Origin: Leptolyngbyaceae cyanobacterium C42_A2020_001
Lineage (GTDB): Bacteria > Cyanobacteriota > Cyanobacteriia > Leptolyngbyales > Leptolyngbyaceae
Length of the DNA stretch: 64,000 nt
Direction: 5' to 3'
Assembly: GCA_015272515.1 (NCBI GenBank)
Contig: JACYLN010000070.1
Span: forward strand, 1 to 64,000
Under the pieces are notes generated by a model. The model made no database searches. It was not told the origin of the DNA and was given only the letters and a program-made list of their open reading frames with translations. This document shows, piece after piece, positions 1 to 64,000 of the stretch. The first letter of the stretch is position 1, and each line of letters starts with the position of its first letter. A program made the translations under genes and the position numbers.

Positions 1-144
1 TTCTGATGAAACCCTACCCCGCTACTCCTTTCAAGCTTTTTGTCCCGTACTGAGGTGAAAGAGGTATAAAAATGAATAAGAGCACAAAAACCTCAGAATT
101 CTAGTACTGTCATTACAGTGCTAAAAACGCATGATGAGCGTTGC

Positions 145-1356
145 ATGGGTATAGACACCGTTGAACAGAGCGCAATTTTATTAGTGGATGACAACCCCAC
201 TAATTTAGGCATCCTGGTTAAAGCGTTAAGTGATGCTGGTTATCAGGTGCGAGTTGCCCAAGATGGCGAAAGCGCGATCGCCCAAACCACTTACGCAAAA
301 CCAGACCTGATTTTGTTAGATGTCATGATGCCGGGAATTGACGGGTTTGAAACCTGTCGTCGGTTGAAAGCGATCGCCACCACCAAAGATGTTCCAGTCA
401 TTTTTATGACAGCTCTTTCAGAAGTGTTCGATAAAATCAAAGGGTTTGAAGTTGGAGCCGTTGACTACATCACTAAACCCTTTGAAATTCAAGAAGTATT
501 GGTGCGAGTGCAAACCCATCTCGCCATTCAAACCCTACAAAACCAACTCCTCGCTCAAAATCAACAACTTCAAGCAGAGATTCGCGAACGTCAAAAAGCC
601 CAAGAAGCGGTTCAGGTTTTTCTCCATGCCGTCTCCCACGACCTACGAAACCCAGTCACAGGCGGACTCATGGTACTGAAAAGCCTGTTAGAAGAAGCCG
701 AATCTGGCACTGGCGCTGCCACCATTTCGCACTCCATTTTGCAACGCATGATTCAGAGCCACGATCGCCAACTCGCACTCATCAACTCGCTTCTAGAAAC
801 CCACTCCAACGACCTGATCGGGATTTCATTACAGCGTGAAGCCGTCAACCTGCATCAACTCGTTGAGCAGCTCGCGGCAGATTGGCAACCCATGCTCAAA
901 AAAGACGACGTAACCCTGCAAAATCAACTATCCAAAGAGTTGCCGTTAGTCTACGCCGACCGCAACCAGCTCTGCCGAGTCTACGAAAACTTGATTGCCA
1001 ACGCATTGAAACACAATCCTCCTGGCTTAACCCTCACCCTCGATGCAAATTCAACTCAGGTACAATCAACCCCCTCTCAATCAGCACAACATTCCCAGCC
1101 TTCCATGCTGCGTTGCACCGTTCAAGACAGTGGCGTTGGTATCTCTCCAGAGCAAACGGCCGATATGTTTGAGCTTTACAAGCGGGGAGAACACGCGCGG
1201 CGTACCGTTGGTCTGGGACTAGGGCTTTATTTATGTCGCCAAATTGTTGCTGCCCACGGTGGACAGATAGGAGTAGAGAGCCAACCAGGGCACGGCTCTA
1301 CATTCTGGTTTACCCTTCCCATCTTTGACAGTTCTACCAAACTCGATAAGCTGTAA
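145..1356 (+). CDS. REC-histidine kinase (soluble two-component hybrid)
   Basis: Soluble sensor kinase with its receiver domain in front. From the ATG at 145 it has 403 residues. The receiver domain covers about 10-125, with the acidic pair D15/D16, phospho-acceptor D59 (LLDVMMPG) and K111. A glutamine-rich linker (about 130-155) follows, predicted to be a coiled coil. The HisKA region carries the H box SHDLRNP with H165. The HATPase domain has an N box (ENLIANALKHN), G1 (DSGVGIS) and G2 (GLGLGLYL). There is no membrane segment or signal peptide, so input probably comes through the receiver domain or a partner. A GTG at 118 would add nine residues; neither start has a strong ribosome site. 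A NarL-type regulator starts 24 bp downstream and is the likely partner. The family call is firm; the signal is unknown. Confidence 0.9.
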   Translation: MGIDTVEQSAILLVDDNPTNLGILVKALSDAGYQVRVAQDGESAIAQTTYAKPDLILLDVMMPGIDGFETCRRLKAIATTKDVPVIFMTALSEVFDKIKGFEVGAVDYITKPFEIQEVLVRVQTHLAIQTLQNQLLAQNQQLQAEIRERQKAQEAVQVFLHAVSHDLRNPVTGGLMVLKSLLEEAESGTGAATISHSILQRMIQSHDRQLALINSLLETHSNDLIGISLQREAVNLHQLVEQLAADWQPMLKKDDVTLQNQLSKELPLVYADRNQLCRVYENLIANALKHNPPGLTLTLDANSTQVQSTPSQSAQHSQPSMLRCTVQDSGVGISPEQTADMFELYKRGEHARRTVGLGLGLYLCRQIVAAHGGQIGVESQPGHGSTFWFTLPIFDSSTKLDKL

Positions 1357-1380
1357 TGCATTACCCGAATCGCGGTTGCT

Positions 1381-2019
1381 ATGGAAACGCCTCTAAGAAT
1401 TCTGATTGTTGAAGATGACCCCATGATCCAGCTTGGACTGGAGCGCATCTTGTCGTCCCATCCCCGATTTCAAATCGTTGAAATCGTTGAGGACGGTTAC
1501 TTAGGGGTGATAGCTGCCCTGAAGCACAAGCCGGATCTCATCATCATGGACATTGGCTTACCTCGAAAAGACGGAATTGCAGCCACCGACGAGCTGAAAA
1601 AGCAATTGCCAGATGTGCGCGTGGTGATGCTAACCTCTCACATGGATAAAACAGAAGTGTTAGCAGCCCTTGCCAGTGGGGCAGATGCCTACTGCGTCAA
1701 AGGTGCCAGTATTGAGCAAATGCTAGCCGCGATCGCCGCCGCAGAATCAGGAGCCGCCTACCTCGACCCACAAGTGGCAAGGTCAGTACTAGAAAGCCTC
1801 AAACCCCCTGTGCCGGATGTCAATATTGGACAATTAACCCAGCGAGAGATGGACGTGCTCAAGTTGCTGGTAGAAGGGAAAAACAACACCGAAATTGGAG
1901 AATCTCTCTATCTCAGCCCCAATACGGTCAAAACCCACGTTCGGGGAATTATGAACAAATTAGCAGTCGATGATCGAGTCCAAGCGGCAGTCGTAGCGCT
2001 ACGGGCAGGACTGGTTTAA
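1381..2019 (+). CDS. NarL/FixJ-family response regulator
   Basis: DNA-binding response regulator of 212 residues. The N-terminal receiver domain (about 5-122) has acidic residues E11/D12/D13 and phospho-acceptor D57 (IIMDIGLP). The C-terminal LuxR-type helix-turn-helix (about 150-210) shows LTQREMDVLKLL and the recognition segment SPNTVKTHV. It lies 24 bp after the REC-kinase gene on the same strand, so the two are probably co-transcribed and form a cognate pair. Its targets cannot be read from this window. Confidence 0.92.
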   Translation: METPLRILIVEDDPMIQLGLERILSSHPRFQIVEIVEDGYLGVIAALKHKPDLIIMDIGLPRKDGIAATDELKKQLPDVRVVMLTSHMDKTEVLAALASGADAYCVKGASIEQMLAAIAAAESGAAYLDPQVARSVLESLKPPVPDVNIGQLTQREMDVLKLLVEGKNNTEIGESLYLSPNTVKTHVRGIMNKLAVDDRVQAAVVALRAGLV

Positions 2020-2146
2020 GGGAAATATGGCTGGTTGGAGATTGGCGGTTAAAGACTGGCAATGGGGAACTGGGAATCGGGGATAGGGTGTAAGGAAGGT
2101 GAAGGGGGAAGCAGTAATCTCAAATCTTTCTGCCTCCTGTCTTCTC
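2020..2146. repeat. G-rich degenerate short repeats
   Basis: This spacer between two convergent genes is G-rich, with loosely repeated units such as GGGGAACTGGGAATCGGGGA. It resembles the degenerate short tandem repeats common between cyanobacterial genes. The open frames through it look like chance. Confidence 0.4.
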
Positions 2147-2344
2147 CTAAGCTAATAGACCCAACTTCTTACCGTTATCTCGGGCCAGACGGATCATGCT
2201 TTGGCGCTGGGTGCGATCAATGCCGCAGCGATCGCAAAACTTGGTGATAATCTGCGCGTGCAATGCGATCGCTTGTCCCCGCAACCGCACAAATTTGGCA
2301 TCTCCCATTAAACGACGAAACACAACCACAATTGGTGCAAACAT
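2147..2344 (-). CDS. conserved small cyanobacterial protein, unknown function
   Basis: A 65-residue basic protein preceded by a good ribosome site (GTTAGGAGCTT, 2349-2359, minus strand). It begins MFAPIVVVFRRLMG and contains ALHAQIITKFCDRCGID, followed by a basic RLARDNGKKLG tail. The pattern looks familiar as a short protein conserved across cyanobacteria, but I do not know a function. It has no signal peptide and no full transmembrane helix. Its neighbour psb34 is on the same strand about 220 bp upstream, with a strong hairpin between them, so the two are probably separate transcripts. The codon use and ribosome site make it a real gene. Confidence 0.75.
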   Translation of the reverse strand: MFAPIVVVFRRLMGDAKFVRLRGQAIALHAQIITKFCDRCGIDRTQRQSMIRLARDNGKKLGLLA

Positions 2345-2500
2345 TTTTCAAGCTCCTAACAATCGAGAGTTGCGATGAGTCATGGCGAGAGAACGATTTT
2401 GCGTTACAAAAGTTCATCTCATAGTTATTACGTCAGCCGTTAAGCCACTGCTTACGCAATTTTTTGTGACAAAACTTTGACAAAACTGGGCTTTCACGGA

Positions 2501-2535
2501 CTATGCAGGTTTGCAGGGATCTTTAACCTGCATAG
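2501..2535. terminator. strong hairpin downstream of psb34
   Basis: A perfect 11-bp inverted repeat, CTATGCAGGTT (2501-2511) and AACCTGCATAG (2525-2535), has a 13-nt loop. It sits about 30 bp after the psb34 stop, where a terminator or transcript-stabilising stem would be. No clear U-run follows on the minus strand, so a classical intrinsic terminator is not certain. Confidence 0.5.
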
Positions 2536-2566
2536 CAATGAACAAAACGACAAATAAGTTCAGAAA

Positions 2567-2734
2567 CTAGCCAACCGAGATTGCGGTTAAAAACAGCGTT
2601 GCAACAACCAAAGTGGCAACCGCACCTTGCCATAAATACTGACTTTGTTGGTACTCAGAGGGGAATTCAGCGTAGTAAACCGCAGGCTCAGAAGCGTAGT
2701 TGTTAAACAATCCTTGTTCGTTAACGGTTTTCAT
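2567..2734 (-). CDS. psb34: Psb34, ssl1498-family light-harvesting-like protein
   Basis: A 55-residue single-helix membrane protein of the ssl1498/Psb34 family, whose members associate with photosystem II assembly intermediates and resemble Hlips. The N-terminus has the family pattern (MKTVNEQGLFNNYASEP, then YYAEFPSEYQQ). It ends in one transmembrane helix (about 33-53, WQGAVATLVVATLFLTAIS). The ATG at 2734 is chosen because GAGGTAA lies 7 nt upstream and because the family starts here. An in-frame longer reading to 2806 has no support. Expected location is the thylakoid membrane. Confidence 0.83.
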   Translation of the reverse strand: MKTVNEQGLFNNYASEPAVYYAEFPSEYQQSQYLWQGAVATLVVATLFLTAISVG

Positions 2735-2827
2735 TTGAGTTACCTCGCTGTGGTTATGTAAATTAATGTAAACCAGTTTGTAACAATTTGTCAAGAAAAT
2801 TTGCAATAAAAAAAGGTCTATGCTAAC

Positions 2828-2860
2828 AAAAAGCCTAAACCCTTTAATCAGTAAGGTTTA
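2828..2860 (-). terminator. probable intrinsic terminator of aroE
   Basis: Read on the minus strand, the arms TAAACC(TT) (2855-2860 side) and (AAG)GGTTTA (2836-2841 side) form a short stem, followed after AGGC by TTTTT (2828-2832). The position, 16-48 bp after the aroE stop, fits the end of the minDE-aroE transcript. Confidence 0.5.
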
Positions 2861-2875
2861 TGAGTGTGTAGAACG

Positions 2876-3736
2876 TTACAGTTTGAGGTGCTGATGCAGC
2901 GATCGCCGCATCACATCCACGGGAATGGCTTGATCAAGCCATTGCTCTAATGCCGCTGCCCCCTGCTGCACCAGCATCTCTGACCCATCGAGCGTGGTTG
3001 CGCCGTAGTGGGCGGCATATTGCAAAAACAGCGTGGGACTGGGAGTGTAAATTAGGTCGTAAGCAATCGCGCCGGGTCGCAGATGCAGCAGTTGCTCCAG
3101 CGAAATTGGGGATTGCTCCACGTTGGGATACATCCCAATGGGTGTAGTGTTTACAATCAGCCCAGCCGTGGGCAACAGATTTGGTAATGCTTCCCAGAGG
3201 TGCGTTTGTAAATGCACCACCAACGCAGAATGGGCCCAACTGTCTTGAAAGTGTGCCAACTTGGCGCGATCGCGTCCAACCACACGCACGCTGGCACATC
3301 CCAACTCTGCACATCCAGCAACCACCGCCCGCGCCGCACCGCCAATGCCCAAAATCAACGCTTCTGTTTGGCTCCAGTCTGATTTCAGCGATCGCAAAGG
3401 AGCCAAAAAGCCCGCTACATCAGTATTAGTTCCATGCCATCCCGTCTCGCCCCGCCAGACCGTATTCACCGCTCCAACTGCCTGTGCTAATGGTGAAATA
3501 TCAGATAACAGGCGCATAATGCTCTGCTTGTGGGGGATGGTGACATTAAACCCCTGCACCCCAATCGCCCCAAACCCAACCAATGCCTGACTTAAATCTT
3601 CCGGCTTGACGGGAAACGGCAAGTAGACATAATCAACGCCTAACTGCGCGATCGCCGCATTGTGCATGGTCGGCGACAGGGAATGCTCAATTGGGTGCCC
3701 AATTACCCCTAAAAGTTTAGTCGTTCCAGTAATCAC
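2876..3736 (-). CDS. aroE: shikimate dehydrogenase
   Basis: NADP-dependent reduction of 3-dehydroshikimate to shikimate, the fourth shikimate-pathway step. The 286 residues match the family length. The substrate domain shows SLSPTMHN (19-26), NVTIPHK with catalytic K70, and NTDVAGF with D106. The NADP domain has the glycine loop GIGGAARAV (about 130) and NTTPIGMYP. Its start lies only 3 bp after the minE stop, so it is very likely translated from the min transcript. That pairing of aroE with minDE is a feature of the locus rather than a functional link I can show. Confidence 0.95.
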   Translation of the reverse strand: MITGTTKLLGVIGHPIEHSLSPTMHNAAIAQLGVDYVYLPFPVKPEDLSQALVGFGAIGVQGFNVTIPHKQSIMRLLSDISPLAQAVGAVNTVWRGETGWHGTNTDVAGFLAPLRSLKSDWSQTEALILGIGGAARAVVAGCAELGCASVRVVGRDRAKLAHFQDSWAHSALVVHLQTHLWEALPNLLPTAGLIVNTTPIGMYPNVEQSPISLEQLLHLRPGAIAYDLIYTPSPTLFLQYAAHYGATTLDGSEMLVQQGAAALEQWLDQAIPVDVMRRSLHQHLKL

Positions 3737-3739
3737 AGG

Positions 3740-4237
3740 TCAGGTAACCGATTCAGATTTGGGTGATTCTGTGACATCCGAGGATGCTTCAGGCAAGGAA
3801 GATGGGGCAATTTCTGATGCAGCCTTTTCAGAATGGGGCGCGCTCTCAGTTTCAGCATGATCAGGCTCAGAAGAATCCGGTGCGATTTCTGAATCCGGGC
3901 TGGTTGATTCACCCACTTTATCCAACGAAATGTCTGGAATCGCAACATTTGCCGTCTCTGGCCGATCTGGCTCAGTAGAAGTATGCACCCGTCGAATCGG
4001 TAAGTTGGCAATCAGAGCCGTGCTGCGCTGATTACTCTCCAGAGAGAACTCCATCGCTTCAGTGTCTAACTCCACATAGCGTGACACCACTTCTAAAATT
4101 TCTTTTCGCATCGATTCAATCATTTGGGGCGACAGATCGGTGCGATCGTGGGCCAAGACAAGCCGCAGCCGATTTTTTACCTGTTGGCGGCTATTGTCTG
4201 AGCGAGAGAAAATACGTTCTAGAAATTCAAGCAGCAT
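3740..4237 (-). CDS. minE: MinE with long acidic C-terminal tail
   Basis: Topological specificity factor that stimulates the MinD ATPase and drives Min oscillation. Residues 1-12 ([12 protein letters not shown]) form the amphipathic membrane-targeting helix. The MinD-binding segment follows (about 16-33, [18 protein letters not shown]), then the dimerisation region to about residue 80. Bacterial and cyanobacterial MinE is usually about 85-100 residues, whereas this one has 165. Residues from about 85 to the end are a Ser/Glu/Pro/Asp-rich, probably disordered tail. It lies 138 bp after minD, with a heptamer repeat array between, and 3 bp before aroE. The core assignment is firm; the role of the tail is unknown. 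Confidence 0.92.
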
Positions 4238-4254
4238 GGAGTGTAGGGGGAGTT

Positions 4255-4324
4255 AGTGCTGAGGACTGAGTGCTGAGGACTGAGTGCTGAGGACTGAGTG
4301 CTGAGTGCTGAGTGCTGAGTGCTG
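4255..4324. repeat. heptanucleotide tandem repeat, 10 units
   Basis: Ten consecutive 7-nt units run without a break: AGTGCTG and AGGACTG alternate three times, then AGTGCTG occurs four times. The array fills half of the minD-minE spacer. It is of the short tandemly repeated repetitive (STRR) type known from cyanobacteria. The 14-nt super-unit at one end suggests stepwise duplication. Confidence 0.93.
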
Positions 4325-4375
4325 AGTAGAGTAAGGTTTATACGCCTAAATTAGGAGGATTGACGATTGACTAGC

Positions 4376-5197
4376 TTATTTAGAAGACTTTTTGCCAATG
4401 GGGGTTGTTAACACTCGACGCAACCGCGAGAAGAAGCCATCGTTGGGAGCGGTGAAGTCCAGAAACTCGACACTTTCTCCTTCTAGTCGTCGAGCGATGT
4501 TATCAAATGCCGTGCCAGCCAGGGAAGGCGTTTCTGCCAACACCAATGGTTCGCCCTTATTGGTGGACACAATCACACGTTCATCATCCGGCACAATCCC
4601 AATTAAAGGAACTGCCAGAATTTCCTGCACATCTTCAACCGTCATCATGTCGTTTGCCTGCACCATTGCCGGACGTAACCGATTCACAATCAGGCGAATT
4701 TGCTTGATGTTGTTCGCTTCTAGCAATCCCACTACGCGATCGGCATCTCGCACGGCAGCAATTTCTGGTGTGGTGACGATCAAGGCTTCTTTGGCAGCCG
4801 CGATCGCGTTCTGAAACCCCATCTCAATTCCCGCCGGACAATCCACCAGCACATAGTTAAATGCTTTCGCGAGCGCATTCACCAGTTGCTTCATCTGATC
4901 CGGTCTTACCGCATCCTTCGTGCGATTTTGCGCCGCAGGAAGCAGCATCAAATTGGGATGTCGTTTGTCCTTGACTAAAGCCTGCTCCAGCCGACACTGC
5001 CCCGCCAGCACATCCACAGCGGTATACACCACCCGATTCTCCAGCCCCAGCAACAGATCGAGGTTCCGCAAACCAAAGTCCGCATCGATCACAATCACCT
5101 TGTGACCTCGCTTTGCTAAAGCCATCCCCAAATTGGCGGTTGTGGTTGTTTTCCCCACTCCCCCCTTACCAGACGTAACAACAATGACGCGACTCAT
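4376..5197 (-). CDS. minD: septum site-determining ATPase MinD
   Basis: Membrane-cycling ATPase that recruits MinC to the membrane and is released by MinE. The 273 residues begin with the deviant Walker A motif (KGGVGKTT, residues 11-18; signature K11 and catalytic K16). The segments VIDADFGLRNLD (switch I region) and VLVDCPAGIE (Walker B) follow. The C-terminus carries the basic amphipathic membrane-targeting helix (about 255-270, FFSRLRRVLTTPIG). It is followed on the same strand by minE and aroE. minC is not adjacent: the pentapeptide gene and a MITE-like element lie in between. Confidence 0.97.
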   Translation of the reverse strand: MSRVIVVTSGKGGVGKTTTTANLGMALAKRGHKVIVIDADFGLRNLDLLLGLENRVVYTAVDVLAGQCRLEQALVKDKRHPNLMLLPAAQNRTKDAVRPDQMKQLVNALAKAFNYVLVDCPAGIEMGFQNAIAAAKEALIVTTPEIAAVRDADRVVGLLEANNIKQIRLIVNRLRPAMVQANDMMTVEDVQEILAVPLIGIVPDDERVIVSTNKGEPLVLAETPSLAGTAFDNIARRLEGESVEFLDFTAPNDGFFSRLRRVLTTPIGKKSSK

Positions 5198-5533
5198 GGA
5201 ATGAGATTAATCACTAAACAACTAAACGCTTGCCCTAACCCACGGAAACGCCCTGAGTTATACAACCATATCAAAACTGCTTTCCTTATACTCGAAAAGC
5301 GGCAAGATAGCGATGGGAATTCGATGCAGCCTTGCAGATCTCTTCCTAAATCCCTCTCCTGACAGGCTACCGTGTATATAGATCTCGTTAGGAATGGGAA
5401 TTTAATAAAACTGCATTTTGTAGGGTGTGTTAGGCGCTAGCCGTAACGCACCAATCCTTTGAGGCGATGCGTTACGCTGCGCTAACACATCCTACCTAAG
5501 AATTCGGAGTTATCTAATCCACGCTCCTTAGCA
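5198..5533. other. minD upstream spacer
   Basis: A 336-bp spacer between the pentapeptide gene and minD. It holds the MITE-like inverted repeat at 5420-5495 and otherwise no gene that I can support. If minD has its own promoter, it is probably in 5200-5400, which is relatively AT-rich, but I see no convincing boxes. Confidence 0.5.
5420..5495. mobile_element. MITE-like inverted repeat (76 bp)
   Basis: The left arm (GTAGGGTGTGTTAGGCGC...GTAACGCACC) and the right arm, read in reverse complement (GTAGGATGTGTTAGCGC...GTAACGCATC), match over about 30 nt with few differences. The whole element folds into one long hairpin. Elements with these GTAGGGTGTGTTAGGCG ends are widespread between cyanobacterial genes. 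No coding capacity is present. Confidence 0.75.
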
Positions 5534-5569
5534 TCAAGGGAGTGGCACCCCAGCTAATCTCAGTGCCTA
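5534..5569 (-). pseudogene. orphaned C-terminal codons of the pentapeptide protein
   Basis: After the amber codon at 5567-5569 the same frame continues GCA CTG AGA TTA GCT GGG GTG CCA CTC CCT and then TGA. It encodes ALRLAGVPLP. With one sense codon in place of TAG the end would read AIVP-x-ALRLAGVPLP, a hydrophobic end that seems complete. I read it as a recent nonsense mutation or a readthrough site; the family comparison is from memory. Confidence 0.55.
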
Positions 5570-6886
5570 GGGAACAATTGCTTTTGCCGCTTCACTCACG
5601 GTCGTCTCTCTCGCTTTCGTCGCCAGGGTTTGTCCCCAACCCACCAGTTTGCCCATCACGGTTGGGTTACTCTTTGCCTGGTTCGCCAGATCCGTTGCCA
5701 CTTGCTCTTGAGCCACCTCAGCCGTTACGCCAGTCCTCTGCAACTGGTTCAACAACTCCTGAATCTGCCCTGCCGCCTGAGACAAATCCTGACTCATGTT
5801 GATAAATTGAACATTCGATTGCTGACTTCCAGCTTGAGCGGTGTCTATAAAATTGCCAATGTTTGAGCCGCGCATATCGTACTTGGGGGCTTGATTTTCT
5901 GCCATGACTTGAATAACTCCCATCAGTTGAGTATTGTCCTGTCGTTTTGCTGCCATCTCTTCTCGGTAAAACGCGAGTTGTTCTCCTTGAAGCTGAAGCT
6001 GCAATTCATATCTCGCTTCAAGGGTTGTCAATGCCACCTCGTATTCTTGCTTGAGAAATTTCTCGACTTCCGCTTTGTCAGCTTCTGGTGGAGCGTTCAC
6101 CCGCACCACAAACGCCCCATCATTTTTGTTTTCAATCGCCTGAATCGACAGTTCCGCTCCATCCGCCTCCACCCGCAACTTTTCCAACGAAATCAATAAA
6201 GCCTGCCAATCCACCCCGTTGCGGAAAATCAAGTCAACTGTAGTGAGCGCTCTCTGAAACAGCTTGGTGAATTCCCCCGGTGCAAAGTTGCGATTTGGGT
6301 CACTGGGTCGTCGCTCCTGATCCGGATATTTCAGATAAATGTAGTCACACTGGACATCATCCAGCTTCGTTTGACTGTTGATGTTCCAGTCTTCAATACA
6401 AGCTCCAGTGAATACAGCTCCGGTGAAATTTGTCTCAAGTGCTTGAATTCTAGAAAGGTCTGCTCCGCTGAGGTCTTTGCCGCTGAGGTCTTTGCCGCTG
6501 AGGTCTTTGCCGCTGAGGTTTGCCCTGCTGAGGTTTGCCCTGCTAAAGTCTGCCCTGCTGAAGTTTGCCCTGCTGAGGTCTGCCCCGCTGAGGTTTGCCC
6601 ATTTAAGGTTTGCCCTACTGAGGTGTGACTCACTGAGGTTTGCGCATCTAAGGTTTGCGCTACCGAAGTTCGCCTCGCTGAGGTCTGTCTTGCTGAGGTC
6701 TACCCCGCTGAGGAATGCCTCGTTGAGGTCTGCCTTGCTAAGGTTTGCCCCGTTGAGGTTTATTTCGGCTGTTGGATTGTTTCTACGCCATTTGTTCCAA
6801 CCACTGATGCCTTGCTTCAGCCGTTCAAGCTGTTCCTCGTTTGCCACAGGGGGTTCCTTTGCCATCAGAGCGAGTGTCTTGTCCAT
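5567..6886 (-). CDS. pentapeptide-repeat protein inserted in min locus, C-terminus cut by amber codon
   Basis: A 439-residue protein. Residues about 13-35 (ANEEQLERLKQG..WNKWR) form a short head also present in the second pentapeptide protein at 40.2 kb. A(D/N)LSX pentapeptide repeats fill about 40-155 and should fold as a quadrilateral beta helix. A mixed region follows (CIEDWNINSQTKLDDVQCDYIYLK, about 172-195), then a charged segment of about 280-350 that may form a coiled coil. The last domain (about 370-439) starts VQFINMSQDLSQAAGQIQELLNQL, a type of tail I associate with cyanobacterial multidomain proteins. The TAG stop at 5567-5569 is followed in frame by ten codons (ALRLAGVPLP) and TGA at 5534-5536, which reads like the usual end of that tail. 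Function unknown. Confidence 0.85.
   Translation of the reverse strand: MDKTLALMAKEPPVANEEQLERLKQGISGWNKWRRNNPTAEINLNGANLSKADLNEAFLSGVDLSKTDLSEANFGSANLRCANLSESHLSRANLKWANLSGADLSRANFSRADFSRANLSRANLSGKDLSGKDLSGKDLSGADLSRIQALETNFTGAVFTGACIEDWNINSQTKLDDVQCDYIYLKYPDQERRPSDPNRNFAPGEFTKLFQRALTTVDLIFRNGVDWQALLISLEKLRVEADGAELSIQAIENKNDGAFVVRVNAPPEADKAEVEKFLKQEYEVALTTLEARYELQLQLQGEQLAFYREEMAAKRQDNTQLMGVIQVMAENQAPKYDMRGSNIGNFIDTAQAGSQQSNVQFINMSQDLSQAAGQIQELLNQLQRTGVTAEVAQEQVATDLANQAKSNPTVMGKLVGWGQTLATKARETTVSEAAKAIVP
6466..6510. repeat. three identical 15-bp units inside the pentapeptide gene
   Basis: The 15-mer CGCTGAGGTCTTTGC occurs three times in tandem without any change. Each copy encodes one pentapeptide unit GKDLS on the minus strand. 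Exact identity, in contrast to the varied flanking repeats, indicates a recent tandem expansion. Confidence 0.93.
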
Positions 6887-6948
6887 CTAATATGCTTTAT
6901 TCAACTCAAAACCGCCAGATCTGCTAAACCTCGGAGTTTTGAGTGCCT

Positions 6949-7051
6949 CAGGAGTTACGCACTTGCCCCCTAAATCCCCCAATTCTGGGGGACTTCAATC
7001 TTATTCCCCCCAAATTTGGGGGGCGAAAAAGATTCAACTGCGTAAGTCCTG
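6949..7051. mobile_element. MITE-like element, CAGGA(G/C)TTACGCA ends
   Basis: The ends CAGGAGTTACGCA (6949-6961) and TGCGTAAGTCCTG (7039-7051) are inverted repeats with one mismatch. The interior holds two palindromic C/G-rich cores (CCCCCTAAATCCCCCAATT...GGGGG and CCCCCCAAATTTGGGGGG). It is non-coding, about 103 bp, and of a type repeated widely in cyanobacterial genomes. Confidence 0.72.
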
Positions 7052-7213
7052 GGCTTGTTGACGGTAATGTTCAATTTTTGGATAAAAACTCCGAGGTTTG
7101 CGCCGAAGTTTTCTGCTGCAAACGCGATCGCTCCCACTTTCAAGATGATTACAGTCCAAAACGCGATCGTTGCGGCTTTGAACTCAAAGATTGCGCGATG
7201 TACCACTATTTCG

Positions 7214-7317
7214 CCCTCACCTCCCCAACCCTCCTCTCCCAAATCTGGGTGAGGAGGGAGTCTAAACCCTTTCTGGCTCTCTTCTCTCAACGTTGGGAGA
7301 AGGGCTGGGGATGAGGG
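7214..7317. mobile_element. MITE-like inverted repeat, CCCTCA ends
   Basis: The left arm (CCCTCACCTCCCCAACCCTC...) and the right arm, read in reverse complement (CCCTCATCCCCAGCCC TTCTCCC), match imperfectly over about 25 nt. A second inner palindrome (CTCCCAAATCTGGGTGAGGAG) is present. It is non-coding. Confidence 0.6.
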
Positions 7318-7421
7318 CAGATGCAGTATTGAAGGAAACTTCAAGAAAGTCGCACATCGCGTAAAGATTGCGGGTCTGAACTTGGAGCTTCCAGCCCCGA
7401 TTCTGGCTGAGACTTCATCGC

Positions 7422-8273
7422 TTACTGGCGATCGCTTCCACCTTGCCGATAAAAATCGATCGCTCTGGCAATCCGAATCGCCCCTTGAGCCGTAACGTAG
7501 GCAACTTCAGGATAATACTCAGCCGGAGGTGTTTCCGGTGGACGGGCTACAAAATTGGCAATTCGCAACTGGGTTGGCTCCATTTGCAGCGCCATAATCA
7601 ACGCCCGTGCATTCCCCTTTGCCCCCGCGTGAGCCAATCCCCGCAGCCGTCCCCACACCAAAATATCCCCATCCGCCACCACTGAACTCCCCGGATTTAA
7701 GTCACCCAAGACAACCACCGTACCGTTGTGCTGCACATCGGCACCAGAGCGCAGCGTGGTTTGCAAATACAGCGGTTCTACCAACGCCTGGGGAGTATCA
7801 CCATTGGATTGATTAATCTGAGCAATGGAAGATTGCTGTTCTACTGAATAACCCGCCGTAGCCGCCGCAACCGCCGTTTGGCGACGACTGGTATACACCC
7901 GCTTCAGCCGCAATTGCACTTCCGATAGCGCATCTCCAATTTCTTGAAGTTGTCGCCCATCCAGCAGGCGATCGCGAGCAATTAGGTGAACCGTTGTTTC
8001 TGCCTGCCACAACCGTTCTCCAGAATGCAAGCGTTGCCGAATTTGCTGCGAAACCTCATTCCAGGTCAGGGTGCTGGCAGGATTATCCTCCTCTAAGTCT
8101 CCTTCGGGTGGCAGCATTAACAACAGTTTGCCGCCCTCACTCTTGAGGCGAACTTGCTGATCGCGTTCCAGCAACGGTTCTGCCCCGTTCCCATTTTCCG
8201 CAGGGGGGCTGGGGTTGGACGATGACTCAGGAGCAATGGGCACAGAGGATGGAACAGAAGCGTCGGAAGTCAT
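7422..8273 (-). CDS. minC: septum site-determining protein MinC
   Basis: FtsZ assembly inhibitor delivered to the membrane by MinD. It has 283 residues. Residues 1-35 are a Ser/Pro-rich, probably disordered extension. The N-terminal FtsZ-interacting domain spans about 40-130. A linker rich in Gln/Ala/Ser follows. The C-terminal MinD-binding beta-helix domain (about 170-275) shows the typical pattern RSGADVQHNGTVVVLGDLNPG and GRLRGLAHAGAKGN. It is upstream of minD in the same orientation but separated by about 2.2 kb, which includes the pentapeptide gene and three MITE-like repeats, so its co-expression with minDE is in doubt. Confidence 0.93.
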   Translation of the reverse strand: MTSDASVPSSVPIAPESSSNPSPPAENGNGAEPLLERDQQVRLKSEGGKLLLMLPPEGDLEEDNPASTLTWNEVSQQIRQRLHSGERLWQAETTVHLIARDRLLDGRQLQEIGDALSEVQLRLKRVYTSRRQTAVAAATAGYSVEQQSSIAQINQSNGDTPQALVEPLYLQTTLRSGADVQHNGTVVVLGDLNPGSSVVADGDILVWGRLRGLAHAGAKGNARALIMALQMEPTQLRIANFVARPPETPPAEYYPEVAYVTAQGAIRIARAIDFYRQGGSDRQ

Positions 8274-8407
8274 AGGTTAGCCTGGAGCAGTTAGCGCCAT
8301 TTTAGAATCCGACCAACCAAACCGACATCTTGCGTGAAGGCTTGGAGGCATCTCATTATAGGCATGACAGTAAAATTTGGCGTAAATCTTGAGTTAAAAG
8401 TTCTGTC

Positions 8408-9472
8408 TTGTTGCAGCAAACGCTACGGTCTTTATTGCAAAACTCGCCCCCAACAGCTGTTTGGGACGAGTTAGAAGCCTGGGAACGGCAAGACAGCGAT
8501 CGCATGGCAGCCTTTGGCATCGATCCCAACCACATCCAGACAGTCGTTCGTCAACGGGCAACCGTATTCCAGCAAGTCTACCCAGCTTTTTCTCAATGGT
8601 GCAACGCTCATCTCGGACACCCGGATGCTCACCTGTCCACCCTCTGGTCATTGTGGCTACCGTTGGCACAGCAACTTGTAGAGCGGCGGCAAGCGATCGC
8701 CCGTCCCTGGATTCAAGGCATTTTGGGCGGACAGGGCACTGGCAAAACGACCCTTAGCAAAATCTTGACTCTGATTTTGCAGGAGCTAGGCTATAAAGCG
8801 CTGGCTTGGTCGCTCGATGATTTGTACAAAACCTACCGCGATCGCCTCCAACTTCAACAGCAAGATCCGCAACTGATCTGGCGCGGCCCACCCGGCACCC
8901 ATGACGTAGAGTTAGGCATTCAAGTATTGGATCAACTGCGCCAGCCCATTCCCAACCAGCCCATTTTCATTCCTCGATTTGATAAATCCCTGCACAACGG
9001 CATCGGCGATCGTATCGCCCCAGAACCCGTTGAAAATATTGACATTGTGCTATTTGAGGGTTGGTTTGTTGGCGTTCGTCCCATCGACGCAACCCTTGCG
9101 GTATCTGCAAAGCAGCGCGCCTTTCAGCATCCCCTCCCGCCCATCCTCACTCAGCGCGATCGCGCCTTCGCCCAAACCTGTAATACCCGTCTGCAAGCCT
9201 ATCTTCCCCTCTGGCAACGGCTCGATAGCCTCTGGGTGCTGTACCCGCCCGACTATCGCCTCAGCTTAGAATGGCGCAAACAAGCAGAACATCAAATGAA
9301 AGCCTCCGGCAAACCCGGCATGAGCGATGCAGACATTACCGCCTTCGTTGAATATTTCTGGAAAGCACTGCATCCCCAACTCTTCATGCCACCCGCACTA
9401 GAACGGGCAGACCTGACGATTCAGATTCAGGCAGATCACTCTCTGGGCAGGGTGTGTAGGGAATCGGAATAG
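8408..9472 (+). CDS. glyK: D-glycerate 3-kinase (GLYK type)
   Basis: Phosphorylates D-glycerate to 3-phosphoglycerate, the last step of photorespiratory C2 metabolism in cyanobacteria and plants. The 354 residues include a P-loop (GGQGTGKTT, 107-115) followed by SLDDLYKTYRDR and RGPPGTHDVELG, all typical of the plant/cyanobacterial GLYK family of P-loop kinases. Later motifs are LFEGWFVGVRP and KPGMSDADITAFVEYFWKALHP. A TGA at 8390-8392 lies directly upstream in frame and no ATG exists before residue 33. Translation must therefore begin at TTG 8408 or 8411, a rare start codon without an obvious ribosome site. It is divergent from minC. Confidence 0.88.
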   Translation: MLQQTLRSLLQNSPPTAVWDELEAWERQDSDRMAAFGIDPNHIQTVVRQRATVFQQVYPAFSQWCNAHLGHPDAHLSTLWSLWLPLAQQLVERRQAIARPWIQGILGGQGTGKTTLSKILTLILQELGYKALAWSLDDLYKTYRDRLQLQQQDPQLIWRGPPGTHDVELGIQVLDQLRQPIPNQPIFIPRFDKSLHNGIGDRIAPEPVENIDIVLFEGWFVGVRPIDATLAVSAKQRAFQHPLPPILTQRDRAFAQTCNTRLQAYLPLWQRLDSLWVLYPPDYRLSLEWRKQAEHQMKASGKPGMSDADITAFVEYFWKALHPQLFMPPALERADLTIQIQADHSLGRVCRESE

Positions 9473-9484
9473 GGGGTTTAGGGG

Positions 9485-9575
9485 ATGGGGAATGGGTCGA
9501 TGGGTAGGTGAGTAGATGGAGGATGAGACTTTACTCACTGTCCACTCACCTACTCGTCCACTCATCCACTCCCTA
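9485..9575. repeat. degenerate heptad-like repeats with inverted arms
   Basis: The arms GGTAGGTGAGTAGATGGA and its near complement TCCACTCACCTACTCGTCCA flank a short spacer, and CCACTC-type units recur about every seven bases. It probably forms a stem after glyK and may end its transcript. Non-coding. Confidence 0.45.
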
Positions 9576-9698
9576 ACTGCCTCACCCCCCTCATCTTCTG
9601 CCTCCTACCTTCTACCTTTCCTCAAAACCTCTCCTTCGACGTAACTATCTTGAAAGTTGCTTAGTTACCATTAGCGATCGACGTTTGAGGTTGTGGAA

Positions 9699-11585
9699 AT
9701 GAAAAGTGGCAATTTCCACTCAGTTGTTCGGGGCATCCAGTGGGTGATCGCAGGATTGCTCGCGGCGCTTCTGCTATCGGCGTTCCCCTCTGGTTCAGAT
9801 GCCCAGTTTTCGGTGCCCTCTCCCAACGTGGGGCAGGAGAACAACCGCCCACCTACAGGTGTGACCCGATACGGTGCGATTGAAGTCGCCCCCGTGACTC
9901 TAGATGGCGAAGAGTTGCTCAAAGTGGTTGCGCCAACCGTGCGCGATCGCGCCAATTCCGGCAAAATTGTTCCGGTTGAAATCCGGGCAGAGGTGGTAGA
10001 AGCCAACCTCAAACGAGTGATTGCCGAAGACCAGCCCCAAGATATTCAGGAAGATCGCGGCTTTACCACCAACTTCGATCCCAAAACATTACAAGTCTTT
10101 CCCACCCAGTTGCGGGGGCAAACGGTGTTGGTCGCCAAAGATGCCTACCGCTCCCAGCTTCAAGAGTTAATTACCATCACCAATCAAGATGCGGATTACT
10201 ACGGCTTGACTGTGGATGAACTGGCGCAACGCTGGCAGGCGACCCTGTACAAAAAATTGTCAGAAGAACTAAAAGAGCGTTTACCAGAACGGTTTGAGCA
10301 CAAAATTTCGGTGGCATTGCTCATTGGGATAGGAACCTGCGGCATTAGTATCCTGTTGTGGGTAGCATTGTGGTTGGTCAATCGGCGGGATAAACGCCTT
10401 ACGACCGAACAAAAAGCGGAACTATCTGCGGTTGACCCCGCAATCGCAGAACAAGCCGCCACCGCGAATCATCCCGAAGCCACAACCTCATCCGATTCTG
10501 GCGATCGCATCCACAACCTGCGCCAACAGTTCACCTTAAAGCGCCGCCGTAACATCCTGGCAGCGATCCGCTGGTTGTTAAGCGTAGGGCAACTAGTCAC
10601 CTGGATTTATGGAACCGGGCTAATCTTCAACCTGTTTCCTCAAACCCAACAATTGGGAGGAACACTCCTGGGGATTCCTATCAAGCTGCTGTTGATCTGG
10701 TTGACCATCGCCGTTTTGAACTGGATTGGTGATTTGCTGCTCAATCGCCTTGCCCACGCTTGGGAGAATGATGAACTGTCTGGGCTGTTCTTTGCCTTTG
10801 AAGATGCCCAGCGCAAATCCTTGAGAATTTCCACCACCATGCGAGCGCTCAGAGGACTCAAAACCTTTCTGATTTCGTGTTTGGGCATTGCCTGGACACT
10901 TCAGTTGGTGGGAGTTCCCATCGCCTCCGTGTTGGCAGGTGGCGCGATCGTTGCCTTTGCGATTTCGTTGGGTTTTCAAAACCTAGTAAAAGACCTGGTC
11001 AACGGTTGTCTGATTTTGTGGGAAGACCAGTACGGTATTGGCGATGTGATTGCGATCGATCGCAGTACAGGGCTGGTCGAAAACATGAACCTGCGAATTA
11101 CTCAACTGCGCGATGCCGAGGGGCGGTTAATTACCATTCCCAACAGTTCAATTGTCAAAGTCGAAAACCTGACGCGTACCTGGTCACGGGTCAACTTTGA
11201 GATTGAAGTAGACTACGAAACTGATATTGACCATGCCTTAACGATTATTAATGACATTGCCCAACAGCTTTATCAGGAACCGGGCTGGCGCGATCGCATG
11301 ATTGAACCACCAGAAGTGTTGGGAGTTGAGCAACTTTCCCACACAGGCACCTTGATTCGCGTCTGGATTAAGACCAAACCCTTAGAACAATGGCCCGTAG
11401 GACGAGAGTTTCGCCGCCGGGTGCGCCATGCCCTAGACTCTCACCAAATTCGGATTGGCACACCCCAGCAAATCTTGCGGTATGAAGAAGAGGAGTCATT
11501 GCTTAACTCAATGCGAAATGGTCAGACCAACACCGTTTCCTTAAATGACCATTCCACTGACCTCCCAGACAATAACCCCAGATAA
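9699..11585 (+). CDS. MscS-family mechanosensitive channel with large periplasmic domain
   Basis: Small-conductance mechanosensitive channel homologue, about 628 residues. A signal peptide (about 1-35) is followed by a periplasmic domain of about 170 residues. Four or more membrane segments follow (about 208-230, 290-312, 320-345, 385-410). The MscS pore helix and upper beta domain show SVLAGGAIVAFAISLGFQNLVKDL, GDVIAID and GLVENMNLRITQLRD with IPNSSI. ATG 9699 is preferred over GTG 9693 because GAGG (9687-9690) is well placed. It is followed on the same strand by exbB, exbD and a solute-binding lipoprotein, with short gaps (78, 19 and 11 bp), suggesting an operon. The channel acts in the inner membrane. 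Confidence 0.9.
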   Translation: MKSGNFHSVVRGIQWVIAGLLAALLLSAFPSGSDAQFSVPSPNVGQENNRPPTGVTRYGAIEVAPVTLDGEELLKVVAPTVRDRANSGKIVPVEIRAEVVEANLKRVIAEDQPQDIQEDRGFTTNFDPKTLQVFPTQLRGQTVLVAKDAYRSQLQELITITNQDADYYGLTVDELAQRWQATLYKKLSEELKERLPERFEHKISVALLIGIGTCGISILLWVALWLVNRRDKRLTTEQKAELSAVDPAIAEQAATANHPEATTSSDSGDRIHNLRQQFTLKRRRNILAAIRWLLSVGQLVTWIYGTGLIFNLFPQTQQLGGTLLGIPIKLLLIWLTIAVLNWIGDLLLNRLAHAWENDELSGLFFAFEDAQRKSLRISTTMRALRGLKTFLISCLGIAWTLQLVGVPIASVLAGGAIVAFAISLGFQNLVKDLVNGCLILWEDQYGIGDVIAIDRSTGLVENMNLRITQLRDAEGRLITIPNSSIVKVENLTRTWSRVNFEIEVDYETDIDHALTIINDIAQQLYQEPGWRDRMIEPPEVLGVEQLSHTGTLIRVWIKTKPLEQWPVGREFRRRVRHALDSHQIRIGTPQQILRYEEEESLLNSMRNGQTNTVSLNDHSTDLPDNNPR

Positions 11586-11663
11586 ATTTGTCTGGTTGCG
11601 TTTGAAACAGACCTGAAATCTCTAAAATGAATCTGGCGCAAGCACGATATCGAGGAGAAGACA

Positions 11664-12374
11664 GTGAACGTTGCAGAACTGTTTCAAAAAGGTGGACCCA
11701 CAATGGTTCCCCTGCTGCTGCTCTCAATCTTGGCGCTGACGGCGATATTTGAGCGATCGTGGTTTTGGTTTGGCGTGTTGACCAAAGAGCGAGAAACCGT
11801 CAACCGAGTTTTAGATACCATTCGGCGGAACGATTGGGTCACCGCTACCGAAGTTGCCAGACAAGCGTATGACCAACCCATTGGTCGGTTTCTCTACGCG
11901 CCGTTGCAGTTGAAAGAAGCAGACCCCGATCTGTTTCGGTTGGCGCTAGAAACCTCAGCCGACGAAGAACTGGCGGGGATGCGTCGGGGAGACAAGATTT
12001 TGGAAGCCGTGATTGCCCTTGCACCGTTGCTAGGATTGTTGGGTACTGTGATTGGGCTAATCATCTCCTTGCGCGAAATCCGCATCGGTGACATTGGCGG
12101 CGAATCCACAGCAGCAGTCACAGGCGGAATCGGTGAAGCGCTTATTAGTACGGCGGCAGGGCTGGTTGTGGCAATTTTGGCATTGGTTTTCTACCGCTTG
12201 TTCCAGGCATTTTTGTTCAATCAGGTTAAAGTGTTTCGCAAAGCGGGAAATGAATTGGAACTGCTGTATCGCCAACGCTGGGCACAGGAACACGGGCAGA
12301 ATGGACTATCTCCCTTTTCCTTGCCAGACGACTCGATCGCAGCAAACCCCGGTGAAGCATCTCCCAGCCTGTAG
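11664..12374 (+). CDS. exbB: MotA/TolQ/ExbB-family proton channel subunit
   Basis: Inner-membrane proton channel subunit that, with an ExbD-type partner, turns proton flow into work on the envelope. It has 236 residues. Three membrane helices lie near 12-32, 110-135 and 155-180. The conserved segments [15 protein letters not shown] and [18 protein letters not shown] are the TolQ/ExbB signature. The start is GTG at 11664, placed by a strong ribosome site (GAGGAGAAG, 11652-11660). It is 19 bp upstream of exbD. The gene symbol is by family; TolQ is the alternative. Confidence 0.9.
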
Positions 12375-12393
12375 TTGTTAAGGATGTTTAGCC

Positions 12394-13008
12394 ATGAAGA
12401 TTCATACTGACGCTCCCACAGAAGAAGTTCAGATTCAAATCATTCCGTTGATCGACGTAATTTTTTGCATTCTGACGTTTTTCATCCTGGCAGCGCTACA
12501 GTTTACCCGACAGCAAGCAATTCGGGTCGATCTGCCCCGAGCCAGCACAGGCACTCCATTGTCGGTGCCGGGGTTGGGTGATAATCGCTTTCGCGAGATG
12601 CTAGTGGTCACGATCGGTCCGACGGGACAAACCTTTATTGACAAGCGCCCGGTTGATCGCAACCAGCTTTATCAGGAGTTTCAGGCATACATTGCCCGTA
12701 AACCTGGTGGAACGTTGGTACTCAATGCCTCCCCCAATGCGTTTTACAACGATGTGATTCAGGTGGTTGATTTAATGCGGGCAGTAGGCGGCGATCGCGT
12801 TGCTCTGGCTACCGTCCCCGCTAACTCCCCCACAACCGGCGGAACCCCTACCCAACCCAGCAGTACCCCCTTACCCTCTCCCAGCACCCCCTTCAATCCT
12901 TTTGATCCCTTTGCCACACCGGGAGGTGGGCTAAGCTCCCCGGCTCCATTTGGCACCACTAATCCAACCAGCCCAGATTCCGCCCCTTCCTCACCTACAT
13001 CGCCGTAA
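12394..13008 (+). CDS. exbD: ExbD/TolR-family biopolymer transport protein with Pro-rich tail
   Basis: Partner of the ExbB-type channel. It has 204 residues. A single membrane helix (about 19-41) contains IIPLIDVIFCILTFFIL with the proton-relay aspartate D26. The periplasmic domain (about 60-140) contains LVVTIGPTGQTFIDKRP and the repeated A/N pattern of ExbD proteins. Residues from about 145 are a Pro/Ser/Thr-rich tail. No TonB gene is visible nearby. The tail might reach across the periplasm (inference). It is 11 bp before the lipoprotein gene. Confidence 0.9.
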   Translation: MKIHTDAPTEEVQIQIIPLIDVIFCILTFFILAALQFTRQQAIRVDLPRASTGTPLSVPGLGDNRFREMLVVTIGPTGQTFIDKRPVDRNQLYQEFQAYIARKPGGTLVLNASPNAFYNDVIQVVDLMRAVGGDRVALATVPANSPTTGGTPTQPSSTPLPSPSTPFNPFDPFATPGGGLSSPAPFGTTNPTSPDSAPSSPTSP

Positions 13009-13019
13009 CAATAGACACT

Positions 13020-14879
13020 ATGGGCAAGCGCCGTAAGGCATCACAAACTCAAGCGCTAGCAACCATTCTCTGGAACGGGACGCGCCATCTGATTCTGGGA
13101 TTGCTGGTTGTATGGTGTCTCCTGCCATTGGCAAGCTGCCAGAGTACAACGCTCAAGACTCAGGCGGCACAGGGTTCTCAACTGGTGATCAGCACCCTAA
13201 CCGATCCCAAAACCTTCAATTTTGCCAATAATCAAACCTTTCCAAACATTTTTTTGTTCGCCTTTGATGGCTTAACCCGCGAAGACGGAGAAGGCAATAT
13301 TGTGCCAGCGCTGGCAGAAAGTTGGACGATTTCTGACGACAAAAAGCGGATTGTGTTCACGCTGCGATCGCCGCTTCGGTGGTCAGATGGCACACCGCTC
13401 ACCGCCGATGATGTGGTGTTTACTTATCGCGATGTCGTGTTTAATCCGGATGTTCCCACCGATGCAAAGGACTCCATCCGCATCGGACCAAATGAACGGT
13501 TTCCCAATGGGGTGTTTCCCGAAGTTCGCAAACTCAGCGATCGCCAGGTTGAATTTTTGCTACCAGAACCGTTTGCGCCGTTCCTGCGGGCAACCGCTGC
13601 ACCCGATGGCATCATGATCATGCCCAAACATCGGCTAGAAGAAACGCTGAAAACCAAAGGCTCCGACGGCAACCTGAAATTTATCTCCACCTGGAACACC
13701 AACACACCACCCCAGGAAATTATCGTCAACGGTGCCTATTTGCTGGAAAGTTATACCCCCGGCCAACGCCTGGTATTTCGGCGCAACCCCTACTACTGGC
13801 GCAAAGATCCCCAGGGCAACCCTCTCCCCTACATCGATCGTATCGTCTGGCAATTCATTGAAAACACCGACACTCAGCTAATTCGGTTTCGCTCCGGTGA
13901 ACTGGATGCTATGGGCGATGCCCGTCCCCTGCGCCCAGAATATTACTCGTTACTGAAGCAAGAAGAAAAACGCGGCAATTTTCAGATTTACAATGGCGGA
14001 CCCTGGTCAGGCGTGTTATACATCACCTTCAATCTCAACCCTGCCAAAGATAAAGATGGCAACCCCATCGTTGACCCAATCAAACTGCGCTGGTTTAGCA
14101 ATCTCACCTTTCGGCAAGCGATCGCCCACGCCATCGATCGCCAGAAAATTAACACCAACATCTTTCGCGGGCTGGGCATTGTGCAAAACTCGCCCATCTC
14201 CGTCCAAAGTCCCTACTTCTTAACACCAGAGCAAGGCTTAAAGGTGTACGACTACAACCCGGAGAAGGCAAAAACCTTGCTGCAATCCGTCGGATTCCAG
14301 TACAACCCCCAAAAGCAATTACTTGATGCTGAGGGTAATCGCGTGCGCTTCACCCTACTCACCAATTCCGGCAACAAGGTACGAGAAGCGATCGGTGCTC
14401 AAGTCAAAGAAGATTTGGGCAAGATCGGCATTCAGGTGGACTTTACCCCCATCAACTTCAACGTCCTGGTGGAAAAAACCTCCGCCACCCGCGACTGGGA
14501 TGCCCACATCATCGGTTTTACAGGCGGTGTCGAACCCCACAATACCGCCAACCTGTGGATGAGTACGGGGGGGTCCCACTCCTTTAACCTCAAACAGCAA
14601 ACCGGACAGCCACCGCTGCAAGGTTGGCAACCCTATGAGTTTGAGCAAGCCATCGATCGCTTGATGATTGCGGGTGCCCGTGAACTCGATGAAACCAAAC
14701 GCAAAGCCATTTACGCCGAATATCAACGCGTCGTTCAAGCAAATCTGCCCGTCATTTTCCTTGTCAATGATCGCGCCCTCATGGCAGCCCGCAATACCGT
14801 GAAAGGCATTGATTATTCCGGCTTACCCAGTTGGGGCCTGTGGAACATCGACACCTTAAGAGTCAAAGCAAAGAACTAA
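13020..14879 (+). CDS. ABC-type solute-binding lipoprotein, family 5
   Basis: Extracytoplasmic solute-binding protein of the peptide/nickel (SBP_bac_5) family, with 619 residues. The signal peptide ends in a lipobox (LASC), so C40 would carry lipid. The domain spans about 60-600, with the family pattern LAESWTISDDKKRIVFTLR, DGTPLTADDVVFTYR and RQAIAHAIDRQKI. No permease or ATPase gene is beside it; instead it follows exbB and exbD at 11 bp. The ligand cannot be predicted. Either the permease is elsewhere in the genome or the protein serves an ExbBD-linked role. Confidence 0.9.
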   Translation: MGKRRKASQTQALATILWNGTRHLILGLLVVWCLLPLASCQSTTLKTQAAQGSQLVISTLTDPKTFNFANNQTFPNIFLFAFDGLTREDGEGNIVPALAESWTISDDKKRIVFTLRSPLRWSDGTPLTADDVVFTYRDVVFNPDVPTDAKDSIRIGPNERFPNGVFPEVRKLSDRQVEFLLPEPFAPFLRATAAPDGIMIMPKHRLEETLKTKGSDGNLKFISTWNTNTPPQEIIVNGAYLLESYTPGQRLVFRRNPYYWRKDPQGNPLPYIDRIVWQFIENTDTQLIRFRSGELDAMGDARPLRPEYYSLLKQEEKRGNFQIYNGGPWSGVLYITFNLNPAKDKDGNPIVDPIKLRWFSNLTFRQAIAHAIDRQKINTNIFRGLGIVQNSPISVQSPYFLTPEQGLKVYDYNPEKAKTLLQSVGFQYNPQKQLLDAEGNRVRFTLLTNSGNKVREAIGAQVKEDLGKIGIQVDFTPINFNVLVEKTSATRDWDAHIIGFTGGVEPHNTANLWMSTGGSHSFNLKQQTGQPPLQGWQPYEFEQAIDRLMIAGARELDETKRKAIYAEYQRVVQANLPVIFLVNDRALMAARNTVKGIDYSGLPSWGLWNIDTLRVKAKN

Positions 14880-15012
14880 CTACTAGTCCGCCAGGTCAGT
14901 TTTGCCAAATTGCGAATAAGCGTGAGCGAGACGATCACGCGGGCATCTTTGCCTGCACTACAGTTCCTCTCTTCCCACTACAGTAGAAATAGACTCTTTG
15001 ATCGACATAACC

Positions 15013-15810
15013 GTGACTCAACCAGAAGCGATTCGCCATTTACTCAACGCCGTTGCCCAGGGAGAGGTGTCTCCAGAAACCGCCCTGGATAAACTCAAAT
15101 ACTTAACGTATGAACCCGTCGAAGATTTTGCCCGGATTGATCATCACCGCGCACTGCGGACAGGTTTTCCCGAAGTGATTTGGGGACCTGGCAAAACCCC
15201 CGACCAGATCGCCCGCATTATGGAAGTGATGCGTCATAAAACCCCCGTCGTTATGGCGACCCGGATTGAACCTGCGGTGTACGAACAACTCCAAGAAAGG
15301 GTATCTGGATTGCACTACTACCCCCTGGCACGAATTTGTGCCGTACAGGGACGTAACGAAACCAGCCAGCCCTACCCCTCTGCACCTTCCCATCCTGGGT
15401 TGATTGGCGTGTTGTCTGCGGGCACCGCTGATCTTCCGGTTGCTGAAGAAGCTGCCATCACAGCAGAACTTTCTGGGTTTCAGGTGAAGCGATTATGGGA
15501 TGTAGGTGTAGCCGGAATTCATCGCCTCCTCAGTCATCGGGAAGCGATCGCCGAAGCGGATGTTTTGATCGTAGCTGCTGGTATGGAGGGAGCATTGCCC
15601 AGTGTCGTTGCTGGATTAGCCGATTGCCCCGTAATTGCCGTACCCACCAGCATTGGCTATGGTGCCAGCTTTAACGGGTTAGCCGCCCTTCTATCCATGC
15701 TCAACTCTTGCGCTGCCGGAGTTGGCGTAGTCAATATCGACAACGGGTTTGGAGCGGCAATCCTGGCAGGGCAAATTCTCAGAACTACAGCCCGTCTATC
15801 AACTCGATAG
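15013..15810 (+). CDS. larB: LarB, nickel-pincer cofactor biosynthesis carboxylase
   Basis: Related to PurE (AIR carboxylase). LarB carboxylates the pyridinium ring of NaAD and releases the pyridine dicarboxylate mononucleotide, the first step to the nickel-pincer cofactor of lactate racemase. The N-terminal region shows VSPETALDKLKYLTYEPVEDFARID, then VIWGPGKTPDQIARIM. The PurE-like half holds GVLSAGTADLPVAEEAA and AAGMEGALPSVVAGL, ending VVNIDNGFGAAILA. GTG 15013 (MTQPEAIRH) is likelier than the TTG at 14998, by family; neither has a clear ribosome site. larC, larE and larA are not in the window. Confidence 0.88.
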   Translation: MTQPEAIRHLLNAVAQGEVSPETALDKLKYLTYEPVEDFARIDHHRALRTGFPEVIWGPGKTPDQIARIMEVMRHKTPVVMATRIEPAVYEQLQERVSGLHYYPLARICAVQGRNETSQPYPSAPSHPGLIGVLSAGTADLPVAEEAAITAELSGFQVKRLWDVGVAGIHRLLSHREAIAEADVLIVAAGMEGALPSVVAGLADCPVIAVPTSIGYGASFNGLAALLSMLNSCAAGVGVVNIDNGFGAAILAGQILRTTARLSTR

Positions 15811-15812
15811 GA

Positions 15813-16940
15813 TCAACCCATACCAGGAATCAACCCACCCGACAGTCGTTTGATCGCCGTATTGGCAATATCTGAGTAGCGCATTTGTCCACACAAGATC
15901 CGGGCAAAGTAAGACGTTGCCGCCGGACGTTTGATTCCCTGCTTGTAGCCCAACCCCGGAAATCGGTAGAAAGCTCCAGCAATGCGCTGTGCCCACACCA
16001 TGTCGGCTCCCCACTCGTCGCTGACAATCTTGCTGTAGGTTTCTAACGCGCTAGAATTGCCTGCCAATGCTTGATCGATCGCTTCTGCCGCCTTCACCCC
16101 CGTAAACATTGAGGGGCGAATTCCCTCTGCCAGCAAGGGATCAACCACACATGCCGCTTCTCCTGCCAGCAATGCATTTTGGGTATGTAATTTCTGGTTG
16201 CCATCCCACAGGCAAAGAGAATGAGTGAAAGTTTTGCAGTTTGCCACATTGAAGCCTGATTGAGCAGCGTAATCTTTCAGGGATGTTTGCAGGTCAGAAG
16301 CATCTCCACCCCGAAACGTAGCAGCCGCAATGGAACAGCCTTCGCCTTTAGGAAAAGAAGAGAGATAGCCATTTTTCACCATGCCAAACTCAAACCTGGC
16401 ATCGGTTTGCGCCACCCCTGGGGTAGACACTTCCAAAATAGCTCCCATCCGGCGCTTCGGTTCTTTAAAGCCCAGCCACTTACTCATTGGACCTTCTGCC
16501 CCATCTGCCGCAATCAGATAACGGCCTTCAACCAGACCATTGGCAGTATTAACCTGCCAGCGATCGCCCTTAAACTCAATGCCTGTCACGGCAGTATTAT
16601 CTCGGAGTTCTGCCCCTTGTTTCTGCGCCTGCTGCACCAGGAAATGGTCAAATATGTCGCGCTGTACCATCCACATCGGCTCCAGATTTTCCAGCCTGGC
16701 CTGAACCGGATCTTCTAACTTCCAGGTGTAGCCGATGGTTTCCACGCGTTGAGCGATCGCAGGTGAAAAGTCGAAGTCAAACCACTGGGCAACAGCCGGA
16801 GAAACCCCACCCGCACACGGCTTGTAGCGTGGTAAAGACTGCTTCTCTACCAGAAGTACTGAGCGTCCTCGCTTTGCCAGGTGATACGCTGCCGATGCTC
16901 CTGCGGGTCCAGCTCCTGCGACAATACAGTCAAACACCAT
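15813..16940 (-). CDS. geranylgeranyl-reductase-family flavoprotein
   Basis: FAD-dependent oxidoreductase of 375 residues. The dinucleotide fold is at the start (GAGPAGAS, 9-16). The segment PRYKPCAGGVSP (about 38-50) has the conserved Cys of the geranylgeranyl reductase superfamily, and a second FAD motif appears as LAGEAACVVDPLLAEGI (about 275-292). Substrates in this family are isoprenoid chains of chlorophyll, quinone or archaeal lipid precursors. It differs in length and termini from ChlP, so I do not assign the chlorophyll step. It is convergent with larB, 2 bp apart. Confidence 0.85.
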   Translation of the reverse strand: MVFDCIVAGAGPAGASAAYHLAKRGRSVLLVEKQSLPRYKPCAGGVSPAVAQWFDFDFSPAIAQRVETIGYTWKLEDPVQARLENLEPMWMVQRDIFDHFLVQQAQKQGAELRDNTAVTGIEFKGDRWQVNTANGLVEGRYLIAADGAEGPMSKWLGFKEPKRRMGAILEVSTPGVAQTDARFEFGMVKNGYLSSFPKGEGCSIAAATFRGGDASDLQTSLKDYAAQSGFNVANCKTFTHSLCLWDGNQKLHTQNALLAGEAACVVDPLLAEGIRPSMFTGVKAAEAIDQALAGNSSALETYSKIVSDEWGADMVWAQRIAGAFYRFPGLGYKQGIKRPAATSYFARILCGQMRYSDIANTAIKRLSGGLIPGMG

Positions 16941-17433
16941 GTTAGGAATCTCCTCTGAAATGCCTTGATGATCCTTAAACCGAATCCGATAAAACTTTCA
17001 AACACTGATGTTAGGTAAGCTTCCTCAGAATGGGAGGGCTTGAATAAGGATGAACATCATTACGCTAGGTTTACACAACTTTACCGGAGTTTCAGGAGTC
17101 GATTTGAGTTCAACATCAAAATCACACAAACGAACTTGCAACTTCACAGCGAACTCACCGAAACAGTACTACGGAAACTTTAACCAGGAAAAGGCCATTT
17201 GAGGTCAGCATCTTCACGGATCGATTAACCAAACAGTGTCTTTGCGATCATCTGCAAAGTTCACAGAATGCACGGAGTAAAAATTTGCAGCCTGGGCTTA
17301 GGATGTATCCATGAAAAGTTCATGAAGCTGAGAAGCAATGGTGCTTAAACCACAGCTAATTCAAAACCTGGAGCTTCAGGAAAAACCGCGGGTGGGGATG
17401 TGGAGAGGATTTATTTATTAGGAGGCTAAAGAG
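16941..17433. other. 493-bp divergent spacer, no gene seen
   Basis: Spacer between the flavoprotein gene (minus) and the small gene at 17434 (plus). I find no open frame with a ribosome site, no tRNA-like fold and no clear repeat. It should hold both promoters. The strongest local feature is the ribosome site AGGAGG at 17420-17425. Confidence 0.5.
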
Positions 17434-17637
17434 ATGACTTGGCAGATTTGTATTCGTTACCCAAACGGGCAGGAAAAGGCGATTTGCATCTATAAAAATC
17501 GTGAAATTGCATTAAAACGAATTGATGCAATTTACTCTCAAGGCTACCCAATGCACGTTGCCTATGTGGTTCGCCCAATCGAAACGACTGATGATTTTAT
17601 AGACGAAACCAACCTGGCGTGCTTTCAGTGGGGTTAA
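17434..17637 (+). CDS. small conserved hypothetical protein
   Basis: A 67-residue soluble protein preceded by a near-perfect ribosome site (AGGAGG, 17420-17425, 8 nt from the ATG), so it is very likely expressed. The sequence MTWQICIRYPNGQEKAICIYKNREIALKRIDAIY suggests a small alpha-beta fold with two N-terminal strands and a helix. The C-terminus is acidic and then ends ACFQWG. I recognise no domain. It is convergent with frr, about 40 bp away. Confidence 0.75.
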   Translation: MTWQICIRYPNGQEKAICIYKNREIALKRIDAIYSQGYPMHVAYVVRPIETTDDFIDETNLACFQWG

Positions 17638-17678
17638 TCGTTGCTGAACCCCGATTCGCCCATTCCCTATAACATACA

Positions 17679-18227
17679 CTAGACCGTCGTAATGTCCTTT
17701 TCTTTGTCGGCTAGTAGCTCTTCTACCTTTGCAATGTACTTATCGGTCAGCTTTTGCAACTTGTCTTGCAAATCCCGCGATTCATCCTCAGAAATTTCGC
17801 TATTCTTTTCCTGTTTCCGAACCGAATCAACTGCATCTCGTCGGATATTGCGAATCGAAACTTTACCCTCTTCCGCAAATTTAGCTGCTAGTTTGACCAA
17901 TTCCTTCCGGCGATCGCTCGTGAGCGGTGGAATATTGATCCGAATCGTAGAACCGTCGTTGTTTGGTGTTAGCCCCAAATCAGATAACTGAATTGCCTTC
18001 TCAATCAAATTCAGGCTGCTGCGATCAAAGGGTTGAATCGCGATTGTGCTGGCATCGGGAGTGTTGATGTTTGCCAATGACTTAAGCGGGGTTGGCGCAC
18101 CATAGTACTCTACTGAGATTCTGTCTAACAGGGCAGGATTGGCGCGTCCTGTGCGAATGGTGTTGAACGATCGCTGAGTTGCCTCAACGGATTTATGCAT
18201 ATGGTCTTCAACGTCAGCTAATTTCAC
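17679..18227 (-). CDS. frr: ribosome recycling factor
   Basis: Splits post-termination ribosomes together with EF-G. The GTG start at 18227 gives 182 residues, the usual RRF length. It is preferred to a TTG at 18251 because GGGAGG lies about 5 nt upstream of it. Recognisable segments are the N-terminal helix ([22 protein letters not shown]), [32 protein letters not shown] and RNIRRDAVD. The first 14 nt overlap the end of pyrH, so the ribosome site sits inside pyrH codons. The two are probably translationally coupled. Confidence 0.96.
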
Positions 18228-18942
18228 AGAAACCTCCCACAAGCGTTCCAATTTGCTCTCCCATCACAGCTCGGCGCACGTTTCCTTGCACCGAAAGGTT
18301 AAATACAATGATAGGAATATTGTTGTCCTTACATAAGGATATGGCAGCCGTGTCCATTACCCGTAAGTCTTGAGTAAGAACATGACCGTAATTCAACGTT
18401 TGATAACGACGAGCTTGTGAATTCAACCGGGGGTCAGAATCATATACACCATCCACTTTGGTGGCTTTGAACAGCACATCTGCCCCAATTTCAGCCGCTC
18501 GTAAGGCAGCCGTAGTATCCGTTGTGAAAAATGGGTTGCCTGAACCAGCACCAAAAATCACCACTCGACCTTTTTCTAGATGGCGAATTGCCCGTCGCCG
18601 GATGTAAGGTTCGGCAACTTCTTGCATGGCGATCGCAGTTTGAACACGGGTTGGTACACCGATTCGTTCCAGCGCATCTTGCAGGGTCATGGAATTCATC
18701 ACGGTTGCAATCATGCCGATATAATCCGCCGTTGCCCGATCCATCCCCGCCGCCGCGCCCTTAATGCCTCGGAAGATGTTACCACCACCCACTACAATGG
18801 CAACTTGTACTCCGTTAGCTACAACATCCGCCACCTCTTGAGCAATGCTTTGCACCACCTCAGGATCAATTCCATACTGCAACTCGCCCATTAAGGCTTC
18901 GCCGCTTAACTTTAGTACAACTCGTCGATAAGTTATGCCCAT
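18214..18942 (-). CDS. pyrH: UMP kinase
   Basis: Converts UMP to UDP in pyrimidine synthesis; a bacterial hexameric kinase of the amino-acid-kinase fold. The start [17 protein letters not shown] gives 242 residues. Motifs include GGGNIFRG (phosphate binding), [26 protein letters not shown] and [10 protein letters not shown]. In-frame ATG 18954 and TTG 18963 are alternative starts; none has a decisive ribosome site. The pyrH-frr order is widely conserved in bacteria. Confidence 0.96.
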
Positions 18943-19057
18943 GGGGTGACACATTTGCTCCAAATACCTTCCTCAAGATACTCCTTAGAAAAAACTTCGT
19001 CTATCGAAGCGGAGTCTCAGGACAGAATCAATATTCCCATTTTCTCCGGTAAAACAA

Positions 19058-19594
19058 TCATGTCCGCCATTTTACAGAGCAACCTACTGGTTTTGTCGCA
19101 GTTGGTTTAACCGTCGCTCCGTTCAAAATTTGAGCGATCGCATCCCGCAAGTACTGAATCTTCACCCCATCTGAGTTGTCAGGGCTGTCATCAATCAAGC
19201 CGCTGTAGCAAAGCACGCCTGCCTGATTCAGCAAAAACACGTGAGGAGTTTTCTCAGCCCCAAAACTATGAGCAACATCCTGTGTAACATCGCGCAAATA
19301 TGGAAAATTAAGCTGCCGCTCTACCACAAAGCGCTGCATATTATCGAAACTATCATCAGGGAACTGTTCCGCGTCATTCGGATTAATGCCAATCAGCGTA
19401 AACCCCTGCGCTTCAAAATCCGCTTGAATTGACTTCAACCGTTCCAGATAGCGCTGTACATAGGGACAGTGATTGCACATAAACACCACCCCTACTGCTC
19501 GAAACGTTTCTAGATAACGAGCTAGATGATGCACCGAATTATCGGTTCCCGGTAATTCAAAATCTGGAGCGTAGCCCCCAATCTCAGTACCCAT
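19058..19594 (-). CDS. thioredoxin-like redox protein (peroxiredoxin-like)
   Basis: A 178-residue thioredoxin-fold protein of the AhpC/TSA-like group. Residues 9-15 (APDFELP) open the fold. A CNHC pair (C40, C43) sits where thioredoxins carry CGPC, and the cis-proline loop appears as KTPHVFLL (about 115-122). The C-terminus ends in a short CSVKW motif. No signal peptide is present, so it should be cytosolic. Its start lies about 40 bp after speB on the same strand. Substrate unknown. Confidence 0.85.
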   Translation of the reverse strand: MGTEIGGYAPDFELPGTDNSVHHLARYLETFRAVGVVFMCNHCPYVQRYLERLKSIQADFEAQGFTLIGINPNDAEQFPDDSFDNMQRFVVERQLNFPYLRDVTQDVAHSFGAEKTPHVFLLNQAGVLCYSGLIDDSPDNSDGVKIQYLRDAIAQILNGATVKPTATKPVGCSVKWRT

Positions 19595-19632
19595 CGCTTC
19601 TATAACCGTTGTTTATTAGGAGACGAACCCAA

Positions 19633-20541
19633 CTACCAGCCTTTGGCTAGTGCCTGATACCCAATTAGTTTATAGACCAACTTGGCGGCTGTGAACTCCG
19701 AAACAACAGAATCAGTAATGGGTGCCAGTTCCATCACATCTGCGCCAATCACCTCATGTTGCTCAAATACTTGCTGCAAAAAGGTGAGCAAAGCAAACCA
19801 GTGCAAGCCACCGGGTTCTGGTGTACCCACACCAGGCATCAACGTTGGGTCAATCCCATCCAAGTCAATGGTCAAAAATACTTTTTCAGTTTGAATACCC
19901 GCCAGGGCACGTTCCATCCAGTTGGGTTGAAGGGCAATTTCCCGCGCCCGAATCACGGTGAGTTGTTTGTCACGAATCAGATCGGCTTCCTCTCTACAAA
20001 TACTGCGGATGCCGATTTGCACGGTTGGAAGCCCCATGTCCACTACTCGCTTCATAACACAGGCGTGATTGTGAATAGAACCTTCGTACTCATGACGCAG
20101 ATCTCCGTGGGCATCAATCTGCACCACAGTAAAGGGTTGGTTGGGATACGCCTGACGGTAGGCTGCAATCACGCCAGCCGTAATGCTGTGTTCCCCGCCC
20201 AGCGCGATCGCAAACTTACCGTCTGCAATTAACTTGGCGACAGTTTCTTGAGTTGCTTGCAGCATGGCTTCAGACGAAACTTTGCGCCCATTGCGGGTAT
20301 CCGCGATCGCCTCGGCTGTGTAAATGCCAACCTCCCACATTTCGCGATCGTGTTCGTCGTCGTAATACTCCACCTGCTGAGACGCATCTAATATGGCAGC
20401 AGGACCCTGTTCACAGCCACGCCGATAGGTAGTTGTTGCCTCAAAAGGGATAGGCAGAATTACCACCCGCGCGCGATCATAATCCGACGCGACATCGGGA
20501 CCTAAAAACGGAAGAGAAGAGGTTAATGTTTGCACTGGCAT
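19633..20541 (-). CDS. speB: agmatinase / ureohydrolase
   Basis: Ureohydrolase-family enzyme hydrolysing agmatine, or a related guanidino compound, to urea and an amine, with a dimanganese centre. From ATG 20541 it has 302 residues. Metal ligands are visible as H118 (GGEHSIT), D143/H145/D147 (QIDAHGDLR) and D226/D228 (TIDLDGIDP). A GTG at 20562 could add seven residues. In cyanobacteria some members annotated as SpeB use other guanidino substrates (for example guanidine), so the substrate is only inferred. Confidence 0.9.
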   Translation of the reverse strand: MPVQTLTSSLPFLGPDVASDYDRARVVILPIPFEATTTYRRGCEQGPAAILDASQQVEYYDDEHDREMWEVGIYTAEAIADTRNGRKVSSEAMLQATQETVAKLIADGKFAIALGGEHSITAGVIAAYRQAYPNQPFTVVQIDAHGDLRHEYEGSIHNHACVMKRVVDMGLPTVQIGIRSICREEADLIRDKQLTVIRAREIALQPNWMERALAGIQTEKVFLTIDLDGIDPTLMPGVGTPEPGGLHWFALLTFLQQVFEQHEVIGADVMELAPITDSVVSEFTAAKLVYKLIGYQALAKGW

Positions 20542-20804
20542 GGATCCAACACATTGAAGCACCCTCCAATGCTGACATACTTTTCGACCGGATTGCTATC
20601 AAAGGCAACTTCCAATCGCAAGGGCTTAGCATTCGAGCGAAAACATTGGCGATGACCAAAAGGTTGCTTCCGGAATGGTAAGCCCCTAAACAAAGTTAAC
20701 GATTTTATTTTACTTTCGTTCCCAAGCGTCCTTGGCGTAGGGTGCAAACGTAATGCATCAAAGTCTGAAGCCACACAGTTACACCTCGCCAGCCTATCTA
20801 CAAA

Positions 20805-21446
20805 TTACTTATACTTAGCTCTCCTGCCACACAGTCTACCTGCACTATCCTTTTGCCAAGAGTATGTACATTTGCCAGTGCTACTTAAACTACTACTTCT
20901 AGAAATTGTTGTGCCGCAGCGAGAACTAGAACCAACGCTGGTGATAATAATTTTGTCTCCATTTGAGGGCACTGAACTTTGAAAAGCTGTCATCTTACCG
21001 CGTCCTAACTCATCATCTACAAAGCAAGCAGATCCCATCCCAATGGTTTTCCAATTTACTTTGTCTTTGCTGGCGCGAACTTCATATTGAATGGCTCCGT
21101 TGCTCATCGTTTCTCTGGTCCTATTTTTTACAGAACCGCTTAAGATTCCATCCTCGTAGCTAAGTTCTGAAAAATCCATCATTTCCTTAGCTTCACGTTC
21201 AACTACCACACGTTTACTAGAGGGTGTCTTACTGACAGGTTTATCACTCGTTTCTACGGGTTCCTTGATGGGCAAGTTAGGATTTTGACTACACATCCCA
21301 TTTCGGTTGATTATTTGACCATAAACAGTTCTTTCGTGGCAAAAGAAACTTGGATCACCTGGCAGTGCATTCACAACTTCAGATACGCCAAAAGAGAACG
21401 CCAGGGAAGAAACCGCGATCGCCCAACGAAAAGGTTTTGCTGCCAT
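20805..21446 (-). CDS. exported protein with FxLYD-like domain
   Basis: A 213-residue predicted secreted protein. The signal peptide covers about 1-27 (FRWAIAVSSLAFSFGVSEVVNA). A linker rich in Lys/Ser/Pro follows (about 55-80). A middle domain (about 90-175, ELSYEDGILSGSVKNRTRETM..QYEVRASKD) resembles FxLYD/DUF3426-type beta sandwiches. The end (GKCTYSWQKDSAGRLCGRRA) is a short two-cysteine motif. The fold reading is by pattern only; the role is unknown. Confidence 0.7.
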   Translation of the reverse strand: MAAKPFRWAIAVSSLAFSFGVSEVVNALPGDPSFFCHERTVYGQIINRNGMCSQNPNLPIKEPVETSDKPVSKTPSSKRVVVEREAKEMMDFSELSYEDGILSGSVKNRTRETMSNGAIQYEVRASKDKVNWKTIGMGSACFVDDELGRGKMTAFQSSVPSNGDKIIITSVGSSSRCGTTISRSSSLSSTGKCTYSWQKDSAGRLCGRRAKYK

Positions 21447-21553
21447 ACCAATTTGCCTCAGTAGAATGAACTCAACTTAGAGTGCCCCTGAGCAAACACT
21501 GGGCACCACATTTCTACATTCATTCTTCAAAGCAAATTCCAAAAATCCGGTAA

Positions 21554-22393
21554 CTATGCGGCGGGTTTAGCAGTCGCTTGAGGCGGCTTCTCACCCACTG
21601 AGCGAGACACTTCCACACCGTTTTCTTCCAAAATAACAATGGGTTCTGAGCCGTCGCCCAGTTCAATCCGCTTCACTAACACCTTACCGCCAGAAATCCG
21701 CTGTCCAGCGCTAACATAGCGGCTAGTAGCATCACCTGGAGCAACCACGATCGCTTGAGGCGTTCTACCCACCACGACGACACCTGTCACCTCAACTGCT
21801 TGTGCTATGTCAGTCGAGGGGCGGGGTGGCAGTGCATTTGCAGGTCGGGTGGGGGGCAGAGCAAAGCCTAATGGTGCATCTTGTGCCTTAGGAATAGAGG
21901 GAGATTCAATTTCTTTTTTGGGCGCATTCGCAATGCTGGGTCTGGGAATGCCAGGAAAACCAGGACGAGCGGCGGTTGTGCCTCCAGGCTGGCCAGTTCT
22001 CGTACCACCTGGACGGTTAGCTGGAAGTTGCGAAACTTGCGGAACGGGTCGAGCGGTCACCGTGGGTTTGGGCAGCTCCGGAGGTAGAACTGCAAACGGA
22101 TCTGCGGTGGCGCTGGTTTTGATTTCGGTTCTTACCTGCTTCTGGCGTTCCTGGGCATTGGTTGGCGGAATTAAGCCTGGCACTGGTGGCTGAATTGGGT
22201 TCCGAGCCGCAAGCGTTTGGGTGGCAGCAGGGGATTGAGTTGCATTGGGACTGGGGCTAGGAGCAGGACTAACTGCAACTGAAGGGCTAGGAGCAGGAGA
22301 CGTGGCTGCCGGGGGGGCAGTTTCTTCTGATGCACACCCCGCGATCGCCAGGGTTAAAACTCCAGCCCACGCAACTAACCAATTCCGATGCAT
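21554..22393 (-). CDS. Pro-rich lipoprotein with PilP/GspC-like C-terminus
   Basis: A 279-residue predicted lipoprotein with lipobox LAIAGC (C20). Residues about 25-195 are low-complexity, dominated by Pro, Ala, Ser and Thr, and likely extend through the periplasm or peptidoglycan. The last 75 residues (about 200-265, VEVTGVVVVGRTPQAIVVAP...YVSAGQRI) look like the small beta domain of PilP/GspC pilus and secretion proteins. No pilus genes are nearby, so this is only a structural guess. Confidence 0.75.
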   Translation of the reverse strand: MHRNWLVAWAGVLTLAIAGCASEETAPPAATSPAPSPSVAVSPAPSPSPNATQSPAATQTLAARNPIQPPVPGLIPPTNAQERQKQVRTEIKTSATADPFAVLPPELPKPTVTARPVPQVSQLPANRPGGTRTGQPGGTTAARPGFPGIPRPSIANAPKKEIESPSIPKAQDAPLGFALPPTRPANALPPRPSTDIAQAVEVTGVVVVGRTPQAIVVAPGDATSRYVSAGQRISGGKVLVKRIELGDGSEPIVILEENGVEVSRSVGEKPPQATAKPAA

Positions 22394-22592
22394 AATTTAT
22401 CCCTCCCAAAGCACGTTAATTCCAAGATAACCCTAAGATGATTCGTCTGTCGAAATTCACACCTTAATCATTGGAAATTGACATCAGAAAAAATCACAAA
22501 AAGCTGAGAATTTGCTGTTATTGTCGAAGGGATTATTGTGTTACGAATCGCTGAAGACACCCCTAAAGAGTTCACAGCAGGCAAAATCTTCA

Positions 22593-23447
22593 ATGGAGTC
22601 AACGGAGCTAAAAAGCCACCTGCGATCGCACCTTCTGGAAATTGTGCGAGAACGCGATCCTTACATGGCAACTGAAGGATATTTTTACGTCCAACACTAT
22701 ATTCGCAGTCAGCTTCAACAATGGGGTGATCTAGAAATTCATGAATTCACCTATCAACAGCGTACCCACACAAACCTGCTTTTAAACCTTCCTGCTCAGA
22801 AAGAAACGCAAGACCCCCCCATTCTGATTGGCGCTCATTATGATGCTGTTCCAGGAACACCCGGAGCTGATGATAATGCTAGCGGTGTAGCGGCGCTTCT
22901 AGAATTGGCACGGGCGTTTTCTACCCAACCCGCAAAATACCCGGTTCGTTTGGCTGCCTTTGATCTAGAAGAGTATGGATTGATTGGCAGCGATCGCTAT
23001 GCTGAAAAATTGCATCAGCAAGGGCAAAAACTACGCCTCATGCTGTCTTTAGAAATGCTGGGCTACTGCACCCAAACTCCAAATTCTCAGCGTTACCCCA
23101 TCGCCGCGATGAAAGCGATTTATCCCAGTACTGGCAACTTTATTGGGCTAATTGGCAACATTCCAACCACATCCGATTTACTTCATTTCAATCACACCAT
23201 TTCTAACGCAGGCATCCCCAGTCGCTGGTTGCCCGCTGGAATGCGTGGAGAATTTGTTCAAGCTACGCGATTAAGCGATCATGCTCCCTTTTGGGACCGG
23301 GGATACCGGGCAATCATGGTAACCGATACTGCCTTTATGCGAAATCCCCACTATCATCAAGCCAGCGATCGCCTTGAAACACTAAACCTGGATTTTCTAA
23401 CAGGAATTTGTCAAGGACTTGTAGAAGGGATCAGGACATTGCCTTGA
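22593..23447 (+). CDS. M28-family zinc peptidase
   Basis: Zinc-dependent exopeptidase of the M28 family. From ATG 22593 it has 284 residues. Zinc ligands are in place: H82 and D84 region (GAHYDAVPGTPG), bridging D93 or D94 (ADDNASGVAA) and E126/E127 (DLEEYG). A later His (ASDRLETLN, preceded by NPHYHQ) completes the site. A longer in-frame reading from 22512 has no ribosome site and is not preferred. No clear signal peptide, so the protein is probably cytosolic. Confidence 0.87.
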   Translation: MESTELKSHLRSHLLEIVRERDPYMATEGYFYVQHYIRSQLQQWGDLEIHEFTYQQRTHTNLLLNLPAQKETQDPPILIGAHYDAVPGTPGADDNASGVAALLELARAFSTQPAKYPVRLAAFDLEEYGLIGSDRYAEKLHQQGQKLRLMLSLEMLGYCTQTPNSQRYPIAAMKAIYPSTGNFIGLIGNIPTTSDLLHFNHTISNAGIPSRWLPAGMRGEFVQATRLSDHAPFWDRGYRAIMVTDTAFMRNPHYHQASDRLETLNLDFLTGICQGLVEGIRTLP

Positions 23448-24112
23448 TCGATTTCTAGTAGTTCCCATCCCATTTAAAGCCCTAATCCGTTTTGGCTAAA
23501 GATCTAACGACAAGGCTGTAGCCATAATCTTCCTGCAACTGAGCAGTTGTTTAAACTGTAAACAAGGGAATGAGTGGGTAAACACTCTCAGGATTGAATT
23601 CAAAATGTAAACAATTATCCAGTTTTGCCGAACCCAAAATGAACCAGAATGGGATTTTTCAAACGGGGAGATTCTCGACTCGTAATAAATCTTAATAATC
23701 ATTGAAAGATAGACTTTCTCGGCTTCTCCTCAAAGCATAATCTTGAAAAAGCAAACCCTTAAGCTAGAAACGATTGCGGTGGACAAAACAGTTTCGTATT
23801 CTAGTTTCTGATACTTTATTGAAAATATCGCCTAAGATTTTTAAAGTGAACTGCTTGCTGATAATTTATTCGCGTTTAAGCAGATGGAACTCGTTCAATA
23901 ATTAGAGCAAAATAGTTAGAGGGTGTTTGAGCAGTATCAAATGTTTTGATTCGCCCCCTAAATCCTTCAATTCTTGGCAGATTTCTAAATCATCTCCCAA
24001 AATTTGAGAGCCTGGAGGATTTATTTGAGCAGCAATTCGCACTTTTCAAGCATCGTCTTTGACCGAGTTCCGTAAGAGCACATTTAGTTGACAAGACGTA
24101 GAGGAACTAATA
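23448..24112. other. 665-bp spacer with one MITE-like element
   Basis: Non-coding region between the M28 and MORN genes. It holds the element at 23918-24058. The rest (23448-23917) is AT-rich with no gene I can support. Confidence 0.5.
23918..24058. mobile_element. MITE-like element with AGAGG(G/A)TGTTTGA ends
   Basis: The left end AGAGGGTGTTTGAGCAGT (23918-23935) is matched in inverted form by the right end, which reads AGACGATGCTTGAAAAGTGC on the minus strand (24039-24058). The interior repeats a CCCCCTAAATCC core that is also inside the element at 6949-7051. The size is about 141 bp with no coding content. Confidence 0.65.
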
Positions 24113-24901
24113 ATGAGGAGTTGCTCAATGCCACGGGTCTTCCCATTCACAGCCGGAGTTGCACTATCCCTTCTCAGTACAGCCATGATTGTGGGGTATG
24201 CAGTTCCCTCTCAAGCAGCTTACGGATTTGTTGACCTCGCAGAGGGTTGGAGATGTGAGGGACAGTTTCAAGGAACCAGTGGACGCGGAATTTGTTTCCA
24301 GCGAGAAGAAATTGATCCTGGGAACCCCTATAAGTATTACCGGGGAGATGTCAGAAATGGCACCTTTAACGGGAGTGGGGTTTTGGTTTATGAGAATGAC
24401 GATCGCTACGAAGGGCAGATGCGAAACGGTCGTCCCAACGGCAAGGGCACCTTTTTAGAGGTGGCAAATAATCGTCGCTATCAGGGAGATTTTCGCAACG
24501 GCGAGTTTCATGGACAAGGCACTTACACCTTTGCTGACGGCAGCCGTTACGTTGGGCAGTTTGCAGGCGGGCAACCGCATGGAATTGGCACTTTCACCTT
24601 TTACGAAAACGGTAAAGTTGCATATACCTATACGGGACGTTTTTATCTCGGTGTGATTAACGGCAATGGTGCAGTTACCAGCGCCAGTGGAATTCGCTGT
24701 TCTGGGGTGTTTTACAGCAATACTTTAGCGGGTAAAGGAACCTGCACCTATCCACGTGGTAGCGCCTTTAAGACCTACACAGGGGAGCTGAAAAATGGTC
24801 TTCCCGATGGACGCGGTACCGCTGTTTACAACAACGGAAAACGTTTTACAGGAGAGTTCCGTGGTGGTGCACCGGGTCTTTCCACGGAAAACGGCTCGTA
24901 G
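24113..24901 (+). CDS. secreted MORN-repeat protein
   Basis: A 262-residue protein. A signal peptide (about 1-35, ending SQAAYG) is followed by an N-terminal Cys pair region and then about seven MORN units (YRGDVRNGTFNGSG, YEGQMRNGRPNGKG, YQGDFRNGEFHGQG, YVGQFAGGQPHGIG, YTGELKNGLPDGRG and others). MORN repeats form elongated beta platforms often bound to lipid or membrane. The ATG at 24113 has GAGGA upstream. It converges with the caspase-nSTAND-WD40 gene, 28 bp apart. The job is unknown. Confidence 0.88.
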   Translation: MRSCSMPRVFPFTAGVALSLLSTAMIVGYAVPSQAAYGFVDLAEGWRCEGQFQGTSGRGICFQREEIDPGNPYKYYRGDVRNGTFNGSGVLVYENDDRYEGQMRNGRPNGKGTFLEVANNRRYQGDFRNGEFHGQGTYTFADGSRYVGQFAGGQPHGIGTFTFYENGKVAYTYTGRFYLGVINGNGAVTSASGIRCSGVFYSNTLAGKGTCTYPRGSAFKTYTGELKNGLPDGRGTAVYNNGKRFTGEFRGGAPGLSTENGS

Positions 24902-24929
24902 GATTCTTAACCGTGTTGGTCCGCGCTCG

Positions 24930-27900
24930 TTAGGACGAAAGTGGTAAGGACGGGCAAGCAGTTGGAGTTAAGCGCAGGTAGCGTAAGCACTCTTCAGGTT
25001 TGAGTTGTCGGAGGCTGCGATCGCGCGCCAGTTCTAGCAAGCCTTGCCAATTTGCTGCCCACAAATGCAGGATACCGCTATCACTCAGCGTTGCTACGTG
25101 CTGTCCATCCGGGCTGAAAGTTACCTGCTTAATCAGCTCTTGGGCAGCGCCAGAACGAAGCGGTCGTAAAATCGCTCGTTCAACGCCAGTATTCGCATCC
25201 CAAAGTCTCGCAGTACCGTCTGCGCTGGCCGTTACTAGAAGCTGTCCATCCGGGCTAAAGTCTCCATCTAAAACCGCTCCTCGATGCCCTGCAAGAATCA
25301 CCTGCAATGCTCCTGTTGTTGCGTCAATCACTCGTGCAGTGCCATCAAGACTTGTTGTAAGAATGCGTTGACCATCGGCACTAAACTGAGCATTTGTCAC
25401 CGCATCAGAATGAGACAACGTGCGGATTAGCGCCCCAGAATCTGTATCCCAAATGCGGGCAGTGCGATCCCAACTGGCGCTGATAATTTGCTTTCCACTT
25501 GGGCTGAAATGTACGTGTTCCACCAGAGCTTCGTGGCCGGTCAGTTGGTGCAAAAGTTGACCGGATGATACGTCCCAAACGCGAAGAACCTTGTCTACTC
25601 CAATTCCTACCAGCTTTTGTCCATCTTGACTGAAAGCCAAGCGATGGATAATTGTTACTTGGGGTTGCTCTGACTTTGTTTGAGTCACGGTTTGCGACTC
25701 AGGCGTTGCGCTTTGCAGGGTGTGCAAATGGATCAACGATTGATCAGGCTGCATTTGCCAAACTTCAACACGCCCTTGATTGTTGGCGATCGCAAATAGC
25801 TTGCCATCGCTGCTGGCAACAACGCTTGATAACCGTGAATCAGTCGCTAACTGATCGATCAACCTGCCAGCCACAGAAGTGGGCTGAAGAGTGGTTGCAA
25901 TTGAATCGGGCTTGGTATCACCTCCGGAAACCATTTGCCAGCGCCGAAATGTACCATCGCTGCCCAGTACCAAAATTCCCGCATTAGGTTGAAAATTTGC
26001 CCACTCAATTGCACTATCTTTCAGTTTAAGGGAGGGCAGTTCGCCTCCCACAGTCGATGTCCATATTCGCACCGTGCCATCAGCGCCAGTAGTGGCAATC
26101 AAAGAACCATCCTGGCTGGGTTGAATCGACTGAATAGCGCTGGTATGTCCTTTCAACACACCAACTTCCTGCCCAGTGGCAGCATTTCGGATAGACACGA
26201 TCGCCGTAGAAGTATCAGGAGCAGGATTGCGTCCTGCAATCATAAGCTGTTGGCTGTCAGGGCTGAAGGCGATCGCACCTTGATCACTCCCTCCTGCACT
26301 CGATGTTTTATCAGACTGATTTTCTGCAATCCACTGCGCTCCAGACGAGAAATCTTTCACCGCAACCAACCCATTAGCGCTTAAAACCGCAAGTCGTTCA
26401 CCATTAGGGCTAAATAGCAGCATGGGTAAACGAGCAGAGCCAGCACCCGAAAAGCTTTGGTTCAACTCTGGTTGGGATTGGCGCAATTTTCCGGTTTGGG
26501 TATTCCAGAGTCGAATCTCACCCTGGCGATTTGCGATCGCCACCCACTGATCATTCGGACTAAGGGCTGCTTTTTCTACTAAACCTCTGGAGTTGAACAA
26601 CTGTTTTGGTCGGTTTTCTATCACCTGAAGCAACATTACCACTTGGGTATCAGCCACCAATAGTTGATTTCCATCAGCGCTAAATTGCAAACTATGGATA
26701 TCCATAAGCTGGGTTCTTTCGGCTAACAGCTTACCTGTAGCAATATGCCAAATCTTGAGAGTTTTTCCACTGCTGGCAGCCACCCACTTGCCCGTTGGAT
26801 CAACGGCAAATTGAGCGATCGCGGCAGAAAATCCTCCCAGGCGATGCTGTAATTCACCCGTTTCTACCGACCAAACCCGCACCTCAGGGGAGCGTTGAGC
26901 AACAGCAATCACAAACTTGCTATCGCCGCTAAAAGCAACCGATGTGATCACTCTTGCCGATGTAGCACCATCACTCGATTGCGAATCTTGCCACGGCAAG
27001 ACCCGTTGCATTTGACGATTGGTTAACGACCAGAGGCGAACCGTACCGTTCGTATCAATTGTGGCAAGCGAACGGTAGTCAGGGCTAAAGGTAACCTGTT
27101 GCAAGGCAACATTGTCAGCTTGCAGCGTTGCTTGTAGCCGCAGTTTTTGCAGTGCCGCCCGCAAACTAGCCTCTGCCTCGTAGGTATGCCCTCGCTCGGC
27201 GGCAAGGCGACTGATCAACAGCGAGGTAACTGGGTCATTGTCAGGCTCCTGCAAAACCGATTGCGCGATCGCCGACCACTGGCGCGATGTCGCAATTTGA
27301 AGTTGAAAATTTTTCTCCGCCTGGCTCTTATTCGCCACTCGATACTGAGCAAACGTAATCCCCAACGCTATCAGCAACGTACAAGGAACCGACACCTGCA
27401 ACAACCGTAGTTCTCGTTTCGTTCGATAATTCTCCTCTCGACTCACAGCAATATACTGCTGTGCCAGGGCAGACAACTCATCCGGATAATGAGCCAAAAA
27501 ATCTTCCGCATCAATTAAGCGGCTCCCCCGCAGTAGATATTCCGGCGATCTCATCTGTTCTGCTGCATTCCACTCCCGTGCACTCCGCTCAATCTGGCGT
27601 TGACGACGTAGCATTTCTCGGTTTTCATCCAACCAGGAACGCAACAGGCTCCAGTTACGAATCAACGCTTCATGGGCAATATCCACCGTCTCATGGCAAC
27701 CATTCCCTACAGACGGCTGAATTGCGTTGAAATCCACCACATGAGAAAGACGGGTGACGTTCAAGTTGTAGCCCTTCGTCAGCGTTGTTTGAATTTGGGG
27801 GAGTGATTGAGTCAATACTCCAGGTTGCCCAGTCTGAATGGATTTAGTTCGCACCACCTGAGCAAGACGTAGCGCTGTAGACACATTGGCAAACCGTTGG

Positions 27901-29780
27901 TCAATCCGTTCTTGGTGACAGTTAATTGGAGTGACCTGATTTGTCACAACCAATTTGGCAATTACCAGCTTTTCCAGCACCCGTTCAACAAGTTCAGCAG
28001 AAAAATGAGGACTCACCAATTCCGATTTCAACACGCGTCGTCGAGTATCTTCTGTGCCCTCTCCTAATTGAGTCAGTGCAATAAAAATGCGTTTTGCAAC
28101 CCGTTGCTCCTCATAAGACAGGCTGTAAAAAATCTCATCTGCTCGTTTTTGCAGCGTTCCTCGCACTCCCCCTAATTCGGCGTAGGCATCTAATGTGAGT
28201 CGGGGGGGACTACCGTTAGGGTCTTGCTGTCGTCGTTGCCACAGTTCTAACAGGGTGTATTGCAACAACGGTAGTTCACCGGGTGCACCGACGATGTCTA
28301 GCAAGATGTTGTAGACCAAGTTTGGCTCGCACACCAATCCCACCCGCTTTGCAGGCTTAATGATAGAAGCCTTGATTTGTTCATAGCTGAGCGGCGTAAC
28401 CATGACTAAGTGCTGTTCGATCTGTTCTGCTAAGCCTTTGTAGAATAGGCATTTATTAAAGAAGTCAGCCCGTAGAACAATGACCAGGCTAAATTGATCG
28501 CTCACATCCCGCAATGCAGACAGTAAGCAGTTGAAGAAACGGTTGCGATCGTGTTCAGCGTTTGGACCCTGACATAGGGTAAAAATTTCCTCAAACTGAT
28601 CAATAATCAGCACCATACGAGTGCTTTTATTTTCAGCAATCAAACTCGCGCGGATCAGTTGGGTTAACCCCGATGTGCCTTCCTGCAAAAATACTTCGGC
28701 GCGTCGCAGTTGCTCGGCTCGATCTACAGCGGTTGTTGCCGGATTGATAAAGGCATTTGCCAGACTCTTTAAAGGTTGCTCGGTGGGGGTAATCACTCGA
28801 ATTTGCCAGTTTTGACTGCCTGATAAGGCTTGCCCGCGCTGTAATTTGTGAACTAAGCCCGCTCTCACTAACGAAGATTTGCCACTACCAGATGCCCCTA
28901 ACACAGCAACAAAGTTGCCAGTTTTTAACTGATTGAGTAGTTGATCGGTTAGGCTTTCTCGCCCGAAGAAGTATTCAGCGTGTCCTTCCTCAAACGGTTC
29001 TAGCCCCCGATACGGACAAACATCTTGGGAAGGGGCTGTTTGTAACACGGTGAGCGGGTTGTGGCATCGAGTTAAAACGATTTCGCTACCAGAGTTCTCA
29101 AACAGGGGCTGCTGAGATTCGCCTTTCAGGGCATTACTGACCCAATCGGTTAGGGCATAGTTAGTGACGACCCCTGTTGGCAAACGGCGAGGGTCAAGTC
29201 CATCTAGCAGTGCTTGAGTGAAAACGCTGTATTGACCGTTTAGCGACTCGTAGGCGGTTTCGTACTCGCGGGAAGCTGCCATAAACAGGCGATCAGTTCC
29301 CGATTTGGCACCAGGGTCTGCTTCTAAAAAATTTAAGATTTCACCACTATGACAACAATCTAATAAGATAATTCGCTGCCTGACTGGACTTTCTTGCAGC
29401 AGTCGCCGCAGCCAAAAAAGCGATAAACCATAGAAATGTGCGCTGGGGTTCGCATCACTGGTTGCTAAGTAACCTTCGCGAATTCCAGCATCCTTCTGCA
29501 AGCCGTGCCCTGAAAAATAAAATAAGGCAGTATGGGGAATTGTGTCTCCTTTTGGCTTAAAAAGCTTGACTAAAGCCGCTTCTAGCTCTGCTAACGTTAC
29601 CGGAGTTTTAATTCCAACTCGCAGTTTTTCCGATTGAATGATTTCAGGAAGACGAGTAACCCGAAAGTCTCCAGTACTGTCCAATTGATGAGCGATCGCT
29701 TCTGCATCGTGAGCAGGTGCGTTCAGTACGGGTAAATACTGATAATTGCTAATCCCTACTACAAGGGCATCTCGTAGCAT
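24930..29780 (-). CDS. caspase-like / nSTAND1 NTPase / WD40 protein
   Basis: A 1616-residue signalling protein. Residues 1-240 form a caspase-like (metacaspase, C14) domain with catalytic H92 (YFSGHG) and C143 (LLDCCHSG). From about 255 (CPYRGLEPFEEGHAEYFFGRE) a STAND NTPase of the nSTAND1 type follows, with Walker A GASGSGKSS (295-303) and Walker B VLIIDQFEE (D394). A helical region runs to about 780, then one membrane-like segment (about 786-806). About 14 WD40 repeats follow (about 880-1590), ending in LRQLKPEECLRYL. The start codon has CAGGAG upstream. The layout suggests that ligand or partner binding by the propeller opens the NTPase and activates the protease, as in programmed cell death or antiphage systems. 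That is inference. Its neighbour, a MORN gene, is convergent. Confidence 0.93.
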   Translation of the reverse strand: MLRDALVVGISNYQYLPVLNAPAHDAEAIAHQLDSTGDFRVTRLPEIIQSEKLRVGIKTPVTLAELEAALVKLFKPKGDTIPHTALFYFSGHGLQKDAGIREGYLATSDANPSAHFYGLSLFWLRRLLQESPVRQRIILLDCCHSGEILNFLEADPGAKSGTDRLFMAASREYETAYESLNGQYSVFTQALLDGLDPRRLPTGVVTNYALTDWVSNALKGESQQPLFENSGSEIVLTRCHNPLTVLQTAPSQDVCPYRGLEPFEEGHAEYFFGRESLTDQLLNQLKTGNFVAVLGASGSGKSSLVRAGLVHKLQRGQALSGSQNWQIRVITPTEQPLKSLANAFINPATTAVDRAEQLRRAEVFLQEGTSGLTQLIRASLIAENKSTRMVLIIDQFEEIFTLCQGPNAEHDRNRFFNCLLSALRDVSDQFSLVIVLRADFFNKCLFYKGLAEQIEQHLVMVTPLSYEQIKASIIKPAKRVGLVCEPNLVYNILLDIVGAPGELPLLQYTLLELWQRRQQDPNGSPPRLTLDAYAELGGVRGTLQKRADEIFYSLSYEEQRVAKRIFIALTQLGEGTEDTRRRVLKSELVSPHFSAELVERVLEKLVIAKLVVTNQVTPINCHQERIDQRFANVSTALRLAQVVRTKSIQTGQPGVLTQSLPQIQTTLTKGYNLNVTRLSHVVDFNAIQPSVGNGCHETVDIAHEALIRNWSLLRSWLDENREMLRRQRQIERSAREWNAAEQMRSPEYLLRGSRLIDAEDFLAHYPDELSALAQQYIAVSREENYRTKRELRLLQVSVPCTLLIALGITFAQYRVANKSQAEKNFQLQIATSRQWSAIAQSVLQEPDNDPVTSLLISRLAAERGHTYEAEASLRAALQKLRLQATLQADNVALQQVTFSPDYRSLATIDTNGTVRLWSLTNRQMQRVLPWQDSQSSDGATSARVITSVAFSGDSKFVIAVAQRSPEVRVWSVETGELQHRLGGFSAAIAQFAVDPTGKWVAASSGKTLKIWHIATGKLLAERTQLMDIHSLQFSADGNQLLVADTQVVMLLQVIENRPKQLFNSRGLVEKAALSPNDQWVAIANRQGEIRLWNTQTGKLRQSQPELNQSFSGAGSARLPMLLFSPNGERLAVLSANGLVAVKDFSSGAQWIAENQSDKTSSAGGSDQGAIAFSPDSQQLMIAGRNPAPDTSTAIVSIRNAATGQEVGVLKGHTSAIQSIQPSQDGSLIATTGADGTVRIWTSTVGGELPSLKLKDSAIEWANFQPNAGILVLGSDGTFRRWQMVSGGDTKPDSIATTLQPTSVAGRLIDQLATDSRLSSVVASSDGKLFAIANNQGRVEVWQMQPDQSLIHLHTLQSATPESQTVTQTKSEQPQVTIIHRLAFSQDGQKLVGIGVDKVLRVWDVSSGQLLHQLTGHEALVEHVHFSPSGKQIISASWDRTARIWDTDSGALIRTLSHSDAVTNAQFSADGQRILTTSLDGTARVIDATTGALQVILAGHRGAVLDGDFSPDGQLLVTASADGTARLWDANTGVERAILRPLRSGAAQELIKQVTFSPDGQHVATLSDSGILHLWAANWQGLLELARDRSLRQLKPEECLRYLRLTPTACPSLPLSS

Positions 29781-29916
29781 TCTTATCTCTCCTGAATAAA
29801 AAAGCTTTAAAACTCAAAGGGCTGCTCGAAGGTTGGATCATCTCAGGTTCTCAGAAGTAGAAAGATTGCGTTTACTGACCTGCAATTGGTTTGAAACAGT
29901 TGAACCGCTTGCCTTT

Positions 29917-29936
29917 AGAGGATGTTTGAAAAGTGC
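29917..29936 (+). repeat. copy of the AGAGGATGTTTGAAAAGTGC repeat
   Basis: Matches the right end of the element at 23918-24058 (read on the minus strand) with two mismatches out of 20. No matching inverted end was found near it, so this is an orphan end or a remnant. Confidence 0.7.
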
Positions 29937-30401
29937 AAATACCCTCTTAAGAACAAACGAATGAAGCATTTGTTTTTAATTTGCTTGATATGATACAGGC
30001 ACTCACGCAAGTAAAAGTTATTTGCCAGGTATTTTTATCAGTGCAATTCATTTGAATCAGAAACATCAGAAAAATAGTCCATGAAGATTTTCAAACAAAT
30101 CTCCAGTCTAAAAGTAATTGAATTGTTTTTATCTGTAAAAGGGGGTGTGACCCTTTATTCAAAAGACTTCCAGAACTTTATTCAAAAAATTTCATTCTTA
30201 AGATTGTTCAGCAAAATATTAAACTCTTTGCATTCTTTTTGAAGTCAAAGAATTAACCATAAAAATAAAAAAATAATTCAAAACGAAATCGAGTAAATAC
30301 GGAAAAAACGTTGAGATCTCTCGTTAGCAAGCTTTTAGTCTCAGTATAATTGCGTATTCACGCCTCTAATTTACGTAAAATCCTGGTTCTCCGTAACCCT
30401 T

Positions 30402-30421
30402 TGAGGATGTCTTAAAAGTGC
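30402..30421 (+). repeat. diverged copy of the same 20-bp repeat
   Basis: TGAGGATGTCTTAAAAGTGC differs from the copy at 29917 at three of 20 positions, in the same orientation. It lies about 200 bp upstream of sppA. Confidence 0.6.
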
Positions 30422-30617
30422 TCGGTGTAGTTTAACCGCTTTCTTCGTTACCCCAGTTGGGGCGAGTGGAGAGGTTTCGTTGCATCTGCCTGCGAGATCG
30501 CCCCCGAAATCCCAAAACGACAGGCGATCACCAAATTGCGATTCTCGAAACCCTGTTGCAGAAGCCATAATAGAGCAATCTGGATTTACGAATGGCATCA
30601 GCCGGAGAGCAGCTTGA

Positions 30618-32396
30618 ATGCGGGATTTTCTCAAATACACCTTTGCTAGTCTGTTGGCGCTACTCATCTTTTTGGGGATGAGCATCAGCGGTCTGTTGTT
30701 TTTAGTAATTTTGGCGGCATCACGAGATCCCGTACCCCGCGTCAAAGAAAAATCCGTCTTGACCTTTAACATGGCACTAGATGTTACAGATGGGCTGCGA
30801 AGCGATGTCAGCAGTTTCGGACAAGCGCTGGGAAGTGACTCAAGCATTCCGTTAAAAGCCGCTTTGGATGCCATTAATCAAGCTGCAAAAGATCAGCGAA
30901 TTGTAGCGCTGTATCTCCACGGCAGAATGTCTGGAAGCACGGGGTATGCCACCTTAAAAGAAATTCGGGAAGCACTCCAACGCTTTCGGGCAACAGGTAA
31001 AAAGGTCGTTGCTTATGATTTAGATTGGGGTGAGCGGGAATATTACCTGACCTCCGTTGCCGATTCTATTGTGCTACACCCCTTTGGCTCGTTGGAATTG
31101 AACGGTCTCAACTCAGAAGGAACATTTTTTGCAGGCGCTTTGCAGAAATACGGAATTGGTGTGCAAGTTACGAGAGTGGGCAAATATAAGTCTGCGGTTG
31201 AACCATTTCTTCTAACAAAACGCAGCCCTGAAAATCGCCAACAAACTCAACAACTCCTGGGCGATTTGTGGGACGAATTTTCGACTAGCGTTAATCAAGA
31301 ACGTAAAGTTACGCCCCAACAGCTTCAATCTATTGCAGATAGTGACGGCCTTTTAGAACCCACCGAAGCGCTTAATCGACGATTGATTACAAAGGTTGGG
31401 TACGAGGATGAAGTGGTTGAGCAACTCAAACAACTCTCCACAGAAGATAACAACTCCTTTCGGCGGATTAATTTACAAACCTACGCGAAAGTTGCACGCT
31501 CTACTGTTGAGAAAGAGCGCGGTGGTAAAAACAAAATTGCGCTCGTTTATGCCGAGGGAGATATTGTTGATGGGAAGGGTGATTCCGATCAAATAGGCGG
31601 CGATCGCTTTGCTAAACTGTTGCGTGAAATTCGCCAGGATGATGACATAAAAGCCGTTGTGCTGCGGGTAAACAGTCCCGGAGGAAGCGCAGTTGCCTCA
31701 GAAGTGATTCAGCGGGAGGTGATTTTGACCCGCAAACAGAAACCTGTTGTAGTGTCAATGGGAAGCGTTGCTGCCTCGGGTGGGTACTGGATTTCCACTT
31801 ATAGCGATCGCATCTTTGCTGAACCCAACACCATCACTGGGTCAATTGGCGTTTTTGGGTTACTTCCTAACGTTCAAGAACTGGCAAACCGTAACGGAGT
31901 AACCTGGGACGCAGTAAAAACAGGGCGCTATGCTGACATTCAAACCATTACCCGTCCCAAAACAGCTCAAGAACTTGCGCTGATTCAAAAAAGCGTTGAT
32001 CGAATTTACGACCAATTTATAACCAAAGTGGCAGACTCACGCAAACTACCAAAAGCAAAAGTGGCAGAAATTGCTCAGGGACGAGTTTGGTCTGGAAAAC
32101 AGGCAAAGGCATTGGGATTAGTAGATGAACTAGGTGGGTTAGAAGCAGCCCTGCAAGAAGCTGCAAAGCGAGCAAAACTAGGGGAAAGATGGCAAATAGA
32201 AGAATACCCAGAACCTCCATCTTTCGCAGAAGTGTTATTTGGCAACTCTGATAATCAGATCGCCAAATACTTGCAAGGAGACGATGTAGTGCTTCAGGAA
32301 TTGCGAAAGATCCAAGCCGACCTAGCGATTTTAAACGTGTTGAACGATCCTCGTGGAGTTTACGTACGGCTCCCAATGAATCTTCGGATTGATTAA
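30618..32396 (+). CDS. sppA: signal peptide peptidase SppA (protease IV), long form
   Basis: Membrane-bound serine protease that degrades cleaved signal peptides. In cyanobacteria SppA has also been linked to light-acclimation of phycobilisomes. The 592 residues match the 67-kDa form. A membrane helix lies at about 10-33. The N-terminal half carries the catalytic lysine K191 (VGKYKSAVEPF). The C-terminal half carries the nucleophile S387 (GSVAASGGYW). ATG 30618 has GGAGAGC upstream. Confidence 0.95.
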   Translation: MRDFLKYTFASLLALLIFLGMSISGLLFLVILAASRDPVPRVKEKSVLTFNMALDVTDGLRSDVSSFGQALGSDSSIPLKAALDAINQAAKDQRIVALYLHGRMSGSTGYATLKEIREALQRFRATGKKVVAYDLDWGEREYYLTSVADSIVLHPFGSLELNGLNSEGTFFAGALQKYGIGVQVTRVGKYKSAVEPFLLTKRSPENRQQTQQLLGDLWDEFSTSVNQERKVTPQQLQSIADSDGLLEPTEALNRRLITKVGYEDEVVEQLKQLSTEDNNSFRRINLQTYAKVARSTVEKERGGKNKIALVYAEGDIVDGKGDSDQIGGDRFAKLLREIRQDDDIKAVVLRVNSPGGSAVASEVIQREVILTRKQKPVVVSMGSVAASGGYWISTYSDRIFAEPNTITGSIGVFGLLPNVQELANRNGVTWDAVKTGRYADIQTITRPKTAQELALIQKSVDRIYDQFITKVADSRKLPKAKVAEIAQGRVWSGKQAKALGLVDELGGLEAALQEAAKRAKLGERWQIEEYPEPPSFAEVLFGNSDNQIAKYLQGDDVVLQELRKIQADLAILNVLNDPRGVYVRLPMNLRID

Positions 32397-32600
32397 AATT
32401 ACTTATAAATTTGTAGCGAAACTATGATCAGCCAGAGAGAGTTGACGAAAAGCTGATGGGGTGGGGGTTGACAATTTTTTGCTGAAAAGGTATTCCGGTT
32501 ACTTCGAGTAACAGAAAGTTAAGATAGGATTTGGATGTTAAAGTCTTGAGTCAAGACGGTATTCTCATCCTCCGCCCACCTGACCCTTTTGAGGCGCTCT

Positions 32601-33320
32601 ATGGTTGTTAATCTCGCTGCGGTTTCTACTTCTTCAAGCTACGAGGCACGTGATGCCCAGGCTTTGAGGCGAGTATTTGAAACGCTTCATGCCGACAGTT
32701 GTCCACTGTCCTACAACTTCCACATGCATACCGTTTGTTCAGATGGGCAGTTGCAACCAGAGGACCTGATGAGACAGGCGATCGCAATTGGACTGCGGGG
32801 GATGGCGATTACCGATCACCACTCAACTGAAGGATATCGGCGGGCGCATCGATGGTTAGAAACATTTTGTGAAGCTGCCACTTGGCGAGGTAACCCTGTC
32901 CCAGAGTTGCGTTTGTGGACAGGCATTGAAGTTACCTCCAAACTGCTGGATACTGAAGTTCATATTTTGGGTTATGCCTTCAATCCAGATAGTTCAACCA
33001 TGAAGCCTTACGTTCAGCGCGAGTCTCCCAAAGGGACAGAGGCATTGGCTGAACACGTCATTGCCAGTATTCACGCAGCAGGTGGGTTGGCAGTTTTGGC
33101 GCACCCGGTTCGCTATCGGCGATTGCCCGAAGACTTGATTGCAGAAGCTGCAAAAGTTGGTATTGACGGTGTAGAAACCTACTACGCCTACAACAACCCC
33201 AATCCGTGGTGTCCCAGCCCTTGCCAAACTGAGCAGGTGCAGCGGCTGAGTTCCACCTATGGCTTACTCAACACCTGCGGTACTGATACCCACGGTCTCA
33301 GCCTGCTACAGCGACTGTAG
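32601..33320 (+). CDS. PHP-domain metal-dependent phosphoesterase
   Basis: PHP-family protein of 239 residues from ATG 32601 (GAGG at 32591-32594). The metal-binding motifs are visible: HMHTVCSDG near residue 40, ITDHHSTEG, GIEVTS, LAHPVRY and GTDTHG near the C-terminus. The family hydrolyses phosphoesters, including nucleoside 3',5'-bisphosphates, but the substrate cannot be chosen here. The in-frame TTG at 32589 is the less likely start. Confidence 0.87.
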   Translation: MVVNLAAVSTSSSYEARDAQALRRVFETLHADSCPLSYNFHMHTVCSDGQLQPEDLMRQAIAIGLRGMAITDHHSTEGYRRAHRWLETFCEAATWRGNPVPELRLWTGIEVTSKLLDTEVHILGYAFNPDSSTMKPYVQRESPKGTEALAEHVIASIHAAGGLAVLAHPVRYRRLPEDLIAEAAKVGIDGVETYYAYNNPNPWCPSPCQTEQVQRLSSTYGLLNTCGTDTHGLSLLQRL

Positions 33321-33364
33321 AAGTTGTAGTAGTTGTAGAAAAGAGGCTGGTTTTTACCCGTTCT

Positions 33365-33727
33365 CTACCCATCCACAAAGACAGTGACCGATGCGACCGC
33401 AACAAGCATTTCGTCATTCTTGTCATCCAAAGAGGCGATCGCGCGTCCCTGAACCACCATGCCGCCATTTTCAACCTTGAGTGTTTTTTGACCAAACGGA
33501 AGTACTGCCAGTACTTCCGCTTCCCGGACTTGATCTGGGTAGGGCACTGCAACTTGAACCTCCACGATCATTTGGTCGGGATGGTCTAACCCGGCAACTT
33601 CCCAAATTCCAGGCAGGGCATTGTGGGCGATCGCATTTCGTACAGCCCGTGCCGCTGCTACTGTAGGCTCCTGCCCGTGTTGATCAACACCCATTCCCAT
33701 CTCGATCACAAATCGTTTCCGTGCCAA
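33365..33727 (-). CDS. Lin0512-family protein
   Basis: A 120-residue protein of the Lin0512 family, found in bacteria and in plastid-bearing lineages. It starts at TTG 33727 (MARKRFVIEMGMGVDQHGQ), supported by AGGAGG 6 nt upstream. The pattern PTVAAARAVRNAIAHNALPGI is characteristic, followed by IVEVQVAVPYPDQV. Function unknown. The mdh gene ends 20 bp upstream, so the two are probably co-transcribed. Confidence 0.85.
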   Translation of the reverse strand: MARKRFVIEMGMGVDQHGQEPTVAAARAVRNAIAHNALPGIWEVAGLDHPDQMIVEVQVAVPYPDQVREAEVLAVLPFGQKTLKVENGGMVVQGRAIASLDDKNDEMLVAVASVTVFVDG

Positions 33728-33746
33728 AGTTGCCTCCTTTTCCTGC

Positions 33747-34730
33747 TTAAAAGCTCAGTCCCGATTCCCCTAACAAAGACCGCAAGTGTTCTAAATTCTG
33801 GCGTACAGCTTTGGCTGAAGTATGCAACTCTGCCAGTTCCTGGTCCGTCAAATCTAGTTCCAGGATGCTCTCTACTCCCTGACAGCCCAACCGACAGGGC
33901 ACTCCAATGAAAATGTCATCCAGCTCGTACTGCCCTTGTAAATACGCGGCAACGGGCAAAATCCGAGGTTGGTTATAGAGAATTGATTCCACCATTACGC
34001 AAACTGCCGATGCTGGCGCATAGTAGGCTCCCCCGGTTTTTAGCAGTTCCACCACTTCTGCGCCACCGTTGCGCGTTCGGTCTACCAGACGCGCGATCGC
34101 CGCTTCATCCAAAAACTTGCCAATGGGAATACCGTTAACTGTGGAATAACGCGGCAGGGGCACCATTAAATCTCCATGACTGCCCAAAACTGTGGCATTA
34201 ATATCGTTGATAGAAACACCCAACTCCATTGCAATAAAGGTTTGGAAGCGAGCAGAGTCCAAAACACCTGCCATTCCCATCACCTGATGCGGTGGTAAGC
34301 CACTCGCTTTCCAACCCACATAGGTCATCACATCAAGGGGATTGGTAACAACGACGAGAACGGCATTGGGAGACTGCATCATGACTTTCTGGGTCACATC
34401 TAGCACAATCTTGCCGTTGGTTAGGAGCAGATCATCACGGCTCATACCAGGACGACGAGGTAGCCCAGCAGTGATCACCACCACATTAGAGTTGGCGGTA
34501 TCTGCAAAGTCATTGGTGCCAGTAATGGTGCGATCGTGCCGCTCCACTCCCCGCGCTTCCATCAAATCCAGCGCCACCCCCTGCGGACGACCCTCCACCA
34601 CGTCCAGCAGCACTACATCTGCAATATTTTTTTCGGCAAGTCGTTGGGCTAGGGTTGCCCCCACATTGCCAGAACCCACGATCGCAACTTGAGCCGTTGC
34701 ACAAGAAATTTCAGAAGGGCGTAATACCAT
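33747..34730 (-). CDS. mdh: malate dehydrogenase
   Basis: NAD-dependent malate/oxaloacetate interconversion, of the lactate-dehydrogenase-like MDH group. It has 327 residues. The Rossmann motif GSGNVG is at 19-24. Substrate-loop arginines R92/R93 (LPRRPGM) mark malate over lactate specificity. The catalytic set is D158, R161 and H185 (LGSHGD). It lies downstream of ndhO and upstream of the Lin0512 gene on one strand. Confidence 0.94.
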   Translation of the reverse strand: MVLRPSEISCATAQVAIVGSGNVGATLAQRLAEKNIADVVLLDVVEGRPQGVALDLMEARGVERHDRTITGTNDFADTANSNVVVITAGLPRRPGMSRDDLLLTNGKIVLDVTQKVMMQSPNAVLVVVTNPLDVMTYVGWKASGLPPHQVMGMAGVLDSARFQTFIAMELGVSINDINATVLGSHGDLMVPLPRYSTVNGIPIGKFLDEAAIARLVDRTRNGGAEVVELLKTGGAYYAPASAVCVMVESILYNQPRILPVAAYLQGQYELDDIFIGVPCRLGCQGVESILELDLTDQELAELHTSAKAVRQNLEHLRSLLGESGLSF

Positions 34731-34820
34731 TAGCTACCCCGCAGTGAGGTTTAGTCAGCTAATGGTATATCGAGTTACGAGAACGCACCGTTTTCTAAAC
34801 AAAAATCTCCTGTTTTGCTC

Positions 34821-35078
34821 TTAAGATTTGGCAATAAACCAACCAGAATTGGTGCCATCTACTTTGTCTACAGCCTCTAATTGATCTTGCCGAAGCCAGA
34901 TATTAGGAGTGGGGGTAATGCCAAACTTCACCAGGGCATACTCTCCGCTGAGATCAACGACCTCGCCTTTTGTCTCAAAGAGATAGGACGGAAGACGGGG
35001 GTCACTAGCTTTGGCTTCCAGGCTGTTTTCTAGCTTTTCCCGAACTGCTCGAACAAAATCACCGCGTTTGATGGGCAT
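34821..35078 (-). CDS. ndhO: NAD(P)H-quinone oxidoreductase subunit O
   Basis: Small peripheral subunit of the cyanobacterial NDH-1 complex, which carries cyclic electron flow and respiration in the thylakoid. It has 85 residues, near the usual 70-85. The pattern [24 protein letters not shown], then [10 protein letters not shown] and [20 protein letters not shown], is diagnostic. It is separated from mdh by about 90 bp. Confidence 0.92.
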
Positions 35079-35181
35079 AGTTCAATCGAATGACATCTGC
35101 TTCTTTTGCATTCTAAAGCGGTTTTGTAACGACGAACTATTGAAACCCTTGAGGGCAGCAATCAAGAATGGTCATGGGAAC

Positions 35182-35910
35182 TTATCCTAAATTTGAGCGT
35201 TGCGATCGCATAAACGTCTTACCAGCCCTGGCAATTTCTATCAACTGCCGAGTCACGGGTAGATTTTCGTACCAGGAGGTTGGCTGTACATCGCTACGGG
35301 ACGACCGTTGAGCCACTAAGCACGAAGAGGTTCTGAGAGCTGAGATGTCTGGGTTTTTTTCCCGAAACATATTGTAAGCTCCGTCTAAATGCATCGGTCC
35401 ACCATCTGGATGCCCCGGCGGACGCTGCTGCAACTCTTCGAGAAACGTAATCAAGCGATCGAAAATGCTAGCGTTCACCCCATAACAATGAGTTGTCAGC
35501 ATCGGCTCATGGAAGGGTGCAAATTTCACAGGTGGCGTAAGTGGCTGCATGGTGGGATATCCAAAGTAGGCAAACTCCCACTTTTCCTGACGCAATTGCT
35601 CAATCAGGGCATCCTCAAATTCTGGGAATGACTCATCCATGAAGACATCGTCTTCCATAATTAATACGTTGGTTAGTCCAGCATCTCGTGCTTGCTTCAA
35701 AATTTGTAGGTGGCTCAGGAGACACCCACGTGCCCCGATGCTGGGAAACCCGTTAGGGCTATCCGGGCGAATTGCTGGAAAGAATTCCAATCGACCCAGA
35801 GTAATTTGCATCCCAACTTTTTGGAGTTCTTTCTCAGTTGCTTTCCGGCGGTCTTTTCGCTCAGGCAGGTTAACAATATAAGCACGTTGGAAGAAGTCGA
35901 GAGTTTTCAT
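35182..35910 (-). CDS. family 25 glycosyltransferase
   Basis: GT25-type protein of 242 residues from ATG 35910. The family motif YIVNLPERKDRR opens the domain, then GCLLSHLQILKQA and the acidic metal-binding motif MEDDVFMDESF. GT25 enzymes add sugars, often galactose, to lipopolysaccharide; acceptor unknown here. A longer in-frame reading to 35964 lacks support. It is a single gene, not within a sugar cluster. Confidence 0.88.
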   Translation of the reverse strand: MKTLDFFQRAYIVNLPERKDRRKATEKELQKVGMQITLGRLEFFPAIRPDSPNGFPSIGARGCLLSHLQILKQARDAGLTNVLIMEDDVFMDESFPEFEDALIEQLRQEKWEFAYFGYPTMQPLTPPVKFAPFHEPMLTTHCYGVNASIFDRLITFLEELQQRPPGHPDGGPMHLDGAYNMFREKNPDISALRTSSCLVAQRSSRSDVQPTSWYENLPVTRQLIEIARAGKTFMRSQRSNLG

Positions 35911-36022
35911 GGGAAGAACCTGAGTTTTTGCGGGGACGTTGACTAGCGAAAAAGCTGCACACATTCTAAGGTTCCCTGACGTTTGGAAAGTGAAACAGGT
36001 GTGATTTTTGTAAGGCAGAAAG

Positions 36023-36793
36023 ATGAAGTTTTTGGGAGTGGATTTTGGCTGGACTTCGGGCGCAAGCGGATTGTGCTGTTTAGGCTGGGAAAATGGCAGG
36101 TTGGAACTTCTGGATTTGCAACGCTATGCAGCGATCGCCGATGTTCTTGCATGGGTTGATGGTTGCCTTACTCCTGATGAGTCGGGTGTGGTTGCCGTAG
36201 ATGCCCCCACCCTAATTCCCAATGCCACAGGGATGCGTTTACCTGATCGCCTCGCACATAAGCATTTTGGTCGGTATCATGCGGGCTGCTACCCAGCGAA
36301 TTTGGGGTCGGCCTTTGCAGCGCGGACAGTAGCATTTGGTTTAAGTTTGGAAGAACGGGGCTTTCAACATGCACCTAGCATGGAACCCAAACAAGCCGGA
36401 CGGTTTCAGATCGAGGCGTTTCCCCATCCGGCGATCGTGCATCTATTTGGGTTACCGCAAATTTTGAAATACAAAAAAGGGCGGTTGGCAGAACGCCGCA
36501 CCGAATTAGCCCGATTACGGGACTATATCTTTGAGTATTTGCCTGCTCATGTTCCGTCGCTGAACCTGGCAAATACAAAAGTCTCCGTTCCAGAGATTCC
36601 CACTCGTGGAACGGAGTTGAAAGCAGTTGAAGACCAGTTGGACAGTGTGATTTGTGCCTACATTGCTGCTCATTGGTGGTATTGGGGGTTAGAGCGCAAC
36701 CTGGTACTGGGCGATCGCGCCGAGGGCTACATTGTCGTCCCTGTTCCCAATGGTCAACTCGCAGGCGGCACGGGCGGCATATCGGCGTTTTGA
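36023..36793 (+). CDS. DUF429-family protein
   Basis: A 256-residue protein of the DUF429 family, predicted to have an RNase H-like fold. The N-terminus MKFLGVDFGWTSGASG has the D..G pattern of that fold, with VVAVDAPTLIP and YKKGRLAERRTEL later. The acidic residues E203/D204 (KAVEDQLDSVICAYIA) are conserved positions near the end. Function is not established. The last 40 bp overlap the end of the convergent hydrolase gene. Confidence 0.85.
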   Translation: MKFLGVDFGWTSGASGLCCLGWENGRLELLDLQRYAAIADVLAWVDGCLTPDESGVVAVDAPTLIPNATGMRLPDRLAHKHFGRYHAGCYPANLGSAFAARTVAFGLSLEERGFQHAPSMEPKQAGRFQIEAFPHPAIVHLFGLPQILKYKKGRLAERRTELARLRDYIFEYLPAHVPSLNLANTKVSVPEIPTRGTELKAVEDQLDSVICAYIAAHWWYWGLERNLVLGDRAEGYIVVPVPNGQLAGGTGGISAF

Positions 36794-37929
36794 TCCAGGC
36801 TACTCATGTTGGTGAGATCCACGTTGCCTGTCGTCAAGAAGCGCAGAGTTTCTTGATAGAGGCTCTGCCAGAAGCGGTTACTCATACCCTGGCTGACTTC
36901 TGTAGGATCAACCATTGGGTGAGGTACGAGATCTTTTGCTGGATACAGATGCAGATAATTGCCGTTTCTGCCGCCACCAATTTTGTCGAAGAAAGTAGTG
37001 TTGGTTTCAATATCGGCAGCGTCTTCGTTTTCGGTCAGCACCAGAAACACAGGAATGTCTTGCAGCGACTGCAGCGCTTTTTGCCCTAACACATAGCTGC
37101 TACCAAAGCGATCGCTCGCTGTCAAACAACCCACTGGAAAGCGCAGAGTCGGGTCCCAGCCAGATTCTGTGATGTCTAAGGGACCGGCCAGATTAATGTA
37201 GCGGCGGCGTTCTTCCCCATAAATTCGCAGCAGTGGGGCATAGGCAACCACCTGCTGAACCCGTTCTGGATGGGCGGCGGCAAGCCCCAATGCCACAGAA
37301 CCCCCAACCGAAAGCCCAACCGTAAAAATAGGACCGGGCATGGCATCTAGTTCTGCCAATCGTGCTTCGGCATCGGTGAGATAGGCCAGGTGGGATGAGA
37401 TGTAGTAGCGATCGAAGTCGGGATCGTTTGGCTTCTCAACTGCTTTGATGATATCCAGCAACCGAGGCTCGATCGCTACCAGGCGGGCAATCAGTGCTAA
37501 CCGTTGCATTCCAGTTGGGCGCGTAAAACCTTCTGGATTTGTCATTACGTTTTTTAAGTAAGTTCCGAGTACAGGATCTGCCTGCACTTTGGCTTTCAGC
37601 GGTTCAGCAATTTCTGGTTTTAGATCAACCTGTGCCCAGTTTTTAGCGGGGTTGACATACACATGACCTGCGATCGAGGGCTGATAAACGTTGAAGCCAT
37701 TGCGGAAGAGGTAGTCTGCCAGTCGCCACATTTGATGGGGTTTGGCACTGAAGCCGTGGAAACTCATCACGGTGCCACGAATTGGCTGTCCCGGCTCATG
37801 AAACAGGTAGTAGGGGTAGGCTCCCTCGCGCCGCTCAGGATTGCGGCTAATACGGTCTACGTAGGCGGAGATCGCCTGTTTTGTTCGGTCAATTTGCTCA
37901 GCCGTGGGGCTAAAAACTTGGCTACTCAT
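36754..37929 (-). CDS. alpha/beta hydrolase
   Basis: A 391-residue alpha/beta hydrolase. The oxyanion region appears as VMSFHGFSAKPHQ (about 54-66), the nucleophile elbow as GLSVGGS (about 206-212), and a late acidic/His pair as YPAKDLVPHPMVDP. The length suggests an extra cap region. No signal peptide is seen. Substrate unknown. Its last 40 bp overlap those of the DUF429 gene on the opposite strand. Confidence 0.85.
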   Translation of the reverse strand: MSSQVFSPTAEQIDRTKQAISAYVDRISRNPERREGAYPYYLFHEPGQPIRGTVMSFHGFSAKPHQMWRLADYLFRNGFNVYQPSIAGHVYVNPAKNWAQVDLKPEIAEPLKAKVQADPVLGTYLKNVMTNPEGFTRPTGMQRLALIARLVAIEPRLLDIIKAVEKPNDPDFDRYYISSHLAYLTDAEARLAELDAMPGPIFTVGLSVGGSVALGLAAAHPERVQQVVAYAPLLRIYGEERRRYINLAGPLDITESGWDPTLRFPVGCLTASDRFGSSYVLGQKALQSLQDIPVFLVLTENEDAADIETNTTFFDKIGGGRNGNYLHLYPAKDLVPHPMVDPTEVSQGMSNRFWQSLYQETLRFLTTGNVDLTNMSSLDQNADMPPVPPAS

Positions 37930-37955
37930 GCAGAAGTTCTCTCGGCTAGTTTTCT

Positions 37956-38555
37956 CTAAAACGACGAACCGGGTTGTTTCAGAAACTCAGTCTCTTCCGG
38001 GGTGCTTTTCCGTCCCAAAATGGCATTTCGGTGGGGAAACCGTCCAAATCGTTGAATCACTTCCAGATGTTTAAGGGCATAAGGGTAAGAGCTTTGAACC
38101 TCTGGATCGTGCTCAAACTGACGAAACACCTCAACGGATTGGTGCTGAACCTCCAGGTCTTCGCTGTGCATTAATGGTAAATACACAAACCAACGCTGAA
38201 TCGGCGGCATGGCTTGATCCAAGCCACGGGCGATCGCAGCTTGCGCCAGAGACACCGCTTTGGCATCGGTTGCAAAAGCTTGTGGCATTCCCCGAAACAG
38301 ATTACGGGGAAACTGATCCAACAGCAGGATGAGTGCCAGAACACCGGATGCTGTCTCTTGCCAGTGATCCAGTTGCCCCGCTGCTGCCTGCTCGTAAACC
38401 GCTAAAAAGCGATCGCGAATTTCCTGATCAAATGCCAGATCTTTGCTGAACCAGGCTTTACGATTCTTCGTCGCAAGACCCGTGGGATCGACAAACCAGA
38501 AGGTCAAAATGTCATCAATTTGAGACTCATGGATTAAAGACATTGAGTTGGGCAA
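37956..38555 (-). CDS. DUF924-family protein
   Basis: A 199-residue, mostly helical protein of the DUF924 family. The pattern ILTFWFVDPTGL, LDQFPRNLFRG, RWFVYLPLMHSEDLEVQ and RFGRFPHRNAILGR is diagnostic. The fold is TPR-like; function unknown. The next minus-strand gene (hydrolase) starts 26 bp downstream, suggesting a shared transcript. Confidence 0.9.
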   Translation of the reverse strand: MPNSMSLIHESQIDDILTFWFVDPTGLATKNRKAWFSKDLAFDQEIRDRFLAVYEQAAAGQLDHWQETASGVLALILLLDQFPRNLFRGMPQAFATDAKAVSLAQAAIARGLDQAMPPIQRWFVYLPLMHSEDLEVQHQSVEVFRQFEHDPEVQSSYPYALKHLEVIQRFGRFPHRNAILGRKSTPEETEFLKQPGSSF

Positions 38556-38744
38556 TCCCGAAACAACACGGTGAGCGTTCCTTTATTCCTACACGTCTAA
38601 ATTGCGGGATTTCCTAACGATTCTGGGTGATTTTATGGCAAAAAACAATTCCCACACTCTGCGATCGCTCTAGTTTAAAACCAGCTACCACCGCAAACTG
38701 TGGGAATTTGAGAGATTGGACGTATCGAGCCAGTAAAATTGCTG

Positions 38745-39230
38745 CTACGACATTGCCTGAATAATGAAATCGAAATAGGGAGACGCTTCAGCCGCATCCT
38801 CAGCATTCAGCAAACCTAGAGAGGCATCTCTGAGACACCGAATCGCTTCTGCCATACCAGGAACTGGTACACCGAGAGCGTTGTACATTTCCCGTGCGCC
38901 TACGATTCCAATGGATTCAATCGGTTCTTTGTCTCCTGCCAGAATGCCATAGGTGACCAGGCGCAGATACCAACCGTAATCACGCAAGCAGAGGGCACGC
39001 TGCTTGTCACCGTAGGCATTACCACCGGGGGCAATAAAGTCTGGGCGCTTTCTCCAGAGCTGCTTGCTGGCTTCCTGCACAATTTTTTTCTCATTTGTGG
39101 ACAGGGTTTCGGCAATCCGAGTCCGCTGTTCACCTGTTTTAAAGAAGTCTTGGATGGATTGAAGCTCGCCGTAGGTGGGGTAGCGAAGCTCGTCGTCGGC
39201 TTGAAGAATGACTTGGCTAACTACGCTCAT
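38745..39230 (-). CDS. apcD: allophycocyanin alpha-B subunit
   Basis: Terminal emitter of the phycobilisome core, passing energy to chlorophyll. It has 161 residues. The start [23 protein letters not shown] is specific to ApcD rather than ApcA. The phycocyanobilin-binding Cys is C81 ([13 protein letters not shown]), and the asparagine environment is present (N71). The C-terminus [10 protein letters not shown] is intact. It is not near apcABC in this window, as is usual for apcD. Confidence 0.95.
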
Positions 39231-39427
39231 GGTTATCGCGGTATTTCAGAGTATCAGTTGATAGTTTAACGATTCTTGGGGTTGTAAATAAAGGCACCTT
39301 ATTGCTTTTCAGCAAGTTTCGCCATTCAACCAAGAGCGTACCGTGCTAGCTGTATGAGAGAACGAAAAGTTTTGTAAAGAATTGCCGAGATGCAGCGATG
39401 CCAACGCCCGGAATCACGACTCTCTCA

Positions 39428-39922
39428 TCAAAGGTCTTCCCAAATTGACAGGCGACGCAACTCGTAACAAATGGCAAGATGGGAGATGCGAATTTCCAGC
39501 GCTGTGAGAGAAACGCCAATCACAAGAATTGCTGCCCCCACCAAAAACAACCCCAACGCCGCGATCGCCCAACTGTTTGAACTCAAAATGACACAGATGG
39601 CGATCGCAAACATACAAACCAGCAACGTCAGCATTGATAGGTAAATGGTTAACGCCGCCTTTTGCAATAATGTATGCCGACGAATAAACACCGGAACTTG
39701 CTTATCCAATAACCCCAGGCGCTGTTCCCGGTTTTCTGCGGTACGGTCTTGAATCAACTGAAGCCGATCCTGGTCGATCTTTCTCATGCGATCGCCCACC
39801 GACGTATATCGCCCCAAAATTCCGTTCTGAATCAGTGTACAAACCGACAGCAAGACGGTTGGCGCAATAATCAATTGGATTGTACGGGCAACGCTCTCCG
39901 CATTCATTACCGCAGTTGTCAT
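39428..39922 (-). CDS. DUF2721-family membrane protein
   Basis: A 164-residue membrane protein. One helix lies at about 13-36 (IQLIIAPTVLLSVCTLIQNGI). A charged cytosolic loop with RMRKIDQDRL and RRHTLLQKA follows. Two closely spaced helices come near 88-112 and 117-142, and the protein ends in a helix with ALEIRISHLAICYELR. This is the DUF2721 pattern. Function unknown. Confidence 0.87.
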   Translation of the reverse strand: MTTAVMNAESVARTIQLIIAPTVLLSVCTLIQNGILGRYTSVGDRMRKIDQDRLQLIQDRTAENREQRLGLLDKQVPVFIRRHTLLQKAALTIYLSMLTLLVCMFAIAICVILSSNSWAIAALGLFLVGAAILVIGVSLTALEIRISHLAICYELRRLSIWEDL

Positions 39923-40067
39923 AGGTCAAAATGTTCCACTACGTTTCACTGTTCATTATTGAGACATACAGTGGTTCGGGTTGTATGAGGAAGGAGACAG
40001 GAGACACAAGGCTGGAGATAGGGGAGTTAAGCGAGATGGGACAATCTTGAAACAATATCTTTCTCAT

Positions 40068-40168
40068 CTCCCCCATCTTCCCACCCTCTCCCCCTTCCCC
40101 CTCTCCCCCATCTTCCCACCCTCTCCCCTCCCCCCTCTCCCCCATCTTCCTCAGTTTCCCCATTCCCC
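40068..40168. repeat. polypyrimidine tandem repeat, about 35-bp period
   Basis: The unit CCCCATCTTCCCACCCTCTC begins at 40071 and 40106 and partly at 40141, spaced 35 and 34 bp apart, within a tract of almost only C and T. It lies upstream of the second pentapeptide gene. Non-coding; possibly able to form triplex or unusual structures. Confidence 0.75.
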
Positions 40169-40246
40169 TACTTATTAATTAATTAAGCTTGCGGCTGAAT
40201 CTTGGTTGAATTGCGACAATAAGATAACCAGAGGCGGAGAACTTAA

Positions 40247-40753
40247 TTGGCAAACGAGGAGCAATTGTCATTACTGTTGCAGGGGAGCGATCGCTGGAAT
40301 CAGTGGCGGTTTGCCAATCGTCATGTGCTGATCGATCTGCGCGGGGCTAACTTAAGCCATGCCCATCTCAGCAGTGTTGATTTATCCAATGCCAATCTTG
40401 AAGAAGTCGATTTCCGTAAAGCTGATCTGCGCCATGCCAACCTGCATAAAGCTAATCTGCATATTGCCAATCTCAGCCATGCCGACTTGAGTAGTGCCAA
40501 TTTGGGGCGGGCTAACTTAAAGGTTGCGAACCTCGATAAAGCCAATCTGCGTAAGGCAAATTTAGAGTTTGCGGACCTCAGCTGGGCAGGACTAATTCAC
40601 GCCAATTTACTGGAGGCAAACCTGCACGAAGCGAATCTGCATGGTGCAAACTTCAACTCAGCCACGCTTTATCGTGCCGTTTTGACTAAAGCCAAACTGG
40701 AAGGAACCGATTTTAGGTGGGCAACCTTACCCGATGGCTCCGTTCATTCATAG
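40247..40753 (+). CDS. pentapeptide-repeat protein
   Basis: A 168-residue protein built almost entirely of A(D/N)LXX pentapeptides (residues about 28-165), predicted to form a right-handed quadrilateral beta helix. The head ANEEQLSLLLQG..WNQWR (2-22) matches that of the pentapeptide protein at 5.6-6.9 kb, so the two share a family. The start is TTG 40247 with GGCGGAGA upstream. Repeats here are varied, with no Lys in the inner position. Function unknown. Confidence 0.87.
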   Translation: MANEEQLSLLLQGSDRWNQWRFANRHVLIDLRGANLSHAHLSSVDLSNANLEEVDFRKADLRHANLHKANLHIANLSHADLSSANLGRANLKVANLDKANLRKANLEFADLSWAGLIHANLLEANLHEANLHGANFNSATLYRAVLTKAKLEGTDFRWATLPDGSVHS

Positions 40754-40766
40754 CAAAGGAAAATCT

Positions 40767-42197
40767 GTGACACATTTGATTTCCATAGAAGGGACTGATT
40801 CAGCTCAACCAGGCTGGCAGCAGGGGGAACTGATTGAGGTTGAAATTACTGACCTGAGCGATAGCGGGGATGGGGTTGGACGATATGGTCAGCGGGTAGT
40901 TTTCGTGCCAGATACGGTAACAGGCGATCGCGTGCGGGTGCGCCTAGTCCATGTCAAACCGCAATATGCTCAGGGTAAACTTCATGAACTGTTGCAACCA
41001 TCACCCCATCGAGTCCGCCCAAAATGCATTGTGGCGGATAAGTGTGGCGGTTGTCAGTGGCAACATGTTGACTATGCCTACCAGCTAGAAGCCAAGCGAA
41101 ATCAGATCATCCAGGCTCTAGAACGCATTGGTGGCTTCAGTCAACCGATTGTCGATCCCGTACTTACGGCAGCACCAGAACTGGGTTATCGCAACAAAGC
41201 AACTTACCCAGTTCGACGATCGCAAACCGGGCAAGTACAGGCAGGCTACTACCAGAAAGGTAGCCATCATCTAATCAATCTAAATCAGTGCCCGATTCAA
41301 GATTCTCGGCTCAACCCCTTGCTGGCAGAAGTTAAGCAAGACATCCAGACACGCGGTTGGGGCATCTATGACGAAGCCAAACATCGTGGCAAAATTCGCC
41401 ACCTCAGCCTGCGGATTGGGCGGCGCACAGGCGAAATGCTACTCACCCTGATCGCCAAAGATGCCAACCTGGCAGGGCTGGAAGAGCAGACAGCCACCTG
41501 GCTAGAACGCTATCCGGGGTTGGTGGGGGTATCGCTGAATGTGAATGGCGATCGCACCAATGCGATTTTTGGCGCGGAAACTCACTGCATCGCTGGGCAA
41601 CCTTATTTGCAAGAAACCTTCGCCGGACTCACCTTTCAAATCCGCCCAGACACCTTTTTCCAGGTCAACACCGAAACGGCGGAAGCACTCTTGCAAAATG
41701 TTATCGATCGCTTACATTTGCAGGGAACTGAAACGCTGCTAGATGCTTACTCAGGCATTGGCACTTTGACCCTGCCCCTGGCACAACAGGTCAAGCAGGC
41801 GATCGCGCTAGAAATTCAGCCCGAAGCCGTGCAACAAGCAATTCAAAATGCGGCACTGAATGGTTTGGATAATCTGGCCTTTCACATCGGTTCCGTGGAA
41901 GAACTCCTGCCTACACTCAACCTTCAACCCGATATCGTTCTACTTGATCCCCCCCGCAAAGGATGCAGCAAACCAGTGATTGAAACTTTGCTGCAACTGC
42001 GATCGTCACGGATTGTCTACATCAGTTGCAATCCCGCAACCCTTGCCAGAGACCTGAAAGAACTGTGTAAAACCGGGGATTATCAGCTTGTGCGAGTACA
42101 ACCTGCCGACTTTTTCTCACAAACTGCCCACGTAGAGGCAGCAGCCTTTCTAGAACGATCCCCAGATTATGGTCAACATAGCCGTAGCCAGGTGTAA
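40767..42197 (+). CDS. rlmD: RlmD/RumA-family 23S rRNA uracil-C5 methyltransferase
   Basis: SAM-dependent RNA uracil-C5 methyltransferase with a TRAM domain (about 20-80). An iron-sulfur cluster is indicated by cysteines in KCIVADKCGGCQW and NQCPIQ. The SAM site is DAYSGIGTLTLPLA. Catalysis is by Cys in YISCNPATLARD. The GTG at 40767, with AAAGGAAAA upstream, gives 476 residues; an ATG at 40734 overlaps the pentapeptide gene and is less likely. The rRNA position (U1939 or U747) cannot be fixed from sequence alone. Confidence 0.92.
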   Translation: MTHLISIEGTDSAQPGWQQGELIEVEITDLSDSGDGVGRYGQRVVFVPDTVTGDRVRVRLVHVKPQYAQGKLHELLQPSPHRVRPKCIVADKCGGCQWQHVDYAYQLEAKRNQIIQALERIGGFSQPIVDPVLTAAPELGYRNKATYPVRRSQTGQVQAGYYQKGSHHLINLNQCPIQDSRLNPLLAEVKQDIQTRGWGIYDEAKHRGKIRHLSLRIGRRTGEMLLTLIAKDANLAGLEEQTATWLERYPGLVGVSLNVNGDRTNAIFGAETHCIAGQPYLQETFAGLTFQIRPDTFFQVNTETAEALLQNVIDRLHLQGTETLLDAYSGIGTLTLPLAQQVKQAIALEIQPEAVQQAIQNAALNGLDNLAFHIGSVEELLPTLNLQPDIVLLDPPRKGCSKPVIETLLQLRSSRIVYISCNPATLARDLKELCKTGDYQLVRVQPADFFSQTAHVEAAAFLERSPDYGQHSRSQV

Positions 42198-42348
42198 TGG
42201 GGCAAAAGCCAGTCAGAACGCCTACTGAGCACCGAAGCTATAAAATCATGGTCAATAAAAATCGGCACCTCAGCAAAAAGTCGCCGCGATGCCGATTAAC
42301 TATGGTTTCAGAGTATTCAGGGATTCACACAACAGCCGTAACAGATTT

Positions 42349-42543
42349 TTAGCTCAGTCCCACCGTGCTGTGATCGTAAGCAGAACAGTAAGGACGCGCT
42401 TTTCCATATTCGGCGTTCCGCATTGCAACCTCGGTAGACATTCCAATCTCATTAGCAGCACGACTCAACAAGCATTGTTCACGGTTCTTAATTAGATGTT
42501 GATGGCGAATCATCAATGCACGAGCTTGTGCTTGAGTATCCAT
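42349..42543 (-). CDS. small basic protein divergent from nirA
   Basis: A 64-residue protein: MDTQAQARALMIRHQHLIKNREQ, then LLSRAANEIGM and ARPYCSAYDHS. It is predicted helical and mildly basic, without a membrane segment. GGAG lies about 12 nt before the ATG. I recognise the pattern only loosely as a short cyanobacterial protein. It shares the 0.6-kb control region with nirA, so nitrogen control is possible but not shown. Confidence 0.6.
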   Translation of the reverse strand: MDTQAQARALMIRHQHLIKNREQCLLSRAANEIGMSTEVAMRNAEYGKARPYCSAYDHSTVGLS

Positions 42544-42756
42544 AATCTCAATTCTCTCCAGTGAATAAGTGATTAATCTAAATCTTCATTCTTAAACTAT
42601 ACCAGAAAAACTGTATTAAAAAATACAAAAAACAGACCTTCATTACTTCGCCTACATAGAAATCACTTATAGAACGGAGCGAGTAATCGTTGTTGAGTGG
42701 GATGGGATCGCTCTGGTAAGGGATGAAAGGTTGAAGAATGCGCTTTCACCTAAATA

Positions 42757-42779
42757 AGTATTTTTTATATAAAAATACT
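42757..42779. promoter_or_regulatory. perfect AT-rich palindrome, possible operator
   Basis: AGTATTTTT (42757-42765) and AAAAATACT (42771-42779) are exact inverted repeats around TATAT. The position, about 190 bp before the predicted nirA start and about 210 bp before the divergent gene, suits an operator or a short hairpin. The protein binding it is unknown. Confidence 0.5.
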
Positions 42780-42860
42780 CTTGGCTGATCAAAATACTTA
42801 GATCCACCAATTGGGCAAGAATCGGAAAGTTTTAAACTCGGACTAGAGAAATGCTAGTAA

Positions 42861-42877
42861 CGCATCGAAGTCATGCG
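42861..42877. promoter_or_regulatory. inverted repeat CGCAT-N7-ATGCG, possible NtcB-type site
   Basis: The arms are exact and the centre lies about 82 bp upstream of the predicted nirA start. LysR-type regulators such as NtcB act upstream of NtcA at nitrate operons, so this is a reasonable candidate, but I cannot confirm the binding protein. Confidence 0.4.
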
Positions 42878-42902
42878 CAATCTTCATACTAAGAAATGTT
42901 TT

Positions 42903-42944
42903 GTAACTATCTATACGAATTTTCCGCTTGCTTGCTTCTAACGT
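42903..42944 (+). promoter_or_regulatory. NtcA-activated class II promoter of nirA operon
   Basis: GTA-N8-TAC is exact (42903-42916, GTAACTATCTATAC). A -10 box TAACGT (42939-42944) fits TAN3T and starts 22 bp after the NtcA site. This matches the classical NtcA-dependent promoter, with the operator centred near -41.5 and the start at about 42951. Confidence 0.85.
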
Positions 42945-43125
42945 AGTCCTAACGATGCACGACTTAAGCACAAGGATGGATTTCTACAAGTCTCTTAATA
43001 ATGTGTTTATTAAGTGGAGTTGCAAAGGTTTCTAGATTGAGCCATTGACACAAGATCCAAGATTTTGCGACAGCGATTTGTTTGATGAACATCGTTTCCG
43101 AGTTTTCTTCATAAAGAAGGTGAGC

Positions 43126-44724
43126 ATGACAAGCACTGTTCCAGCAGCAGCGAGTCTGAATAAGTTTGAAAAGTTTAAGGCTGAGAAAGACGGGTTAGCA
43201 ATTAAAGCGGAGTTGGAGCACTTTGCTCAAATTGGCTGGGAAGCGATGGATGAAACCGATCGCGATCATCGGCTGAAATGGGTCGGTGTATTCTTTCGCC
43301 CGGTAACTCCAGGCAAGTTTATGGTGCGAATGCGGATGCCGAATGGTGTGGTTACCAGCGGTCAAATGCGTGTACTGGCAGGAGTGGTGCAACGATACGG
43401 CGAAGATGGCAGCGCTGATGTTACCACACGGCAAAATATTCAACTTCGAGGCATTCGGATTGAAGACATTCCTGATATTTTCAACCAGTTTGAAGAAGCT
43501 GGTTTAACCAGTGTTCAATCGGGGATGGATAACGTTCGCAACATCACTGGCTCACCCGTTGCAGGCATTGATGCCGATGAGTTGATTGATACACGAGGCT
43601 TGTGCCGCAAGGTGCAGGACATGATTACCAACAACGGTGAAGGCAATCCATCCTTTACAAATCTGCCGCGCAAGTTCAATATTGCGATCGCAGGCTGTCG
43701 CGACAACTCCGTTCACGCAGAGATCAATGACATTGCGTTCGTTCCTGCCTACAAAAACGACACCCTCGGTTTCAACGTTTTGGTGGGTGGCTTCTTCTCC
43801 GCCAAGCGTTGCGCCGCCGCAGTTCCGATGAATGTGTGGGTTGATCCACGAGACGTAGTAGCCCTATGCGAAGCTATTTTGATCGTGTATCGCAACCACG
43901 GCTTACGCGCCAATCGTCAGAAAGCTCGACTCATGTGGCTAATTGATGAATGGGGCATGGATCGGTTCCGGCAAGAGGTAGAGCAGCAGTTGGGCTATGC
44001 ATTGCAAACAGCCGCACCCAAAGACGAAATTGTCTGGGATAAACGAGATCACGTCGGGATTCATGCCCAAAAGCAGCCAGGGTTAAACTACGTTGGGCTA
44101 CACGTCCCGGTTGGACGGTTGTACGCCGCCGATATGTTTGACCTCGCTCGGATTGCAGAGGTTTATGGCAGTGGGGAACTGCGCCTTACTGTCGAGCAAA
44201 ACATCATTATCCCGAATGTGCCTGACTCGCGCCTGGCTCCTTTGTTGAATGAGCCGCTGCTCAATCGCTTTTCGATTAACCCTACCCCACTGGTGCGATC
44301 GCTGGTTTCCTGTACAGGTGCCCAGTTTTGCAACTTTGCCCTGATCGAAACCAAAAATCGGGCATTGGCAATGGCAAGAGAGCTTGATCAAGAGCTTTAC
44401 TGCTCTCGCCCCGTCCGCATTCACTGGACTGGTTGCCCCAACTCTTGCGGTCAACCCCAGGTAGCAGACATCGGTTTAATGGGCACTAAAACTCGTAAAG
44501 ATGGCAAAGCCGTTGATGGCGTTGATCTTTATATGGGCGGAAAAGTTGGCAAGGAAGCCGAATTGGGCGAATGTGTTCGTAAAGGCATTCCGTGTGACGA
44601 TCTCAAACCAATTTTACGAGAACTTTTGATCCAGAACTTTGGCGCAACATCACGCACCGAAGGGGCGATCGCATCCCCAGCAAATCTGGCATCCAGCCTT
44701 CAAATTACTTCAGACAACGCCTAG
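43126..44724 (+). CDS. nirA: ferredoxin-nitrite reductase
   Basis: Six-electron reduction of nitrite to ammonium with reduced ferredoxin, using a siroheme and a [4Fe-4S] cluster. From ATG 43126, with AAGGTGA upstream, it has 532 residues. The four cluster cysteines are C396, C402 (SCTGAQFC) and C437, C441 (TGCPNSC). A 27-codon in-frame extension to TTG 43045 sits in the leader and lacks a ribosome site. First gene of the nirA-nrtABCD-narB operon, behind the NtcA site. Confidence 0.97.
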   Translation: MTSTVPAAASLNKFEKFKAEKDGLAIKAELEHFAQIGWEAMDETDRDHRLKWVGVFFRPVTPGKFMVRMRMPNGVVTSGQMRVLAGVVQRYGEDGSADVTTRQNIQLRGIRIEDIPDIFNQFEEAGLTSVQSGMDNVRNITGSPVAGIDADELIDTRGLCRKVQDMITNNGEGNPSFTNLPRKFNIAIAGCRDNSVHAEINDIAFVPAYKNDTLGFNVLVGGFFSAKRCAAAVPMNVWVDPRDVVALCEAILIVYRNHGLRANRQKARLMWLIDEWGMDRFRQEVEQQLGYALQTAAPKDEIVWDKRDHVGIHAQKQPGLNYVGLHVPVGRLYAADMFDLARIAEVYGSGELRLTVEQNIIIPNVPDSRLAPLLNEPLLNRFSINPTPLVRSLVSCTGAQFCNFALIETKNRALAMARELDQELYCSRPVRIHWTGCPNSCGQPQVADIGLMGTKTRKDGKAVDGVDLYMGGKVGKEAELGECVRKGIPCDDLKPILRELLIQNFGATSRTEGAIASPANLASSLQITSDNA

Positions 44725-44804
44725 CTTTGTCGCTCCAACTCACCACAAAGTCTCAAATCACATTGAGACATCTTAGTCATTGAAATCAAAGGATTCTATT
44801 ACGT

Positions 44805-46145
44805 ATGTCGAATTTGTCTAGACGCAAGTTTTTGATCACTGCTGGAGCCACTGCCGCTGGCAGCATGATTATTCATGGTTGCAGTTCCGGTTCTAACAAC
44901 GCCTCCACCAACAGTTCTCCCAGCGCAGCACCCGCAGTCAACGTCAGCGCCGCCGATGCACCCGAAGTTACTGCTGCAACGCTCGGTTTCATCGCACTCA
45001 CTGATTCTGCACCACTCATCATTGCGTTAGAAAAGGGGATGTTTGCCAAGTATGGCATGAAAGATGTCAAGTTGGTGAAACAAACCTCCTGGGCAGCTAC
45101 CCGCGATAACCTGGTCACTGGCTCTCAGGGTGGTGGCATTGATGGAGCACACATTTTGTCCCCCATGCCCTACTTAATGACCACCGGAAAAATCACGGAT
45201 GGCAAGGAAGTACCCATGTACATCCTGGCGCGGCTCAATCTAGATGGGCAAGCTATTTCCCTTTCAAACACTTACAAGGATTTGAAAGTAGGCGTTGAAA
45301 GCGATGCTCTAAAAGACGCATTCACAAAAGCAAAATCGGGTGGCAAAGAAATTAAATGCGCTGTTACGTTCCCCGGTGGCACCCACGACCTGTGGATGCG
45401 CTACTGGCTGTCTGCAGGTGGCATTACCCCCGGCGAAGATGCATCTCTAATCGTAATTCCACCTCCACAAATGGTTTCCAACATGAAAGAAGGTCAAATG
45501 GAAGCCTTCTGTGTCGGTGAACCCTGGAATGCTCAACTGGTGAATCAGGGAATTGGTTACACCGCAATTACCACGGGTGAATTCTGGAATGGACATCCTG
45601 AAAAAGCGTTCACGCTACGGGCAGATTGGGTAGACAAAAATCCCAAAGCTGCAAAAGCTTTGTTGATGGGAGTAATGGAAGCTCAACAGTGGTGTGACAA
45701 GATGGAAAACAAGGAAGAGATGGCAGAAATCTGTTCCAAACGTGAGTACTTTAAAGCACCCGCAAAAGACATCATTGATCGTGCCAAAGGTAAGTTCGAT
45801 TATGGCAACGGCAAAGTGGTTGAGAACAGCCCACACCTGATGAAGTTCTGGAAAGATGGCGAAAACAGCGCATCCTATCCGTATCAAAGTCATGATCTGT
45901 GGTTTGTGACAGAAGACAAGCGTTGGGGCTATTTGCCTGGTGATCTAGACGCGAAAGAGCTAGTGAAGAAAGTCAACCGCGAAGATATCTGGCGCGAAGC
46001 CGCCAAGAGCTTGAGTGTGGCGGCAGCAGATATTCCCAAGACTCCTTCTCGGGGCATAGAAACCTTCTTTGATGGTGTCAAGTTTGATCCTGAAGATCCG
46101 GAAGCTTACCTCAAGAGCCTCAAAATCAAAACTCTCAAGGCTTAA
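44805..46145 (+). CDS. nrtA: nitrate/nitrite-binding lipoprotein NrtA
   Basis: Periplasmic high-affinity nitrate and nitrite receptor of the NrtABCD transporter. It has 446 residues. The signal carries both a twin-arginine motif (SRRKFL, R6-R7) and a lipobox (IIHGC, C26), so it is probably exported folded and then lipid-anchored. A Ser/Asn/Ala linker precedes the binding domain (about 55-440, TLGFIALTDSAPLIIALEKG; GEPWNAQL). It lies 80 bp after nirA. Confidence 0.96.
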   Translation: MSNLSRRKFLITAGATAAGSMIIHGCSSGSNNASTNSSPSAAPAVNVSAADAPEVTAATLGFIALTDSAPLIIALEKGMFAKYGMKDVKLVKQTSWAATRDNLVTGSQGGGIDGAHILSPMPYLMTTGKITDGKEVPMYILARLNLDGQAISLSNTYKDLKVGVESDALKDAFTKAKSGGKEIKCAVTFPGGTHDLWMRYWLSAGGITPGEDASLIVIPPPQMVSNMKEGQMEAFCVGEPWNAQLVNQGIGYTAITTGEFWNGHPEKAFTLRADWVDKNPKAAKALLMGVMEAQQWCDKMENKEEMAEICSKREYFKAPAKDIIDRAKGKFDYGNGKVVENSPHLMKFWKDGENSASYPYQSHDLWFVTEDKRWGYLPGDLDAKELVKKVNREDIWREAAKSLSVAAADIPKTPSRGIETFFDGVKFDPEDPEAYLKSLKIKTLKA

Positions 46146-46252
46146 TCACACAGGGTGAGTATTGGGTTTGACTGATTTCTCAAGCTCAATACTCTAATCT
46201 CCGCTTCAAGGTTTCGACTACTCCACTCCTCAAAGTACTTCAAGCACCCATC

Positions 46253-47083
46253 ATGGCAACACGCGCAGACATCAGTAATTTTCCAGCAACTTTCCTTGCT
46301 AATATCCCGACTTACTTCCAGAAAAATGCCCGTCGGCTTCTGGCTCCAGTGATTGCGTTAGTAGTTGCTTTGGCACTATGGCAACTCTTTGCTCAAATTA
46401 CCCAAACCCTACCCGGACCAATCCAGGTTGTCCAAGATACTTGGGATCCTTTGATCATCAATCCTTTCTATGTGGAAGGAGAGGATAAAGGCTTGGGTTG
46501 GCAAACCTTAGCCAGTCTTCAGCGAGTTGCGATTGGTTATTCGTTAGCGGCGGTGGTTGGAATTTTAGTGGGTGTACTGATTGGGGCATTTCCCCTTCTG
46601 TACGAAGCCGTTGATCCGATGTTTCAAGTACTTCGGACGGTTCCTCCGCTTGCCTGGTTGCCGATCGCCCTTGCGATTTTTAAAAACTCAGGTCCCGCGG
46701 GTATCTTCATCATTTTTGTGACTGCTATTTGGCCCATTGTTTACAACACAGCCGTGGGTGTACAACAGATGCCGCAGGACTACAAAAACGTCGCGAAAGT
46801 GCTGCGTTTGTCCAGTCGAGAATATTTCTTCGACATTTTGCTACCCTCCATTGTGCCTTATATGTTCACCGGGCTGAAGCTCGGCATTGGATTGGCGTGG
46901 TTGGCGATCGTAGCAGCAGAAATGCTGCGTGGCGACACTGGAATTGGCTTCTTCATCTGGAACTCTTACAACAGTGGAGCCATTAGTGAAGTAATTTTGG
47001 CACTGATTTACATCGGCATTGTTGGTTTCTTGCTCGATAAGTTGGTTGGCTTTTTAGCAACCCTCGTAAGTTCAGATAAGTAA
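46253..47083 (+). CDS. nrtB: nitrate ABC transporter permease NrtB
   Basis: Membrane subunit of the nitrate importer. It has 276 residues with about six helices (first near 30-50, LLAPVIALVVALALWQLF). The ATPase-coupling loop shows EAA-type features (KVLRLSSREYFFDILLPSIVPYMFTGLKLGIGLAW). It lies 107 bp after nrtA. Confidence 0.95.
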   Translation: MATRADISNFPATFLANIPTYFQKNARRLLAPVIALVVALALWQLFAQITQTLPGPIQVVQDTWDPLIINPFYVEGEDKGLGWQTLASLQRVAIGYSLAAVVGILVGVLIGAFPLLYEAVDPMFQVLRTVPPLAWLPIALAIFKNSGPAGIFIIFVTAIWPIVYNTAVGVQQMPQDYKNVAKVLRLSSREYFFDILLPSIVPYMFTGLKLGIGLAWLAIVAAEMLRGDTGIGFFIWNSYNSGAISEVILALIYIGIVGFLLDKLVGFLATLVSSDK

Positions 47084-47198
47084 GCAATCCAGAAGCCAAA
47101 AGCCAGAACAGGGTATGGGGTTTTGGGTATGGTGATTTACCGACCCCTCACCCCCTGACCCCTCACCCCCTTCCTATTCCCCTACTCCTCCTAGACCT

Positions 47199-49205
47199 AT
47201 GTCTTTTTTTGTAGAAGTTGACCACATCGATCGCGTCTTCGAGCTGCCCAACGGTGGACAGTACATTGCCCTCAAAAACATTGATTTGAAAATTCGGCAG
47301 GGTGAATTTGTTTCGCTGATTGGGCACTCCGGTTGTGGCAAATCCACCCTGCTCAACATTCTTGCCGGGTTAGATCGTCCCACAAACGGTGGGGTTGTAC
47401 TGGAAGGGCGAGAAGTGACCCAGCCCGGACCCGATCGCATGGTGGTGTTCCAGAACTACTCGTTGTTGCCCTGGCTGACGGTTCAGCAAAATATTGAACT
47501 GGCAGTCAACAAAGTTATGAAAAACCTGCCGAAAGCCGAGCGTGACAGCATTGTGGATCACCACATTAATCTCGTGGGATTGCGCCATGCGGTTCACAAG
47601 AAACCGAAGGAATTGTCCGGTGGGATGAAACAGCGGGTCGCGATCGCGCGTGCTCTAGCAATTCGTCCCAAATTGCTGCTGCTGGATGAACCTCTGGGCG
47701 CACTGGATGCCCTAACGCGTGGCAACTTGCAAGAGCAGTTGACGCAAATTTGCGAAGAAAGCCAGATTACCTGCGTTATGGTGACCCACGATGTAGACGA
47801 AGCGTTGCTGCTCTCTGACCGAATCGTCATGATGACGAATGGTCCCGAAGCCCAAATCGGTCAAATTCTAGATGTACCTTTTCCCCACCCCCGCAAACGG
47901 TTGGAAGTCGTCAATCATCCTAGCTACTATGCGTTGCGGAATGAGATTGTTTACTTCCTCAACCAGCAGAAACGGGATAAAAAGCGCAAATCGAAGAAGG
48001 TTGCCGCGATCGCGCGGCATGGACTGGAAAAAGTCAACCTCGACATTGGCTTTGTGCCCTTAACCGATTGTGCGCCGCTGGTGGTGGCAAAGGAAATGGG
48101 CTTCTTCGCCAAGCATGGGTTAGAAGAAGTTACTCTGTCACGAGAACCCAGTTGGAAAGCGGTTTTAGAAGGCATGGCTTCAAAGCGGTTGGATGCCGCT
48201 CAAATGGTTGCAGGAATGCCCCTAGCGATGACCCTCGGCTTTGGTGGCAAAGCTCCATTGCCCATGGTCACTTCGTTAGTACTTAGCCGCAACGGCAACG
48301 CCATCACACTGGATAGGGACTTGTTCGATCAAGGCGTGCGATCGCTAGAGGATTTTGCCAATCACATCAAGCAAACTCCTGATATCACAAATACCCTCGG
48401 CATTGTGCACGCTACCTCCATGCACAATCTGATGCTGCGCTACTGGCTGGCGGCTGGCGGCATTAATCCGGATCAGGATGTCACCCTGTCAGTGATTCCC
48501 CCCGCGCAGATGATCTCTAACTTGATAGCCAACAACATTGCAGGATACTGTGCTGGAGAACCCTGGAATTCTCGTGCCGTGTTTGAAGGCCAGGGAGTGA
48601 TTGTAGCGACAGACCTGGACATCTGGGCAGGACACCCTGAAAAAGTTTTAGGTGTGCAAGAAGAGTGGGCAAACCAGCATCCCCGAACCTACCTGGCAAT
48701 GGTGAAAGCCCTTCTAGAAGCGTGCGAATACTGTGACGATCGCCGCAACCGTGAAGAAATTTTGCAGTTGCTTTGCAAGCCTGAATACATTGGCTCTGCT
48801 CCAGAATACACTCGCCCCGGTTTCATCGACCCTTATAGCTATGGCATGGATGAAGAACCCCGCAGCCTACTCCGCTTCAACCAGTTTTATGTTGATTCCA
48901 GCAACTATCCACAGCCCTCTGAGAGTCTCTGGATTTTGACCCAATTGGCCCGTTGGGGCATCACTCCTTTCCCCAAAAACTGGGTTGAAATATTGCAACG
49001 TACTCATCGATTAGATGTGTACCGGGAAGCTGCTCAACAAGTTGGGTTGCCGCCCAGCGAACCGCATCGCAAACCCTTTCAGTTGTTTGACGAAGTGGTC
49101 TTTAACCCGGATGACCCCATTAGCTATCTCAACAACTTTGCTATCCACAACACCATTCGCATTGAAGAAATCAGCCTAGACAGCATCACAACGGTAGCTG
49201 CTTAG
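47199..49205 (+). CDS. nrtC: nitrate transporter ATPase with NrtA-like domain, NrtC
   Basis: Fusion of an ABC ATPase (about 1-255) and an NrtA-like domain (about 285-655) that regulates the transporter, as shown for cyanobacterial NrtC by others. The ATPase has Walker A GHSGCGKST, signature LSGGMKQR and Walker B LLLDEPLGALD. The C-terminal domain opens IGFVPLTDCAPLVVAKEMG. The fusion is intact at 668 residues. C/T-rich sequence (47150-47195) lies upstream. Confidence 0.96.
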   Translation: MSFFVEVDHIDRVFELPNGGQYIALKNIDLKIRQGEFVSLIGHSGCGKSTLLNILAGLDRPTNGGVVLEGREVTQPGPDRMVVFQNYSLLPWLTVQQNIELAVNKVMKNLPKAERDSIVDHHINLVGLRHAVHKKPKELSGGMKQRVAIARALAIRPKLLLLDEPLGALDALTRGNLQEQLTQICEESQITCVMVTHDVDEALLLSDRIVMMTNGPEAQIGQILDVPFPHPRKRLEVVNHPSYYALRNEIVYFLNQQKRDKKRKSKKVAAIARHGLEKVNLDIGFVPLTDCAPLVVAKEMGFFAKHGLEEVTLSREPSWKAVLEGMASKRLDAAQMVAGMPLAMTLGFGGKAPLPMVTSLVLSRNGNAITLDRDLFDQGVRSLEDFANHIKQTPDITNTLGIVHATSMHNLMLRYWLAAGGINPDQDVTLSVIPPAQMISNLIANNIAGYCAGEPWNSRAVFEGQGVIVATDLDIWAGHPEKVLGVQEEWANQHPRTYLAMVKALLEACEYCDDRRNREEILQLLCKPEYIGSAPEYTRPGFIDPYSYGMDEEPRSLLRFNQFYVDSSNYPQPSESLWILTQLARWGITPFPKNWVEILQRTHRLDVYREAAQQVGLPPSEPHRKPFQLFDEVVFNPDDPISYLNNFAIHNTIRIEEISLDSITTVAA

Positions 49206-49286
49206 ACAAAGCTGCACAAACGAGGGAAGTAAAACAGTAAGGACGCGATCGCGCCACTGCCCCTTCCCTCACATTTTTCAAATTCC

Positions 49287-50147
49287 ATGCTGCCCAACAT
49301 CCCCAAAACTCCTATGCAAACCCTCACCAGTCCACAAACGCCCACGCTGACTCACCAAAAATCAGCTTTCCTCGAAGTGGATAATGTTTCTAAAGTCTAC
49401 TCAACCCTACGCGGCGACTACACCGTCTTAGATGGAGTTAATCTTTCCGTCCAAGAAGGTGAATTTGTTTGCGTGATTGGGCATTCCGGTTGTGGTAAAT
49501 CCACCCTACTCAACATGGTTGCCGGATTCAATCAACCAACTAGCGGCCAAGTTCGCTTGAAAGGTAACAAAATCAGCCGCCCTGGTCCAGATCGCATGGT
49601 GGTGTTCCAGAATTACTCCCTCCTGCCCTGGAAAACCGCCTACGAAAACATTTATCTGGCAGTCAACGCTGTCTATCCCGAAAAGAGCAAAAAAGAGAAA
49701 ATCGAAATTGTTCGAGAGCACTTGGCAATGGTGGGTTTAGAAGAAGCCGCCCACAAAAAGCCAGGACAACTCTCAGGTGGGATGAAACAACGTGTCTCGA
49801 TCGCCCGTGCCCTTTCCATCTATCCCGAAATCTTGATTTTGGATGAACCGTTTGGAGCACTGGATGCCATCACCCGCGAAGAACTGCAAGACGAACTGGT
49901 GAAAATTTGGGAAGAGCACCGCATCACCGTCATGATGATCACCCACGACATTGACGAAGCGCTGTTCTTAGCAGATCGCATCGTAATGATGACCAATGGA
50001 CCTGCCGCCAAAATTGGTGAAATTATGGAAGTCAATTTCCCGCACCCCCGCAACCGTACCCAAATGATGGAAGACCCAGAATACTACACCCTACGGAACC
50101 AGGCACTTGATTTCCTGTTTGGACGCTTCGCGCATCACGAAGATTAA
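49287..50147 (+). CDS. nrtD: nitrate transporter ATPase NrtD
   Basis: Second ATPase of the importer, without the receptor-like domain. It has 286 residues. Walker A GHSGCGKST, signature LSGGMKQR and Walker B LILDEPFGALD are all present. ATG 49287 is used; ATG 49314 is possible because the first residues are a poorly conserved Thr/Pro-rich stretch. NrtC and NrtD form the heterodimeric motor of the transporter. Confidence 0.96.
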   Translation: MLPNIPKTPMQTLTSPQTPTLTHQKSAFLEVDNVSKVYSTLRGDYTVLDGVNLSVQEGEFVCVIGHSGCGKSTLLNMVAGFNQPTSGQVRLKGNKISRPGPDRMVVFQNYSLLPWKTAYENIYLAVNAVYPEKSKKEKIEIVREHLAMVGLEEAAHKKPGQLSGGMKQRVSIARALSIYPEILILDEPFGALDAITREELQDELVKIWEEHRITVMMITHDIDEALFLADRIVMMTNGPAAKIGEIMEVNFPHPRNRTQMMEDPEYYTLRNQALDFLFGRFAHHED

Positions 50148-50333
50148 GCATTAAGCCACGGTTTGAAGCGATTCCCGATGCCCTTCTGGAAATTCATACG
50201 TTTTCCGCGTTGGGAGAAACCTTTTCAATCAAATTCCCTGCTTGCGCTTGAGAGTCAATGAAACCAACCTTTTCACTCCCGTAATTGTGTCTGGAATGTT
50301 TGAGCTTGCTGAACAAACGGATCTAGTAGAAGA

Positions 50334-52547
50334 ATGACGACGACTTCGGCAAAAACCCTTTGCCCGTATTGCGGAGTTGGCTGTGGCTTAGAGGTAATTG
50401 CTTCAGCTCAACCCAACAGCACAAACGGTCAAAAAAACCAGGAAAATCTTGCATGGAAAGTGCGGGGCGATCGCGCCCATCCTTCCAGCCAGGGTATGGT
50501 CTGCGTTAAAGGAGCCACCATTGCCGAAGCGCTCGATAAAAATCGCTTGCTCCACCCCATGTTCCGAGAGCAATTAGATCAGCCCTTTCAGCAGATTAGT
50601 TGGGATGAAGCCCTGAATCATGTAGTTAACCGAATTCAGAGCGTTCGTGCGGCACAAGGCTCCGATGCCATCTGCATGTACGGCTCAGGACAAATGCAAA
50701 CAGAAGATTACTATGTAGCTCAAAAGCTGCTGAAAGGATGTTTAGGCACCAATAACTTCGACTCCAACTCTCGCCTGTGTATGTCCGCCGCTGTCTCCGG
50801 CTATGTTCAAAGCCTGGGTTCAGACGGTCCGCCCTGCTGTTATGACGATCTGGAACAAACCGATTGCGCTTTCATCATTGGAGCAAATGCGGCTGAATGC
50901 CATCCCATTGCCTACAATCGATTACAGAAGCATCATAAAAAAAATCCCGCTGTCAAAACAATCGTAGTTGACCCACGCCGAACCCAAACGGCGGAAGATG
51001 CCGACCTGCACTTAGCGATTCAACCTGGAACGGATATTGATTTGCTTAATGGCATCGCCTATTTGTTGTTGCAGTGGGGATACAGCCATTCGACCTTTAT
51101 CGAAAATCACACATCCGGGTTTGCAGCATTTGCAGAAACTGTTCGTCAGTACCCACCAGATTTTGTGGCGCAGCGGTGTGGCATTTCAATTCGCGATTTA
51201 GAAACCGCTGCTCGTTGGTGGGGCACATCAGAACGAGTCCTCTCGCTTTGGTCAATGGGAATCAACCAATCCAGTGAGGGCACTGCAAAAGTGCGTTCCA
51301 TCATCAATTTGCATTTGCTGACTGGGCAAATCGGCCAACCTGGAGCGGGGCCGTTCTCCCTGACTGGGCAACCTAATGCCATGGGTGGGCGAGAAGTTGG
51401 CGGATTGTGCAATTTGTTGCCTGGGTATCGTCATGTGATGTTTCCGGAGCAGCGAGCAGAAGTTGAGCAGTTTTGGGGACTGCCTGCTGGACAGATTTCT
51501 GGAAATTGGGGGCGTACTGCCTGGGAAATTATCACGGGACTGGAAACAGGCGAAGTTGGCTTGCTGTGGGTTGTTGCAACCAATCCAGCCGTGAGTTTGC
51601 CCGATGGAGAACGGGTGAAACAGGCATTGACGCGATCGCCCTTCACAATTTGCCAGGATGCCTACTATCCTACGGAAACGGCAGAATACGCCCATCTATT
51701 GCTGCCCGCAGCGCAATGGGGCGAAAAAACAGGCACCATGACCAACTCCGAGCGCGTTGTAACCTTGTGTCAAGCGTTTCGGGAGCCTCCCGGAGAAGCC
51801 CGCCCCGATTGGGAAATTATTGCGGAAGTGGGGCGACGGCTGGGCTTCGCCGACAAGTTTCCCTTTATCACTTCCGCGGAAGTGTACGCCGAGTATGTGC
51901 AGCTTACCTATGGACGGCTCTGCGACATGAGCGGCATCAGCCACGATCGCCTGTGTCAAGAAGGTCCGCTGCAATGGCCTCTCTCGGCTGCTGATCAGTC
52001 CTCTACGAGTCATACGAATAAACGGCTGTATACAGATTGGCAGTTTCCCACCCCCGATAGTCGTGCCCGCTTTGGAGCTTATCATTCACGCGGGTTAGCA
52101 GAGCCAGCCGATCCCGCCTATCCCTTTGTGCTAACAACAGGCAGACTGTATGGGCACTGGCACACCCAAACCCGCACGGGCAGAATCGAGAAAATCCGCC
52201 AGATGCATCCCGACCCCTTTATCGAAATGAATCCACGGGATGCGGAGAATCTTGGGGTGCAGGAGAGTGATTGGGTCGAGGTGCGATCGCGACGCGGCAT
52301 AACGCGGTTCCCCGTAAAATTAACTCGCTTCATTGCAATGGGCACCGTATTTGTGCCAATTCACTGGGGCGCGCTTTGGGCCGATCAGGCAGAAGCCAAC
52401 ACCCTCACCCATGCCGAATGTTGTCCCGATTCTAAACAGCCAGAATTGAAAGCTTGCGCCGTGCAGGTTGTGCCGCTGCCTAGCGAAAAGACGTTCGTTC
52501 GGTGCGAAGCGCGATCGCTGGAAGCCTCATCCTCAACTGGTCTCTAA
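50334..52547 (+). CDS. narB: ferredoxin-nitrate reductase NarB
   Basis: Reduces nitrate to nitrite using ferredoxin, with a Mo-bis-MGD cofactor and a [4Fe-4S] cluster. It has 737 residues. The cluster cysteines are C10, C13, C17 and C57 ([15 protein letters not shown]). MGD-binding segments such as [19 protein letters not shown] and SRLCMSAAV follow. The C-terminal molydopterin dinucleotide domain shows [18 protein letters not shown]. Last gene of the nitrate operon, 186 bp after nrtD. Confidence 0.97.
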
Positions 52548-52617
52548 ACTACACCCCGTCCAAAAACTCGTTAGATCTAGACACGGTTTAATTTCTGATG
52601 TACAGCGCGTTACTGCT

Positions 52618-52648
52618 CTATTTGAGCGCAAATGATACCCTCAAATAG
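52618..52648. terminator. hairpin after narB
   Basis: CTATTTGAG (52618-52626) and CTCAAATAG (52640-52648) form a perfect 9-bp stem with a 13-nt loop, 70 bp after the narB stop. No U-run follows, so it may terminate weakly or protect the operon's 3' end. Confidence 0.45.
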
Positions 52649-52669
52649 CAAATGCTGCTGATGTATTGA

Positions 52670-54790
52670 ATGGTTTCCACACCAGACAACCCTGTTTTTG
52701 GCAACGGTACTTGGGTTGCTAATCGCAAAGATGCAGTCACCCCTCAGCCAGAGGCGCTGTCTCAGTCTGGTTTGTCGCTGTTTCTAGTGTGTGGATTGGG
52801 CAGCATTGGGCAAAACTGCGTTGCTGTCTTGAAAGAATACGGTGTTGAGGTTAACGCGATTGAAGTTGCTCCCCTGAATGATTGGGAAGTGCCAACTCTA
52901 CCAGACGCGATCGCCAACTTGATGATTGGAGACTGTCGTAAGCCAGAAATTCTGGAACAAGCAGGAATTCGGCATTGTCGTGCCGTTCTTCTAGTAACCA
53001 ATGACGAACGAGTTAACACAGAAGCAGCTTTTGCGGCTCGGTTGCTCAATCCTACGGCTCGCCTCATTGTGCGCTCCTCCAAACACAACCTGAATCATTT
53101 TCTGGAGACCAGCCTGGGAAACTTTATTGCGTTTGAACCCACGGACTTATCTGCTTCAGCATTTGCATTTGCAGCATTAGGATCTGAAATTCCGGGTTAT
53201 TTCAAGCTAGATAATCGGCTCTTACGAGTCGTAAAGTATCAAATCCAGTCAGGCGATCTCTGGTGCGATCGCTGGCAGGTCAGAGGACTCAACACCTCAT
53301 CGCGGCGAGTGTTATGTCATGGAGCGGGGGAACTGGCGATTGAGCAATTTTATGACTGGGATGGTGAAGCAATCGTCAAAGCAGGAGATACGCTCATCTA
53401 TGTTGAAATTAGCGATCGCCTCAGCGTCCCCGTAAGCCGAACCGAGCGACGTGCCCAACTCATGGAGCAACCCGCCAGAAAAAAGCCTCGCTTCTGGAAA
53501 TTGGGAATGCAGTGCTTCTCTTTTGCTTATTTAAAGCGACAAGCAACTCGCTTCTGGCACTCCACAGAACACTATCGGGCGCGACGAGTAGCCTTAATCT
53601 GTGGACTGTTGACATTGTTCCTGTTAACGCTTGGGACTGTGCTCCTGCATCTGGAATACCCTGATGTCAGCTTTCGAGAAGCTTTGTCAGCCTCCTTTTC
53701 GTTGTTACTGGGTGGCTACTCCGATGTCTTTGGTGGACTCAAGTCCGACGATTCGCAAGTATCTGGAACCTCCCAATTATTGGGTGTGGTTTTGACTCTA
53801 GCAGGCACGGCATTTGTGGGCGTGTTGTATGCCCTGCTTACCGAAGCGCTTTTGACTTCAAAATTTCAATTTTTCAAAAATCGTCCGCCCCTTCCCGACC
53901 AACATCATGTGGTGCTGATTGGGTTAAACAAACTGGGACAGCGCATTGTTGCCATGTTGCAAGAGTTGAAACAGCCCGTTGTGGGCGTTAACAGTAGCGC
54001 GATCGAACCCAGCCTGTTACCGCAAATGCCTCTGGTAGTGGGTTCCGTAGCAGAGGCACTCACGAAAGTGAATCTGGCGCAGGCTAAGACCACCATTGTG
54101 GTGCTGGATGATGACCTGGAAAATCTAGAGATTGGGTTGATGGTTCATGCCGCAAACCCGTCTATCCCCCTGGTGCTCCGCACACAAGATCCATTGTTTA
54201 GCCATAATGTCGCCCAGTTGTTTCCCTATGCTCAAGTGCTGTGTGCACCTGCTGTATCAGCCGAAGTCTTTGCTGCTGCTGCATTTGGCGAGAATGTATT
54301 GAGCTTATTTCACCTGGGTAGCCAAACCGTGTTGGTAACTGAGTATCAAATCACTTGTGATGATACACTCAACGGTTTCTTACTAGCTGAAATTGCCTAT
54401 GGCTATGGGGTTGTTCCTGTGTTGCACCAGCGCAATGCTCGGCAATCCCTCACCTTTTTACCGTCGGAGGATATTTCGTTGGAGGCGGGCGATCGCTTGG
54501 TGGTGCTTGCTACCAGTGAAAGCTTGCAACGCATTGAACGGGGGGAGCGATCGCCCAAAGGCTGGCAGATTCAGGTGGAAAAAGCACTAACGCGAGATGC
54601 CATTTTTGAAGGTGCAAACGAAATCACGCGCATTTCAGGCTGTAGTTTGAGTGCCGCCCGACAGCTAATGGCCAGCCTCCCCGCCCAACTTCCCATCCCA
54701 CTCTACAAACATCAGGCACAGCGCCTGGTCCGCCATTTGGGTAAAGTTCAAGTCACTGCTCACATAATTCCCACTAAAAACAATTCCTAA
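52670..54790 (+). CDS. ion-channel-like protein with two NAD-binding (RCK/TrkA) domains
   Basis: A 706-residue membrane protein. A TrkA-N/RCK domain comes first (about 36-165, FLVCGLGSIGQN). A TrkA-C-like segment follows (about 185-250). Membrane segments come next (about 304-326 and 370-397) with a hydrophobic re-entrant stretch between. A second RCK domain opens VVLIGLNKLGQR (about 412). The segment where a potassium filter is expected reads LLLGGYSDVFGG, not T-V-G-Y-G. The overall layout fits a potassium channel or CASTOR/POLLUX-type protein; selectivity is uncertain. ATG 52670 is 122 bp after narB, beyond a hairpin. Confidence 0.82.
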   Translation: MVSTPDNPVFGNGTWVANRKDAVTPQPEALSQSGLSLFLVCGLGSIGQNCVAVLKEYGVEVNAIEVAPLNDWEVPTLPDAIANLMIGDCRKPEILEQAGIRHCRAVLLVTNDERVNTEAAFAARLLNPTARLIVRSSKHNLNHFLETSLGNFIAFEPTDLSASAFAFAALGSEIPGYFKLDNRLLRVVKYQIQSGDLWCDRWQVRGLNTSSRRVLCHGAGELAIEQFYDWDGEAIVKAGDTLIYVEISDRLSVPVSRTERRAQLMEQPARKKPRFWKLGMQCFSFAYLKRQATRFWHSTEHYRARRVALICGLLTLFLLTLGTVLLHLEYPDVSFREALSASFSLLLGGYSDVFGGLKSDDSQVSGTSQLLGVVLTLAGTAFVGVLYALLTEALLTSKFQFFKNRPPLPDQHHVVLIGLNKLGQRIVAMLQELKQPVVGVNSSAIEPSLLPQMPLVVGSVAEALTKVNLAQAKTTIVVLDDDLENLEIGLMVHAANPSIPLVLRTQDPLFSHNVAQLFPYAQVLCAPAVSAEVFAAAAFGENVLSLFHLGSQTVLVTEYQITCDDTLNGFLLAEIAYGYGVVPVLHQRNARQSLTFLPSEDISLEAGDRLVVLATSESLQRIERGERSPKGWQIQVEKALTRDAIFEGANEITRISGCSLSAARQLMASLPAQLPIPLYKHQAQRLVRHLGKVQVTAHIIPTKNNS

Positions 54791-54897
54791 AAGATTCCCC
54801 ATTCCCCATTTCCCGATTCAACAAACCACCCTCGTTCAGATAAGTTTGACCGTTAAGCTTGCCGCATAGATGGGAAAACTGTTAGAAAGTTGGGCGA

Positions 54898-56064
54898 ATG
54901 CTAATGGCTAGAGTGAGTAATCTGATGCAAAAGACTCGTGTTGCGATCGTTGGATGTGGCTTTGTTGCTGATTATTACGTCAAAACCCTACCCGGTCATC
55001 CGCAGCTAGAACTGGTTGGCGTGATGGATCGCATTCAAGAACGAGCCGATAAGTTCTCTGCTTATCACGCCATTCCGGCATACAAATCGTTTGATGAGTT
55101 GCTAAAAGACGATCGCGTCGATATTGTCTTAAACCTCACCAACCCCAGAAGCCACTACGAAGTCTCAAAAGCCTGTTTACTGGCAGGCAAGCACGTTTAC
55201 TCAGAAAAACCGCTGTCAATGGATTTTGCCGAAGCCGAAGAGTTAGTCAAGCTGGCGGCAGAGCGAGGATTGCAGATTTCTTCCGCACCCTGTAGCCTGC
55301 TGGGAGAAACAGCTCAAACCCTGTGGAAAGCTCTGCGCGAAAACCAGGTGGGCAAAGTACGAGTGGTCTATGCCGAAATGGATGATGGCTTGGTGCATAA
55401 AATGCCCTACAAGCAGTGGGTGAGCGAATCGGGCACTCCCTGGCCCTACAAAGACGAATTTGAAGTTGGCTGCACGTTGGAGCACGCAGGCTATTACGTT
55501 GCCTGGTTAGTGGCATTTTTTGGACCTGCAACTAGCGTCACAGCGTTTTCATCTTGCCTGATTCCAGATAAAGAAACTGATGTACCGCTAGATGTCAATG
55601 CCCCAGATTTTTCCGTGGCGTGCATTCAGTTTGCCTCCGGGGTCGTGGCCCGGCTCACCTGCGGCATCATTGCCCCGCACGATCACACCTTGCGAATTGT
55701 CGGTGATGATGGGGTGTTGTGCACCCATGACAGTTGGTATTACAAATCGCCCGTTTTCATCAAGCGCATGATGCGAATTCGACGCAAAACCTTCATGAGT
55801 CCATTTGGGAAGAAGTACCCATTAGTCAAGAGTAACTATCCATCCAAGTTCAAATACAAAGGGTCGCAGCAAATGGACTTTAGCCGGGGTGTGGCTGAAA
55901 TGGCGCAGGCGATCGCAGAAAATCGCCCCTCTCGCCTCTCGGCTCAATATTCCTTGCATGTGAATGAAATTGTTCTGGCAATCCAAAATGCTTTAGAACA
56001 TAGCTGCACTTACAAAATTAAATCAACGTTTGAACCGATTGAGCCAATGCCCTGGGCGAGATAG
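54898..56064 (+). CDS. Gfo/Idh/MocA-family oxidoreductase
   Basis: NAD(P)-dependent sugar oxidoreductase of 388 residues. The Rossmann motif is IVGCGFVADYY (about 18-28). The conserved EKP is in YSEKPLSMDFAEAEEL. The substrate domain has EVGCTLEHAGYYVAWL, with the glutamate and His expected near the active site. It is 62 bp upstream of a second family member on the same strand, next to a polysaccharide block, so it may make a modified sugar. Confidence 0.88.
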   Translation: MLMARVSNLMQKTRVAIVGCGFVADYYVKTLPGHPQLELVGVMDRIQERADKFSAYHAIPAYKSFDELLKDDRVDIVLNLTNPRSHYEVSKACLLAGKHVYSEKPLSMDFAEAEELVKLAAERGLQISSAPCSLLGETAQTLWKALRENQVGKVRVVYAEMDDGLVHKMPYKQWVSESGTPWPYKDEFEVGCTLEHAGYYVAWLVAFFGPATSVTAFSSCLIPDKETDVPLDVNAPDFSVACIQFASGVVARLTCGIIAPHDHTLRIVGDDGVLCTHDSWYYKSPVFIKRMMRIRRKTFMSPFGKKYPLVKSNYPSKFKYKGSQQMDFSRGVAEMAQAIAENRPSRLSAQYSLHVNEIVLAIQNALEHSCTYKIKSTFEPIEPMPWAR

Positions 56065-56126
56065 TCAACCAAATCCGCACGATCATATCAATGTCCCTCA
56101 CCTCATAACGCTCACTAAATATTGCC

Positions 56127-57224
56127 ATGCCAAACACAATCCGCTGGGGCATTCTAGGAACAGGCTATATCGCTGGAGAGTTTGCCAAAGGACTTCAGTT
56201 TGTTCCCAATACTCAACTGGTAGCAGTTGGTTCTCGCAGCCTCGGTTCGGCTCAAGCCTTTGCGCGGCAGTTTAATGTTCCGCAAGCCTTTGGTAGCTAC
56301 GAAGAGGTTGTCCAGAGTGATGTTGATGTGGTTTACATCGCCACCCCAGCGGGACGGCATCGGGATGACTGCATCCTTTGCTTGAATGCCAACAAAGCCG
56401 TTTTGTGTGAAAAGCCGTTTACCGTCAACGCCCGGGAAGCGCAGGAAGTGATTGAGCTGGCGCGCAGCAAGCAACTATTTTGCATGGAGGCAATGTGGAT
56501 GCGCTTCATGCCGCTGATTCAACAGGTCAAGCAGGCGATCGCGCAGGGGGCGATTGGAGACGTTTCGATGTTCACGGCTGACTTTAGCGTGCCTACGGAG
56601 TTTAACGCCAAAAATCGCTACTACGATCCCGAATTGGGGGGTGGCGTGTTGCTCGATCGCGGCATTTATGCCCTTTCCCTTGCCTTTCAACTTTTAGGAA
56701 AACCCTCTCAAATTGTCAGTCAGGCTACTGTTGGGAAGACTGGGGTGGATGAACAAGCCGCGATGATTTTGAGCTATCCAACTGGGCAACTTGCCATTCT
56801 CTCTGCCAGCTTCCGCACCTACTCACCCAACGAAGCCCTAATTATGGGCGATCGCGGCAGAATCCGTATCCATGAACCGTTCTACCGTCCACACAAACTA
56901 TCCACCGTTACCAAATTTCCCCTAGTCACCTCGTCCAAAGCTCAATCTTCGTCGGGCTTGAAACAAAAACTCACGGCTGCTATCAAGCAAAACTCACTGG
57001 TTCAGCGGTTGTATTACCAATTAGAGCCAATGCTGAAGTCTGCCAAAAGCAACCTGCACCTGCTAGATGGCAACGGCTACAACTATGAAGCCGCAGAAGT
57101 CGTTCGGTGTCTGCAAGCAGGCGAACTCGAAAGCAAAATCATGCCACTCGACGAAACCTTACAGATCATGCAGGCAATGGATACAATGCGCCAACGGTGG
57201 GGCGTGAAGTATCCCCAAGATTAA
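56127..57224 (+). CDS. Gfo/Idh/MocA-family oxidoreductase
   Basis: A 365-residue oxidoreductase. The Rossmann motif is LGTGYIAGEFAKG and the EKP motif is CEKPFTVNAREAQEV. The segment MEAMWMRFMPLIQQ, followed by DLRG-like FGGVLLDRGIYAL, is typical of the dihydrodiol-dehydrogenase-like branch. It follows the other Gfo/Idh gene by 62 bp and converges with a GT4 gene. Substrate unknown. Confidence 0.88.
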   Translation: MPNTIRWGILGTGYIAGEFAKGLQFVPNTQLVAVGSRSLGSAQAFARQFNVPQAFGSYEEVVQSDVDVVYIATPAGRHRDDCILCLNANKAVLCEKPFTVNAREAQEVIELARSKQLFCMEAMWMRFMPLIQQVKQAIAQGAIGDVSMFTADFSVPTEFNAKNRYYDPELGGGVLLDRGIYALSLAFQLLGKPSQIVSQATVGKTGVDEQAAMILSYPTGQLAILSASFRTYSPNEALIMGDRGRIRIHEPFYRPHKLSTVTKFPLVTSSKAQSSSGLKQKLTAAIKQNSLVQRLYYQLEPMLKSAKSNLHLLDGNGYNYEAAEVVRCLQAGELESKIMPLDETLQIMQAMDTMRQRWGVKYPQD

Positions 57225-57396
57225 ATCCCCTGGTCAAGCCAAAGCCAGGAGTTCGATATTTGGGAGGGGCGAGTTTTGCTGCCAAATCCATTGCAGGGTG
57301 TAGATTAGTCTGCTGAACCCGCCCCGTACAGTTTGCAGATTTATTAAATCCCCGATTCTAAGGAGATAGGGGAAGGGGACAAAGGCTATGAGTCGC

Positions 57397-58608
57397 TTAC
57401 CTTTCAGCCGCGTACTGGCGGAAAAGGTCAGCGAGTCTACCCGCCTCATGCGCGGCGTTGTGATTCTGCACAACTAGGGCTGCACCTGCTTTGCCCATTT
57501 GCTCTAGCTCTGGTAAAGGCGTTTGCATTGCTGCTCGCATCGCCCCTGCCAGTGCTTCCGCGGAGCCAGCCGGAATCAGCCAACCACATTTGCCAGGCTG
57601 AACGAGTTCTGGTGTGCCTGCAATGTAGGTGCTGATGACTGGGCGTGACAACGCTAGAGATTCCATAATCACAACGGGTAAGCCCTCTGCAAAACTGGGA
57701 GCCACCATGATTTGAGACTCTAAAATTTGCTGCCGAACTTCGGCATTGCTTGCCCATCCCGTAATTTCCACATGATTCTGCAAATTTAACTGGGTAACCA
57801 TTGTTTCAATTTGGCTACGTAGCGGCCCATCACCAACCAACACAACTTTGAACTCCAACCCTTCTGCCGCTAATTGGCTAACTGCTTCGATGAGTAGCAA
57901 GTGTCCTTTTTGTTCACTCAACCGACCAACGCAGACAAATCGGGGTAGTTGTGATAGCGGAACGTGCGGATGCGTCAGAAACATATCGTCCACACCGCAA
58001 CGAATGATATGAATTTTTGCCCATTGCTTATAGCCACACCAACGGAATAACTGGCTTTTGCTGAAAGAACTAATCGTTGCCACAAAAGCAGATTGTTCAA
58101 TTTTGTCGGTCAGAGACAGTGCTTCGGGTTTGTCAAACTCGTGGGGACCGTGAACTGTGAAGCTATAGGTGGGTCCGCCCAGCGTATGACACAAAAGAGC
58201 AACGGCAGTTGAGTTCGTTGCAAAGTGAGCGTGAACATGCTCGATTTGGTCATCTTGCAGCCACTTTAACAACACACAGGCTTCAGCAAGGTACGCCAGG
58301 TTGACCACCATGCCGCGATCGCTCACACGCCCCATTTTCAAAGTTAGTTTTAAAGCACTGAGAAAGCGGCTTGGTTTCATTAGCGCAGTACTCACCACCC
58401 CCAGCATCAACCCAACAGCACCCGCTCCTAAGATGTAACGAGTTTGGTTTACTTCTTGAATATCCGCCTCGTCAACCAGTTTTGTTTCGGGCGATCGAAT
58501 TGAAAATCGAGAAACCTTAAACCCACATGCCTCAACCCCAACAATTTCTCGCCGAATAAATGTGCAGCTTGAATAGGGGTGCTGATTCATTAAATAGGCA
58601 ATTTTCAT
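57397..58608 (-). CDS. GT4-family glycosyltransferase
   Basis: A 403-residue GT-B glycosyltransferase. The N-terminal half has HVHAHFATNSTAVALL and YSFTVHGPHEFDKPE. The donor half shows FVCVGRLSEQKGHLLLIEAV and the E-x7-E motif in APSFAEGLPVVIMESLALSRPVI. It transfers a sugar from a nucleotide donor. It lies 31 bp after the GT2 gene, in the same direction as the co-polymerase and export genes. Confidence 0.93.
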   Translation of the reverse strand: MKIAYLMNQHPYSSCTFIRREIVGVEACGFKVSRFSIRSPETKLVDEADIQEVNQTRYILGAGAVGLMLGVVSTALMKPSRFLSALKLTLKMGRVSDRGMVVNLAYLAEACVLLKWLQDDQIEHVHAHFATNSTAVALLCHTLGGPTYSFTVHGPHEFDKPEALSLTDKIEQSAFVATISSFSKSQLFRWCGYKQWAKIHIIRCGVDDMFLTHPHVPLSQLPRFVCVGRLSEQKGHLLLIEAVSQLAAEGLEFKVVLVGDGPLRSQIETMVTQLNLQNHVEITGWASNAEVRQQILESQIMVAPSFAEGLPVVIMESLALSRPVISTYIAGTPELVQPGKCGWLIPAGSAEALAGAMRAAMQTPLPELEQMGKAGAALVVQNHNAAHEAGRLADLFRQYAAER

Positions 58609-58639
58609 AACATCCTTGCGCTGACTGTGTCTTTCCTAC

Positions 58640-59863
58640 TTATCGAGGCAAATCTGACGGAACATCGCGCTCTGTGCGAACCCAGGCTTTCTGTGGTTTC
58701 AACAAGAAAGCAAAGTAAACCGGAACTTTCCACAGAATATATAGAGGAATAGCTAGCAGCGCTTTGATGGGCAGGTAGGAACGAGCAAATTTTGCCCATG
58801 CAAGCAGAATCGCGCTAACAAGTAAAAGCCCTGCAATTCCAAGCAAAATAGCCGGAATATGTGAGGCTCCCAACCATAAGCTTAATAGCGAGATAGCAGT
58901 AGCCACCAACCAGAGCATGACAAGCAGCGACAAAGGCGGAATCAGTAGATCCAATGCCAGTACGAGCAAGTCAAGTCGCAAGGTTCGTAGGGAAGCTTTC
59001 AACAAGCGTGGAACTTGAGTTTTGATGGTTTGTAGGTGACCATGCTCCCATCGGGTTCGTTGGCTCTTAGCTGCTTGCTCTTTTTGAGGCAATACGCTGG
59101 TAACTCGTGCTTCGGGGCAAAAGAGGGGACTGTATCCGGAGATCGCTAGATCCATTCCCAGGTTCATATCCTCAACAATGTTGCCGCTAGCTAATGGTGC
59201 CCTTCGGATGATCTCCCACGGCATTGCCATCCCAGTTCCAGTCAGCAAACACGGCATTCCCAAGTTGTTGAGTCCTGCAAGACGAACCCAGTTTTTTACA
59301 ATAATCGCCAACGTTGAAACCGCAGTTTTGGGAGAGGGATTGGCAGACTGTTCAAATAAATAAGTTGATTGAACGGGTCGGTTGCAAGTAATTGCCAGTT
59401 GGGCAAGGCGCTCAATGCTTCCGGGCATCACTCTACAATCTGCGTCAACAATTACCACCACATCTGGCGGATGGTTTGCTATGAAACGGACTCCAAAGTC
59501 CAGCGCATACCCTTTACCCCGATGCTCCGGATCGTGACGTTCAATTACCGTTGCGCCCAGTTCACGAGCAACCGTTGCAGTATTGTCGCTACAGTTGTCA
59601 GCAACTACGATCAGGCGATCGCCAGTAGTAAGTTGTTCTAGAAGAGGAGCCACCGTTGCGCCAATTCCAGCCTCTTCATTGTGGGCAGGAATTAAAACAT
59701 AGATCCGTGGACGCAGAGTATCTGTAGCTGTTGAGCGTGAGTGATTTGGAAATAGGGCTGCCACACACTCGATAAAAAGCACCGAAATCGGTAACAGCAG
59801 CAACACCGCGATCGCAATTAAAACACTGTTAACGGCTACAAATGACAATTCAGCAGGTGTCAA
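58640..59863 (-). CDS. membrane GT2-family glycosyltransferase
   Basis: A 407-residue processive-type glycosyltransferase. An N-terminal membrane helix (about 10-32) precedes the GT-A domain with YVLIPAHNEEAGIG, DxD-type VVVIVDADCRVMPG, EDMNLGMDL and QRTRWEHGHLQ. The C-terminus has two to four helices (about 295-390). The layout resembles cellulose/hyaluronan-synthase-like enzymes, though shorter. It is likely to build or start an exopolysaccharide. Confidence 0.9.
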   Translation of the reverse strand: MTPAELSFVAVNSVLIAIAVLLLLPISVLFIECVAALFPNHSRSTATDTLRPRIYVLIPAHNEEAGIGATVAPLLEQLTTGDRLIVVADNCSDNTATVARELGATVIERHDPEHRGKGYALDFGVRFIANHPPDVVVIVDADCRVMPGSIERLAQLAITCNRPVQSTYLFEQSANPSPKTAVSTLAIIVKNWVRLAGLNNLGMPCLLTGTGMAMPWEIIRRAPLASGNIVEDMNLGMDLAISGYSPLFCPEARVTSVLPQKEQAAKSQRTRWEHGHLQTIKTQVPRLLKASLRTLRLDLLVLALDLLIPPLSLLVMLWLVATAISLLSLWLGASHIPAILLGIAGLLLVSAILLAWAKFARSYLPIKALLAIPLYILWKVPVYFAFLLKPQKAWVRTERDVPSDLPR

Positions 59864-60017
59864 GGTTTAAAATCCTTTACGAGTCGTCAAGGGTAAGAGG
59901 ACGTTACCATCGCTTATCTAAAAAACAGCTCGTTCCCGCGAATGAACTGTTGTTACTAGTAATCCCCAAGTCCTACTGAGACTATCAAGCCACGTCGAAA
60001 CTCCTTAGATGAGAAGT

Positions 60018-62348
60018 TTATCGAACGGCATCACTCGGTTCCTTCAACTTGCCAAGAAATGCCGAGGGCATCCCATTTTGAATTCCCCCTTGCTGCGCGA
60101 CCGAATAATACGCCTGTCTTCGGCTCGTGTGATTGGCTACTACTCCTACAATGGGCAGGCGATATTTCTTCAAGCCCTCCAACGTTTCATTAAACCTGGA
60201 ACGCTTAGTTTTATTCACACCAACCACCATCAACAATCCATCAGTTTGGGCAGCTAGAAAATTCACATCCGTCAAACCATCTAGAGCTGGCGTGTCGTAA
60301 ATCACCAGGTCAAACATCTCTTGCAGCCGCCGTGCCAAATTCTGCATCTCATAAGAGGCAAATAGCTTTGTAGCATCTACTTGAATAGGACCTGCAACCA
60401 GCACAGAGAGATTATCATCCAACGAAGACTTTTGAATTACCTCTTCAACATCAACCTTCTGGCGCAAGGTATCAGTTAAACCCCGTTGATTCGATACATC
60501 TAGTAATGTATGAATTTGAGGCGCAAAAAAGTTAGCGTCAACCAACAAAACCCGTTGTCCCATTGAAGAAGCCATTTGAGCCAGGTTTAGAGCGATCGTT
60601 GTTTTCCCATCTCCCGGTTCAACGGAACTAACTGCGATAGAGCGAACAGGAGAATTCGCATTGAGGAAACGTAGATTGGTATAAAGCGAACTAAAAGCAT
60701 CCAGAAATGGATCAGATGCTCGCATCCCCTTACCGTTAGACAGAGACCCAACTCGATTGCCAGCCGATGGAATCACGCCCAAAAATGGCAATTGAACTGC
60801 GTCTTGCAAATCGTTTGCGGTCACAAATACATTTCTGAGCCGCTCTCGTAGCAACGCTGCTAAAACGCCCAGCAGTACCCCAGCGCCTAGAGTCGCAACC
60901 GCCATTTGTAATGCTTTCTTACCCCGCTTTGCGATCGGAGTACCTGTCACCGGATTTGTTGCCAACTTAGGTTTAGAAATAATTTCCCACGGAACTTCCT
61001 TCTGAGCCGCTTCTACTCGCAACGTTTCCCGTTGCAGAAGGAATTGATTTAACGTCTTTGTTGCAATATCAAGCTGTTGTTGCAAGGTGTTGTATTGTCG
61101 TGTAAGAGCGGGTAATTCAGTCAAGCGCCTGTTTAACTCATTTTCTGTCGCTGCAATTTGGTTAATTCTTGCTTGCAGAGCTTTAGTTTGGTTCGCCGAA
61201 GTGACAAGTTGCCCAATTAAACTCACTCGCAGCGCATCTTGAAAAGAAACTACTTGAGAGCTACCCGGTACACCTGGCGAACTCTGCCCCAAAATTTGCC
61301 CCGTTTCTCTCAGAATTAACTGATTCAAATTCCGTTCCTGTTCTCGCAACCGTTGAACGATAGGACTCTCTTCATTAAACCGAGCAAGACTCACAGCAAT
61401 TTGGCTCTCAACTCGCTTTAACTGTGTTAATAAATCTTGATAGCGGGGATTTTGGCTCAAGGCACTTGCAGCGAGACCCTGTTCTGGAGTTAAGCGTAGC
61501 TGGTTCTGCAAATTGCCGTACAGCGTTGCTTGTTCCCGCAACAACGTTTCAGCATCCAGCCTTTTTTCCTCCACATCTCGGAGTTGTTCAGCTACTTCCT
61601 GGTTCTCAACGTTTGGATCGTTAAAGCGGTAACGTTGCCGAATCGCCTGAATTTGCGACTCTAAATTATTAACCCGCTGCTGTAACGCTGGGAGTTGGTC
61701 TTCAATAAACTCGACACCTCCACCAATGCGGGTTTTGCGATCTTCAAGACTAAACCGCAGATATCCTTCAGCCAGTTTTTCCAGAATGAATTGGACCCCC
61801 TGTGGATCAGTTCCTCGGTAAGTCACATCAATTGTTCTGGTTGAGTCCAGCAGGTTTGTTCCCTTGCGAATAACTGTAAAGTTTTGATATTCGAGGTCAC
61901 GAGACAATGAACTAGAGGAAACTTCAGGATAACGAGATTGAATCTGAGCGGCGATTTTAGACAGTAATTCAGGACTTTGCAGAACCTCCAGCAGGGTTGG
62001 ATAATCGATCGAGCTATTGTCCTGAGTGACCTGGGCACGAGAAATGGCAGTTGGGTCAGTGGCACGAGCCTGTGAGGTGATTGGCTCAACAAGAATCGTG
62101 AAATTACCTTCGTAGACAACGGGAGTCCTTAAATAACCGAGGAACGCTAGACCGCCCGCAACTGCTGTCACTCCACCAATTAAAAAAGCATTTCGCCAAA
62201 GAATCGCTAGAATCGGACGCAGTTTGAATCCACCTTTCGGTTTACCTTCCGCAGACTCACTCCCAAAATCAGCCGTTGCGAATGAAGGATTATCTAAACG
62301 GTTATGACTACTCGAGGGCAAACCCTGAAGATTCTGTCCAGCTTGCAT
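60018..62348 (-). CDS. Wzz/Wzc-type polysaccharide co-polymerase with degenerate kinase
   Basis: A 776-residue inner-membrane protein. The ATG at 62348 has AGGTGAGG upstream. A cytosolic head is followed by TM1 (about 70-90), a Wzz domain and a long periplasmic coiled coil (about 200-420). TM2 lies near 475-495. The ATPase/BY-kinase domain has Walker A (VEPGDGKTT, about 574-582), but the A' motif reads VLLVDANFFAP where an acidic-rich D-x-D-x-R is usual. The tail lacks a tyrosine cluster. It controls polymer length and export with the Wza-type gene upstream; kinase activity is doubtful. Confidence 0.9.
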   Translation of the reverse strand: MQAGQNLQGLPSSSHNRLDNPSFATADFGSESAEGKPKGGFKLRPILAILWRNAFLIGGVTAVAGGLAFLGYLRTPVVYEGNFTILVEPITSQARATDPTAISRAQVTQDNSSIDYPTLLEVLQSPELLSKIAAQIQSRYPEVSSSSLSRDLEYQNFTVIRKGTNLLDSTRTIDVTYRGTDPQGVQFILEKLAEGYLRFSLEDRKTRIGGGVEFIEDQLPALQQRVNNLESQIQAIRQRYRFNDPNVENQEVAEQLRDVEEKRLDAETLLREQATLYGNLQNQLRLTPEQGLAASALSQNPRYQDLLTQLKRVESQIAVSLARFNEESPIVQRLREQERNLNQLILRETGQILGQSSPGVPGSSQVVSFQDALRVSLIGQLVTSANQTKALQARINQIAATENELNRRLTELPALTRQYNTLQQQLDIATKTLNQFLLQRETLRVEAAQKEVPWEIISKPKLATNPVTGTPIAKRGKKALQMAVATLGAGVLLGVLAALLRERLRNVFVTANDLQDAVQLPFLGVIPSAGNRVGSLSNGKGMRASDPFLDAFSSLYTNLRFLNANSPVRSIAVSSVEPGDGKTTIALNLAQMASSMGQRVLLVDANFFAPQIHTLLDVSNQRGLTDTLRQKVDVEEVIQKSSLDDNLSVLVAGPIQVDATKLFASYEMQNLARRLQEMFDLVIYDTPALDGLTDVNFLAAQTDGLLMVVGVNKTKRSRFNETLEGLKKYRLPIVGVVANHTSRRQAYYSVAQQGGIQNGMPSAFLGKLKEPSDAVR

Positions 62349-62417
62349 GTTAACCTCACCTATTCCATTTACCTCGTTCTGACAAGATGCGCCCAAAACT
62401 GTCAGCCTAAATAACGA

Positions 62418-63590
62418 TCAATTGTTAGGACGAATCAGACCTCTAAAGCCTGAAATACCACTAAAGATTGTTAGGGGAACACCGATCGCGTTAATCAAGA
62501 AGTCGTTGACACCAGCAATGAATGTCCTGTTCACCACCACAATATCGTTGTTGAACAGACGTGGATTCCGCTCCTCGTTCATGTTTTGATCCAGGTCAAT
62601 CGACATCCTGCGCCTCGTAACAGTTCCATTGGGATTCAAACGAATCAGGTCAACATTTTTACGGCTTGCTCTTCCGCCCCTAAAACCACCCGCCGCCATA
62701 ATAGCCTGGTTTAAGGTGGTAGTCGGTTTAACCTGCAAGGTTCCTGGAGTGCCAACCTCACCCACGACGCTAACGCTGATTGCTGCGGGTGAAAAATTAC
62801 TGGTGGCAATTTGGGTCGCTTCCTCCGAATCCTGAATGGTTGCTTTCGAGATGATAATAGTATCCCCATCTCGCAGCAAAATATCTTGATTAAGATCCCC
62901 TTCTCTCAAAAAACGCCACAGGTCGATCGCGATCACTTCTTCGCCACCGCTAATTCTAGGACGACGAATTTTCACTTCCCGTAAATTTGCCAGCCCAGTA
63001 ATGCCGCCTGCGGTTTGAATTGCCTGACTCACACGAGGCCACTGGTTACCACCCTCAGAAGCGGTTCGCTGGTTGAGGCTGGTTTGAGTCACCTCGTTGC
63101 TGATGACACTAATAATGTAGGAACCTGGACGGTTGACTTCACCAATTACGCCAACTTTAAGGGGTCTAGGTGCAAGCAAGCTAACGGTCACAACTGGATT
63201 GCGGATGAAGCGACTGAACCGTTGAGATAAAACGTCGGCTGCTTGTCTTAAAGACAATCCTGCAACAGGCACACTTCCTACCCAGGGAAGGTTAACTGTG
63301 CCGTCGGTGAGGATGGTGTAGCGTTGTTCTAGCGCTAGTTCTGGTGTGATGTCAAAAATATCAACTCGGACAATATCGCCTGCGCCTAAAGTGTAGGCTT
63401 CGTCTGCTAAAGTCCCAGGATTACTAATGGTAGGTGTCGGGTTGACAGGTACTTGATTTGATGGAGGGAAAGGAGATTGAACGGGCGATTGAGCAGGAGC
63501 CTGCTGAGCAAACACAGGTAGGGAATAATTAGCACCAACGACAACAGATAGCGCCAGACCTGCGATCGATTTGGGGGTTTTCCTAATCAT
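62418..63590 (-). CDS. Wza-type polysaccharide export protein
   Basis: A 390-residue outer-membrane polysaccharide export protein. The signal peptide (about 1-29, ending VFAQQ) is followed by a Poly_export domain (about 48-140, YTLGAGDIVRVDIFDITPEL; GTVNLPWVG) and two SLBB-type segments (about 150-230 and 265-330, VGVIGEVNRPGSY; VVGEVGTPGTLQV). A Gln/Pro-rich stretch follows the signal. It lies about 70 bp upstream of the co-polymerase gene. Confidence 0.92.
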   Translation of the reverse strand: MIRKTPKSIAGLALSVVVGANYSLPVFAQQAPAQSPVQSPFPPSNQVPVNPTPTISNPGTLADEAYTLGAGDIVRVDIFDITPELALEQRYTILTDGTVNLPWVGSVPVAGLSLRQAADVLSQRFSRFIRNPVVTVSLLAPRPLKVGVIGEVNRPGSYIISVISNEVTQTSLNQRTASEGGNQWPRVSQAIQTAGGITGLANLREVKIRRPRISGGEEVIAIDLWRFLREGDLNQDILLRDGDTIIISKATIQDSEEATQIATSNFSPAAISVSVVGEVGTPGTLQVKPTTTLNQAIMAAGGFRGGRASRKNVDLIRLNPNGTVTRRRMSIDLDQNMNEERNPRLFNNDIVVVNRTFIAGVNDFLINAIGVPLTIFSGISGFRGLIRPNN

Positions 63591-64000
63591 TGGGTTTTTG
63601 TCAGAAAGAGGAACAAAATGTGGATTTGAGTGGTACCTACACCCCGCTTTAAAGCAATCTTACTGATCTGCTCGGTTTCACTACTATATCCTTTGCAAGA
63701 CAACTGACAACTCAAAATGAGCGATTTACATGGTTGCTTTGCTGTTAACAGGAATGGTGTAGCAACTTTCCTTGTAAGGTTCAGTGAAAACTCGCGGAAT
63801 CTAAGTTAATGCAGCGGGAGCAAGGTATCCAGCCATTATGGAACGTGATACGGATGGACACCCATTGATTAAAGGGGTGCTTTACCTAAGATTTACAACT
63901 TAATGTTGAAGCCATCACTAACTAGAAGACTGGATAAAGATTGTAGAGAGTTAAAGATTACTGGATTCATTAGCATAAGGATGGATAAAAATGATGGGTA
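63591..64000. other. 410-bp upstream region of the export gene
   Basis: Non-coding. It should hold the promoter of the minus-strand polysaccharide genes. I find no other gene, repeat or clear promoter boxes before the end of the window. Confidence 0.5.

What the first reader, a model, noticed from the sequence alone, without database searches (positions are those of the whole stretch)
24039..30421. Caspase-nSTAND1-WD40 gene and MORN partner bracketed by related 20-bp repeats
Seen: the 1616-residue gene joins a caspase-like protease (H92, C143), an nSTAND1-type NTPase and about 14 WD40 repeats, convergent with a secreted MORN protein at 28 bp. Copies of one 20-bp motif lie on both sides: 24039-24058 (inverted), 29917-29936 and 30402-30421. 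Known: caspase and STAND proteins of this type act in prokaryotic immunity and cell death. Inferred: the module may be a mobile or horizontally moved defence unit, with the WD40 propeller as sensor and the repeats marking its edges.
Basis: partly seen in the sequence, partly recalled or inferred. Interest (0 to 1): 0.72.

Follow-up and report, generated by a model that had tools for sequence, protein, structure and literature searches.

The report
Cyanobacterial caspase-STAND-WD40 protein, ordinary repeats
A large cyanobacterial gene encoding a caspase-like protease joined to a molecular switch and a WD40 sensor is a real but already described kind of cell-signalling or cell-death protein; it was inherited in place, and the short repeats around it are leftovers of tiny jumping elements, not the edges of a mobile defence unit.

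Summary
The sequence observations are correct. A 1616-aa ORF (24930-29780, -) encodes Peptidase_C14 (H92/C143), nSTAND1, one predicted TM helix and about 15 WD40 repeats. It converges with a secreted MORN gene (28-bp gap), and the three 20-bp motifs lie where stated. The mobile-unit reading fails. The motifs are ends of MITE-like elements: a full 139-bp copy at 23919-24057, a 29-bp remnant with TTA/TTA flanks at 29918-29946, and a decayed end at 30403. The closest complete genome (same genus) has the same gene order from agmatinase to MDH, caspase gene included, but lacks all three motifs. So the repeats moved and the gene did not. Orthologues (69-91% over the caspase-nSTAND1 part) occur in 17 of 35 family genomes, and their tree matches SppA's in its main clades. 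MORN adjacency is limited to two genera. The caspase domain is under strong purifying selection (dN/dS 0.016), while WD40 diverges much faster (0.06-0.22). This architecture, a membrane-spanning 'true orthocaspase', is already described in cyanobacteria (PMC7475262). Most likely it is a vertically inherited receptor-switch-protease resembling a one-chain apoptosome. Its signal and substrates remain unknown.

The parts
24930..29780 (-). Caspase(C14)-nSTAND1-TM-WD40 gene, 1616 aa
   Evidence: orthologues
29031..29780 (-). Caspase domain (aa 1-250), His92/Cys143
   Evidence: Peptidase_C14 E 9.4e-18; dyad conserved in all 18 orthologues; dN/dS 0.016
27555..29015 (-). nSTAND1 NTPase (aa 256-742), Walker A GASGSGKSS, Walker B LIIDQFEE
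   Evidence: Pfam E 1e-119; motifs conserved
27345..27404 (-). Predicted single transmembrane helix (aa ~793-812)
   Evidence: Kyte-Doolittle peak 1.98; conserved hydrophobic stretch in the orthologues that cover this region; inferred, not shown
25053..27140 (-). About 15 WD40 repeats (aa 881-1576)
24933..25052 (-). Conserved C-terminal tail (aa 1577-1616)
   Evidence: majority fraction 0.80 against 0.59 for WD40
24113..24901 (+). Secreted MORN-repeat protein; a neighbour, not a conserved partner
23919..24057 (-). 139-bp MITE copy, 74% identical to the 140-bp copy elsewhere in the genome; contains the 24039 motif as one terminus
   Evidence: absent in sister genome
29918..29946 (+). 29-bp internally deleted MITE remnant, TTA/TTA flanks
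   Evidence: absent in sister genome
30403..30422 (+). Decayed single MITE terminus
   Evidence: absent in sister genome

Best explanation
The gene encodes a vertically inherited, probably membrane-tethered true orthocaspase that works like a one-polypeptide apoptosome. A ligand or stress cue is read by the WD40 region of about 15 blades. The nSTAND1 NTPase then switches and oligomerises, which brings the N-terminal caspase domains together and activates them for proteolysis leading to regulated cell death, dormancy or stress signalling. If the predicted TM helix is real, the basic residues before it favour a cytosolic caspase-nSTAND1 part and a WD40 part outside the plasma membrane. The 20-bp repeats are unrelated MITE termini, and the MORN gene is a neighbour. 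Shown here: domains, intact catalytic residues, selection pattern, vertical inheritance and the nature of the repeats. Inferred: membrane topology, oligomerisation, protease activation, ligand and outcome.
For: C14, nSTAND1 and WD40 domains. H92/C143 and Walker A/B conserved in all 18 orthologues compared. dN/dS between G000 and G002 is caspase 0.016, nSTAND1 0.038 and WD40 0.06-0.22, with similar dS throughout; neighbouring MDH is 0.033 and SppA 0.038. Identity to the window protein is 72-94% for caspase but 24-70% for WD40. The CASP and SppA trees share their main clades. Gene order is conserved from agmatinase to MDH in the same genus, and CASP lies beside or close to SppA in five genera. 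The sister genome lacks all three motifs. The motif is the terminus of MITEs with TNA duplications, with 47 matches in G057. The same architecture and topology were proposed for cyanobacterial orthocaspases (PMC7475262).
Against: No functional data. The TM helix is modest (KD 1.98, with a proline). The N-terminal AlphaFold model is poor (pLDDT 54). The gene is present in only about half the family genomes, so it is dispensable. dS is saturated (1.4-1.9 within the gene), so only the contrast between domains is reliable. In the two trees the deep positions of G003 and G027/G018 differ.
Confidence: 0.72

Rival explanations
1. Mobile or horizontally moved defence unit bounded by the 20-bp repeats.
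For: Three related motifs near the module; 3 of the 6 genome-wide copies with at most 2 mismatches lie within 6.4 kb, P about 8e-5 post hoc. PADLOC caspase model hits at 4e-14.
Against: Sister genome has the module without the repeats. The 24039 copy is one end of a complete outward-lying MITE. CASP and SppA trees agree in their main clades. The 29918 and 30403 copies are in the same orientation. The flanks are mostly housekeeping genes.
Confidence: 0.03
2. Phage-sensing STAND immune receptor (functionally Avs/NLR-like) in which WD40 binds a phage protein and the caspase triggers abortive infection. This is one possible outcome of the best explanation, not exclusive of its mechanism.
For: nSTAND1 and caspase are recurrent in predicted bacterial conflict systems (PMC7159879, PMC10907252). 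WD40 diverges much faster than the effector, most in d-a loops.
Against: Strong purifying selection and long-term residence beside housekeeping genes are unlike most defence islands. Only a generic caspase model and two very weak mads models hit in PADLOC. A predicted TM would put WD40 outside the cytosol. Loop variability is partly expected of any WD40 protein.
Confidence: 0.3
3. Homeostatic regulated protease for envelope or redox stress, without cell death. Also a possible outcome of the same receptor-switch-protease mechanism.
For: Caspase domain more constrained than MDH; conserved neighbours include SppA and a DUF4953 met-zincin protease gene.
Against: No substrate or expression data; gene absent from about half the family.
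Confidence: 0.35
4. Caspase and MORN form a two-gene functional module.
For: Convergent adjacency in genera g1 and g18.
Against: MORN occurs without adjacent CASP in G013, G015, G004, G020 and G024, beside the gene equivalent to 21554; CASP occurs without adjacent MORN in G007, G013 and G029. Convergent orientation precludes an operon.
Confidence: 0.05

Closest known systems
Cyanobacterial true orthocaspases with AAA_16/NACHT-TM-WD40 architecture (e.g. Ava_0039, Ava_3079, GEI7407_1667; PMC7475262)
   Same: N-terminal p20 with intact His/Cys, STAND-type NTPase, TM, C-terminal WD40; extracellular WD40 already proposed
   Different: Nothing essential; this is one ortholog group, here shown to be vertically inherited with a fast-diverging WD40 region
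Apaf-1/CED-4 apoptosome
   Same: STAND NTPase followed by WD40 repeats in a caspase-activating context; Apaf-1 structures are among the fold matches of the WD40 region
   Different: Caspase is fused in cis, no CARD, nSTAND1 rather than AP-ATPase, predicted TM helix; generic double-propeller proteins match as well or better
Avs / NLR-like bacterial STAND defence proteins
   Same: STAND switch with C-terminal sensor and N-terminal effector
   Different: Caspase effector, WD40 sensor, predicted TM; no phage data
EACC1-associated caspase systems (NCBIfam NF047832; PMC7159879)
   Same: Related caspase domain (96 bits), membrane-linked
   Different: Below curated cut-off (140 bits); no ORF of 80 aa or more between the caspase start and SppA, apart from one running antisense into SppA, that could be an EACC1 gene
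Cyanobacterial MITEs
   Same: 77-541 bp, terminal inverted repeats, mostly intergenic (Anabaena sp. 90, PMC3542288)
   Different: This family's TIR (GAGGATGTTTGAAAAGT) was not matched to a named family here

Membership tests
True orthocaspase (bacterial C14 with intact dyad) | p20 fold family with catalytic His and Cys | tested here: met
   Peptidase_C14 E 9.4e-18; H92/C143 conserved
True orthocaspase (bacterial C14 with intact dyad) | Proteolytic activity | not testable with these tools
   needs biochemistry
nSTAND1-type STAND NTPase | nSTAND1 profile with Walker A/B | tested here: met
   PF20703 E 1e-119, motifs conserved
Membrane-spanning orthocaspase receptor (PMC7475262) | TM helix between NTPase and WD40 | tested here: inconclusive
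   hydropathy 1.98, conserved; no topology assay
Known anti-phage system (PADLOC) | Match to a complete defined system | tested here: not met
   only the generic caspase model (4e-14) and mad3/mad8 at about 1e-4
EACC1-caspase system | EACC1 gene adjacent and caspase model above cut-off | tested here: not met
   96 bits against cut-off 140; no plausible EACC1 ORF of 80 aa or more upstream
Mobile element or island with terminal repeats | Repeats co-occur with the module; empty site without it | tested here: not met
   sister genome has the module but no repeats
MITE (the 20-bp motifs) | Short non-coding element with TIRs and target-site duplication, multiple copies | tested here: met
   mostly 82-164 bp, TIR GAGGATGTTTGAAAAGT / GAGGGTGTTTGAAAAGT, TNA duplications, 47 matches in G057; window copy 23919-24057 has degenerate flanks TTA/TTT

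The most novel reading that the evidence does not exclude
A long-retained, vertically inherited single-chain apoptosome spanning the plasma membrane, whose caspase-NTPase engine is frozen while its extracytoplasmic WD40 receptor surface diversifies between species, i.e. a chromosomally fixed innate-immune or self-recognition receptor rather than a mobile defence gene.
Probability: 0.2. Interest if true: 0.55.

Novelty: new member of a known kind. Interest (0 to 1): 0.22.

Why it matters
It removes a false lead (repeats as edges of a defence island) and replaces it with a cleaner one: a widely conserved cyanobacterial caspase-STAND-WD40 ortholog group with a strongly constrained protease and a fast-diverging sensor. 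That makes it a good candidate for testing whether prokaryotic caspases act as receptors in regulated cell death.

Tried and rejected
Mobile unit with repeat edges: rejected. MORN as conserved partner: rejected. The 29918 and 30403 motifs as a TIR pair: rejected, same orientation. EACC1 system: rejected. PDB sequence search with the caspase domain gave nothing, and with nSTAND1 only a weak ABC-transporter hit. AlphaFold of the N-terminal half was too poor to interpret or search. A paper search for secreted bacterial MORN proteins in cyanobacteria returned nothing. The right end of the 30403 element was not found.

Full report
What was checked. The ORF at 24930-29780 (-) is 1616 aa and the MORN ORF at 24113-24901 (+) ends 28 bp from its stop. 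Profile searches give Peptidase_C14 (9e-18), nSTAND1 (1e-119), WD40 and MORN. The dyad is H92 in SGHG and C143 in DCCHSG.

What the repeats are. Six sites in the 5.55-Mb genome match the 19-bp core with at most 2 mismatches. The perfect copy on contig C43 is one terminus of a complete 140-bp element: GAGGATGTTTGAAAAGTGC...CACCCTC, flanked by TAA on both sides. The same element lies in the window at 23919-24057 (74% identity over the full length, E 1.5e-15), so the 24039 motif is the module-facing end of an element lying outside the module. The 29918 copy reads TTA-GAGGATGTTTGAAAAGTGCAAATACCCTC-TTA, a 29-bp internally deleted remnant; the 30403 copy keeps one terminus only. In relatives the same terminus bounds short elements of 82, 107, 131 and about 163 bp (one of 362 bp), most with TNA target duplications, with 47 matches in one genome of another family (G057). 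They are too short to encode a transposase. They are therefore MITEs. TNA duplication is typical of some IS5-family groups (own knowledge; no autonomous partner was sought).

Did the module move? The evidence says no. The closest complete genome (G002, same genus) has agmatinase, two hypotheticals, M28 peptidase, MORN, caspase, SppA, PHP and MDH in the same order and orientation, and aligns across both intergenic regions with gaps where the motifs are. The caspase-nSTAND1 part is found at 69-91% identity in 17 of 35 family genomes and at E <= 1e-200 in 51 of 291 sampled class genomes (the weaker of these may be paralogues). It lies next to SppA in G001, G002 and G013. In G003, G007 and G029 it lies close to SppA, with a DUF4953-type met-zincin gene (identified by profile in G029) in between; in G017, G018 and G027 it lies next to that met-zincin. 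Maximum-likelihood trees of SppA and of the caspase-nSTAND1 part recover the same main clades, with only some deep placements differing. MORN is convergent with the caspase gene only in genera g1 and g18; in several other genera it sits beside the gene equivalent to 21554-22393 with no caspase nearby. Nearby genes are mostly housekeeping, including a nitrate-assimilation cluster, so this is not a defence island.

How it probably works. All 18 orthologues keep the dyad and Walker motifs. Between G000 and G002 dN/dS is 0.016 in the caspase domain, 0.038 in nSTAND1, 0.047 in the linker and 0.06-0.22 in the WD40 quarters, with dS 1.4-1.9 throughout; MDH is 0.033. dS is near saturation, so only the contrast is meaningful. 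The WD40 region models well (pLDDT 81, 59 strands, about 15 repeats) and matches double-propeller proteins, best 2ymu, with Apaf-1 among the hits. Variation is highest in d-a loops (0.48 majority fraction against 0.72 for a-b loops), partly because a-b loops carry the WD40 consensus. A conserved hydrophobic helix at about 793-812, preceded by basic residues, lies between nSTAND1 and WD40. Inference: WD40 receives a signal, nSTAND1 oligomerises, caspase domains activate each other. The signal, substrates and outcome are unknown.

Comparison with the known. PMC7475262 lists cyanobacterial true orthocaspases with AAA_16/NACHT, a TM and WD40 and proposes extracellular WD40; PMC8283722 finds WD40 and AAA_16 to be the commonest accessory domains. 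This protein is a member of that described kind. It is not a PADLOC-defined system and not an EACC1 system.

Residual oddity. Three of six genome copies of the MITE terminus lie within 6.4 kb (P about 8e-5 by simulation), but the count is post hoc, and the pattern was taken from this locus.

Noticed in passing
window 36023-36793 (+): DUF429 protein matching PADLOC candidate defence family PDC-S44 at E 1e-104.
   Followed up: no
window 43045-52547: Nitrate assimilation cluster: NIR_SIR reductase, NMT1-like binding proteins, an ABC-NMT1 fusion (NrtC-like) and a molybdopterin oxidoreductase.
   Followed up: no
window 21554-22393 (-): Proline-rich lipoprotein-like gene with no Pfam match; it is the more conserved neighbour of the MORN gene across genera.
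   Followed up: partly
G057 (e.g. L229, L230, L233, L234): 47 matches to the terminus of a ~163-bp MITE family with TNA target duplications; autonomous partner not identified.
   Followed up: partly
G002 caspase orthologue (L177, - strand from 13043): Catalytic motif reads DCCYSG instead of DCCHSG; the Cys is kept.
   Followed up: no
L190, L191, L192, L193, L195, L196: A DUF4953/DUF5117-type met-zincin gene (profile match in L192) lies directly upstream of the caspase gene, divergent from it, in many relatives but is missing there in the window's genus.
   Followed up: partly
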